From positions 1 through 45,378 of the forward strand of contig CALMJI010000027.1 of the NCBI GenBank assembly GCA_937864235.1: 45,378 bases of DNA, given 5' to 3'. Of this stretch, positions 1 to 45,378 are shown one piece after another. A program made the translations under genes and the position numbers. Within the stretch, counting starts at the first letter, position 1. Every line of letters begins with the position of its first letter. The notes below the pieces were generated by a model. That model was not told the origin of the DNA. It did not search any database and worked only from the letters and a program-made list of their open reading frames with translations. Source of the DNA: an uncultured bacterium. Lineage in GTDB: Bacteria > Patescibacteriota > Minisyncoccia > SW-4-49-11.

Positions 1-666
1 ACTAGGAGTACCATTTACTAAGTACTCTAGAGTACCACTGGAAGCTAATGTACCTGATGTTAATGTTGCTGTTAATCCTGTCACTCCTGTGGAGTTAATT
101 GTTTGGCTAGCATAGTTATACCCAACTTCTCCTGCTGTATAAGGTATACTTATTTTTTTGTCTGTATATGTACAAGAAGTAGCGACAAATTTAGGTGAAG
201 GTGGTGGATTTATGGCTATTGTCTGGCCTAACTCTGCTTCTGGAGCTGTCACACTGATTATGTTGTTTGTTGAGTTTCTTCTGACTCCATATGCTCCCCC
301 TTGTGGGTCTACTGGTATGGCTGCTATATAGGTTGGGACTAATGCTCTTAGGTCCGCCTTTCCCTCACAATAATTATTGTCAGGTAGATCATCCGTTGTA
401 CTTCTGGTCCCTGTATTACAGATTTCTTGAAGGGTAAAGGTTATTTCCGGATAGGTGTTCCCCCTATTTCTGACGGTATACTTTTCTAATGCATTATAAA
501 TGGCATTAATATCTGATTTTCTTTTTAGATTCCTTGCTTGGGCTAATTGTCTATTTGGGTTAATCGCTACCAAAGCGATGGTAGATAATATTCCGATTAG
601 TGTTATTACTAAAAGTATTTCTAAGATGGTGAAACCTTTTCTTGTTCCTTTATGAATTTTATTCAT
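1..666 (-). CDS. Type IV pilin-like prepilin, C-terminus cut by window edge
   Basis: Manual translation from ATG at 666 (minus): MNKIHKGTRKGFTILEILLVITLIGILSTIALVAINPNRQLAQARNLKRKSDINAIYNALEKY..., a prepilin peptidase motif (G/FTILE) plus hydrophobic N-terminal helix. Open to the window edge, so absent from the ORF track. Confidence 0.9.
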   Translation of the reverse strand, partial: MNKIHKGTRKGFTILEILLVITLIGILSTIALVAINPNRQLAQARNLKRKSDINAIYNALEKYTVRNRGNTYPEITFTLQEICNTGTRSTTDDLPDNNYCEGKADLRALVPTYIAAIPVDPQGGAYGVRRNSTNNIISVTAPEAELGQTIAINPPPSPKFVATSCTYTDKKISIPYTAGEVGYNYASQTINSTGVTGLTATLTSGTLASSGTLEYLVNGTPS

Positions 667-687
667 ATATGTGTGTTAATTTATATT

Positions 688-718
688 ATTTTACCCCCCC
701 CCCCCGGAATTTTGTCAA
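688..718 (-). promoter_or_regulatory. Prepilin promoter: -35 TTGACA (718-713), 19-bp spacer containing G12, -10 TAAAAT (693-688)
   Basis: Minus-strand sequence TTGACA-AAATTCC-GGGGGGGGGGGG-TAAAAT, -10 ending 21 nt before the prepilin ATG. Confidence 0.65.
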
Positions 719-824
719 GTTTTTTGAAGGGTTTTTATATATAACTTTATTATATACCTTGGTTTGGGATTTTGCAATGGTTGGGATTGTGGATATGTCT
801 TTTTTGAATTGTTAGTGGTGAGTT

Positions 825-1065
825 ATCCACCTCCGTCTTTCAGACTTCCCCCTCCAAAGGGGGACAGTTTACTAGAGTTGTTTGTCGCCATCTTGAGGGC
901 TTTCGTCCCTCCTAAGGGAGACAAAAATACATTAGCTCAGTCCTCTCCTCCGTCACCTACGGTGACACCTCCCCCAAGGGAGGACAGAGAGCAAGGACAA
1001 AAAACTCTCCACCCCTCAAGAGGGGAATTGGCTCAGCCCACCTCCGCCTGACTGCCGTAGGTAGT
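825..1065. repeat. Cluster of CTCC/GGAG palindromic intergenic repeats (REP/MITE-like family)
   Basis: Motifs such as tccacctccgtctttcagacttccccctccaaagggggaca, ccctcctaagggagacaaaa and cctcccccaagggaggacag resemble those at 30380, 34630 and 43440. Confidence 0.7.
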
Positions 1066-1142
1066 AATGAGGATAATAATTCACAGGTCGCCGACTCTAA
1101 GGATTTCTTATTTTTATAGATTTTATGATATACTAGCAATAT

Positions 1143-1544
1143 ATGAAGTATTTACGATTTATTCCGGCTATTATTATATTTAGTATAATTTGGTATTTAT
1201 CAGACCAACCTGGGCTTAAGTCCGATTATACTCCTATTATTGACTTCTTTTTGAGAAAAGGGGCTCATATTGTGGAATATTTAATCTTGTATTTAGCTTT
1301 ATTTTGGGTATTTTTGAATAAAAAGTTTAATAAATTATCTATTAATAGTTTTAACTATTTGAATACTAAAACCTTTTGTATAGGATTTATAACGACTTTA
1401 TTAGATGAATGGCATCAGACTTGGGTTATTGGCAGAGAAGGTAAGCCTTTAGATATAGCTTTTGACTTGATAGGATTTTTATTAGCTTATATTATTCTGT
1501 GGGCTATTTGGAATTATTCAAAAAAATATAAATATACTAAATAA
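1143..1544 (+). CDS. VanZ-like family membrane protein
   Basis: SDQPGL...RKGAHIVEYLILYLALF...TTLLDEWHQTWVIGREGKPLDIAFDLIGFLLA, typical VanZ-like pattern. Confidence 0.8.
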   Translation: MKYLRFIPAIIIFSIIWYLSDQPGLKSDYTPIIDFFLRKGAHIVEYLILYLALFWVFLNKKFNKLSINSFNYLNTKTFCIGFITTLLDEWHQTWVIGREGKPLDIAFDLIGFLLAYIILWAIWNYSKKYKYTK

Positions 1545-1553
1545 TATATAAAA

Positions 1554-1588
1554 ACAAAACACCCTATTTTTGAACTAGGATGTTTTGT
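1554..1588. terminator. Bidirectional hairpin between convergent vanZ-like gene and dnaK
   Basis: 13-nt arms ACAAAACACCCTA / TAGGATGTTTTGT with one mismatch, located between converging genes. Confidence 0.6.
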
Positions 1589-1614
1589 AGTGCTGATCTA
1601 AATTTTATAAGATA

Positions 1615-3543
1615 TTATTTTTTCTCTTCAAATTCAGCATCCTTTGGAGCATCAGCATTAGATCCAGCTTCTTCCTTTGACTCTTCTGCCTGTCCATGGT
1701 CATGTCCGGAGTGAGGATCAGCATTATTTTGTGCTTGTTGTTCAGCTTGATACAATTCTGCTCCTACTTTTTGAGAAATTGTAGATAATTCGTCTAGAGC
1801 TTTCTGAATATCTTCTTTGGAATCTTTATCTTTGACTTCCCTAAGAGCATTTACTTTCTCAGTCAAAGTCTTGTCATCTTCTAGTTTAATCTTATCCTTA
1901 CTATCTTTTTGTAATTTTTCTACAGAGTAGATGAGAGTATCTGCCTGATTTCTAATTTCTACTAATTCCTTAGCTTTCTTATCTTCCTCAGCATTTAGTT
2001 CTGCATCTTTGGTCATTCTCTCTATATCAGCATCAGACAGTCCGGAAGAGGCTTCAATTCGGATAGACTGCTCTTTGTTAGTAGCTTTGTCCTTAGCTGT
2101 AACTTTCAAGATTCCATTAGCATCAATATCAAAGGTAACTTCAATTTGAGGAATTCCTCTTGGTGCTGGTGGAATTCCATCTAAGATAAATCTTCCTAAT
2201 GATTTGTTATCTTTAGCAAATTCTCTCTCTCCCTGAACAATATTGATATCTACGGATGGCTGATTATCGCTAGCTGTTGAGAATATTTGAGATTTTGAAA
2301 CTGGAACTGTAGTATTTCGCTCAATAATTTTAGTAGCGACACCTCCCATTGTCTCAATTCCAAGAGACAATGGAGTTACATCTAATAATAAGACATCTTT
2401 GACATCTCCCTGAAGAATTCCTCCTTGAATTCCAGCTCCAATAGCTACAACTTCATCTGGGTTAATACCTTTATTGGCTTCTTTTCCAAATAATTCTTTC
2501 ACAAATTCTTGAATAGCTGGCATTCTAGTTTGCCCTCCAACAAGAATTACTTCTTCTATATCTTCTTTTTTGAACCCTGCATCAGCCAAAGCTTTCTCAC
2601 AAGGAGCTTTAGTTCGCTCAATTAAATCCTTGACTAATTCTTCCAATTTAGCTCTAGTTAATTGAATATTAAGATGTTTTGGTCCAGTCTCATCATTAGC
2701 AATAAATGGAATACTGATTTCAGTTTGAAGAGAGCTAGACAACTCAATTTTAGCTTTCTCAGCAGCTTCTTTTAGTCTTTGAATAGCTAGACTATCTCCT
2801 GATAGGTCAATTCCTTGGTCTTTTTTGAATTCACTTAATAAGAAATCCATTATTCTTTGGTCAAGGTCATCTCCTCCTAAGTGAGTATCTCCATTGGTAG
2901 ATCTTACCTCAATAGTGTCTTCTGATACTTCCAGTACAGATACATCAAATGTTCCACCTCCAAAATCATAAACTACAATTTGCTGATCTTTTTTCTTGTC
3001 AAAACCATAAGCTAAAGCAGCGGCAGTTGGCTCATTGATAATTCTTTTTACATCAAGACCGGCGATTTTACCAGCGTCTTTAGTAGCTTTTCTCTGAGCA
3101 TCATCAAAGTAAGCTGGTACAGTAATCACGGCTTCTGTTACAGGAGCTCCCAACTTTGCTTCAGCATCAGCCTTGAGTTTTTGTAATACAATGGCTGCAA
3201 TTTCAGCAGGTTGCTTCCACTCTTCTCCAAGCTTAATCTCAACTCCACCATTAGAAGCTTCTCGTAATTCATATGGCAAAAGTGTCTTGTCTTTTTGCAC
3301 CTCTGGGTCAGAGAATTTACGCCCAATTAATCTTTTGGCTGAGAAAATTGTATTCTTAGGATTTACAACACCTTGTCTTTTAGCCACAACTCCAACCAAT
3401 CGCTCACCGCTTTTGGATACTGCAACTATAGAAGGAGTAGTGCGACTTCCTTCAGAATTTTCTAAAATTTTATGGGAACCTCCCTCAATCACAGCTACTG
3501 CTGAATTAGTAGTTCCAAGGTCAATACCAATAATTTTACTCAT
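1615..3543 (-). CDS. dnaK: Chaperone protein DnaK (Hsp70)
   Basis: [50 protein letters not shown]; full-length Hsp70. Confidence 0.98.
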
Positions 3544-3583
3544 ACTTCAATATATTAATTTTTACATATTCATTATATAACAA

Positions 3584-3610
3584 TTAGCAGTCTATTGTCA
3601 AGAGTGCTAA
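3584..3610 (-). promoter_or_regulatory. CIRCE (HrcA operator) overlapping the dnaK promoter
   Basis: TTAGCAGTC-N9-GAGTGCTAA against consensus TTAGCACTC-N9-GAGTGCTAA (one mismatch). Minus-strand TTGACA (3601-3596), 18-bp spacer, TATAAT overlap it. Confidence 0.85.
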
Positions 3611-3628
3611 TGATGTTGATTCACCAAT

Positions 3629-4396
3629 CTAAATTTTAAATGCTTCTCTAGCATTACTATCCAAAATAGTAATTAATGTCTGATATTCTAATCCTCTCAA
3701 ATTAGCAATTTGCCTAATATTATATTCCAAAAATAAAGGAGTATTTTGCTTCCCCCTATGTGGAATTGGAGCAAGATAAGGAGAATCTGTCTCTACTAAT
3801 AACCTGTTCTCTGGAACAATTTTGACAGCTTCTTGAATATCTGTTGAATTTTTAAATGTAATAATCCCAGAAAATGAAAAATATATGGTATAGGCTAGAT
3901 CAGTAAATTTATTTACCCAAAACACATCTCCAGTAAAACAATGTAAAATTATAACTAAATCTTTATATTCTGACAAAACACGATAAGTATCCTCAAAGGA
4001 ATCTCTAGTGTGTATAATAATTGGTTTATTATATTTTAATGCTAAGTCTAAATGTAGTCTAAATAAATTTTCTTGTTGTTCTTTAGCTTCTAGAGACTGA
4101 TGATAATAAAAATCAAATCCACATTCTCCAATTGCAGACACATATTCACTAGACAATATATTATCCATCTCTTGCTTGACAGTATTAATATCAATCACTT
4201 CATATTCATGGGGATGTACTCCTAATGAAGGATATAGGAAATTATAATCTTTAGCAAGTTTTATAGCTTCTATACTGTCTTCTATACTAGTACCGACTAA
4301 TATTGCTTGAATATTGTTTTGTTTTAATTCAGATAAAATTTCGCCTCGATTACTATCAAATTCTTTGGAATGTAGATGACAATGAGTATCAATCAT
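3629..4396 (-). CDS. tatD: TatD family metal-dependent hydrolase
   Basis: MIDTHCHLHSKEF, ECGFDFYY, PIIIHTRDSFEDT, ILHCFTGD, LLVETDSPYLAP. Confidence 0.93.
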   Translation of the reverse strand: MIDTHCHLHSKEFDSNRGEILSELKQNNIQAILVGTSIEDSIEAIKLAKDYNFLYPSLGVHPHEYEVIDINTVKQEMDNILSSEYVSAIGECGFDFYYHQSLEAKEQQENLFRLHLDLALKYNKPIIIHTRDSFEDTYRVLSEYKDLVIILHCFTGDVFWVNKFTDLAYTIYFSFSGIITFKNSTDIQEAVKIVPENRLLVETDSPYLAPIPHRGKQNTPLFLEYNIRQIANLRGLEYQTLITILDSNAREAFKI

Positions 4397-7176
4397 TATT
4401 TAATAATTTTATTACTAGTTGTAACATTACCCGATGTATCTGTGGCTTTGAGATAAAAACTAAAGTTACTAATTCCAGCTGGTGGTTTATAATTATATGT
4501 AAATGTCTTAGGGGCTGTTGTTGGTTTTTTGAGAATAATTAACTGCCCCTGAATATCATCATAAAACTCTACTTGAGCCACTCCCTGAACATCTGTCACA
4601 TTAGCCGATAAGATAAAGCCTGTAACAGCATCTCCTGACACATTAAAGCTTTCGACCACTGGGCTAACTGAATCTAATTTAACATTAAGATTAATTGTAG
4701 TCTCAGATTTATTTAGATAAATATCAAAGGCCCTGACTGTGAGTTTTTTATCTCCACCTGAAGGAGAGATAATAGTTTGATTAATATCACCCGATTCAGT
4801 AGAAAGTACAGTAACATCATCTATATATATATCCACCTGTTTCAAACCTTGAGGAGCGGTAACTTTAATATCTAAAGGAATACTATTACCATTAATTGTG
4901 CTCCCTTTTGTAGGACTGTTTATAATAATATTCGGTTTATTATCTTCTGTATATACATTATCTCTATCATCAGGAATATTAGTAATATAGCCTTTTGACC
5001 TAGCCCAAGCTAAGACTGGTTGTTCCCAATTATCAAATTGAGGATCTTCCTGTGGTTTCTTAGGCCACTCGCCCAAAATATCATCTAGTTTAACATAGTA
5101 TAATTCACTATGTACGGTTTTTACCTCTCTTTCTTCTATTAATTCTGGTGGTGTAGCATCAGTAGCAATTTTACCAGTAGCCTTATTGATCTTAAGTTTT
5201 TGATTGTATTCAAAACCACCTGTATTCACCATAGGCTTATTACCTCTTTTAATTTCAGGCTTTGTAAATTGACCTGGCTTTCTACCGCTAGCAATAGCCT
5301 CTTTCATAAATCTATTCCAAATTGGGGAGGCTACAACTGATCCATCAGCTCCATTTCTCATAGGCTTATTATCATTACGTCCAACCCAAACTCCTGCTAC
5401 TAAGTTAGTAGTATAACCTACTGTAAGAGCATCTCTAAATTCCTGACTGGTACCAGTCTTAGCAGCTGCCTCTACACCCGGTATATTGAGATTATTTGTA
5501 AATCCAAATACTGGTGACCTTGCATTATTATCAGCTAGAATATCAGTAATTTGTCTTGCAACATTAGCATCCAAAACCTGCTTTTCATCGCTCTCCCAAG
5601 AATACAATACCTCTCCTGATGTACTAGTTACTTTCATTAATGGAGTAATTTTATTAAATTTACCATCATTGGCAAAAGCCGAGTATGAACCAAAATGTTC
5701 TAATAGTTTCAACTCAGCTCCACCTAAAGCCATAGCTAAACCAGATTTTCTATCTCTTGTATAATCAGTAATACCTAATTTGCCACCTAATTCTAAAGTA
5801 TCTTTAATACCAGCCAAATATAAAGCTTTTACAGCTGGAACATTCAAAGATGTTGCCAACGCTCTTCTTACACTCACAGGACCATTAAACTGCATATTGA
5901 AGTTATTTGGCTCATAGGCTGGAAGACCTGGAGTTGTCTCAAAATTTGTTGGTAAATCAAAGAGATATGAGTCAGGATTATAACCTTTAGAAAAAGCTTC
6001 TGCATAAACTAGAGGTTTTATAGATGATCCTGGCGATTGCTGAGTAGTCAATACATTAACATTACCATCCTCATCAGTATTAAAGTAATCTTTAGACCCA
6101 ACTAAAGCTAATATATCTCCATTAGTAGGATCAATAGCACTTAATGCTCCGTTTCTAGTATCATATCTAGATCTAGTTTTTTCAATTTCCTCCTTTACCA
6201 CCTTCTCAGCTATTTGCTGTAAATTCCAATCTAATGTGGTCTGAACTTTCAACCCTCCTTGCTCTAATACTTCCTCTCCAAATTTTTCAGCTAATTTTTC
6301 TCTTACATAGAATACAAAATGAGGAGCTTTAATATTCTGTGCAAATGGTTTAATAGTCAATTTTTGTTCTTTTTGCTGATTATAAACTTCTTCATTAATA
6401 TATCCTTGTTCTTTCATATAGGATAATACTAATTGTTGTCTTGACTCTAATTTATCAAAGTTAGACCCATAAGGTGAATAAAAAGTAGGTCTTTGGATAA
6501 TAGCAGCCAACATTGCAGCCTGATAAGGCTCTAGATCCATAGGTTTTTTACCAAAGAAGTTTTGGGAAGCTGATTCAACCCCATAAATATTTCCTCCAAA
6601 TGGGATTTCATTCAAGTAAAAAGCTATAATTTCATCTTTGGAATATTTTTGTTCAATTTGAATAGCCAATATAGCTTCTCGAATTTTTCGCATTATAGAC
6701 CTATCGCTAGTCAATAAAGCATTTTTGACAAATTGTTGAGTAATCGTAGAACCTCCTCCACCGACTCCCTTACCAGTAACATTTTGAAATGCCGCTCTTG
6801 CAATAGCAGTTGGCCTAACCCCCCAATGTTTATAAAACTCCTGATCCTCGATGGATATAAAAGCTTGCTTTAAAATATCTGGAATTTGATCTTCTGGAAT
6901 AATAGTACGATTCTCATTACCAGAAATCTCATACAATAACTCCTGTCCAGTTCTATCATATATTTGAGTAGATTGAATAATCTTTCTATCATCCAAATTA
7001 ACAACGCTAGGCAAATCTCTGGCTACATAAGCATATAGACCTATAAATGAAATGAAAAAGAAACCTAAAAGCCCAAGTAGTCCCCTATATGTAATTTTTA
7101 CCCATTTTTTATTCCAAAGTGATGGTTTTTTATAAACCACTTTTTTTAAATCCTTAGATTTTTTTTTGCTAGTCAT
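4396..7176 (-). CDS. Penicillin-binding protein 1A (transglycosylase/transpeptidase) with C-terminal Ig-like domains
   Basis: EDQEFYKHWGVRPTAIARA, GGSTITQQFVKN, QSPGSSIKPLVY, AAKTGTSQEFRDA; Ig-like C-terminus. Confidence 0.93.
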   Translation of the reverse strand: MTSKKKSKDLKKVVYKKPSLWNKKWVKITYRGLLGLLGFFFISFIGLYAYVARDLPSVVNLDDRKIIQSTQIYDRTGQELLYEISGNENRTIIPEDQIPDILKQAFISIEDQEFYKHWGVRPTAIARAAFQNVTGKGVGGGGSTITQQFVKNALLTSDRSIMRKIREAILAIQIEQKYSKDEIIAFYLNEIPFGGNIYGVESASQNFFGKKPMDLEPYQAAMLAAIIQRPTFYSPYGSNFDKLESRQQLVLSYMKEQGYINEEVYNQQKEQKLTIKPFAQNIKAPHFVFYVREKLAEKFGEEVLEQGGLKVQTTLDWNLQQIAEKVVKEEIEKTRSRYDTRNGALSAIDPTNGDILALVGSKDYFNTDEDGNVNVLTTQQSPGSSIKPLVYAEAFSKGYNPDSYLFDLPTNFETTPGLPAYEPNNFNMQFNGPVSVRRALATSLNVPAVKALYLAGIKDTLELGGKLGITDYTRDRKSGLAMALGGAELKLLEHFGSYSAFANDGKFNKITPLMKVTSTSGEVLYSWESDEKQVLDANVARQITDILADNNARSPVFGFTNNLNIPGVEAAAKTGTSQEFRDALTVGYTTNLVAGVWVGRNDNKPMRNGADGSVVASPIWNRFMKEAIASGRKPGQFTKPEIKRGNKPMVNTGGFEYNQKLKINKATGKIATDATPPELIEEREVKTVHSELYYVKLDDILGEWPKKPQEDPQFDNWEQPVLAWARSKGYITNIPDDRDNVYTEDNKPNIIINSPTKGSTINGNSIPLDIKVTAPQGLKQVDIYIDDVTVLSTESGDINQTIISPSGGDKKLTVRAFDIYLNKSETTINLNVKLDSVSPVVESFNVSGDAVTGFILSANVTDVQGVAQVEFYDDIQGQLIILKKPTTAPKTFTYNYKPPAGISNFSFYLKATDTSGNVTTSNKIIK

Positions 7177-7205
7177 AGATAATCAATTCTATAGAATTAA
7201 AATCT

Positions 7206-7547
7206 TTATAAAACAGTTTCTTCTGCTTCAGGCAATATTTCTAATCTTCTCTCATCAATCAACTCTCCAGTGTGAATATCTCTACCATAAGTCCCGGCCT
7301 CAATTCTCTCCAAAGCTCTATCAATAGCCTCTAAAGTTTCTTCTAGAGTACCTTCTACTAAAATATCTCGTTCATAATTAGCCTGTTCTTGGACATTATC
7401 CTCTTCATCATCACTAATATTCTCATATTTAGCTTCATAACCTGAAGTTAATTTATCTTTGATAGCAACTGCATTAAGCTCAGATAGAATCCTATCTTTC
7501 TTTGCTAATAATTTTTGGCGATAATATTCTAATTTTTGTAAATCCAT
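7206..7547 (-). CDS. DksA/TraR-like protein lacking zinc-finger cysteines
   Basis: Coiled-coil N-terminus plus ALERIEAGTYGRDIHTGELIDERRLEILPEAEETVL, matching the DksA/TraR C-terminal pattern without its Cys residues. Confidence 0.7.
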   Translation of the reverse strand: MDLQKLEYYRQKLLAKKDRILSELNAVAIKDKLTSGYEAKYENISDDEEDNVQEQANYERDILVEGTLEETLEAIDRALERIEAGTYGRDIHTGELIDERRLEILPEAEETVL

Positions 7548-7581
7548 ATATTTAATAAGTTATATTATGTATTATACCATA

Positions 7582-8343
7582 TTAAGGCAAAGAAGTAAAT
7601 ATAAGACTTAATGACAAGATAAACACAAGTGATACTCGAGATAGTATTTGTTTAGAATTTAATTTGCGCTGATAAATGTCTCTAAAGATTGAAACTGAAA
7701 ATAAAAGATATGTTGTCAACAATATAGATTGTGTCAAATGAGTAAATGGTAAAATCCTTAGTCCAATAAATATTTGAGTTATAATCATAGCTCCTATAAT
7801 TGCAATTGTAATATAATATTTAGTCTCAGTATTATATATCCACAAAATATATGTGATTATATTAAAAGCTGATAAGAATGCCAAAACACTCAAAATAATA
7901 GGATGAATATTAGTAATAAATATAGATCCAAATAAATATGCATAAGTTGCAAAAGACATAAATACAATCCCAGACAATACTATCTGTCTCATAATTTCAG
8001 AGCTTTTATATTCTTCATTGGAAATAATATCTTGTACAAAAAACAGAGTCATCCCCAAAACACCAACAATAACAAATAAAGGTATTGTATCTCCCTTTAT
8101 AACCTTCATAAATAAAATAGAAGCTATAATAAAGTGCAATGGTATCTGATAGAATCTAATTTTATATTTATATAACCAAAATAGATAAGCGAATAGAATT
8201 AAAAAACCAGCTAAACTAAATACACTAAATAGCTGGAATCTAGTTTGCAACATATAGAGATAGGTGGGAAAAAACAGAATTAAAAATACAATATTCCAAG
8301 TATTTTTATTTAAAACTATATTTAATACTTGATTAGATGACAT
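7582..8343 (-). CDS. Polytopic membrane protein of unknown function
   Basis: Multiple hydrophobic segments; no family recognised. Confidence 0.7.
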   Translation of the reverse strand: MSSNQVLNIVLNKNTWNIVFLILFFPTYLYMLQTRFQLFSVFSLAGFLILFAYLFWLYKYKIRFYQIPLHFIIASILFMKVIKGDTIPLFVIVGVLGMTLFFVQDIISNEEYKSSEIMRQIVLSGIVFMSFATYAYLFGSIFITNIHPIILSVLAFLSAFNIITYILWIYNTETKYYITIAIIGAMIITQIFIGLRILPFTHLTQSILLTTYLLFSVSIFRDIYQRKLNSKQILSRVSLVFILSLSLIFTSLP

Positions 8344-8346
8344 ATA

Positions 8347-10113
8347 TTATTTATCAAAATTAATGGATTTACCTCTAGACATATCATTTTTTTTAATTTC
8401 TTTTTCTACCATTAAATTTGATTTTACCTCAATCAAAAGTTCGTCTACCAGAGAGGAGATTGTAAGACTTGCTTCTGTAGAAGACTGATTCAAATCTTTG
8501 AGTAATTTTTCTTTGATCAAATATTCCGAATCTCCATAAGGTGAAGTAGAGCGACTAAATACTTCTTTTAACTTTTTTGCCATAATTGGATTGGAATATT
8601 CTGTAGCTGTAGATTTATCTGATATATCTTCACTACCTGTATCAGATTTAGGTAATTCTTCAACTGAAGTGTTTTTTATTTCTTTATTATCTATAGTAAC
8701 TGTGTTATCAATTTTATTATTAGAATATTTTTTATCCTGAAACAATTTATTATCAGATTTAGATTGATTGATATTTTTATTAATACTTTCTATATTATCA
8801 TTAGTATTAGACTTGTTTTTGGGTGTATTGTTGACCTCATTTTCAATATTTGTAGATTGAAGTGAAGACTTAGCTCTTCCATAAGTTTGACGAGAGAATT
8901 CTATGATTTTATCTCTATTAGAAATGAGTTCTGGTTCAGGATCAGGCAAAGTATCAGCACTAAATGGCTGGCTGGTTACTCCGTCTATCATAAGTTTGAG
9001 ATAAATTTTCCATTTTGGTAAATTTACTAAATCCTCAATTGTAAGTACAGGAGTAAATTCCCTCTCCATAAATTCAGCATCTGCAGCTCCAATTCTAAAT
9101 ACCACAGTAGTTCCAACATTACCAAATACAGCTCCTCTAACCACTTCAGATAATTGCTCTACATATTGGTGAGCCAAAATTAAGCTCAATCTATATTTAC
9201 GGGCTTCAGATAAAATCTCAGCAAAGGAATCTGTTGAGAAATTTTGGAACTCATCAATATAAGCATAAAAGTCTTGTCGTTCACTCTCTGGGATATCCAC
9301 CCTACTCATAGCAGCTAATTGCATTTTGGTAATCATCATAGCTCCTAGTAATTGAGCTCCTCCTTCCCCTACTGCACCTTTGGAGAGATTCATAATTAGA
9401 ATTTTTTTCTGGTCCATTATATCTCTCAAGTTAATAGAGGATTTAGCCTGTCCAATAATATTACGAATCAGCGGGGAGGAAGTAAATTGACCGACTTTAT
9501 TCTGGATTGGAGAGATAGCCTCTACTAATAATTTATCAGTATATCCTTCAAATTCATTCAACCAAAATTGTTTAAGCACTGGGTCCTGCATTTTATATAC
9601 AATATTAGCCCTAAAATTCTTATCTACCAAAATTCGCATTATGTCTAATAATGTACTATTCTCATTCTCTAATAAAGTTAGAATTGTATTCCTCAGAATA
9701 TACTCTAATCTAGGTCCCCAAGAATCAGCCCAGATTTTTTTGAATACTCCAACAAGCCCATCAGCTACAATATGCCTCTGATTTTCTGACACATCACCAA
9801 GCACATTGAAAGCTATTGGATAATCCAAATCTTGGGGGTTAAAATAAACTACATCCTTTATTCTATGCTCTGGGATATAATCCAATAGGGCATCAGCCAC
9901 ATCACCATGAGGATCTACGAAAGCTAAACCAGAGCCATTTCTAATATCAGAGACAGCCATATTCAGTAAAAGAGAGGTTTTACCCATTCCAGTTTTACCG
10001 ATAATATGCATATGTCGCCTTCTATCGTCTCTTTTGATTCCAAAAAGCCTACCCTGACCATGAAAATTGGTTTTGGCTAAAATAGTTATATCCTGATTAT
10101 TATTAGAATTCAT
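8347..10113 (-). CDS. VirD4/TraG/HerA-like ATPase (type IV secretion coupling-protein family)
   Basis: HIIGKTGMGKTSLLLNMA (Walker A), AYIDEFQNF (Walker B), LAHQYVEQL; low-complexity Asn/Ser/Lys tail. Confidence 0.85.
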   Translation of the reverse strand: MNSNNNQDITILAKTNFHGQGRLFGIKRDDRRRHMHIIGKTGMGKTSLLLNMAVSDIRNGSGLAFVDPHGDVADALLDYIPEHRIKDVVYFNPQDLDYPIAFNVLGDVSENQRHIVADGLVGVFKKIWADSWGPRLEYILRNTILTLLENENSTLLDIMRILVDKNFRANIVYKMQDPVLKQFWLNEFEGYTDKLLVEAISPIQNKVGQFTSSPLIRNIIGQAKSSINLRDIMDQKKILIMNLSKGAVGEGGAQLLGAMMITKMQLAAMSRVDIPESERQDFYAYIDEFQNFSTDSFAEILSEARKYRLSLILAHQYVEQLSEVVRGAVFGNVGTTVVFRIGAADAEFMEREFTPVLTIEDLVNLPKWKIYLKLMIDGVTSQPFSADTLPDPEPELISNRDKIIEFSRQTYGRAKSSLQSTNIENEVNNTPKNKSNTNDNIESINKNINQSKSDNKLFQDKKYSNNKIDNTVTIDNKEIKNTSVEELPKSDTGSEDISDKSTATEYSNPIMAKKLKEVFSRSTSPYGDSEYLIKEKLLKDLNQSSTEASLTISSLVDELLIEVKSNLMVEKEIKKNDMSRGKSINFDK

Positions 10114-10122
10114 AAATCCTTT

Positions 10123-11406
10123 TTATTCGTTATCAATAATAGGCAAACCAATCGGTGGAGTAGCTTTTTTGGCTTGTACTCTCTTTAGAGTAGAGGTAGT
10201 GACAGAGCCTCCTGGAAAGTGAAAAATAGTAGTTAATTCTTCTGTATTAAAAATAAATTTTGTACTGGCAAATTTTCTTTTGATATAATTATCTAATAAT
10301 AAAATTTTTCTAAGTCGCTCTAACCCTCTCTTAGGTCTATTAAAGAAATCAGTGACTGATGGGATGCTATTTTCATCAGGTTTGAATGAATTTAGATTAG
10401 CATCATTAAATTGTTGTAAAGATGCTAATACAGACTTAACAGGAGCTGGGTCAAAGATGGATTTGGGAGCTACATATACAATTCTAAATGCCGTTAAGAA
10501 TCCGGGTTTACTCATACTATACTCAATAGTCTCAATCATATTTTTCTTCCCAGGAGTTAGGTTTTGGTCTATCCCAAATTTTTGCTCTTTTGGAGCTGGA
10601 GCTTTAGGGGCTGGAACCAAACCAAAAGATATAAATTCTATTATAGGAGCTACATATTTATCCAGAAAACTTCTCTTATCCTCAAAATCTCTATCTAAAA
10701 TTTTATCTAATTCTTTTTTACTTACCTTGGTCAAAGCATCATCCAGAGGAGAAATCGGTAATTGAATCCAAACTTGCTCATTGGGTTCAATATTAGCCAT
10801 TACTTCTAAAACCTGAGCCAAGGGGTCATTAATTTTAGCATCAACATTAGGATCCAAAAATTGCTGATAAGTCCTAATTGGATAGGCATCGTTCTTAGCC
10901 ATACCTAGATCCATTCCAAATAAGTCATATTCAACCTCTAATTTATCATTTTTATAACCTTGAGTATAATCCGATACTTCTATAATTTCAACCTCAGGAA
11001 AAGCAGCATAAATACCACTCTCTACCATTTTTCTATACTTAGTATGAGTACGAATCAAAAAGTGTAAACTACCACCAATAGACACTATTTCTAAAGAAAA
11101 CATATCAGGTAAAGCTCCCTCTACATTAGTTTCCCACCAAGAGTACGAAGATTGTCCACCATGCAAAGTGGTCAAAAACTGCTCCATTGATTTTGGAGTT
11201 TTTTCTTCCCCTTTCTCTAATACTATTTCTAATAGTACAAATTCCAAATTTTTAGCAATCCAATTACCTCTGATATAGTCATAATATAAGGTTTTGAGTA
11301 TTGTCCATAATATAATAGGTAACCAAATCCACCAAGCCCAAGCAATAGCTTGAAATATAAAAAATGGATTGTCTATTGATATATATTGTCCAATTTCATT
11401 AAACAT
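10123..11406 (-). CDS. Membrane-anchored protein adjacent to the VirD4-like ATPase, function unknown
   Basis: N-terminal hydrophobic segments followed by a soluble region; 9-bp gap to the ATPase gene suggests co-transcription. Confidence 0.7.
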   Translation of the reverse strand: MFNEIGQYISIDNPFFIFQAIAWAWWIWLPIILWTILKTLYYDYIRGNWIAKNLEFVLLEIVLEKGEEKTPKSMEQFLTTLHGGQSSYSWWETNVEGALPDMFSLEIVSIGGSLHFLIRTHTKYRKMVESGIYAAFPEVEIIEVSDYTQGYKNDKLEVEYDLFGMDLGMAKNDAYPIRTYQQFLDPNVDAKINDPLAQVLEVMANIEPNEQVWIQLPISPLDDALTKVSKKELDKILDRDFEDKRSFLDKYVAPIIEFISFGLVPAPKAPAPKEQKFGIDQNLTPGKKNMIETIEYSMSKPGFLTAFRIVYVAPKSIFDPAPVKSVLASLQQFNDANLNSFKPDENSIPSVTDFFNRPKRGLERLRKILLLDNYIKRKFASTKFIFNTEELTTIFHFPGGSVTTSTLKRVQAKKATPPIGLPIIDNE

Positions 11407-11463
11407 AAATTGATATATTTTATATAAATTAAGTATATCATATTGTCAAAAAAATAGAAAATA

Positions 11464-11493
11464 AATATTTTAAAATTATAATTTTAAAATATT
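11464..11493. repeat. 30-bp perfect AT palindrome upstream of the 427-aa/VirD4-like gene pair
   Basis: AATATTTTAAAATTATAATTTTAAAATATT equals its own reverse complement. Confidence 0.6.
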
Positions 11494-11549
11494 GGGGATA
11501 AATTTGCTTTTAATTTTAAATTAATACTTATTAATTTAGATATAGATAA

Positions 11550-12686
11550 TTAACTCAATATATCTATAATTTTTTGGTTTAACTCTTTGCCTGCTGTATG
11601 TATGTCTTGGTCTGAGGGGTAATTATAGACTAATATTCCTTCCTGATACTCCCCTTCTAGATGTGATTGTAAATTACTCATATCAAAGTTAGGCATATTG
11701 ATATAACCTTGCTTACTACTTTTGGAATTATCTACTAATATATGTAATCCTCTAATATCTTTTGGTAAATATCTGAATAGTTCTCTATTAATAACTATAA
11801 TATCTTGCTCAGTTGTATGAGTCTTTGTAAAATCATGAGTGAATAATTTGGAATAGGCATATCTAGTGGACTTTCCATCTTTCCCAAATTCTACAAATTC
11901 AAGATGAGCTAATATTCTACCAATTAATAATATTTGATTATCTGAGACTATAGACTCTAGAGCTTGAATTATTAATTCATAATCATTTGGTAATTCTCTT
12001 AATTTGATGATGGTTTTTTCTAAATTCAAATTTTTATTATTAGATAAAATTAATGATAATAATAAGCTGTTTATTATATTTTTATCATTTAGGCTATGTC
12101 TTGAATATGTTTTGAGATATTCAAAAATAATTTCTGCACTAGAAATATATTGATTTTCAACTATAGTGCTTTCGGAATATGGGTGAGGTATATCCATAGC
12201 TGAGATTGCCAAAGATGGAGTCTCTAAGAATATATGTGGATAATTAAGAAAATAGCTACCTAATTGAGTCCAGTTTTTGGTATCAAGAGTCATTACTAAA
12301 TCATAAGGATATTTACCTGGTTGAATTGAAACTAAATCGGATTTGAATTTATCGGAAGGCGAATTAATATAAATTCTAAGTTCAGTATCTGTCTTATCAT
12401 ATTTGATAGATTCTACTGGATATTGAGTAATATCTATGCTTATCACAGATTCTACTGAACCTTGTATTACTGAGGTTATGCTGGATAAATCCAAAAAATT
12501 TAATGAATTTTGTAAATTTAGATAAGAAGACAAGATAGTAACATTTTTACCATCTGACCTTAATAGTGAAGAAAGTGCTAAAGCAGTTCCCAAAATTTTT
12601 TCCCCACCAGTTTCTGGAATTGGTATTAAAATTGAATTAGCTTGTTTTAGGGTATTATGTATCAGTTCTAAATTCTGTTCAGTCAT
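11550..12686 (-). CDS. Divergent DHH-family phosphoesterase-like protein
   Basis: ILGTALALSSLLRSDGKNVTIL, YDLVMTLDTKNWTQLG and ISSAEIIFEYLKT resemble NrnA/DHH segments, but the D-rich and DHH motifs are not visible. Confidence 0.55.
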   Translation of the reverse strand: MTEQNLELIHNTLKQANSILIPIPETGGEKILGTALALSSLLRSDGKNVTILSSYLNLQNSLNFLDLSSITSVIQGSVESVISIDITQYPVESIKYDKTDTELRIYINSPSDKFKSDLVSIQPGKYPYDLVMTLDTKNWTQLGSYFLNYPHIFLETPSLAISAMDIPHPYSESTIVENQYISSAEIIFEYLKTYSRHSLNDKNIINSLLLSLILSNNKNLNLEKTIIKLRELPNDYELIIQALESIVSDNQILLIGRILAHLEFVEFGKDGKSTRYAYSKLFTHDFTKTHTTEQDIIVINRELFRYLPKDIRGLHILVDNSKSSKQGYINMPNFDMSNLQSHLEGEYQEGILVYNYPSDQDIHTAGKELNQKIIDILS

Positions 12687-12697
12687 AATTAAGATTA

Positions 12698-13615
12698 TTA
12701 ATCTTTTTTATACCAAGTTCTATAAAATACTATTAGCAGAGGAGAGGCTATGAAGATGGATGAATATGTACCAAAGAATATTCCCAAGAATAATGCTAGA
12801 GCAAAATATTGCACTGAAGCTCCACCATATAAGAATATACCTCCTAATACCACTAATAATGTCAAAGAGGTATTAATAGACCTAGCTAAACTCTGATCAA
12901 TGCTCTTACCCACTATTTCCTCGAATTTATCACCCCCATAACGCCTAACATTTTCTCTTACTCTATCAAAGACTACAATAGTATCATTGACTGATGATCC
13001 TAAAATAGATAATAAAGCAATTATAAATAAGACATCAATTTGTAATATTCCTATAGATGATAAATAAGCAAAAATACCAGTTGGGATAATAATATCATGT
13101 ATTAGGGCTATAATAGCTGTAAATCCATAAAATCTTGATGGTACTGGATATGATATACCTCTAAAAACATAAGTCATAAATACTATAATAGCAACTAATA
13201 CTACTATAATTGCTATTATGGCTCTATTTCTTAACTCTTCACCCACACTAGAGCTAATTAAAACATTTGACTTTTCTTTGACAATATCAGCCTTAGAAAT
13301 ATCCTCTGTGTCATATTTTAGTGCAATAGCATCTTTTAACTTGGTATAATCTTCCTCATTAATTGGTTCTAGTTCTATCTTGAAAGTATTATCTTGTTTA
13401 GTAATCACTCTTGGAGTTTGCTCATTATCTATAAAGGTCTGTTTGAGCTCATCACTAGATAAATCTGGCTTACTGATAACTTCCCATTCAACTGTTCTTC
13501 CTCCTACAAAATCTGGTCCGAGCTTTAATCCAAATACTGCAATACTAGCAATAGAAGCTATAATTAAGACTAGTCCTAAGATCAACCATATTTTAGTATA
13601 TTTTATAATCCACAT
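12698..13615 (-). CDS. secF: Protein translocase subunit SecF
   Basis: LKLGPDFVGGRTVEWE, IYSSI-type TM region, GSSVNDTIVVFDRVREN, RSINTSLTLL. Confidence 0.95.
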   Translation of the reverse strand: MWIIKYTKIWLILGLVLIIASIASIAVFGLKLGPDFVGGRTVEWEVISKPDLSSDELKQTFIDNEQTPRVITKQDNTFKIELEPINEEDYTKLKDAIALKYDTEDISKADIVKEKSNVLISSSVGEELRNRAIIAIIVVLVAIIVFMTYVFRGISYPVPSRFYGFTAIIALIHDIIIPTGIFAYLSSIGILQIDVLFIIALLSILGSSVNDTIVVFDRVRENVRRYGGDKFEEIVGKSIDQSLARSINTSLTLLVVLGGIFLYGGASVQYFALALFLGIFFGTYSSIFIASPLLIVFYRTWYKKD

Positions 13616-13617
13616 AA

Positions 13618-15156
13618 TTATTTCTGTAATGTTATAAATTTACCAAATTTGGTCTTTAGTAACCAATTCTGATATCCTAATAAAGTTATAAATAATCTAC
13701 TAACAGTAATAGCCGTAAATAAACTCACCACTATACCAATAATTAAAGTCAGTCCAAAACCTCTTACAACTCCCGAAGCTAAATAGAATAAAATAAGAGC
13801 CGAAATCAAGGTAGTCACCTGAGAGTCACGAATTGATTCCCAAGCCCGCTTAAAACCTTCTTTAGCACTAGCTTCAAAGTCCCTACCACCTTTTAACTCT
13901 TCTTTCATTCTCTCAAAAATTAGAATATTACCATCAACCGCTAGTCCAATACTAACTATAAATCCCGTAATACCAGCAATAGTCAGAGTAAATCCGAATA
14001 AATTAAATATTGCCAATACTAGAATCGAATATACAAGCAAAGCTAATACAGCAATTACACCCAAAGCTCTATAAAAAATCACCATAAATATAGCTACCAA
14101 TAATAGACCTGCCGCTCCCGCTCTAATACTCTGATATAAAGATTCAAGCCCTAAGCTAGCTTCTACAGTTTGTTGAGAAGCAATAGTAATAGGGACTGGC
14201 AAAGCTCCAGCATTCAAATCATCTACTAATTCCTTAGCGGACTGAGCTGTAAAATCTCCAGATATGGTAGCCTGTCCATTTGGGATTTCTTGATTAATAC
14301 GAGGAGCACTGACTACATCACCATCTAAGAGTATATATAATATTTCTCCAATATTATTCTTGGTAAATTCTGCAAATCTTTGTTTACCCTCATCATCAAA
14401 GCTAACTCCAACTTGTGGCTGTCTAGTTTGTTGGTCGAAAATAACCTCGGCTGTTTTGACATTCTTCCCAGTCAATACAGCAGGTTCTCTAAAATAAGGA
14501 TTCTCAAAGTTCTCAAAATTTCCAGCTTGGAATTGTTCTAATAATTTTTGAGTTTCCTCAGCAGGCCTTGCTTGGTAAAAAGTCAGGGTTGGAGTTTGAC
14601 CTATTCTTTGTACAGCTTCTTTGGAATTTTCAATCCCCGCTAATTCTACTACTAATCTAACCGTATCTCCCTCTTCCAAATATATTCTAGGCTCACTCAC
14701 CCCAAAGCTATCTACTCTCTTAGTGACCACTTTTTTCAAACTATCCAAAGCCTGACTTCTATCCGAATCAGTTACTGAGCTAAGATCAATATCATAGACC
14801 ACTCTTACTCCTCCTTGCAAATCTAATCCTAGAATGAAAGTATTATCTGGTAATTTGGGAATTCCTCTTTGATCTAACCATTGGTCAAAACCTCTTAGCT
14901 TGAAAGGTAATTGTTCCCATTTAGATAATTGGTCAATTTTGCCATTAACATAATCTATAGCTAAATTAGCAGGTTGTGCATAAATATAAAGCAAAGCGAT
15001 TATAGACAACACAATAATACCTATAGATTGTCTTATAATATTTCCTTTTTTAGTCTTACCCTTAATACAATACCAGATAAATTTGAATACTATCTTAAAT
15101 GGTAGCCATATTAAATTCAGTACATTCTTAGGTAGTCTTTTCAGCCAGTTCAGCAT
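13618..15156 (-). CDS. secD: Protein translocase subunit SecD
   Basis: LGLDLQGGVRVVYDID, GIENSKEAVQRIGQTPTLTFYQ, GLAVDGNILIFERMKEELKGG. Confidence 0.96.
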   Translation of the reverse strand: MLNWLKRLPKNVLNLIWLPFKIVFKFIWYCIKGKTKKGNIIRQSIGIIVLSIIALLYIYAQPANLAIDYVNGKIDQLSKWEQLPFKLRGFDQWLDQRGIPKLPDNTFILGLDLQGGVRVVYDIDLSSVTDSDRSQALDSLKKVVTKRVDSFGVSEPRIYLEEGDTVRLVVELAGIENSKEAVQRIGQTPTLTFYQARPAEETQKLLEQFQAGNFENFENPYFREPAVLTGKNVKTAEVIFDQQTRQPQVGVSFDDEGKQRFAEFTKNNIGEILYILLDGDVVSAPRINQEIPNGQATISGDFTAQSAKELVDDLNAGALPVPITIASQQTVEASLGLESLYQSIRAGAAGLLLVAIFMVIFYRALGVIAVLALLVYSILVLAIFNLFGFTLTIAGITGFIVSIGLAVDGNILIFERMKEELKGGRDFEASAKEGFKRAWESIRDSQVTTLISALILFYLASGVVRGFGLTLIIGIVVSLFTAITVSRLFITLLGYQNWLLKTKFGKFITLQK

Positions 15157-15176
15157 AATCTTATAATTGTCTCAAT

Positions 15177-15455
15177 TTACATCCCCATTCCCATTTCAGC
15201 AGCTACTTCTTTTTGCAAGTCTTTTTTGGCTGATTCAATAGCCTCAACAATTGTTTTCTCTAATTTTGATTTATCCTGCATTAATTCATCACTGATTTTG
15301 AATTCTTTGATAGCCTGAGTGCCATCCATAGTAACGGAAACTCCCTTATGCTCTTTGGTAATTCTTTTTTTAGCTAATTTCTTTTGTAATTTTTGCATCT
15401 CTGAGAATTGAGAAAACATTTCTTTTGCTTGGTTAAATCCATCGAACATTCCCAT
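15177..15455 (-). CDS. ybaB: YbaB/EbfC family nucleoid-associated protein
   Basis: QKLQKKLAKKRITKEHKGVSVTMDGTQAIKEFKISDEL; size and pattern of the YbaB family. Confidence 0.8.
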   Translation of the reverse strand: MGMFDGFNQAKEMFSQFSEMQKLQKKLAKKRITKEHKGVSVTMDGTQAIKEFKISDELMQDKSKLEKTIVEAIESAKKDLQKEVAAEMGMGM

Positions 15456-15555
15456 ATTAATATCTATTAACTATTATAAAATATATTATATCATAAAAAT
15501 TGATTTTTGAGAATAGATCATAAGATTTATATAAAAATATATACTTATTTATATC

Positions 15556-16686
15556 TTACTGTTCTAAAAGTAATTTTTTATAAACGCTATAGGTTTGTTG
15601 GACCATATTCTGCCAAGTAAATGCCTTAGCTCTTTCTAAACCTTTTTCTCTATATTCTTTAGCTATTAGTGGATTATGGACTAATGTGGTAATAGACTTA
15701 GTAATAGCCTCTACATCATATGGATCAACCAGAATACCAGCGTCGCCCACTACTTCTGGTAGACAGGATAAATTTGAGCTAATAATTGGAGTATTTAGAC
15801 TCATAGCTTCGATTATAGGTATCCCAAATCCCTCATAAAGACTAAGATACATAAAGGCTTTAGCTTGTTTTAATAATAATATTTTCTCTTCATCGGTAAT
15901 AAAACCAACAAATATTACTCTATCTTGCAAATTGTATTTAGAGATTGTCTCATCAATTTGAGTATCATAGTTATAACCCTTACCTCCAGCTATTATAAAT
16001 TTGAGCTTACTGTAAGGGTTAGATTCAATATATTTAGCAAAAGCTTGTAGTGCTATTGGTATATTTTTACGAGGTTGTAGGCTTCCAAGATATAGTATAT
16101 ATTCCTTTTTTAATGCCATTCCTACTTTTTGGGAGTTACTAATTACTGTTGGTATATTGGATATATGGCCTCCATTATAAATATTATGAATTTTATTAAG
16201 ATTAGTCCCAAATATATTTTGAATTGCATATTTTGAATGCTTGGATACTGTTATTATTGCATCTGATTTTTGAATAGATTGTGGTATTAGAGTATTTAAT
16301 AAAAACTTATCTAAAAATTTGATATGCTGAGGTACAAATTTCCAAGATATGTCATGAATTGTATTTAGCATCTTGGTATATTTTGGCAAACCAAATAAAG
16401 GAGCTATATATTGAATATGTAATAAGTCTATATTATATTGATGACAAGCTTTTGGTAAGAGATATTCCGTCCAGATTAGTTTTGACTTTGGTAATAGCGG
16501 AATAACCCTCCAATTATTAGGCAAGTTCTTTAGAGTTGGGACTTGATACCAATCTTCGGTATCGGTGAATAAATAAAATTTATGCCCAATTTCTAATTGT
16601 GACAACCCTTTAATTAGCTCCAAAGTATAAACTTCATCCCCTGTTCTTTTTTTACCTATTGCTCTTATATCTATCGCTATATTCAT
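15556..16686 (-). CDS. Glycosyltransferase family 4-like protein
   Basis: YILYLGSLQPRKNIPIALQAF, GFITDEEKILLLKQAKAFMYLSLYEGFGIPIIEAMSLNTPIISSNLSCLPEVVGDAGILVDP. Confidence 0.93.
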   Translation of the reverse strand: MNIAIDIRAIGKKRTGDEVYTLELIKGLSQLEIGHKFYLFTDTEDWYQVPTLKNLPNNWRVIPLLPKSKLIWTEYLLPKACHQYNIDLLHIQYIAPLFGLPKYTKMLNTIHDISWKFVPQHIKFLDKFLLNTLIPQSIQKSDAIITVSKHSKYAIQNIFGTNLNKIHNIYNGGHISNIPTVISNSQKVGMALKKEYILYLGSLQPRKNIPIALQAFAKYIESNPYSKLKFIIAGGKGYNYDTQIDETISKYNLQDRVIFVGFITDEEKILLLKQAKAFMYLSLYEGFGIPIIEAMSLNTPIISSNLSCLPEVVGDAGILVDPYDVEAITKSITTLVHNPLIAKEYREKGLERAKAFTWQNMVQQTYSVYKKLLLEQ

Positions 16687-16689
16687 AAC

Positions 16690-18549
16690 TTATTCTTTAA
16701 ACCCTCTATTCTGATAATACCACTCATATACCTTTTTGGTAATAGGTATAGTAGTTTTAAAGCTTTCATCGCCTTCTTCTACCAAAACAATAATAGATAA
16801 TTGTGGTTTTTCAACTGGACCATAGGACACAAACCAAGAATTATTCTTTACTCTACCTGTCTGAGCAGTTCCTGTCTTTCCTGCGGTGCTAAATCGTAAA
16901 TCCTTTAACTGATAACCTGTTCCATCTGTAATCGTCTTTCGCATAGCTTCTACTACTATATCATAATTTTCTTGATAAACTGGAATTTCTTGTAGAATGG
17001 TATTTTCTTTTATATCCAATTCTACCGTATCATCTTTTCTGATACCCTGATAAAGATATGGCTTCTTTAATTTACCTTTAGTTGCAATAGCATTAACACT
17101 ATTTAGAATTTGAAGAGGTGTAGCTAGCATTCCTCCTTGTCCAATTGAAGCATTATAAGTATCTCCCAAGAGCCACGATTCATTTTTGGCTTGCTTTTTC
17201 CAATCTGGGTCTGCCACATTACCTTTAGCTTCCCCTGTCAAATCAATTTTAGTTGGGGCTCCAAAACCATAGTATCTATAATACTCTGCTAACTTCTCAA
17301 TTCCAAGTCCTTTTTGCTTAGGTGTCCCACCTACAAAAGTATAATAAAATACATTCACAGAGTCAGAAATAGATTTATAAGTATCAGAAATACCATGAAT
17401 TTTCCAATCTGGATAAATAAATGGATTCTCTGGACTATAAGGATTATCTACTACTAATTTACCTAGAGGGTCATTGATTGTAGTTTTGGCATTAATTATA
17501 CCTTCCTGTAATAATCCACTAGCAATTAATGGTTTTACTGTAGAGGCTGGGGCATATTCTCCTGCTATACAGCGGTTTAGAAGTGGGTTATTTTTGTCTT
17601 CTATCAAACTATCATAATCTTTTTGGGTGATGCCTTTGGTAAAGAGATTATTATCAAAACTAGGCAGACTAACCATAGATAATACTTCCCCATTTTGAGG
17701 ATTCATAACAATAGCAGCAGCTTTGGTCAGTCCATTTTCATTAAGAACTTCTTGTATGCTATCTTGCAATACTTTTTGTAACTCAGCATCAATAGTCAAC
17801 TGGATTGAATTTCCATTTTGGACTGACTTAATTGGAATTTCACTATTACGGGGATTGATTAATCCATACTCCCCTTTTAATTGAGTCTCATATACTTTTT
17901 CTATACCCTTTTTGCCAATAATATCATCTCTTAAATATCTTGGGTTATTTATAATATCTGACTCTGATAATTTACCAGTGTATCCTATTAAATGTGAGAA
18001 GTATTGTGCATCAGGATATTGCCTGACACTAGAACGAATCAATTCAAAGCCAGGATATTTATCTTGACTAACCTCGAAAGTTATTGCCTTTTCTTGAGAT
18101 ACATTATCTACTAAAACTATTTCTGATTCTTGACTATTAAATGCCTCTATGACTTTATTTTCATCCAGACTAAAAAAACTTTTTATATCTTGTATTACCT
18201 GATTTTTTTTATCTTCATCTTTTGGCAATAATTCTGATTTTAAAACTAAAGAAAATACAACCTCATTATAAGCTAGAATAACTCCATTTCTATCATAGAT
18301 ATTACCTCTCAATGGCTTGATATAATTTTTACTAATGATTCTAGACTGGACTAAATCTTGCTCTTTGGTATTCCCAAATTGTAGCTGAAATACTCTAAAC
18401 CAGAATAATCCTATCAATAAAATAGCTATAATGGCAAGGAATATAAAATACCTATAATTATCAAAGTTATTAATGTATAAAGCGGAGTTACCATCTCTAT
18501 CTAAAAATAAATCTTCTGGAGTAATATCATTATCAAATAAATTTTTCAT
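16690..18549 (-). CDS. mrdA: Penicillin-binding protein 2 (rod-shape transpeptidase)
   Basis: RGNIYDRNGVILAYNE, YAPASTVKPLIA, TAGKTGTAQTGRVKNNSWFVSYGP; next to mreBC. Confidence 0.92.
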   Translation of the reverse strand: MKNLFDNDITPEDLFLDRDGNSALYINNFDNYRYFIFLAIIAILLIGLFWFRVFQLQFGNTKEQDLVQSRIISKNYIKPLRGNIYDRNGVILAYNEVVFSLVLKSELLPKDEDKKNQVIQDIKSFFSLDENKVIEAFNSQESEIVLVDNVSQEKAITFEVSQDKYPGFELIRSSVRQYPDAQYFSHLIGYTGKLSESDIINNPRYLRDDIIGKKGIEKVYETQLKGEYGLINPRNSEIPIKSVQNGNSIQLTIDAELQKVLQDSIQEVLNENGLTKAAAIVMNPQNGEVLSMVSLPSFDNNLFTKGITQKDYDSLIEDKNNPLLNRCIAGEYAPASTVKPLIASGLLQEGIINAKTTINDPLGKLVVDNPYSPENPFIYPDWKIHGISDTYKSISDSVNVFYYTFVGGTPKQKGLGIEKLAEYYRYYGFGAPTKIDLTGEAKGNVADPDWKKQAKNESWLLGDTYNASIGQGGMLATPLQILNSVNAIATKGKLKKPYLYQGIRKDDTVELDIKENTILQEIPVYQENYDIVVEAMRKTITDGTGYQLKDLRFSTAGKTGTAQTGRVKNNSWFVSYGPVEKPQLSIIVLVEEGDESFKTTIPITKKVYEWYYQNRGFKE

Positions 18550-18961
18550 ATATTTTGAATTTCTCAGCTACATAAAGTATGACAGTAATAGCAAGACCAT
18601 TAATTAATGTATATATGGTAATATTCATATAATCAATATTAATACCATTAAGAATTAAGTTAGAAATTAATAAAAAGAAAGTAGCCATAATACTTTGTAC
18701 AGCCCAGCCTTTATCCAAAAAAACACTAGATATATATACACCCAAACTCCAACAAAAATAATATAATCCTAATTGCCACCATAAAGTCAAGCTAGATATT
18801 TGTAATGCCAATACAATTATTATAATCCAGATGAAAGCAGTCAAATATTGTTTTGCTAAAATATAAATACCTAATATCCCTAAAAAAAATAATGGTACAA
18901 ATACTGTAGGAATAATAATATGTAATAATAAACTCAATAATAACAAAATTGCTAGGGCCAT
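18533..18961 (-). CDS. MreD-like small membrane protein
   Basis: Polytopic 142 aa between mreC and mrdA; assignment mostly positional. Confidence 0.6.
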   Translation of the reverse strand: MALAILLLLSLLLHIIIPTVFVPLFFLGILGIYILAKQYLTAFIWIIIIVLALQISSLTLWWQLGLYYFCWSLGVYISSVFLDKGWAVQSIMATFFLLISNLILNGINIDYMNITIYTLINGLAITVILYVAEKFKIYEKFI

Positions 18962-18963
18962 AT

Positions 18964-19692
18964 TTAAGTCTTCAAAATAAATACTTCTGTCAATTGATAA
19001 AAATTAATAGGATAATCGACTATAATTTTATGAAATAAATCACCCTCAGATATAGACTTGACCTTACCCACAAGTAGACCAGCTGGGATTTTTTCTGTAG
19101 CTGAAGTGACTATATTATTACCTTGATTCACTGGTTCTAATTTTGAAATAGAATCAACTTCTAAAGTAGTTCCAAACTGAGATTTCAAAATTCCCTGAGA
19201 AGAATTAGAATTTTGTAATGATATGGCTAACTTACTATCAGCATCATTCAAAAACTGTATTTTACTAGAGGACTCTGAAACATCTTTGACTAAACCTACT
19301 AGATGACCTAAATATATAACTGGTTGTCCTACTCTAACACCTGCATTTGCACCTACACCAACCAAAGCTGAGCTACGAGTAAAATTATTATCAAAAGTGA
19401 TTATTTTAGCTTGAATTGGAGTAATTCCTGTCTCATTTTTTGTCTCAATTGCACTTTTTAATAATTCATTTTCTGATTTTAAATATAAGAGACTAGCTAC
19501 TTCAGCTTCAAGAGATATTACTCTAGCTTGTAATTGCTCTTGGGACAAATCACTATTAGCATTGAGAATAGTCCCAGATGTAATCAATGGTAATTTGGTA
19601 AAAATTTTATTCATCCACCCAGATAATACTAAAATAACTATCAAAATTAATATTATACTAGATATAATAATAGATTTATTTTGCTTCATCAT
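18964..19692 (-). CDS. mreC: Rod shape-determining protein MreC
   Basis: N-terminal TM, coiled coil, AKIITFDNNFTRSSALVGVGANAGVRVGQPVIYLGHLVGLVKDVSESSSKIQFLNDADSKLAI. Confidence 0.9.
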   Translation of the reverse strand: MMKQNKSIIISSIILILIVILVLSGWMNKIFTKLPLITSGTILNANSDLSQEQLQARVISLEAEVASLLYLKSENELLKSAIETKNETGITPIQAKIITFDNNFTRSSALVGVGANAGVRVGQPVIYLGHLVGLVKDVSESSSKIQFLNDADSKLAISLQNSNSSQGILKSQFGTTLEVDSISKLEPVNQGNNIVTSATEKIPAGLLVGKVKSISEGDLFHKIIVDYPINFYQLTEVFILKT

Positions 19693-20792
19693 ATATTTAT
19701 ATTAGGTCTTTTACCTATATCTAATGGAATTAACAATTCTTTTAGAGAATCCAAATCTTCCAAGACCATACCAGTACCTCTCACAACTACAGTCAATGGG
19801 TCTGATGCAATAAGAGTAGGTACTCTAGTTGTATTAGTAATCAAAATATCCAATCCCTTTAATAATGCTCCTCCTCCAGCAAGAATTATACCTCTCTCCA
19901 TAATATCTCCAATTAGTTCTGGAGGAGTCTCTTCAATGGAAGTTTTAACCGCACTAGCAATCTGCATAATAGAGTTAGCCATAGCCTTTCTAATATCAGT
20001 ATCATTCACTTTTACTTCCTTTGGAAGTCCTGATATAATGTCTCTCCCCTTCACCCCCATTTCCATAGACTCACTAAGAGCATAGGCTGAGCCAATATTG
20101 ATTTTGATATTTTCTGCTGTTCTCTCTCCAATGGCTAATTTGTAATGTGTTCTAATATATCTAATAATATCATTATTAAGTTTATCCCCAGCCACTCTAA
20201 GACTTTTAGAAATTACAACTCCACCTAGAGACATAACTGCAATTTCAGTCGTTCCACCGCCAATATCTACAATAATACTACCGGTTGCTTCTTGAATTGG
20301 TAACCTAGCTCCAATAGCTGCTGCAATAGGCTCCTCAATCAAATATACTTCTCTTACTCCAGCATTACGAGTAGCATCATAGACCGCTCTTTTTTCTACT
20401 TCTGTTACTCCTGATGGAATACCGACTACTACTCTAGTCTTCCAATGATGAAAAAATCCTCTTTGAGTCACTTTATTTACAAAATACTTCAACATCTGCT
20501 CAGTTACCTCAAAATCTGATACTACACCATTTACCAAAGGACGGGTAGCCACGATATGAGCTGGAGTTCTACCAACCATAGTTTTAGCCTCTTGGCCAAT
20601 AGCCAACACCTGTCCACTTTTTGTATTTACTGCTACCACGGATGGTTCGTTGATAACAATACCTCTATTTTTGACATAAACGAGAGTATTAGCGGTACCT
20701 AAGTCAATACCAATATCCTGCCCGAATGACCCCCATAAATTAGATAATAATTTCCTCTTAGATTTTGCGTGAATCTTACTTTTCATATACAT
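19689..20792 (-). CDS. mreB: Rod shape-determining protein MreB
   Basis: DIGIDLGTANTLVYVKNRGIVINEPSVVA, IVDIGGGTTEIAVMSLGG, GIILAGGGALLKGLD. Confidence 0.97.
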   Translation of the reverse strand: MYMKSKIHAKSKRKLLSNLWGSFGQDIGIDLGTANTLVYVKNRGIVINEPSVVAVNTKSGQVLAIGQEAKTMVGRTPAHIVATRPLVNGVVSDFEVTEQMLKYFVNKVTQRGFFHHWKTRVVVGIPSGVTEVEKRAVYDATRNAGVREVYLIEEPIAAAIGARLPIQEATGSIIVDIGGGTTEIAVMSLGGVVISKSLRVAGDKLNNDIIRYIRTHYKLAIGERTAENIKINIGSAYALSESMEMGVKGRDIISGLPKEVKVNDTDIRKAMANSIMQIASAVKTSIEETPPELIGDIMERGIILAGGGALLKGLDILITNTTRVPTLIASDPLTVVVRGTGMVLEDLDSLKELLIPLDIGKRPNINI

Positions 20793-20841
20793 TCTATTGT
20801 ATATGAATTTAGTGATTATGTAAACCTATTTTTAATCCATA

Positions 20842-21267
20842 TTAAAACTCCCCCGTACTACCAAAACCTCCTGAGCCTCTACCTTCTGCATTAATTTCAT
20901 CTATAAATCCAACTTCACAATGCTCAACTGGTTGAATCAAAAGTTGAATAAATTTTGCTCCTTTAGGAATAATTTGAGTGTCCTTAGATAAATTGATTAA
21001 GATAATTTTCATTTCGCCAGTATATCCGCTATCTATTACTCCACCGAGACTTTTTAAACCTTTTTGACTAGCAAGACTACTTTTATCCCAAAATAAAGCT
21101 ACATAACCCTCAGGTAGGTCTATAGCTAACCCCGTTGGAATTAATTTTTGCTCACCGGGCTGAAATACAACTTCATCTAAGGTAAAAAAATCCATCCCTG
21201 CATCAGTCGGATGACCATAACTAGGTAGTTTAGCTTCTGGATGGAGTTTTTTGAATCCTATTTTCAT
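20842..21267 (-). CDS. dut: Deoxyuridine 5'-triphosphate nucleotidohydrolase
   Basis: DAGMDFFTLDEV, DKSSLASQKGLKSLGGVIDSGYTGEMKIILIN, AEGRGSGGFGSTGEF. Confidence 0.95.
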   Translation of the reverse strand: MKIGFKKLHPEAKLPSYGHPTDAGMDFFTLDEVVFQPGEQKLIPTGLAIDLPEGYVALFWDKSSLASQKGLKSLGGVIDSGYTGEMKIILINLSKDTQIIPKGAKFIQLLIQPVEHCEVGFIDEINAEGRGSGGFGSTGEF

Positions 21268-21272
21268 ATAAT

Positions 21273-21299
21273 TTATTATATCATATTATGATATAATAA
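21273..21299. promoter_or_regulatory. 27-bp perfect palindrome in the divergent dut/EVE intergenic region
   Basis: TTATTATATCATA-T-TATGATATAATAA; all 13 arm pairs match. Confidence 0.55.
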
Positions 21300-21319
21300 T
21301 TATACTTAAAGATAAACTT

Positions 21320-21754
21320 ATGTCTAATATATTTTTGGCCAAAACTGAACCCAGTACATTTTCTATTGATGACTTTGAAAAAGAAAAGATTACACTTTGG
21401 GATGGAGTACACAATTATCAAGCCATCAATGTAATCAAAACTTGGAAAGTTGGAGATTATATTATAATCTATCACTCAGTCGAAGAAAAATGTCTAGTTG
21501 GACTGGCTCAAGTCATAGAAGAGCCCTATCATAATTTGGCAGATGATAGATTTAGTTGGGCTGCCAAATTAAAATTTATATATAAGTTTCAACCAAGCGA
21601 AAGAATAAACCTAGCTACTATAAAACAAACTAATTTATTCCAAAACTTTCTTTTAGTAACTAATAGCCGTCTTTCTGTAATGCCTTGTCCAGATAATTTT
21701 ATTAATTGGCTGCAGGAGCAAATCCCAAAGTTACAAGAATTGCTAAACAATTAA
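21320..21754 (+). CDS. EVE domain-containing protein
   Basis: MSNIFLAKTEPSTFSIDDFEKEKITLWDGVHNYQAINVIKTWKVGDYIIIYHS...CLVGLAQVIEEPY. Confidence 0.9.
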   Translation: MSNIFLAKTEPSTFSIDDFEKEKITLWDGVHNYQAINVIKTWKVGDYIIIYHSVEEKCLVGLAQVIEEPYHNLADDRFSWAAKLKFIYKFQPSERINLATIKQTNLFQNFLLVTNSRLSVMPCPDNFINWLQEQIPKLQELLNN

Positions 21755-21771
21755 ATATAAAAATATCATAT

Positions 21772-22503
21772 ATGAGCAATATAATTTATGAGTTAAGTAT
21801 ATACTCCACCGACTTTTCGGATAAACTCATCACTCAATTATCATCTCCCAAATTAAATACAATATCAATTACTAACAAAAAATTCAACACTCCAATTATA
21901 GAAATTATTAAAAATATTAAAGATATCAATCCTAATCTAGAAATAATCCCCTATTATTCTTTGAAATACCATCAGAAAAAATCACTACAGGATACTACTA
22001 AAGCCCTCATTAAGCAGTTAGAAACATATCAAAATCTTAATATAAAAGAGATTTTAATAATAAGTGGAATCCCAAAACCCAAATTTAATACTATTGATAT
22101 TTTAAACACATTAGCAAAATTATATAAAACTAATCAATATCCCCAAATTGCTATTGCCTATAATCCTTTCCTTACAGGTTTGGAATTAGAAATAGAGAAT
22201 CAAGCTCTTCAAAAAAAGATTCAATCTGGCATAGTATCTAGCGTATATATGCAGATAGGAATAGACATAGAAACTATAAAGCAATCCATACAATATCTAA
22301 AACAAATACAACCTCAACTAAATATTTATATAAGTTTAATGAATCCAAGTTCTACTCGTCTTGCTCAATTTAGATATCGTCCATGGAAAGGAGTATATTT
22401 ACCAGAAGAGTATGTAAAATCTAGCAATAATGCTTACAATATTAACCAATCTATAACTAAATTAGCTAAGAATATGAAAATCGGGATCATACAAGGCGAT
22501 TAA
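21772..22503 (+). CDS. MetF-like (methylenetetrahydrofolate reductase superfamily) protein
   Basis: DTTKALIKQLETYQNLNIKEILIISG, YPQIAIAYNPFLTGLELEIENQALQKKIQSGIVSSVYMQIGIDIETI resemble MTHFR-like TIM-barrel segments. The likely start is ATG 21772 rather than 21706, which overlaps the EVE gene. Confidence 0.55.
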   Translation: MSNIIYELSIYSTDFSDKLITQLSSPKLNTISITNKKFNTPIIEIIKNIKDINPNLEIIPYYSLKYHQKKSLQDTTKALIKQLETYQNLNIKEILIISGIPKPKFNTIDILNTLAKLYKTNQYPQIAIAYNPFLTGLELEIENQALQKKIQSGIVSSVYMQIGIDIETIKQSIQYLKQIQPQLNIYISLMNPSSTRLAQFRYRPWKGVYLPEEYVKSSNNAYNINQSITKLAKNMKIGIIQGD

Positions 22504-22517
22504 ATACCATAAAACTG

Positions 22518-23189
22518 ATGTTACAAGATTTATTAGCTGAACCAGGATGGCAGGAAGCATTAAAGTATGAATTCAAGAAACCATATATAAAAGATTTATA
22601 TCGATTTATTAAGTCAGAGTATGAAAAACATACAATTTACCCAAATTGGGAAAATATATTTCTTGCTCTTAATCTATGCCCTCTCAACAAAACCAAAGTT
22701 GTAATAATAGGACAAGACCCATACCATAATCCAAAACAAGCTACAGGATTAGCATTTGGTGTACCATCTAAGGAACCGTTACCACCATCACTAAATAATA
22801 TATTTAAGGAAGTCGAAACAGATTTGAATATAAAGCCAGAAAAAAATGGAAATTTATCTCGTTGGGCAGAGCAAGGAGTATTATTATTAAATACAACTTT
22901 AACGGTCAGACAAAATCAACCCACATCTCATCAAAATAAAGGTTGGGAAATACTTACAGACACAATAATTAATATTATATCTGAGCAAAAATCAAATATT
23001 GTATTTATATTATGGGGGAAATTAGCTCAAAGTAAAAAGAATCTCATTCATAAAAGCAATCACCTTATTTTAGAATCACCACATCCTTCTCCACTTTCAG
23101 CATATAGAGGTTTTTTTGGTAATAGGCACTTTAGCCAAACTAATAGTTACTTGGTTCAAAATAAGATTAAAGCAATAGACTGGAAGTAA
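22518..23189 (+). CDS. ung: Uracil-DNA glycosylase
   Basis: VVIIGQDPYHNPKQATGLAFGVP, LLLNTTLTVRQNQPTSHQNKGWE, ESPHPSPLSAYRGFFGNRHFSQTN. Confidence 0.97.
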   Translation: MLQDLLAEPGWQEALKYEFKKPYIKDLYRFIKSEYEKHTIYPNWENIFLALNLCPLNKTKVVIIGQDPYHNPKQATGLAFGVPSKEPLPPSLNNIFKEVETDLNIKPEKNGNLSRWAEQGVLLLNTTLTVRQNQPTSHQNKGWEILTDTIINIISEQKSNIVFILWGKLAQSKKNLIHKSNHLILESPHPSPLSAYRGFFGNRHFSQTNSYLVQNKIKAIDWK

Positions 23190-23215
23190 TATTTGTCAAT
23201 TATTGACAAATATTA
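23187..23215. promoter_or_regulatory. 29-bp perfect palindrome overlapping the ung stop codon and the sRNA -35 box
   Basis: TAATATTTGTCAAT-T-ATTGACAAATATTA, 14-nt perfect arms. Confidence 0.7.
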
Positions 23216-23231
23216 AATATTATTTTATAAT
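23203..23231 (+). promoter_or_regulatory. Perfect-consensus sigma70-type promoter of the small RNA
   Basis: TTGACA (23203-23208), exact 17-bp spacer, TATAAT (23226-23231). Confidence 0.85.
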
Positions 23232-23238
23232 CATAATT

Positions 23239-23390
23239 AGGATGAGTGCTGGTTGCTCATCAATCCCAATAAGGGATGGGAGTATTTCCAAAATCTCTAC
23301 AGTCTGTGGCTGAAGAACACGGGCAAGTTTGGAATAATCCCATACTCACCAGCTTTATACTACCCCATCGAGTGTGGTGGTAGTTTTTTT
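23239..23390 (+). ncRNA. Structured ~150-nt small RNA, class not identified
   Basis: Consensus promoter; hairpin GATGAG/CTCATC (23241-23261); hairpin ATCCC/GGGAT; long stem ATGGGA..TTTCCAAA / TTTGGAA..TCCCAT; apical GTCTGTG/CACGGGC; terminator; no ORF. Confidence 0.8.
23359..23390 (+). terminator. Intrinsic terminator of the small RNA
   Basis: ACTACCCCA tcgag TGTGGTGGTAGT followed by a T run. Confidence 0.88.
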
Positions 23391-23396
23391 ATCTAA

Positions 23397-24017
23397 TTAA
23401 ATTGCTAAAGTTTGAATTTCTTTTAAAATAATATCTATACCTTGCTCCACAGTCAAATTATCAGTATCAATTGCAATCGCATCCTCAGCTTTTCTGAGAG
23501 GAGAATGTTCGCGTTCAATATCCTGCCTATCGCGGCTAGATATTGACTCCAAAACACTATTATAATCAGCTTCTAACCCATCTTTTTGCATCTGAGCATA
23601 TCGTCTTTTAGCTCTTATTTCTAATGAAGCTGTGAAATAAAACTTATAATCTGCATCAGGAAAAACCACTGTACCAATATCTCTCCCTTCCACCACTATG
23701 TCCTTACCCTTAGCATAATTTCTTTGAATTTCAACAATTTCAGCACGAATAGCTGCGATACTAGCAATCTTAGCTACATTATCAGATACATTTTGCTCCA
23801 TTAAAACATTATAATCAATATTATTATAATCCAATTTTTTAGCTAATGTTAATAAAACATCCGAATCATTAAGATTCAGATGTTGTTGTAAAGCATTAAA
23901 AGTGATCCAACGATATAGTGTGCCTGAATTGAGATGATAATATCCTAGTCTTTTTGCTAATAATTGAGCAGTTGTACTTTTACCAGTTCCACCAGGGCCA
24001 TCAATTGTAATAATCAT
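23397..24017 (-). CDS. cmk: Cytidylate kinase
   Basis: MIITIDGPGGTGKSTTAQLLAKRLGYYHLNSGTLYRW, VVEGRDIGTVVFPDADYKFYFTAS. Confidence 0.95.
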   Translation of the reverse strand: MIITIDGPGGTGKSTTAQLLAKRLGYYHLNSGTLYRWITFNALQQHLNLNDSDVLLTLAKKLDYNNIDYNVLMEQNVSDNVAKIASIAAIRAEIVEIQRNYAKGKDIVVEGRDIGTVVFPDADYKFYFTASLEIRAKRRYAQMQKDGLEADYNSVLESISSRDRQDIEREHSPLRKAEDAIAIDTDNLTVEQGIDIILKEIQTLAI

Positions 24018-24224
24018 ATAATTTCTAATCTAATTTATAACATAACTAAAAATTATAATATCATCAATTTGATAATCTGTACATAATAATATTACCCAAA
24101 TTTAAAAAATTGTTATAGAATAAATGAACTCTATGTTAATTTATTAATTAAAGAGTCATTACAATCCAGAAATATATTAATTATATCATACAACTATCCC
24201 TATTAAATTATATAAATCAAATAA

Positions 24225-24252
24225 AAAAGCCACCCTCTGTGTGATGACTTTT
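24225..24252 (-). terminator. Intrinsic terminator downstream of the disrupted small ORF
   Basis: Minus: AAAAGTCATC acacagag GGTGGCTTTT followed by TTTATTTG. Confidence 0.65.
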
Positions 24253-24279
24253 ATACTAATTATTGAGTAATGTTTATTC

Positions 24280-24527
24280 CTATTCTTCATCACCATCAAT
24301 AGGAGATAAAGTAATTCTGACTTCTCGCCACATCCTATCCGTAAGTGAAATGCTGCGAAATGAATTATCTAATCTAAAGTTATTCAAATTAGTATGTATA
24401 TCAATTTGAAGAGCATCTTCAATCTTATCCATCAGATCAGAAACTAGATCTAGAGTTTTGATATAAGACTCATCTAATCCCTAATAGTTAAAACCCTGGG
24501 TTGATGATTTTCTGTTGCAATACCCAT
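24280..24527 (-). pseudogene. Small (~82 aa) protein gene interrupted by a one-base frame shift
   Basis: MGIATENHQPRVLTIRD* in one frame continues directly as LDESYIKTLDLVSDLMDKIEDALQIDIHTNLNNFRLDNSFRSISLTDRMWREVRITLSPIDGDEE* in the -1 frame. Confidence 0.55.
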
Positions 24528-24700
24528 ATTAATCACCCATTCTAGATGGGGAAGAATGTACTTATTTTATATACCATAATATAATAGTCTTGTCTATAGA
24601 TTATTATATAATTGAAGTAAATTAAATTATAGCTTTGCTACAATATTACCTCAAAACCAACTATATTGTTAAATAAATTTTATAAAAAATATATCTATCT

Positions 24701-26494
24701 TTAATGTTTCAAAACTTCTAAGTACACTTCTTTTGGAATTTGTATACGGGCTGTATCTCTCATTCTTTTTTTACCTTCTTTTTGTTTTTTGAGTAATTTA
24801 TCTTTACGAGTTCTATCTCCTCCGTATAGTTTAGCTGTTACATCTTTTCTAAATGCCGATAATGTTTCTCTGGCTACTATTGTACCGCCGACGGCTGCTT
24901 GTAAGGCTACTGCATATTGTTGTCTTGGAAGTGATTGTTTTAATTTATGCACTATTCTCTTACCTTCATCATGAGCCTCATCTTTATAAACTATATGTGA
25001 TAAGGCCTCTTGAACTTCGCCTGCTACCATAATATCTAATTTCACTAGATCTGCTTGTTGAGGCTCTAATGGATAATAGTTGACCGAGGCATATCCAGAA
25101 GTAATACTTTTTAGTACATCATAAAAATCTACAATTACTTTAGCTAATGGAATTTGATATTCTACAATTGCTCTATCCTCTCCAATATATTTGGTATTAA
25201 TAAATTGTCCGCGTCTCTTTTGTAATAAATCCATTACAGAGCCAATATAATCCTTAGGTGTCATTATCTCTAATCTTACATAAGGTTCCAAAATTCTAGC
25301 TAACTTAGTATTATCTGGAAAATCTGTTGCTGAATAAATAGTATACTTATCTCCATTAGTTTGCTCCACAATATGGGCAACAGATGGAGTGCTAATAATC
25401 AAATCTAGATCATATTCTCGTCGCAATCTCTCAGTAATAATATCAAGATGCAACATACCTAAGAATCCACATCTAAAGCCTTTTCCCAAAGCCTCTTTGG
25501 ATTCAGGTTCAAATACCAAAGACGAATCAGATAACTTAAGTTTATTGAGAGCATCTCTTAATACTGGATATTCCTCAGTACTAGCCACAAAAATACTAGC
25601 ATATACAACTGGAATAGGCTCCATATACTCAGCTAGCGGGGCTAAATCTTGTCCTGCTGGGAACTTAATAATAGTGTCTCCTACTCTCACATTCTCCACA
25701 TTTTTAAGCCCCGTTGCAATATAGCCAATCATCCCAGCTGAAAGAGTCTCTAATTTGGTCATCTGAGGGGTGAAAACTCCTATCTCTAAGACCTGAGCCT
25801 CTTGTTTTTTGGCTAACATTTTGATAGTATCAGCGGTTGAGATATTCCCATCTACCACTCTAATATGAGCAATAACTCCTTTATAAGAATCAAAAGCAGA
25901 ATCAAATATCAAAGCTCTGAAATTGTCTCCCTCTATAGAATTTGCCACTGGAGCTGGGACTTCATTAATCACTCGCTCTAATAAGGCTGGTACTCCCTGT
26001 CCAGTTTTGCCAGAAATTTCTAATATTTCTGACTCCTCCACTCCTAGCAATTCACAAATTTCCTGTTTGACTTCACTAACTCTAGCGTGCGGTAAGTCTA
26101 CCTTATTAACAGCTGGTATAATAACTAAATCTTGCTCTATAGCAAGATATACATTAGCAATTGTCTGAGCTTGTATTCCTTGTGTAGCATCTACTAGTAG
26201 GATTGCACCCTCTACAGCCGCCAGACTACGAGAAACTTCATAACTAAAATCAACATGTCCAGGAGTATCAATCAAATTCATAATATATTCCTGCCCCTGA
26301 TATGGATATTTTACCCTCACTGGTTGCATTTTGATAGTAATCCCCCGTTCTCGCTCTAATTCCATAGAGTCGAGCAATTGTTCTTTCATTTTTCTTTTCT
26401 CAACGGTTTGAGTCAATTCCAAAATACGGTCAGACAAAGTTGACTTACCATGATCGATATGAGCTATAATACTAAAGTTTCGAATATATTGCAT
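24701..26494 (-). CDS. lepA: Elongation factor 4 (LepA)
   Basis: MQYIRNFSIIAHIDHGKSTLSDRILE, LIDTPGHVDFSYEVSRSLAAVEGAILLVDATQGIQAQT, GFRCGFLGMLHLDIITERL. Confidence 0.98.
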   Translation of the reverse strand: MQYIRNFSIIAHIDHGKSTLSDRILELTQTVEKRKMKEQLLDSMELERERGITIKMQPVRVKYPYQGQEYIMNLIDTPGHVDFSYEVSRSLAAVEGAILLVDATQGIQAQTIANVYLAIEQDLVIIPAVNKVDLPHARVSEVKQEICELLGVEESEILEISGKTGQGVPALLERVINEVPAPVANSIEGDNFRALIFDSAFDSYKGVIAHIRVVDGNISTADTIKMLAKKQEAQVLEIGVFTPQMTKLETLSAGMIGYIATGLKNVENVRVGDTIIKFPAGQDLAPLAEYMEPIPVVYASIFVASTEEYPVLRDALNKLKLSDSSLVFEPESKEALGKGFRCGFLGMLHLDIITERLRREYDLDLIISTPSVAHIVEQTNGDKYTIYSATDFPDNTKLARILEPYVRLEIMTPKDYIGSVMDLLQKRRGQFINTKYIGEDRAIVEYQIPLAKVIVDFYDVLKSITSGYASVNYYPLEPQQADLVKLDIMVAGEVQEALSHIVYKDEAHDEGKRIVHKLKQSLPRQQYAVALQAAVGGTIVARETLSAFRKDVTAKLYGGDRTRKDKLLKKQKEGKKRMRDTARIQIPKEVYLEVLKH

Positions 26495-26550
26495 ATATCT
26501 TATATTATAGCGAAAATTTGGATATTTTACAATATCAAGTTATATTATAT

Positions 26551-26585
26551 AAAAGAAAAAACCGAGTTCCATCAAGGAGCTCGGT
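26551..26585 (-). terminator. Intrinsic terminator with the stop codon of the 75-aa ORF in its loop
   Basis: Minus: ACCGAGCTCCTTGATGGAACTCGGT followed by TTTTTCTTTT. Confidence 0.8.
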
Positions 26586-26799
26586 CAGAGTTATTATCTG
26601 AAAAAATAAATATTCCCGATCCAATATAAATGCAATTAAAGGTGATCAGTAGAATTTTCACCAATAGATGTCCCTTCAATGCAAACATTATGAATAATGA
26701 AGATATGACAGGAACTAGAAACAACATGATAATGCATAAAAAAATTGCTTTTCTATCCATTAGATCAAAAAAGTGTCGTAACCCCAATATACTACACAA
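26572..26799 (-). CDS. Small hydrophobic membrane protein, unknown
   Basis: Two predicted TM helices; probable start at the internal Met (MDRKAIFLCIIMLF...). Confidence 0.5.
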   Translation of the reverse strand: MCSILGLRHFFDLMDRKAIFLCIIMLFLVPVISSLFIMFALKGHLLVKILLITFNCIYIGSGIFIFSDNNSDRAP

Positions 26800-26819
26800 T
26801 TTATACCCCTTTTGTCAAA

Positions 26820-28406
26820 TTACAACTTAGATTTATTTTGATTAGACAATACTTTAGTCAAACCTAATTTCCAAGTAATCAAAATATAAATAGCCAGTGC
26901 TGGGGCTGAAGCACCTATAACTTGTATAATTAAGGCTAAAGTAGTATTAGTACCTATGATATCTCCTATCAATTGCTTTAATATATAGGCAATACCCAGC
27001 ATACCAAATGACCAAAGTGAGACTTGAAGTCCATATATAATAGTTCTCTTTACACTACCATGATTAATTGTTCTGAATATAATAAATGTGTATATGAGAC
27101 AAGTAATAGCCATAGTGATTGAAAAAGCAGCAGCTACTCCCAAAACTTGCCAATAATGACTTAAGACTAAGGCTAGGACTATATTTATAAGCATACTAAT
27201 AATCCCTACTATCATTGGAGTTCTGGTATCGTGCCTCGCAAATAAGGCTCGACTCAGTAATGGAATCAAACCTTGAAATGGGATAGATAAAGCTAGAATA
27301 GTAAAGGTCTCAAAAGTAATTCTAGTAGACTCCCAGTCAAACCCTCCTCCACCATAAACTATTCTAACAATTTGAGCTCTAAAATTGAGCATTAACATCA
27401 TTATAGGTATTAATAATAGTAAATTTTTGGCAATTCCACTAATAACATAATTGCGAAAAGCCTCTTCATCCTCTTTAGCATAGGCTTCGGTCAGATATGG
27501 GAATATAGCTGTGGCAAAAGATATAGCTATTACTCCTAATGGTAGAGCATTGAGATTAAAAGCTAAAGTAAAATAAGTAACCGCATCTGGTCTGGTAGAA
27601 GCAATAATAGTACCAATAAATAAACTTAACATTGCGGTATCTATTACCAATAATCTTGGCCAATATAAATCCCAGAGTCTTTTGAGGTTCTTTAGATATA
27701 ATTTGGTGTCAACTTTGAGGCTAATATTGAGCTTGAGTATACTTGGAATTTGAATCAAAAGATGTAAAATTGCACCCAAGACTACTCCATACCCCAACCC
27801 AACTATTCCCCACATTGGATATAGCCAAATAATTCCAACAATAATCCCAACATTATAAACAATCGGAGCCAAAGCTACAATGATAAACTTTTTATAAGCA
27901 TTAAGCACACTAGATAGAACACTAGATATACTGAATATAAATGGAGATAATGCCATAATACGGGTCAAAGTAACTGTATCTGTGAATTTCTGACCTTCAT
28001 AAGAAATAGCTACTAATTTAACCAAATATGGGGCAAAAATTATCATTAAGACAGATATTATCCCCATAATAGCACCTACAATTAATAGAACATCATCTAC
28101 TAAACTTTGAGCTTCTGTCTGTTTGTCTTTACGGTGTATAAGTTTACTAAATAATGGTATAAAAGCACTAGAAAGTGTACCTAAAATTAGAATACTATAC
28201 AAAAAATCTGGTATTCTAAAGGCTGAAAAATAAGCATCTAGAGTAGCTGTGTCAAAATTACTAGTCAGCAGTCTATCTCGCAATAAACCTAAAATACGAG
28301 AAAATATACTCAAGATAACCAAATATCCTGTAATATGTATAATAGCTGATTTAGGCAAAAATTGCTTTAATTTTTTGACTGTAAACATAATAGAATTATT
28401 ATACAC
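26820..28406 (-). CDS. murJ: Lipid II flippase MurJ (MviN family)
   Basis: SIFSRILGLLRDRLLTSNFDTATLDAYFSAFRIPDFLYSILILGTLSSAFIPLF; polytopic ~528 aa. Confidence 0.93.
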   Translation of the reverse strand: MYNNSIMFTVKKLKQFLPKSAIIHITGYLVILSIFSRILGLLRDRLLTSNFDTATLDAYFSAFRIPDFLYSILILGTLSSAFIPLFSKLIHRKDKQTEAQSLVDDVLLIVGAIMGIISVLMIIFAPYLVKLVAISYEGQKFTDTVTLTRIMALSPFIFSISSVLSSVLNAYKKFIIVALAPIVYNVGIIVGIIWLYPMWGIVGLGYGVVLGAILHLLIQIPSILKLNISLKVDTKLYLKNLKRLWDLYWPRLLVIDTAMLSLFIGTIIASTRPDAVTYFTLAFNLNALPLGVIAISFATAIFPYLTEAYAKEDEEAFRNYVISGIAKNLLLLIPIMMLMLNFRAQIVRIVYGGGGFDWESTRITFETFTILALSIPFQGLIPLLSRALFARHDTRTPMIVGIISMLINIVLALVLSHYWQVLGVAAAFSITMAITCLIYTFIIFRTINHGSVKRTIIYGLQVSLWSFGMLGIAYILKQLIGDIIGTNTTLALIIQVIGASAPALAIYILITWKLGLTKVLSNQNKSKL

Positions 28407-28420
28407 TATTTTAGTATAAA

Positions 28421-28458
28421 ATAAAACAGACTCCTCACTGTGGAGAAATCTGTTTTAT
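28421..28458 (-). terminator. Terminator of the 16S rRNA transcript
   Basis: Minus: AAAACAGATTTCTCCAC agtg AGGAGTCTGTTTT ATTTTAT. Confidence 0.7.
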
Positions 28459-28620
28459 TCAATCAATTTATAACTGTATCTGATTATTGTAAATATCTTT
28501 TAGCAACAATCTGACGCACCTTGTCTCAAAAGACAAGGATTTGTTGGTGTAAAAGTTATCAAGATATAAATCTTGACCGACCATTCCTTGTTGAATTGCT
28601 TCAACAGGCATATCCTTAGA

Positions 28621-30120
<1,500 letters not shown>

Positions 30121-30251
30121 AACGTCAGATTGTTCCTAAAAAACATCTACTCTTTAAATATTCAGGATATAGTTATTGAACCTTACAATTTTTAGTTGTA
30201 AGTTGATTGAATTATAAACGAACTGTCTTATGTATTTAAGACGGTATGTAT

Positions 30252-30280
30252 ATAATAATTGAAATCTAGACTTTTGTCAA
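30252..30280 (-). promoter_or_regulatory. 16S rRNA promoter: TTGACA-17-TATTAT
   Basis: Minus: TTGACA (30280-30275), 17 bp, TATTAT (30257-30252), ~130 nt upstream of the mature 5' end. Confidence 0.75.
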
Positions 30281-30379
30281 GAGATTTTGGAGTAGTATTG
30301 GTTTATTTTTGAATTGTTTTGGTATTTGAACTATATAAACTAGTATAAGTGCCTTTGTGTAGCCTGTATTTGTACTTAA

Positions 30380-30565
30380 ATTCCCCTCTCCGCCCAAGGC
30401 GGATTAAAAAGCGAGGGAAAGTTTATTAGAGTATTTTGTCTCCCTTTGGAGGGAGTACCTGTAGGGGGAGGGTGGATACCTGTCAAACTATACTTGAAAA
30501 TCAACCAATATCCACCTCCGGCCTAAAGTCCACCTCCTCCAAAGGAGGACAAAATAACCACATGT
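30380..30565. repeat. Palindromic intergenic repeat element (family copy)
   Basis: 30435-30477 matches 43471-43513 at 42/43 positions; inverted partner tccacctccggcc...ctcctccaaaggaggacaaa. Confidence 0.8.
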
Positions 30566-30592
30566 CACCTCTACAGAATTTATAGTTTACAA

Positions 30593-32083
30593 TTACAATC
30601 TAGGGAATATATGTAAACTCTCCCCATTTAATAGCTTTTGCATTTGCTCTGAGGTTTTGGGCATAATGGGTTTGATAGCTTCTGTAATCCAAGCTAAATC
30701 TTGTAGCCATTTGCTAATATTTTGACCTAATACTTCTATCTGCCCTGTCTTATACAATTCCCATGGTTTGGTAGTTTCAATTTCCTGTCCAATTAAACTA
30801 ATTTTTTCTAATAGAGTATGAATAGCTTCATAAATATCATAGTTTTTCATCGCTTGATGATATTCTTCTGGAATATTGATAGTTTCAGATTTAGCAAACA
30901 TATCATATTTTTTCGCCATACCTACTACTCGACTAAAAGTATTACCAAATTTATTGACAAGTTCGGATTCATAAACCCCCATAATCTTCTCTGTGGTAAT
31001 ATCTCCATCATTACCTATTCGCATCTCTCTTAAGATTACATATCTTAGAACATCATTACCTAAATTGTTAGTAATTTGATTAAATTCTTCGATTATATCT
31101 TGTGGCACTATAACATTACCAATACTTTTAGACATTTTTCTACCTCCTGATAAGAAAAATCCAGTCACCAACATTGTCTTTGGCAATTTATCTTCAGGAA
31201 CACCTAAAGCCAATAAAAAGGCTGGCCAGAATATAGTATGGAATTTCATTATATCCTTACCTAATATTTGTAAATTAGGAGCCCAAATATCTTGAATTCT
31301 ATCTAGAATTTCCTCAACTGACAAATCTGTAATATCTATATTCTGACTCACCAAAATTCCAGACATATAGCTGAATAAAGCATCTATCCAAACATACAAA
31401 GTCTGATTAGGATCAAATGGGACAGGAATACCCCAGCTAACCTTTTCTCTAGTGACAGAGAAATCACCTACATCTGGATTTTTGAGTAATTCTAGAGTTT
31501 CATTTTTTCTAGATTCAGGTACAATTTCAATGGTCCCATTTTCAATCAATTGCCTGATTTTATCTTTATATTTAGTAAGTCTAAAGAAATAATTATTTTC
31601 TAACACAATTTGAGGTTTTTCATCATGGTCAGGACATAATCCACCCTCTCTCAACTCGGATTGAGTGACAAAGGCTTCCGCCCCTACACAATATAAAGCC
31701 TCATATTGGTGTAAATATACATCATCGCTTGCCAATAACTTAGTGATTACAAATTGGCAAAAAGACTTATGTATTGGATTAGTAGTACGAGCAAAATAAT
31801 CATAACTTAAACCTGAACTTTTCCAAGTATCTTGCCAAATGGATGAAAGTTTATCGGTATGTTCTTGAGGGGATAGATTATTTTTCTGAGCCGCCTCAGC
31901 TACTTTCTGCCCATGCTCATCGGTTCCTGTCAAAAAGAAAGCTCCTGACTCAAATTGTTTATGATATCTTGCCATTACATCAGCAATAGTGGTTGCATAA
32001 TAATGCCCAAGATGAGGTTCTCCATTCAAATAATAGAGAGGAGCTGTGACAAAAAAGGTTTTATTTTTTTGATCTGATGCCAT
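30593..32083 (-). CDS. metG: Methionyl-tRNA synthetase
   Basis: FFVTAPLYYLNGEPHLGHYYATTIADVMARY, FLTGTDEHGQK, GRKMSKSIGNVI. Confidence 0.97.
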   Translation of the reverse strand: MASDQKNKTFFVTAPLYYLNGEPHLGHYYATTIADVMARYHKQFESGAFFLTGTDEHGQKVAEAAQKNNLSPQEHTDKLSSIWQDTWKSSGLSYDYFARTTNPIHKSFCQFVITKLLASDDVYLHQYEALYCVGAEAFVTQSELREGGLCPDHDEKPQIVLENNYFFRLTKYKDKIRQLIENGTIEIVPESRKNETLELLKNPDVGDFSVTREKVSWGIPVPFDPNQTLYVWIDALFSYMSGILVSQNIDITDLSVEEILDRIQDIWAPNLQILGKDIMKFHTIFWPAFLLALGVPEDKLPKTMLVTGFFLSGGRKMSKSIGNVIVPQDIIEEFNQITNNLGNDVLRYVILREMRIGNDGDITTEKIMGVYESELVNKFGNTFSRVVGMAKKYDMFAKSETINIPEEYHQAMKNYDIYEAIHTLLEKISLIGQEIETTKPWELYKTGQIEVLGQNISKWLQDLAWITEAIKPIMPKTSEQMQKLLNGESLHIFPRL

Positions 32084-32107
32084 ATTTATAAATCAATAGA
32101 ATATAAT

Positions 32108-32563
32108 TTATTTAATCTCCAAAATTGTATATTTCTGAACTCCGGCAGGAGTTTCCACTTCTACCTCTTCTCCCACACTACGATGCATAAAGGCTTGACC
32201 TAGAGGAGATTCATCAGATATTTTTCTCTCAGCTGGATTAGCTTCAGTTGGACCAACGATAAGAAAATCTCTTTCTCCAGTTCCATTAGCTACCTTTATC
32301 TGAGACCCTAAAGCTACAAACTGAGAGTTACTTGGAGATTCTACTACTTCGGCATTACGAATCAAATCTTCTAATTCTAGAATTTTAGATTCATTAAAGG
32401 CCATATCATTTTTTGCTTCATGATATTCTCCATTTTCCTTCAAATCACCTTGTTCTTTGGCAGCTTTAATCTTTTCGATTATTTCTTTACGCCTCAACAT
32501 TAGAGCCTCAAGTTCAACTTGCGCTTTTTCAAGTCCAGATTGTGTCATATGATATTTCTTCAT
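32108..32563 (-). CDS. greA: Transcription elongation factor GreA
   Basis: MTQSGLEKAQVELEALMLRRKEIIEKIKAAKEQGDLKENGEYHEAKNDMAFNESKILELEDLI. Confidence 0.96.
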   Translation of the reverse strand: MKKYHMTQSGLEKAQVELEALMLRRKEIIEKIKAAKEQGDLKENGEYHEAKNDMAFNESKILELEDLIRNAEVVESPSNSQFVALGSQIKVANGTGERDFLIVGPTEANPAERKISDESPLGQAFMHRSVGEEVEVETPAGVQKYTILEIK

Positions 32564-32662
32564 AATTAGATATAATTATAGTTAATAAAATAAAGTAAAT
32601 ACTTATATTTTATATTTCGCTTAATTCTGGTTGATGTGATTTAATATTCACTTTTACTGTGA

Positions 32663-34618
32663 ATGGAGTATACTATATATATGTATATTTTGCAAGTAGT
32701 ACCCCTTATCAAACTTCCTTGGCAGATGAGCCACACTCTGACATACTATTCATCCGAAGAAATACTTCCGGGCAGTCTTGTCATAGTTGAAGTTCGTACC
32801 ACCTATATTACATCAATTGTTTACTTTTGTCAAGAGTTGACAAAAGATAGGCAAAACATCCGTAAATTCTCTAACTTTAGCCCTAAACCAATAGAAAAGA
32901 GTTTCTCCAATAATCCCCTCTTAACTGAAAACCAACTCCAATTAGCCGAATGGATTAGTAATTATTATGCCCATCCTTTGGGAAATATTATAAAGTGGTT
33001 TTTACCCAGATTATCTAGTAAAATCAAAAGATACCCCAAAATACTCGAATCCCCTACCAAAAATATAAAATTAGGAGATAAATATACACCAAAATTAGTC
33101 ATATACCCAACAAATGTAAGATTAAAACATTATCATAAAGTTATCAATCAAACTCAAGGTCAAATTCTAATCTTAACTCCAGATAATATTAGTCTTGAGA
33201 TGATAACTCAAGAATTAGGTAATTATAATCCAGTCACTATTAACTCTCAAATTAAAACCAGTGAGTTTAGGAAGATATGGGCTGGGATTAAATCTGGAGC
33301 GACTAAAGTAATTATTGGAAATAGAAGTGCTCTTTTCTTACCCTTTCAAAATTTAGAGAGTATTATTATAGAAGATGAGGCCTCTGAGGCTTATTATTCT
33401 TTTGAGACTAAGCCACATTATCATACTACTACTATAGCAGTAAAATTAGCCCAATTACATCAAGCTAACTTGACTTTAGCTTCCAATTTACCAAGTATTA
33501 ATAGCCTAGATATATTAGAGAAAAATAATTTAAGTCTTCCAGCTGAATTTTATCCTGATAATAATAATTTGAAGACCGAATTAATAGAAATGCCTATAGA
33601 ATTTACTAAAGGTAATAAAGAATTATTATCAATACCTGTTCAAAAAGCTATTAGAAAAGCTATAGATAAAAATCAATCTATAATTATATATATCAATCGT
33701 CGAGGAGAGTCACTATATATGTCTTGCAGAGATTGTGGATATCATTTGAGAGACCCTAAGTCTGGTAGTTTGCTCACGGTACATAGAGTAGATACTTTAG
33801 CCAAAAAAGTACCTAATTATACTGAAAGTCAAATTTTAATGTCCCATACTTCCAGAAAATGGTTCAAAATGATACATCAATGCCCTCAATGCAAGTCCTA
33901 TAATCTCAAGCAAGGAGGCATAGGTATACAAAAGATTCAATCTATTATACAAGAGTTATACCCTCAAACTCCAAGTTTTATACTATCTAGTGATACTGCC
34001 TCTGATGTTAGCACCCAAAAAGATATCATCGATAAATTCATACATAGTACTCCTGCCATACTATTGACTACCAGTATGATACATAAATTCTTAGATATTA
34101 TACCAAAAACTCTCACCATAATCCCTTCTGCTGAATCTCTTATTAATTTTCCTGATTATAGTATCAGAGAAAAATCGATTCAAGTGCTAACTGAGTTAAT
34201 CCAAAACAGCCATAAAACCTTAATTCAAACCTTCACCACTTGGAATAAAGAAGAAGAATTACCAACCCATATTTATAATATAATCAATCGTCCTCTAGTA
34301 GAATTATGGCAACAAGAATACCAAAACAGACAATTATATCAATACCCTCCACATTATGAGATTATTGCTATTCACTCACAACATAGCTATAGAGAAAAAG
34401 CCTTAAGCCAAGCTCTAAGAGTCAAGACTGCCCTAAATAATATACATATCAAAGCCCTCGGACCGCTAGAAAAGTATTTGGCTAAAGGAAAAGGAATATA
34501 TCAATTTACCTTAATTATACAAACCACACCAAAACAAGCTCAGAGTATCAAAAGCAAATTAGTGCCAATTCTAGAAAGAGGTCAGGATATTGAAATAAAT
34601 CCTCAAAATTTGTTGTAA
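32663..34618 (+). CDS. priA: PriA-like primosomal protein with degenerate helicase motifs
   Basis: N-terminal PLIKLPWQMSHTLTYYSSEEILPGSLVIVEV (3'BD-like), ATKVIIGNRSALFLPFQNLESIIIEDEASEAYYSFETKPHYHTTTIAVKLAQ, CxxC pairs, PriA-like C-terminus; Walker A absent. Start may be ATG 32693. Confidence 0.85.
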   Translation: MEYTIYMYILQVVPLIKLPWQMSHTLTYYSSEEILPGSLVIVEVRTTYITSIVYFCQELTKDRQNIRKFSNFSPKPIEKSFSNNPLLTENQLQLAEWISNYYAHPLGNIIKWFLPRLSSKIKRYPKILESPTKNIKLGDKYTPKLVIYPTNVRLKHYHKVINQTQGQILILTPDNISLEMITQELGNYNPVTINSQIKTSEFRKIWAGIKSGATKVIIGNRSALFLPFQNLESIIIEDEASEAYYSFETKPHYHTTTIAVKLAQLHQANLTLASNLPSINSLDILEKNNLSLPAEFYPDNNNLKTELIEMPIEFTKGNKELLSIPVQKAIRKAIDKNQSIIIYINRRGESLYMSCRDCGYHLRDPKSGSLLTVHRVDTLAKKVPNYTESQILMSHTSRKWFKMIHQCPQCKSYNLKQGGIGIQKIQSIIQELYPQTPSFILSSDTASDVSTQKDIIDKFIHSTPAILLTTSMIHKFLDIIPKTLTIIPSAESLINFPDYSIREKSIQVLTELIQNSHKTLIQTFTTWNKEEELPTHIYNIINRPLVELWQQEYQNRQLYQYPPHYEIIAIHSQHSYREKALSQALRVKTALNNIHIKALGPLEKYLAKGKGIYQFTLIIQTTPKQAQSIKSKLVPILERGQDIEINPQNLL

Positions 34619-34624
34619 GAGAAC

Positions 34625-34752
34625 TTTAGCTCAATCCACCTCCGGCACTTAGTACCACCTCCTCCGAAGGAGGACAAATTATTCGAGCTTACTGTCTCCT
34701 TTTGCCTGCCTGCGGTAGGCGGGGAGGGAGTAGCCGTAGGGGGAGAGTGGAA
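34625..34752. repeat. Palindromic intergenic repeat element with nested palindromic insertion
   Basis: aatccacctccgg...cctcctccgaaggaggacaaa, then tgtctcctttt|gcctgcctgcggtaggcgg|ggagggagtagccgtagggggagagtgg. Confidence 0.75.
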
Positions 34753-34768
34753 AAATTTACAATAATAA

Positions 34769-37132
34769 CTATACCTCCTTCCTATACTTACTCCATATCC
34801 TATATCCCCACCAAATGAGATTGAAGGCAAGAGCAGTGCTAAATATTCCATATTTGGTTAGGAATTCTTTTAACTGAGTATTATTCTTAAGTATAATATC
34901 TGAAGATTCTGAAATCTTATACTCATCCAAACCTCTATACTCTGTGGTTGTGGTGGAGATCAGATTAGATGGATTATTATCTAGTGCTGATATTGTTGAT
35001 GGTTGTATATTATTCGTACTAGCCTTTTTGATGATTGGAGTGGATTGAATCTGACTATTATTCCATGGAACTAATCTAATTTCTCCATCATAAACTTCTA
35101 TAAATCCTGTTGCTGTCACTATATCATTCTTTTTCATTTTTGGTCTGGTGATTTTATCAGCATATAGTTTCACTGCTGTGTTCTGGTTTTTGTTATTAAT
35201 TACTAATTTGGTCTTGGTATTGGTATCTAAAACTCCACTAACTGTTATTATTTTACCCCAATCGGAATTATCTGGATTGGCTATTTTTTCTGGCTTAATA
35301 GTAATTACTTGCTCTGAGATTAGCTCTATATTATCTGCTGAGGTGGTCTTGATATATTGCTGAGTATCGGTATTATTCCATTCAGCTTGTATTCTCACCA
35401 AATTTCCTGATTTGAGACTTGGAAATCGCTTTTGTCTATCATATACTTTGACTATTCTATTGTCTTTGATAATATAAAAGCTATTATCTAGTAATTCCCC
35501 TACTGGTATTATAACCTGACCTTCTATTATTATATATTCGCCATCTTCAATTTGTAATAAATTTTCTATATTCTCAATTTTGATGTAAGTTTTGGAATCT
35601 TCTGAATTGGTATTCTCAGTGAATATATTAGAAGCATTAGGAGTTACGGTTTGCGTCCAGCTCCAAGTTTGTAATACTGGAATATAGGAGAGCCCCTTAT
35701 AAGCTTTGGTATAAGAGGTAGTGGATTGGATTTGATTATAATTATCTATGAGAGTCACTGTCTCACTAGTATTATTAAGGGCTATCTTGGTCTCTGATTG
35801 ACTATATGATTTATAACTCTTGCCTTGAATAGTGCCTGAGAGGCTATAACTTTTGGCTAAATCAGATAATTTCCAACCTGTCAGATCAATATCCTGCTCT
35901 GTGCCATTATAAAGTTCTATAAATTCTTCTCCGGAGCTAGGATAAGGATAAAGTTCAGAAATTATGATGCTTCCAATATTATACTTTGGTAATTGTGGGG
36001 TTATTGGGATAGGTGCAACTGGAGTAGGAGTGATTGGAGTAATTATAACTTCATCATTAACTGGAGGTGTATTGACTGCATTTGGGGAGGGAATAGTATT
36101 CCATAGCCATTTACCATCTATATACATATAGCTAGAGCCTTTTGGTGAGTTCTTATAATCTACTTGAGATTGTATTGTCCCATTAGGGTCATACAGTATC
36201 ACTGAGTCTTGGTCATTATTTAATCCAATTTTGAGAGCTCCCCCATCCTCTAAGACTAGAAACCCTTTAGCTGGGACACTACCACTCAAAGTCTGTATAG
36301 GAGAGCTTGGGACTGTACTATTATCAGGAATATCATCTAATTTCCAATTTACTAAATCTATATCTTTATCTGTAGTATTGTATAATTCTACAAATTCCTT
36401 ACTTACTTCAGCTGGATTAGGGTAAATTTCAGAAATAATGACTCCGCCATAAACAATTTTTTCTGGTTCTGAAGTTATAGGATTGGAAGTTAAATCTTCA
36501 GATGATGGAGGAGTTTTTGGTATAATGCTAGATAAATCTATATTGAGTGGTGAATGTGGCTTTACTTCCCAGACCAAATTACTAACTTTATGCAGAGATT
36601 GAGTATTAGTAGTCGTCTGAGGCCATTTACCTCTAAAATTGACAGAATCTATAGTAGTTCCCATATCATTGCGAAGCTCTATGTACGCTCCTGCGGTATT
36701 ACTAAGTGAACCAAAATTAGTGCTGGTTGTATTTATCACTTTATCAATGGGAGGTAAAGTGATCTGTGAGCTAGTAATCCTACGAATAACTACATAGTCT
36801 GTGATACTACCAGAGAGAGCTATAGTTTTATCCCCACTTCCAGAGACAATTCTAAGAGTCCAACCTGATAATGATATTGGAACTGCTGGATTGGGATTTT
36901 TGAGCTCTATAAACTCATCATTTGAGCTGGGAGTATTATCCTTCCAATCAGTATAGCCAATATAATTGATTTCATTAATTTCAACCGATTGGAAGCTAGC
37001 AAATGTAAAGTGTGGGATAAACAAAAATAGCCCCAAGATGAGGGCTAGAAGTTTATGAATTTTGAGAATTGTTGTTATTCTCTTGAGATTTTGAATTTGG
37101 GTCTGTTTTTGTTGGATCATATGTATAGGCAT
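34769..37132 (-). CDS. Secreted/membrane-anchored lamin-tail-domain (LTD) repeat protein with OB-fold-like region
   Basis: Signal peptide; repeated IIISEIYPNP...EFVELYNTTDKDIDLVNWKL / IIISELYPYPSSGEEFIELYNGTEQDIDLTGWKL; C-terminal TM. Confidence 0.85.
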   Translation of the reverse strand: MPIHMIQQKQTQIQNLKRITTILKIHKLLALILGLFLFIPHFTFASFQSVEINEINYIGYTDWKDNTPSSNDEFIELKNPNPAVPISLSGWTLRIVSGSGDKTIALSGSITDYVVIRRITSSQITLPPIDKVINTTSTNFGSLSNTAGAYIELRNDMGTTIDSVNFRGKWPQTTTNTQSLHKVSNLVWEVKPHSPLNIDLSSIIPKTPPSSEDLTSNPITSEPEKIVYGGVIISEIYPNPAEVSKEFVELYNTTDKDIDLVNWKLDDIPDNSTVPSSPIQTLSGSVPAKGFLVLEDGGALKIGLNNDQDSVILYDPNGTIQSQVDYKNSPKGSSYMYIDGKWLWNTIPSPNAVNTPPVNDEVIITPITPTPVAPIPITPQLPKYNIGSIIISELYPYPSSGEEFIELYNGTEQDIDLTGWKLSDLAKSYSLSGTIQGKSYKSYSQSETKIALNNTSETVTLIDNYNQIQSTTSYTKAYKGLSYIPVLQTWSWTQTVTPNASNIFTENTNSEDSKTYIKIENIENLLQIEDGEYIIIEGQVIIPVGELLDNSFYIIKDNRIVKVYDRQKRFPSLKSGNLVRIQAEWNNTDTQQYIKTTSADNIELISEQVITIKPEKIANPDNSDWGKIITVSGVLDTNTKTKLVINNKNQNTAVKLYADKITRPKMKKNDIVTATGFIEVYDGEIRLVPWNNSQIQSTPIIKKASTNNIQPSTISALDNNPSNLISTTTTEYRGLDEYKISESSDIILKNNTQLKEFLTKYGIFSTALAFNLIWWGYRIWSKYRKEV

Positions 37133-37685
37133 TATGTAATTCTACTTTTCTATTATCCTCGGCAAATTTTAAGATAATATCCTTCGCCTTATATGGGTAT
37201 GGAATATTATCAAAAAACAAGGTCTTTTGGTCAGCTCCAGCGGTCTGTATCCTGACATCTCCAAAATGTAAAATATTAGCAAAGAATCCTTTTGCTACCA
37301 CTTCTATATCTTGAACATTACCAATATCAGCCTCAGAGACTTTGCGATGAAAAAAATCAATCTGATCAATTGTTAAAACTCGCTGATTGGTAACAATATA
37401 TGAATCGAGATAATAGTGAGTCCAAGTCAAAAAAGCAGTAAATAATATAAATAAAATAATTAATGTAATAATAAAATCAAAAATAGCACCGATGAAAGGG
37501 TCTTGTAATATTATAATATTATTTGGTAAAATTACAGCTAAAAATAATACTATTACTAATAAAATTAAATTCAATATATACGGCATTATCAAGAAAAATA
37601 TTGACCTTCTGAATACAATTTTTACCTCTTCTCCCTTATGTTGCCCTGGAAAATGTAGATGTTTACCTGTGGCTCTATCAAGCAT
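37053..37685 (-). CDS. PH domain (YdbS-like) membrane protein
   Basis: Two TM segments then YIVTNQRVLTIDQIDFFHRKVSEADIGNVQDIEVVAKGFFANILHFGDVRIQTAG. Confidence 0.85.
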   Translation of the reverse strand: MLDRATGKHLHFPGQHKGEEVKIVFRRSIFFLIMPYILNLILLVIVLFLAVILPNNIIILQDPFIGAIFDFIITLIILFILFTAFLTWTHYYLDSYIVTNQRVLTIDQIDFFHRKVSEADIGNVQDIEVVAKGFFANILHFGDVRIQTAGADQKTLFFDNIPYPYKAKDIILKFAEDNRKVELHNAYTYDPTKTDPNSKSQENNNNSQNS

Positions 37686-37694
37686 ATTAGTATT

Positions 37695-37901
37695 TTAATT
37701 AGTTAGACTTAATATAGATTGTAAATTCATAAAAAGCAAAATTAGCAAAATCACACTGCCCGCTACATAGGCAATAGATGATACAATAGCTACTCTAGTA
37801 TTAATCCCAAAAGCAAAAATATGATATAGCATCACTATACTACCAATAATATAAGCTAGCAGTATAATCAGATAAGTAGCAATAAATAGTTGATTAGACA
37901 T
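37695..37901 (-). CDS. Small membrane protein, unknown
   Basis: 68 aa, two TM segments, tightly packed between ruvB and the PH-domain gene. Confidence 0.6.
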   Translation of the reverse strand: MSNQLFIATYLIILLAYIIGSIVMLYHIFAFGINTRVAIVSSIAYVAGSVILLILLFMNLQSILSLTN

Positions 37902-37907
37902 AAATTG

Positions 37908-38912
37908 TTAGATTAGAGGTTTTTGGGGAGGTAATTTGCCAAAATATTCATAACACAAGCTAGTCACCATTCTACCTTTGGGAGTTCTTTGTAATAACCC
38001 TTGTCGCATTAGAAATGGTTCATAAATCTCCTCTATTGTGACAGTCTCCTCAGAAGTGGAAGCTGCTAAGGTAGACAATCCCACTGGTCCACCATTAAAA
38101 ATATTCATAATAGTCTCAAGGATTTTCCTGTCTCCTGCCTCAAGCCCCTTATCATCTACATCTAACAATTCAAAAGTCTCTTGTATAACTTTAGCGTCAA
38201 TCACACCATCATTATGCACTTCCGCAAAATCTCTTACTCGTTTTAATAATCTATTAGCTACTCTTGGGGTATGGCGACTTCTATTAGCAATATGCTGATA
38301 AACTTCTGGAGAGTCAGCTTTGACCGACAAGATATTACTAGATCGCTTCAAAATATCTATAATATGATCCTGATTATAAAAGTCAAAACTATAAATATTG
38401 CCAAAACGACTTCTAAAAGGTCCCGAGAGAGACCCAAATTTAGTAGTAGCTCCAATCAAAGTAAATTTGGGTAAATCAAGTCTTAGAGTTCGGGCAGATG
38501 GTCCTTTACCCACAATAATATCCAAAACAAAATCCTCCATCGCTGAGTACAAAATCTCCTCTAAAGTCTTGGACAGACGATGGATTTCATCAATGAACAA
38601 AATATCTCCAGCCTCAATATTAGTAAGGATTGAAGCTAAGTCTCCCGCCTTTTCCAGAGCCGGACCTGAAGTAACTTTCATATTAGACCCAAGATACTTA
38701 GCAATCAGATAAGCTAAACTGGTCTTCCCAAGCCCAGGAGGTCCATAAAATAAAAGATGGTCTAGAGCCTCTCCCCTTTTCTGAGCCGCCTGAATAGAAA
38801 TAGAAAGATTTTTTTTAATTTGATCTTGCCCAATATACTCATCAAAAGTCTGCGGCCTCAAACTCTGATCTATACTGCTATCTTCTTGTATTTCTTTTGA
38901 TGATGTAATCAT
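37908..38912 (-). CDS. ruvB: Holliday junction branch migration helicase RuvB
   Basis: LRPQTFDEYIGQDQIKKNL, HLLFYGPPGLGKTSLAYLIA, ILFIDEIHRLSKTLEEILYSAMEDF, RSRFGNIYSFDFY. Confidence 0.98.
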   Translation of the reverse strand: MITSSKEIQEDSSIDQSLRPQTFDEYIGQDQIKKNLSISIQAAQKRGEALDHLLFYGPPGLGKTSLAYLIAKYLGSNMKVTSGPALEKAGDLASILTNIEAGDILFIDEIHRLSKTLEEILYSAMEDFVLDIIVGKGPSARTLRLDLPKFTLIGATTKFGSLSGPFRSRFGNIYSFDFYNQDHIIDILKRSSNILSVKADSPEVYQHIANRSRHTPRVANRLLKRVRDFAEVHNDGVIDAKVIQETFELLDVDDKGLEAGDRKILETIMNIFNGGPVGLSTLAASTSEETVTIEEIYEPFLMRQGLLQRTPKGRMVTSLCYEYFGKLPPQKPLI

Positions 38913-38973
38913 AGATTACGATAATTATATACTATTATTGTAGCATATTTTTAGGGATTTGTATAGATGAGCT

Positions 38974-39984
38974 TTACAATACCTCTATTGTGCTAAGTAT
39001 AGTGTGCATTAGGTTATTTACTTTTTCTGAATTATCTCTCTCTATACCATTAATACCTGGTATACCAGTATTTTGATAGTTAATAATCGCAAATTTATTA
39101 TTGCTTAGAGTCAATATAAATAATTCTCTTTCTCTTGTTTGAAGATTTTTATTATTATCAACACCTAATATAGAATTACATTTAATAATATTAGATGCTT
39201 GATTAGTATTATTCTGAACAATAAATGGGTTTTTAAATTGTTCAATCTTTTCTCCATCTAAACATAATGCTGTGACTTCATCTAATCTTTTTTGTTTTTC
39301 TACTCTTGTAATAGTTGCTTTTACATTTGGTCCATTAAATTTTTCATCATATTCATATCCAGTAACTTGATATTCTGTCTCACAATTTTTAGGAATAGCA
39401 GTATATAAATATCCCATTCCTCCTTCTTCACTAATATCATACTTACAAGTTTGAGTCCTATAAACACTAAATATATCACTTAAACTTAAATTTTCACTTT
39501 CCACAACACTTATTTCAATAGGATTGAGCCAGTATGCCCCAGCCCCTGTAGCCTCACCATTGGGATTAACTGATATAAGAGCGTCAATTTTTAATTTATA
39601 GTTAGAAAATAAATCTGATTTATCAATACTTGCATCAACAGCCGAAAGATAATATTTTGATGGTAATCCATACCTAGTTAAATTTCCATTAGTAGATATA
39701 GGCGATTTATACCTAATCCCTACATCTCCCAATTTAGTCTCTCGAAATTCCCACCCTGTTGTATCTACCTTAGTAATTGGATAATCTGGTAATTCCTTTT
39801 CCTTTACTGGCTCTGGGTCCATTACTTTTGGATCTGTCTTAGCTGGTGCTGGCTCTGTCACACTTACCTCCGCCATTGGCTCTCGGTTCATATCCCATAG
39901 CAGATACCCGAATATTCCCAAGATTACAAATATTATTCCGAACCCGATTATTGTTAATTTATCTTTTTGCCAATTCATTTTCAT
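38974..39984 (-). CDS. Anchored extracytoplasmic protein A (shared anchor, unique ectodomain)
   Basis: MKMNWQKDKLTIIGFGIIFVILGIFGYLLWDMNREPMAEVSVTEPAPAK... anchor shared with the next two genes; distinct C-terminal domain. Confidence 0.8.
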   Translation of the reverse strand: MKMNWQKDKLTIIGFGIIFVILGIFGYLLWDMNREPMAEVSVTEPAPAKTDPKVMDPEPVKEKELPDYPITKVDTTGWEFRETKLGDVGIRYKSPISTNGNLTRYGLPSKYYLSAVDASIDKSDLFSNYKLKIDALISVNPNGEATGAGAYWLNPIEISVVESENLSLSDIFSVYRTQTCKYDISEEGGMGYLYTAIPKNCETEYQVTGYEYDEKFNGPNVKATITRVEKQKRLDEVTALCLDGEKIEQFKNPFIVQNNTNQASNIIKCNSILGVDNNKNLQTRERELFILTLSNNKFAIINYQNTGIPGINGIERDNSEKVNNLMHTILSTIEVL

Positions 39985-39996
39985 ATATTTAATTTT

Positions 39997-41196
39997 TTAT
40001 TGATAAAATATAATTTCTCTTGTCCCAAGACCATACCCATCGAATATGACATCCCATTCTTTAATAATATCATCAAGTTTTACCTCCTCTCTTGGCTTAT
40101 TATCATATAGAGATTGTACATAGTATTTAGCTTTATTTTTATCAATTGAGATAAAACATGCATTATCATCTAATCTATAAAGAATTTCTTTATTGTCAGG
40201 GGAAAAACTAACAGGAGTCATAGGTTCTTCTGGATTACCCTTAAAAGAAGCTATTTCTTTACCTGATAATGTCTCTAATACACTATATGAGTTTGGTAGT
40301 ACTGTAACCTCATCCGGATAGCATGCTTGAAACCCTCTTGTAGTAAATGTTTTAGGCTTAGTGAATAATTTATTATCTTTATTAAATAAATTGCTACTAT
40401 AGTCTGGATATTCATTAAATATCTTGTTCGGGAAACTTGATATTTTTTTATCTATTAAATTAAGACTATATAAATCATATTTGTTCTCTGTACTTGTATA
40501 TAAAGCATAGGTTAATAAAATCTTATTCTCAGGCAACCATCGAGGATTGAATATTTCTGAACGAGTTGTTACTGTTTTAATGATTTCATTTTTTTGACTT
40601 TCAATATTATACAAATAGAAATCATAGGTTTTATCTCTATTATCAACTTTGGATCTTAAGAAAAATATTTCTTTAGAATTAGGAGAAAATATTGGATATT
40701 CTATATTAAAACCTGATTTAGATACTAGAATATCTCGAATTTCTTTAGTCTCTATGTTTAATAATTGTAGTTTACTCAACCTAGAACTAGTCGTGTAGTC
40801 TAATACTAAGTTATTTTTATCTGGGCTAAGCTCTATATTATAAGATAATCCTTCACCAAAATTATTAACATCTCTAAGAGTTGTTAATAGCTCAGGTTTA
40901 CTATCATTAATAGTTCTTAAAACTTTTATATCCCAATTATCACCACTTTCATCAACTTTTACTTGCTCTGTATGTATTTTTACTTTACTCTTTTCATTTT
41001 CCTCTACTGGCTCTGGGTCCACTACTTTTGGATCTGTATTATCTGGGACAGGAGCAGGAGTTGGCTCTGTCACACTTACCTCCGCCATTGGCTCTCGGTT
41101 CATATCCCATAGCAGATACCCGAATATTCCCAAGATTACAAATATTATTCCGAACCCGATTATTGTTAATTTATCTTTTTGCCAATTCATTTTCAT
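39997..41196 (-). CDS. Anchored beta-propeller-like (TolB/WD40-like) protein, copy 2
   Basis: Repeated IELSPDNNLVLDY / IFSPNSKEIFFLRS / VSFSPDNKEILYRL; ectodomain indistinguishable from 41209-42402 by inspection. Confidence 0.8.
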   Translation of the reverse strand: MKMNWQKDKLTIIGFGIIFVILGIFGYLLWDMNREPMAEVSVTEPTPAPVPDNTDPKVVDPEPVEENEKSKVKIHTEQVKVDESGDNWDIKVLRTINDSKPELLTTLRDVNNFGEGLSYNIELSPDKNNLVLDYTTSSRLSKLQLLNIETKEIRDILVSKSGFNIEYPIFSPNSKEIFFLRSKVDNRDKTYDFYLYNIESQKNEIIKTVTTRSEIFNPRWLPENKILLTYALYTSTENKYDLYSLNLIDKKISSFPNKIFNEYPDYSSNLFNKDNKLFTKPKTFTTRGFQACYPDEVTVLPNSYSVLETLSGKEIASFKGNPEEPMTPVSFSPDNKEILYRLDDNACFISIDKNKAKYYVQSLYDNKPREEVKLDDIIKEWDVIFDGYGLGTREIIFYQ

Positions 41197-41208
41197 ATAT
41201 TTAATTTT

Positions 41209-42402
41209 TTATTGATAAAATATAATTTCTCTTGTCCCAAGACCATACCCATCGAATATGACATCCCATTCTTTAATAATATCATCAAGTTTTACCTCCT
41301 CTCTTGGCTTATTATCATATAGAGATTGTACATAGTATTTAGCTTTATTTTTATCAATTGAGATAAAACATGCATTATCATCTAATCTATAAAGAATTTC
41401 TTTATTGTCAGGGGAAAAACTAACAGGAGTCATAGGTTCTTCTGGATTACCCTTAAAAGAAGCTATTTCTTTACCTGATAATGTCTCTAATACACTATAT
41501 GAGTTTGGTAGTACTGTAACCTCATCCGGATAGCATGCTTGAAACCCTCTTGTAGTAAATGTTTTAGGCTTAGTGAATAATTTATTATCTTTATTAAATA
41601 AATTGCTACTATAGTCTGGATATTCATTAAATATCTTGTTCGGGAAACTTGATATTTTTTTATCTATTAAATTAAGACTATATAAATCATATTTGTTCTC
41701 TGTACTTGTATATAAAGCATAGGTTAATAAAATCTTATTCTCAGGCAACCATCGAGGATTGAATATTTCTGAACGAGTTGTTACTGTTTTAATGATTTCA
41801 TTTTTTTGACTTTCAATATTATACAAATAGAAATCATAGGTTTTATCTCTATTATCAACTTTGGATCTTAAGAAAAATATTTCTTTAGAATTAGGAGAAA
41901 ATATTGGATATTCTATATTAAAACCTGATTTAGATACTAGAATATCTCGAATTTCTTTAGTCTCTATGTTTAATAATTGTAGTTTACTCAACCTAGAACT
42001 AGTCGTGTAGTCTAATACTAAGTTATTTTTATCTGGGCTAAGCTCTATATTATAAGATAATCCTTCACCAAAATTATTAACATCTCTAAGAGTTGTTAAT
42101 AGCTCAGGTTTACTATCATTAATAGTTCTTAAAACTTTTATATCCCAATTATCACCACTTTCATCAACTTTTACTTGCTCTGTATGTATTTTTACTTTAC
42201 TCTTTTCATTTTCCTCTACTGGCTCTGGGTCCACTACTTTTGGATCTGTATTATCTGGGACAGGAGCAGGAGTTGGCTCCGTCACACTTACCTCCGCCAT
42301 TGGCTCTCTATTCATATCCCATAATAAATACCCAAATACTCCTAAAATTACAAATATTATCCCGAACCAGATTATTGTTAATTTATCTTTTTGCCAATTC
42401 AT
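41209..42402 (-). CDS. Anchored beta-propeller-like (TolB/WD40-like) protein, copy 3
   Basis: Same ectodomain as copy 2; divergent anchor DNA. Confidence 0.8.
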   Translation of the reverse strand: MNWQKDKLTIIWFGIIFVILGVFGYLLWDMNREPMAEVSVTEPTPAPVPDNTDPKVVDPEPVEENEKSKVKIHTEQVKVDESGDNWDIKVLRTINDSKPELLTTLRDVNNFGEGLSYNIELSPDKNNLVLDYTTSSRLSKLQLLNIETKEIRDILVSKSGFNIEYPIFSPNSKEIFFLRSKVDNRDKTYDFYLYNIESQKNEIIKTVTTRSEIFNPRWLPENKILLTYALYTSTENKYDLYSLNLIDKKISSFPNKIFNEYPDYSSNLFNKDNKLFTKPKTFTTRGFQACYPDEVTVLPNSYSVLETLSGKEIASFKGNPEEPMTPVSFSPDNKEILYRLDDNACFISIDKNKAKYYVQSLYDNKPREEVKLDDIIKEWDVIFDGYGLGTREIIFYQ

Positions 42403-42477
42403 AATTTATGATTTAGTTAATTATATATATATTAGCATATTTTATATTTTTGCATATTATACTTATCCACAAATTAA

Positions 42478-43284
42478 TTAATTTTGTAATTTTAGCTCAT
42501 AGATATATGGCCAGAGTTTACCTGTTATGAAAAATGTCTCTGTGCTAGCTCGATAAGCTATGCCATTGAGTTCGGCTATATTCGGCTTATCTTTCATTAG
42601 TTGATTCACTAATTGGTTTAGGTCTAATATTCTTATAATTTCACCATTTACAGGATTGATTTTGATAATTTTGTTAGTCTGATAAATATTGGCATATATA
42701 TAACCAGAGACATATTCTAATTCATTGAGATTGTATTGAGGTTTATTCTGGTACTTCACTGAGAGCTGTCTTGTGGCTGTGAAATTGTTAGGATCAAGAT
42801 AGGTTATTTTATCTGTGCCATCACTCATAATGAGCTTCTCTCCATCATTAGTAAGTCCCCAACCTTCCCTACTCTCAAATTCAAAAGTCTGAATCTGCTC
42901 AAAAGTTTTAACATCATAGACAAATCCTTTTTGATTTTTATACGTTAGCTGATAGATTTTATCTTTTAGAATTGTGCTTCCTTCTCCGAAGTATATATCT
43001 CTATCTAATTTGACCTTAGTGTCTATCTTCCCAGTCGCTAAATCCAGAATTCCCAAGACTGACTCGGTCTGAGTTAAATAGCTTGGAGAACCGGTACTCT
43101 CATATAAAATGTCTCCATCAAAAAATAAACCCTGAATATAGGAATTTGTACTATGTGGGTATTTGTTTATAATACTATATTGTATATAATCAATAGTATT
43201 ACTCTCCGTATCTACTTTCCAATATACCCATAATCCTAAAGCTATGAGTATTATAGATATCCATATTAATAATTGGGGTCTCAT
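42478..43284 (-). CDS. Glutaminyl-peptide cyclotransferase (glutamine cyclotransferase family)
   Basis: YIQGLFFDGDILYESTGSPSYL, REGWGLTNDGEKLIMSDGTDKITYLDP, LNELEYVSGYIYANIYQTNKIIKINPVNGEI, AELNGIAYRASTETFFITGKLWPYIYEL. Confidence 0.9.
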   Translation of the reverse strand: MRPQLLIWISIILIALGLWVYWKVDTESNTIDYIQYSIINKYPHSTNSYIQGLFFDGDILYESTGSPSYLTQTESVLGILDLATGKIDTKVKLDRDIYFGEGSTILKDKIYQLTYKNQKGFVYDVKTFEQIQTFEFESREGWGLTNDGEKLIMSDGTDKITYLDPNNFTATRQLSVKYQNKPQYNLNELEYVSGYIYANIYQTNKIIKINPVNGEIIRILDLNQLVNQLMKDKPNIAELNGIAYRASTETFFITGKLWPYIYELKLQN

Positions 43285-43435
43285 ATATTTTGTAGTGAAG
43301 TATTTAGTTTAACTATAGCATAATTTTATAAAATATATACAAAATATACAAGATGAGGATATAGTCGACAAAAGAGATTATTATACATTACTATGCTAAT
43401 CACAGTAAATTAGGATAGTAATTATCCTAATTTAG

Positions 43436-43590
43436 AAGAGGTGGGTGGATTGAATTTTTTAACTTGTATTTTTGTCTCCCTTTGGAGGGAGTACCCGTAG
43501 GGGGAGGGTGGATAGGGTTAAGGTTAAGGTTGAGAGTTTAAGCTCAATCCACCCCCGCCTTTCAGGCTTCCCCCTCCGAAGGGGGACAAA
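43436..43590. repeat. Palindromic intergenic repeat element (family copy)
   Basis: tttgtctccctttggagggagtacccgtagggggagggtggat ... atccacccccgcctttcaggcttccccctccgaagggggacaaa, inverted arms. Confidence 0.8.
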
Positions 43591-43735
43591 ATTAAAGGCT
43601 CTTTTTTATAAATATACAAACCACGATAAAGTATCACCTACACAAGTCACAACTTATCTACGATACATCTCATCTTATTCACAAAATTAATAGATATGGT
43701 AGAATATTATATTGAATTGAATTTAATGAAAATAT

Positions 43736-45181
43736 ATGCAAAATACCAAATGCCAATTGATTGTCTATCCTAATAGTCTGGGTAATAATTTAGCTGATTT
43801 AGATTATGTTTTAACAAATTACTTTAGTGATATTATTGGAGGAGTACATATTTTACCTTTTTATCCTTCATCTGCTGACAGAGGTTTTGCTCCTATCACT
43901 TATGATACTGTGGATAGTTCATTTGGGTCTTGGGATGACATTCATAAAATAGCTAGTAAATTTGATATTATGGTTGATTTTATGGCCAATCATATTTCTA
44001 AGCAATCTGTTTATTTCCAAGATTTTCTAGAAAATGGGGAAACTTCAGAATATGCGGATATGTTTTTACCAACTACCAAATTAGCTCCTAATGGAGATAT
44101 AGCCGAATCAGATATTGCTAAAATTTATACGAGAAAGCCTCGAGCTCCATTTGTAGAAGTTATGGGCAAAAATGGCACGAAGCATATTGTATGGAGTACT
44201 TTTGAGGAAGAGCAAATCGATGTAGATATATATTCTCCTGTCACGCGTCAGGTTTTTGGTAAATATTTAGAGTTTTTATGCCAGCAAAAAATCAAATATA
44301 TGAGAATTGATGCTTTTGCTTATGTGACCAAAGAACTCGGCACCCATTCTTTCTTTTTAGAGCCATATGTCTGGGAAGTTTTAGATTGGATTCAAAATAC
44401 AGTTGCAGATTATGGAGTCACAATATTACCAGAAATTCATGAACATTATTCAATTCAAAAATCTATTCAGTCAAAAGGATTCTGGGTCTATGATTTCGCA
44501 TTGCCAATGTTATGTCTCGAGGCTATTTTCCATAATAATGCTATCAATTTGAAATATTGGCTCAGTATATGTCCAAGAAATCAATTCACTACTCTAGATA
44601 CTCATGATGGAATTGGAGTAGTAGATGTGGCAGACTTATTATCTGATGAGCAAATCCGGAAGACCTCAGAACAAATTTCTATCAGAGGAGGTAATCTCAA
44701 TGAGAGATTTAGTAATAATGCAGAATACAAAAATGTAGATATATACCAAATTAACTGTACTTATTACTCTGCTCTGGGTGAGGACGATAATGCCTATATT
44801 ATTACTAGAACAATTCAAATCTTCACTCCTGGGATTCCACAAATTTATTATGTAGGTCTATTAGCAGGAGCTAATGATGTAGATTTATTGGAGAAGACAA
44901 AAGTTGGACGAGATATTAATAGACACTTTTATACTTTAGATGAGATTAAAAGTAATATAGAAAGACCAGTTGTACAAAGATTATTCAATCTTATGAGATT
45001 TCGTAATAATTGTAAAGCTTTCTTGGGAGAATTAACTATTTTAGACTCAGAAAATGATATTCTACACCTAAGATGGGATTATAATGAGATTTATGCCATC
45101 GCTTATATTGATCTTACCAATTATACTGCTAAAGTTGAACATAATAACTATTTAGGTGAAGTTATTGTATTTGATGTATAG
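43736..45181 (+). CDS. GH13 sucrose phosphorylase-like glycoside phosphorylase
   Basis: GGVHILPFYPSSADRGFAPITYDTVDSSFGSWDDI, MRIDAFAYVTK, LPEIHEHY, TLDTHDGIGVVDV: catalytic Asp, Glu and His-Asp motifs retained. Confidence 0.88.
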   Translation: MQNTKCQLIVYPNSLGNNLADLDYVLTNYFSDIIGGVHILPFYPSSADRGFAPITYDTVDSSFGSWDDIHKIASKFDIMVDFMANHISKQSVYFQDFLENGETSEYADMFLPTTKLAPNGDIAESDIAKIYTRKPRAPFVEVMGKNGTKHIVWSTFEEEQIDVDIYSPVTRQVFGKYLEFLCQQKIKYMRIDAFAYVTKELGTHSFFLEPYVWEVLDWIQNTVADYGVTILPEIHEHYSIQKSIQSKGFWVYDFALPMLCLEAIFHNNAINLKYWLSICPRNQFTTLDTHDGIGVVDVADLLSDEQIRKTSEQISIRGGNLNERFSNNAEYKNVDIYQINCTYYSALGEDDNAYIITRTIQIFTPGIPQIYYVGLLAGANDVDLLEKTKVGRDINRHFYTLDEIKSNIERPVVQRLFNLMRFRNNCKAFLGELTILDSENDILHLRWDYNEIYAIAYIDLTNYTAKVEHNNYLGEVIVFDV

Positions 45182-45196
45182 AGATAAGTAGTGATT

Positions 45197-45378
45197 TTGT
45201 TCGAATGCAGGGACTCGGTCACAAGTAATTTCCCTGACGGGAAATTCTCGCGACCCCGTCTCGCGGCGTTCGCCTTGTACTTTGCACAAACTCACGCATC
45301 GCTCCGACTTTCTCGTCCTGACGAAAGCCAAGCAATTGGCTTTCTTATTCTCTCACTTCGTTGTTCGAATGCAGGGAC
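45197..45378. repeat. 164-bp-period repeat reaching the window edge
   Basis: TTGTTCGAATGCAGGGAC at 45197-45214 and 45361-45378; internal inverted repeats ATTTCCCtgacGGGAAAT and GAAAGCCAAgcaaTTGGCTTTC. Confidence 0.75.

Follow-up and report, generated by a model that had tools for sequence, protein, structure and literature searches.

In several bacteria, surface proteins are phase-varied through repeats in their promoters. At Neisseria meningitidis porA, a poly-G tract lies between the -35 and -10 hexamers, and 11 G give a high protein level, 10 G an approximately 2-fold lower level and 9 G a 13-fold lower level (PMC3639595). At Treponema pallidum tp0126, transcription is best when the poly-G tract gives a 17-nt spacing (PMC7864442). 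The locus described here has a G tract between -35 and -10, like porA and like tp0126 and the tpr genes. However, PorA is an outer-membrane porin of a pathogen and is encoded at a single locus, whereas the cassettes described here are copied, include a further promoter upstream and belong to a pilin family of a bacterium with an ultrasmall genome. The products of tp0126 and tpr likewise differ from a pilin, since they are OmpW-like or Tpr outer-membrane proteins. In Haemophilus influenzae, the promoter region shared by the hif genes contains TA repeats. Fimbrial genes are phase-varied through promoter-region repeats at hif (PMC11868660), although in that case the repeat is a dinucleotide, the promoters are divergent and the fimbriae are of the chaperone-usher type. 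In Neisseria opc, a promoter homopolymer (poly-C) also tunes a surface adhesin, but this tract extends over the -35 region, and an action by hexamer spacing is not thought likely (PMC6389960, PMC7864442).

The products of the genes described below resemble Streptococcus sanguinis PilB, in which a large adhesive domain is grafted onto a short pilin module (PMC8179133); this domain is vWA in PilB, in contrast to LamG/ConA-like, FGE-like or Gly-rich here. In ultrasmall bacteria, the type IV pili of the Saccharibacteria (TM7x) serve in host binding, according to a paper in which the term phase variation is absent (PMC12206443). A paper on Gracilibacteria reports a coding repeat and no promoter tract. 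We found no report of promoter homopolymer phase variation in Patescibacteria in the literature searched, which is weak evidence because subscription journals, for the most part, and preprints were outside its coverage. The mechanism is already known. The group of hosts, a pilin cassette present in several copies and the spread in ultrasmall bacteria appear to be unreported in the literature searched. Pili are leading candidates for the means by which ultrasmall episymbionts select and keep their hosts. The interest of the locus lies in a copied cassette on an adhesive pilin family in an ultrasmall bacterium, and in the evidence for poly-G promoters in many such genomes.

A G12 tract between the hexamers of a predicted prepilin promoter

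The window analysed is a 45,378-nt stretch of DNA from an uncultured bacterium. The ribosomal protein uL30 is absent in all 13 of the genomes compared (the window genome and 12 relatives) and is present in 13 of 14 controls. Patescibacteria (CPR) are marked by a lack of uL30 and by a genome size of approximately 1 Mb or below. The window genome, a complete genome of 815 kb with no uL30, fits this group.

The features of the locus are collected in Table 1. The original prediction placed the G12 tract exactly between the -35 and -10 hexamers (promoter P1), and all its coordinates were reproduced: the spacer with G12 is 19 bp, and the distance from TAAAAT to the prepilin ATG (666-664, minus strand) is 21 nt. 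As at porA and tp0126, the homopolymer lies entirely inside the -35/-10 interval. The tract had also been described as the sole long G/C homopolymer of the window; indeed, the window is 33% GC and its longest other G or C run is 6. By a first-order Markov expectation, runs of at least 12 should occur 0.001 times per window and 0.018 times per 815-kb genome. A search of window positions 600-1200 for a structured leader RNA gave no Rfam match.

Table 1 Positions of the pilin gene and promoter elements in the window
Feature	Positions	Strand	Remark
Gene for a type IV prepilin-like protein of 222 aa or more, with N_methyl motif GFTILEILLVITLIGILSTIALVAINPNRQ	1..666	-	cut by contig end
Promoter cassette, 174 nt	687..860	-	identity with C21:3552-3725, 100%; with C10, 90%; with C18, 82% over part of the length
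P1 -10 hexamer TAAAAT	688..693	-	unchanged in all four cassette copies
G12 tract in P1 spacer, presumed hypermutable element	694..705	-	G12/G12/G7/G6 across four homologous copies
P1 spacer, non-repetitive part AAATTCC	706..712	-	sequence
P1 -35 hexamer TTGACA (perfect consensus)	713..718	-	kept in all four cassette copies
P2, promoter-like pair TTGCAA-17-TATAAT, no tract	749..777	-	conserved in cassette copies
Dispersed repeat CCTTTGGAGGGGGAAGTCTGAAAGACGGAGGTGGATA, upstream end of cassette	824..860	-	more copies on contigs C23, C24, C4, C1, C25

The gene downstream of the tract is a prepilin gene, as had been claimed: its N_methyl domain (PF07963) scores 23.7 bits with a cut-off of 21.2, and the product has a class III signal peptide (G-F-T-x-x-E and a hydrophobic helix). 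The N_methyl motif above its cut-off suggests that the product is surface-exposed. The reading frame is incomplete because the window is the whole of contig C27, and the contig breaks there because its end carries a 55-nt exact repeat common to the pilin gene of contig C7. The right end of contig C21 carries the end of a LamG gene, which over its outermost 70 nt shows 97% identity to C7 slightly past this 55-nt repeat. The window pilin followed by the C21 pilin may form a tandem array.

The pilins of this genome are modular, and their large C-terminal modules are lectin-like or of other kinds. N_methyl is combined with LamG/ConA-like domains on C18 and in one protein of C7 (C7b), and with a Gly-rich part plus LamG in another protein of C7. 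The C10 pilin has an FGE-like domain slightly under its cut-off, and the C21 pilin (557 aa) has a C-terminal part without a named family. Diversification of the pilins by a DGR was considered and rejected, since the genome has no match to a reverse transcriptase (PF00078). Between two pilin genes on C21 (L003:269-1315), we observed an integrase/transposase-like reading frame, of IS3 or IS481 type by eye; one of the flanking pilin genes stops after 63 codons.

Copies of the cassette and their tract lengths

In the whole genome, G runs of at least 12 occur at exactly two places, both in the same promoter context, and runs of at least 10 at only three (G12, G12 and G11). The identity between the window and C21 cassettes ends just past TAAAATA, and beyond this point two different prepilin genes follow. 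The copies on C10 and C18, found by BLAST, each lie before a prepilin gene and keep both TTGACA and TAAAAT, with AAAGTTAAT-G6 and AAAGCTCC-G7 as the respective spacers. Across the four paralogous cassettes, the spacers measure 19, 19, 15 and 15 bp while both hexamers are constant, and each cassette is approximately 40 nt or less from the ATG of a different prepilin gene. Before the other prepilin genes of the genome, no G tract was found.

The G11 tract lies on the minus strand at G000:C6:59388-59398, within a reading frame that starts with MKNIYFVRHGESEGNKERVYQ and has a histidine-phosphatase-type start. It breaks the frame: translation of the first part stops after WGGG, and the remainder continues in another frame. 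This arrangement makes a coding contingency locus likely. With two tracts in P1 spacers and one that breaks a frame, all three tracts of at least 10 G are therefore situated where slippage would switch a gene.

The tract might be produced by assembly or sequencing, as poly-G from two-colour chemistry or as a collapsed repeat. The assembly is fragmented, the cassette is a 174-nt exact repeat close to contig ends, and a short-read assembler could have collapsed the two identical G12 copies. Nevertheless, the tract is internal, its flanks recur on two contigs as well as in the diverged copies with shorter tracts, and genomes of unrelated bacteria show the same design. We therefore regard an artefact as scarcely credible.

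Another explanation is that the tract is a relic of slippage without regulatory effect, its length drifting neutrally in a weak promoter. Because the spacers of the four copies are all off the 17-bp optimum, no copy is in the predicted strong state, as neutral drift would allow. On the other hand, long G runs are otherwise absent from an AT-rich window, and in many bacteria such tracts are found repeatedly between hexamers before surface genes, which is not expected from drift. Thus, we think neutral drift improbable.

Instead, the copies point to a phase-variable promoter cassette of a modular type IV pilin family, acting by slipped-strand mispairing of the porA/tp0126 type, and on comparison of the sequences we consider this reading likely. 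Two points speak against it: the tracts of 7 and 6 G are rather short for frequent slippage, and none of the four copies has the 17-bp spacer predicted to be strong. RNA polymerase would start at P1. We infer that slipped-strand mispairing at replication alters the length of the G tract at random, so that cells of one population would differ in it. Tract length would fix the distance between the hexamers and hence the strength of P1; by sigma-factor spacing rules that come from other bacteria and may not be those of this one, G12 (19 bp) would be weak and G10 (17 bp) strong. Since the same cassette has been copied before at least four different pilin genes, each gene could vary independently, and the population would contain cells with different pilus repertoires, which would play a part in attachment. 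Because sister copies of the promoter differ in run length, the pilus proteins are probably turned up and down at random.

A putative upstream promoter, P2

A second promoter-like pair, P2, which the original prediction did not mention, adjoins P1 upstream in the same orientation, and therefore switching of P1 may modulate expression without being a complete on/off switch. With its fixed spacing, P2 would probably supply a basal level, and the tract would tune output from low to high.

All transcription could also come from P2. If P2 is the true promoter, its transcript contains the G tract within the 5′ untranslated region, and tract length would act, if at all, via elongation, RNA structure or the formation of an R-loop or G-quadruplex. 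P2 has the optimal spacer, matches 10 of 12 consensus positions and is conserved in the cassettes on C21 and C10. Furthermore, two other pilin genes, C3_20451 and C21_221, are without P1 and have a P2-like element as their sole visible promoter (TTTACA-17-TACAAT and TTGCAA-16-TATAAT, respectively). However, the -35 of P1 is perfect and its -10 invariant in all four copies despite changed bases between them, whereas the -10 of P2 is altered to TATAAC in the C18 copy; in unrelated genomes, too, G tracts lie directly against -10 hexamers with the spacing of a promoter. Taking both sides together, we judge it unlikely that P2 acts alone, although this is easier to entertain than neutral drift.

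The claim of a phase-variable pilin promoter is supported, with two corrections. The paralogs keep the hexamers while their tracts are 12, 12, 7 and 6, and relatives have tracts at the same position; the fixed P2, however, makes a simple on/off switch less certain, and the design is a common one, as described below. For a cassette with both promoters, the simplest history would be that P2 is the older pilin promoter, that P1 and its G tract were added downstream and that the pair then spread by recombination. Because the identical stretch of the cassette ends upstream in a dispersed repeat, homology for recombinational exchange would be on offer. The interval from this cassette to the following gene (window positions 824-1050) contains dispersed repeats that are G/C-rich and include inverted repeats (CCTCCCTTGGGGGAGG...).

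Poly-G promoters in other genomes

When the locus was compared with relatives, as the original prediction had proposed, G tracts were found at the same promoter position in the same genus, in the class and in Saccharibacteria. The design had been expected to be unusual for a streamlined bacterium, and this expectation failed because the layout recurs across these groups. In the genus, TATACAAAATC-G11 or G10 was found at two loci of genome G002, one preceding a membrane protein and one a secreted protein; the two genomes of the genus possess pilin homologs, but without cassette or tract.

In a survey of the class that covered 384 genomes, TTGACA-N-G6-N-TANNNT gave approximately 80 matches in 51 genomes, compared with 5 for the reversed pattern. 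Part of these matches are CsoR-like palindromic operators beside CsoR-like genes, at loci separate from the window locus, and the remainder are pure G runs. An origin of the window G run from a CsoR-type operator (palindrome ATACCCCNNGGGGGGTAT) was rejected, as the run is pure G with no C arm. G8 directly before TANNNT was found 142 times in the class versus 39 times for the reversed pattern. At 101 G8-TANNNT sites, TTGACA-like hexamers (at least 5 of 6 positions) numbered 23 over the 7 spacings of 14-20 versus 22 over the 24 spacings of 21-44. The class sites with a good -35 showed no enrichment for secreted products (4 of 20).

Beyond the class, the Saccharibacterium G386 has one promoter and leader twice, at two contig ends (JAPUEE010000005.1 and another; L372, L373), with G12 at one and G13 at the other and with differing upstream flanks. 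The same genome has a prepilin gene behind TTGACATCTCTCGAT-G9-TATACT, with an 18-bp spacer. The named genomes among the matches listed include many gut Clostridia and Bacilli, Saccharibacteria, Helicobacter, Treponema, Moraxella and others. For TTGACA-N-G9+-TANNAT in named genomes, mostly of gut bacteria, 55 of the 68 downstream genes among the matches listed encode an N-terminal hydrophobic segment, compared with 114 among 464 background ORFs (p 3e-19). The spacers at 80 named loci among the matches listed are mostly 16 and 18-20 bp (16 bp, 13 loci; 17 bp, 6; 18 bp, 22; 19 bp, 24). The dip at 17 bp may mean that most of the sampled genomes are outside the optimal state or that the optimum differs. 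The poly-G promoter layout, as judged from these pattern matches, is widespread and not peculiar to the window genome.

A wider meaning can be proposed tentatively, and we hold it possible rather than probable: a streamlined and probably host-dependent bacterium would practise combinatorial bet-hedging with a hypermutable tandem-promoter cassette on several modular pilin/lectin genes, each cell having its own attachment mix, and similar poly-G promoters would be a general means by which Patescibacteria diversify their cells despite few regulators. With a hypermutable promoter on several pilin genes, heterogeneity of attachment among single cells could be tested by counting G tracts in existing reads. 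Homopolymer phase variation, which has mostly been studied in pathogens, would also be common in Patescibacteria-like genomes.

Several other poly-G promoters in the class were noted. Genome G026 has four paralogous promoters of the form TTGACA[CT]GCGC[AG]TGA-Gn-TATACT, with G8, G9, G10 and G10, before four different genes (L360, L361, L020); this is another copied poly-G cassette and is not on pilins. In several genera, members of a gene family starting YNDIISVENLLLAWQEFLKGKKKKEDV... (reverse transcriptase by eye) lie directly behind G8-G11 and a -10-like hexamer (L303, L321, L338, L340, L341 and L342; genomes G235, G289, G163, G090 and G238). From this position, they may be phase-variable retroelements. 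Small proteins that seem to form one family (M-x-KEKYQPSExE...AE) follow poly-G promoters in various families of the class (L105, L269, L277, L290, L365). Finally, near G124:C8 30043-30056 (L350), a reading frame whose N-terminus is Cas12a-like by eye begins 86 nt behind G10-TAAAAT, with a poor -35; if this reading is true, a CRISPR effector would be phase-variable.
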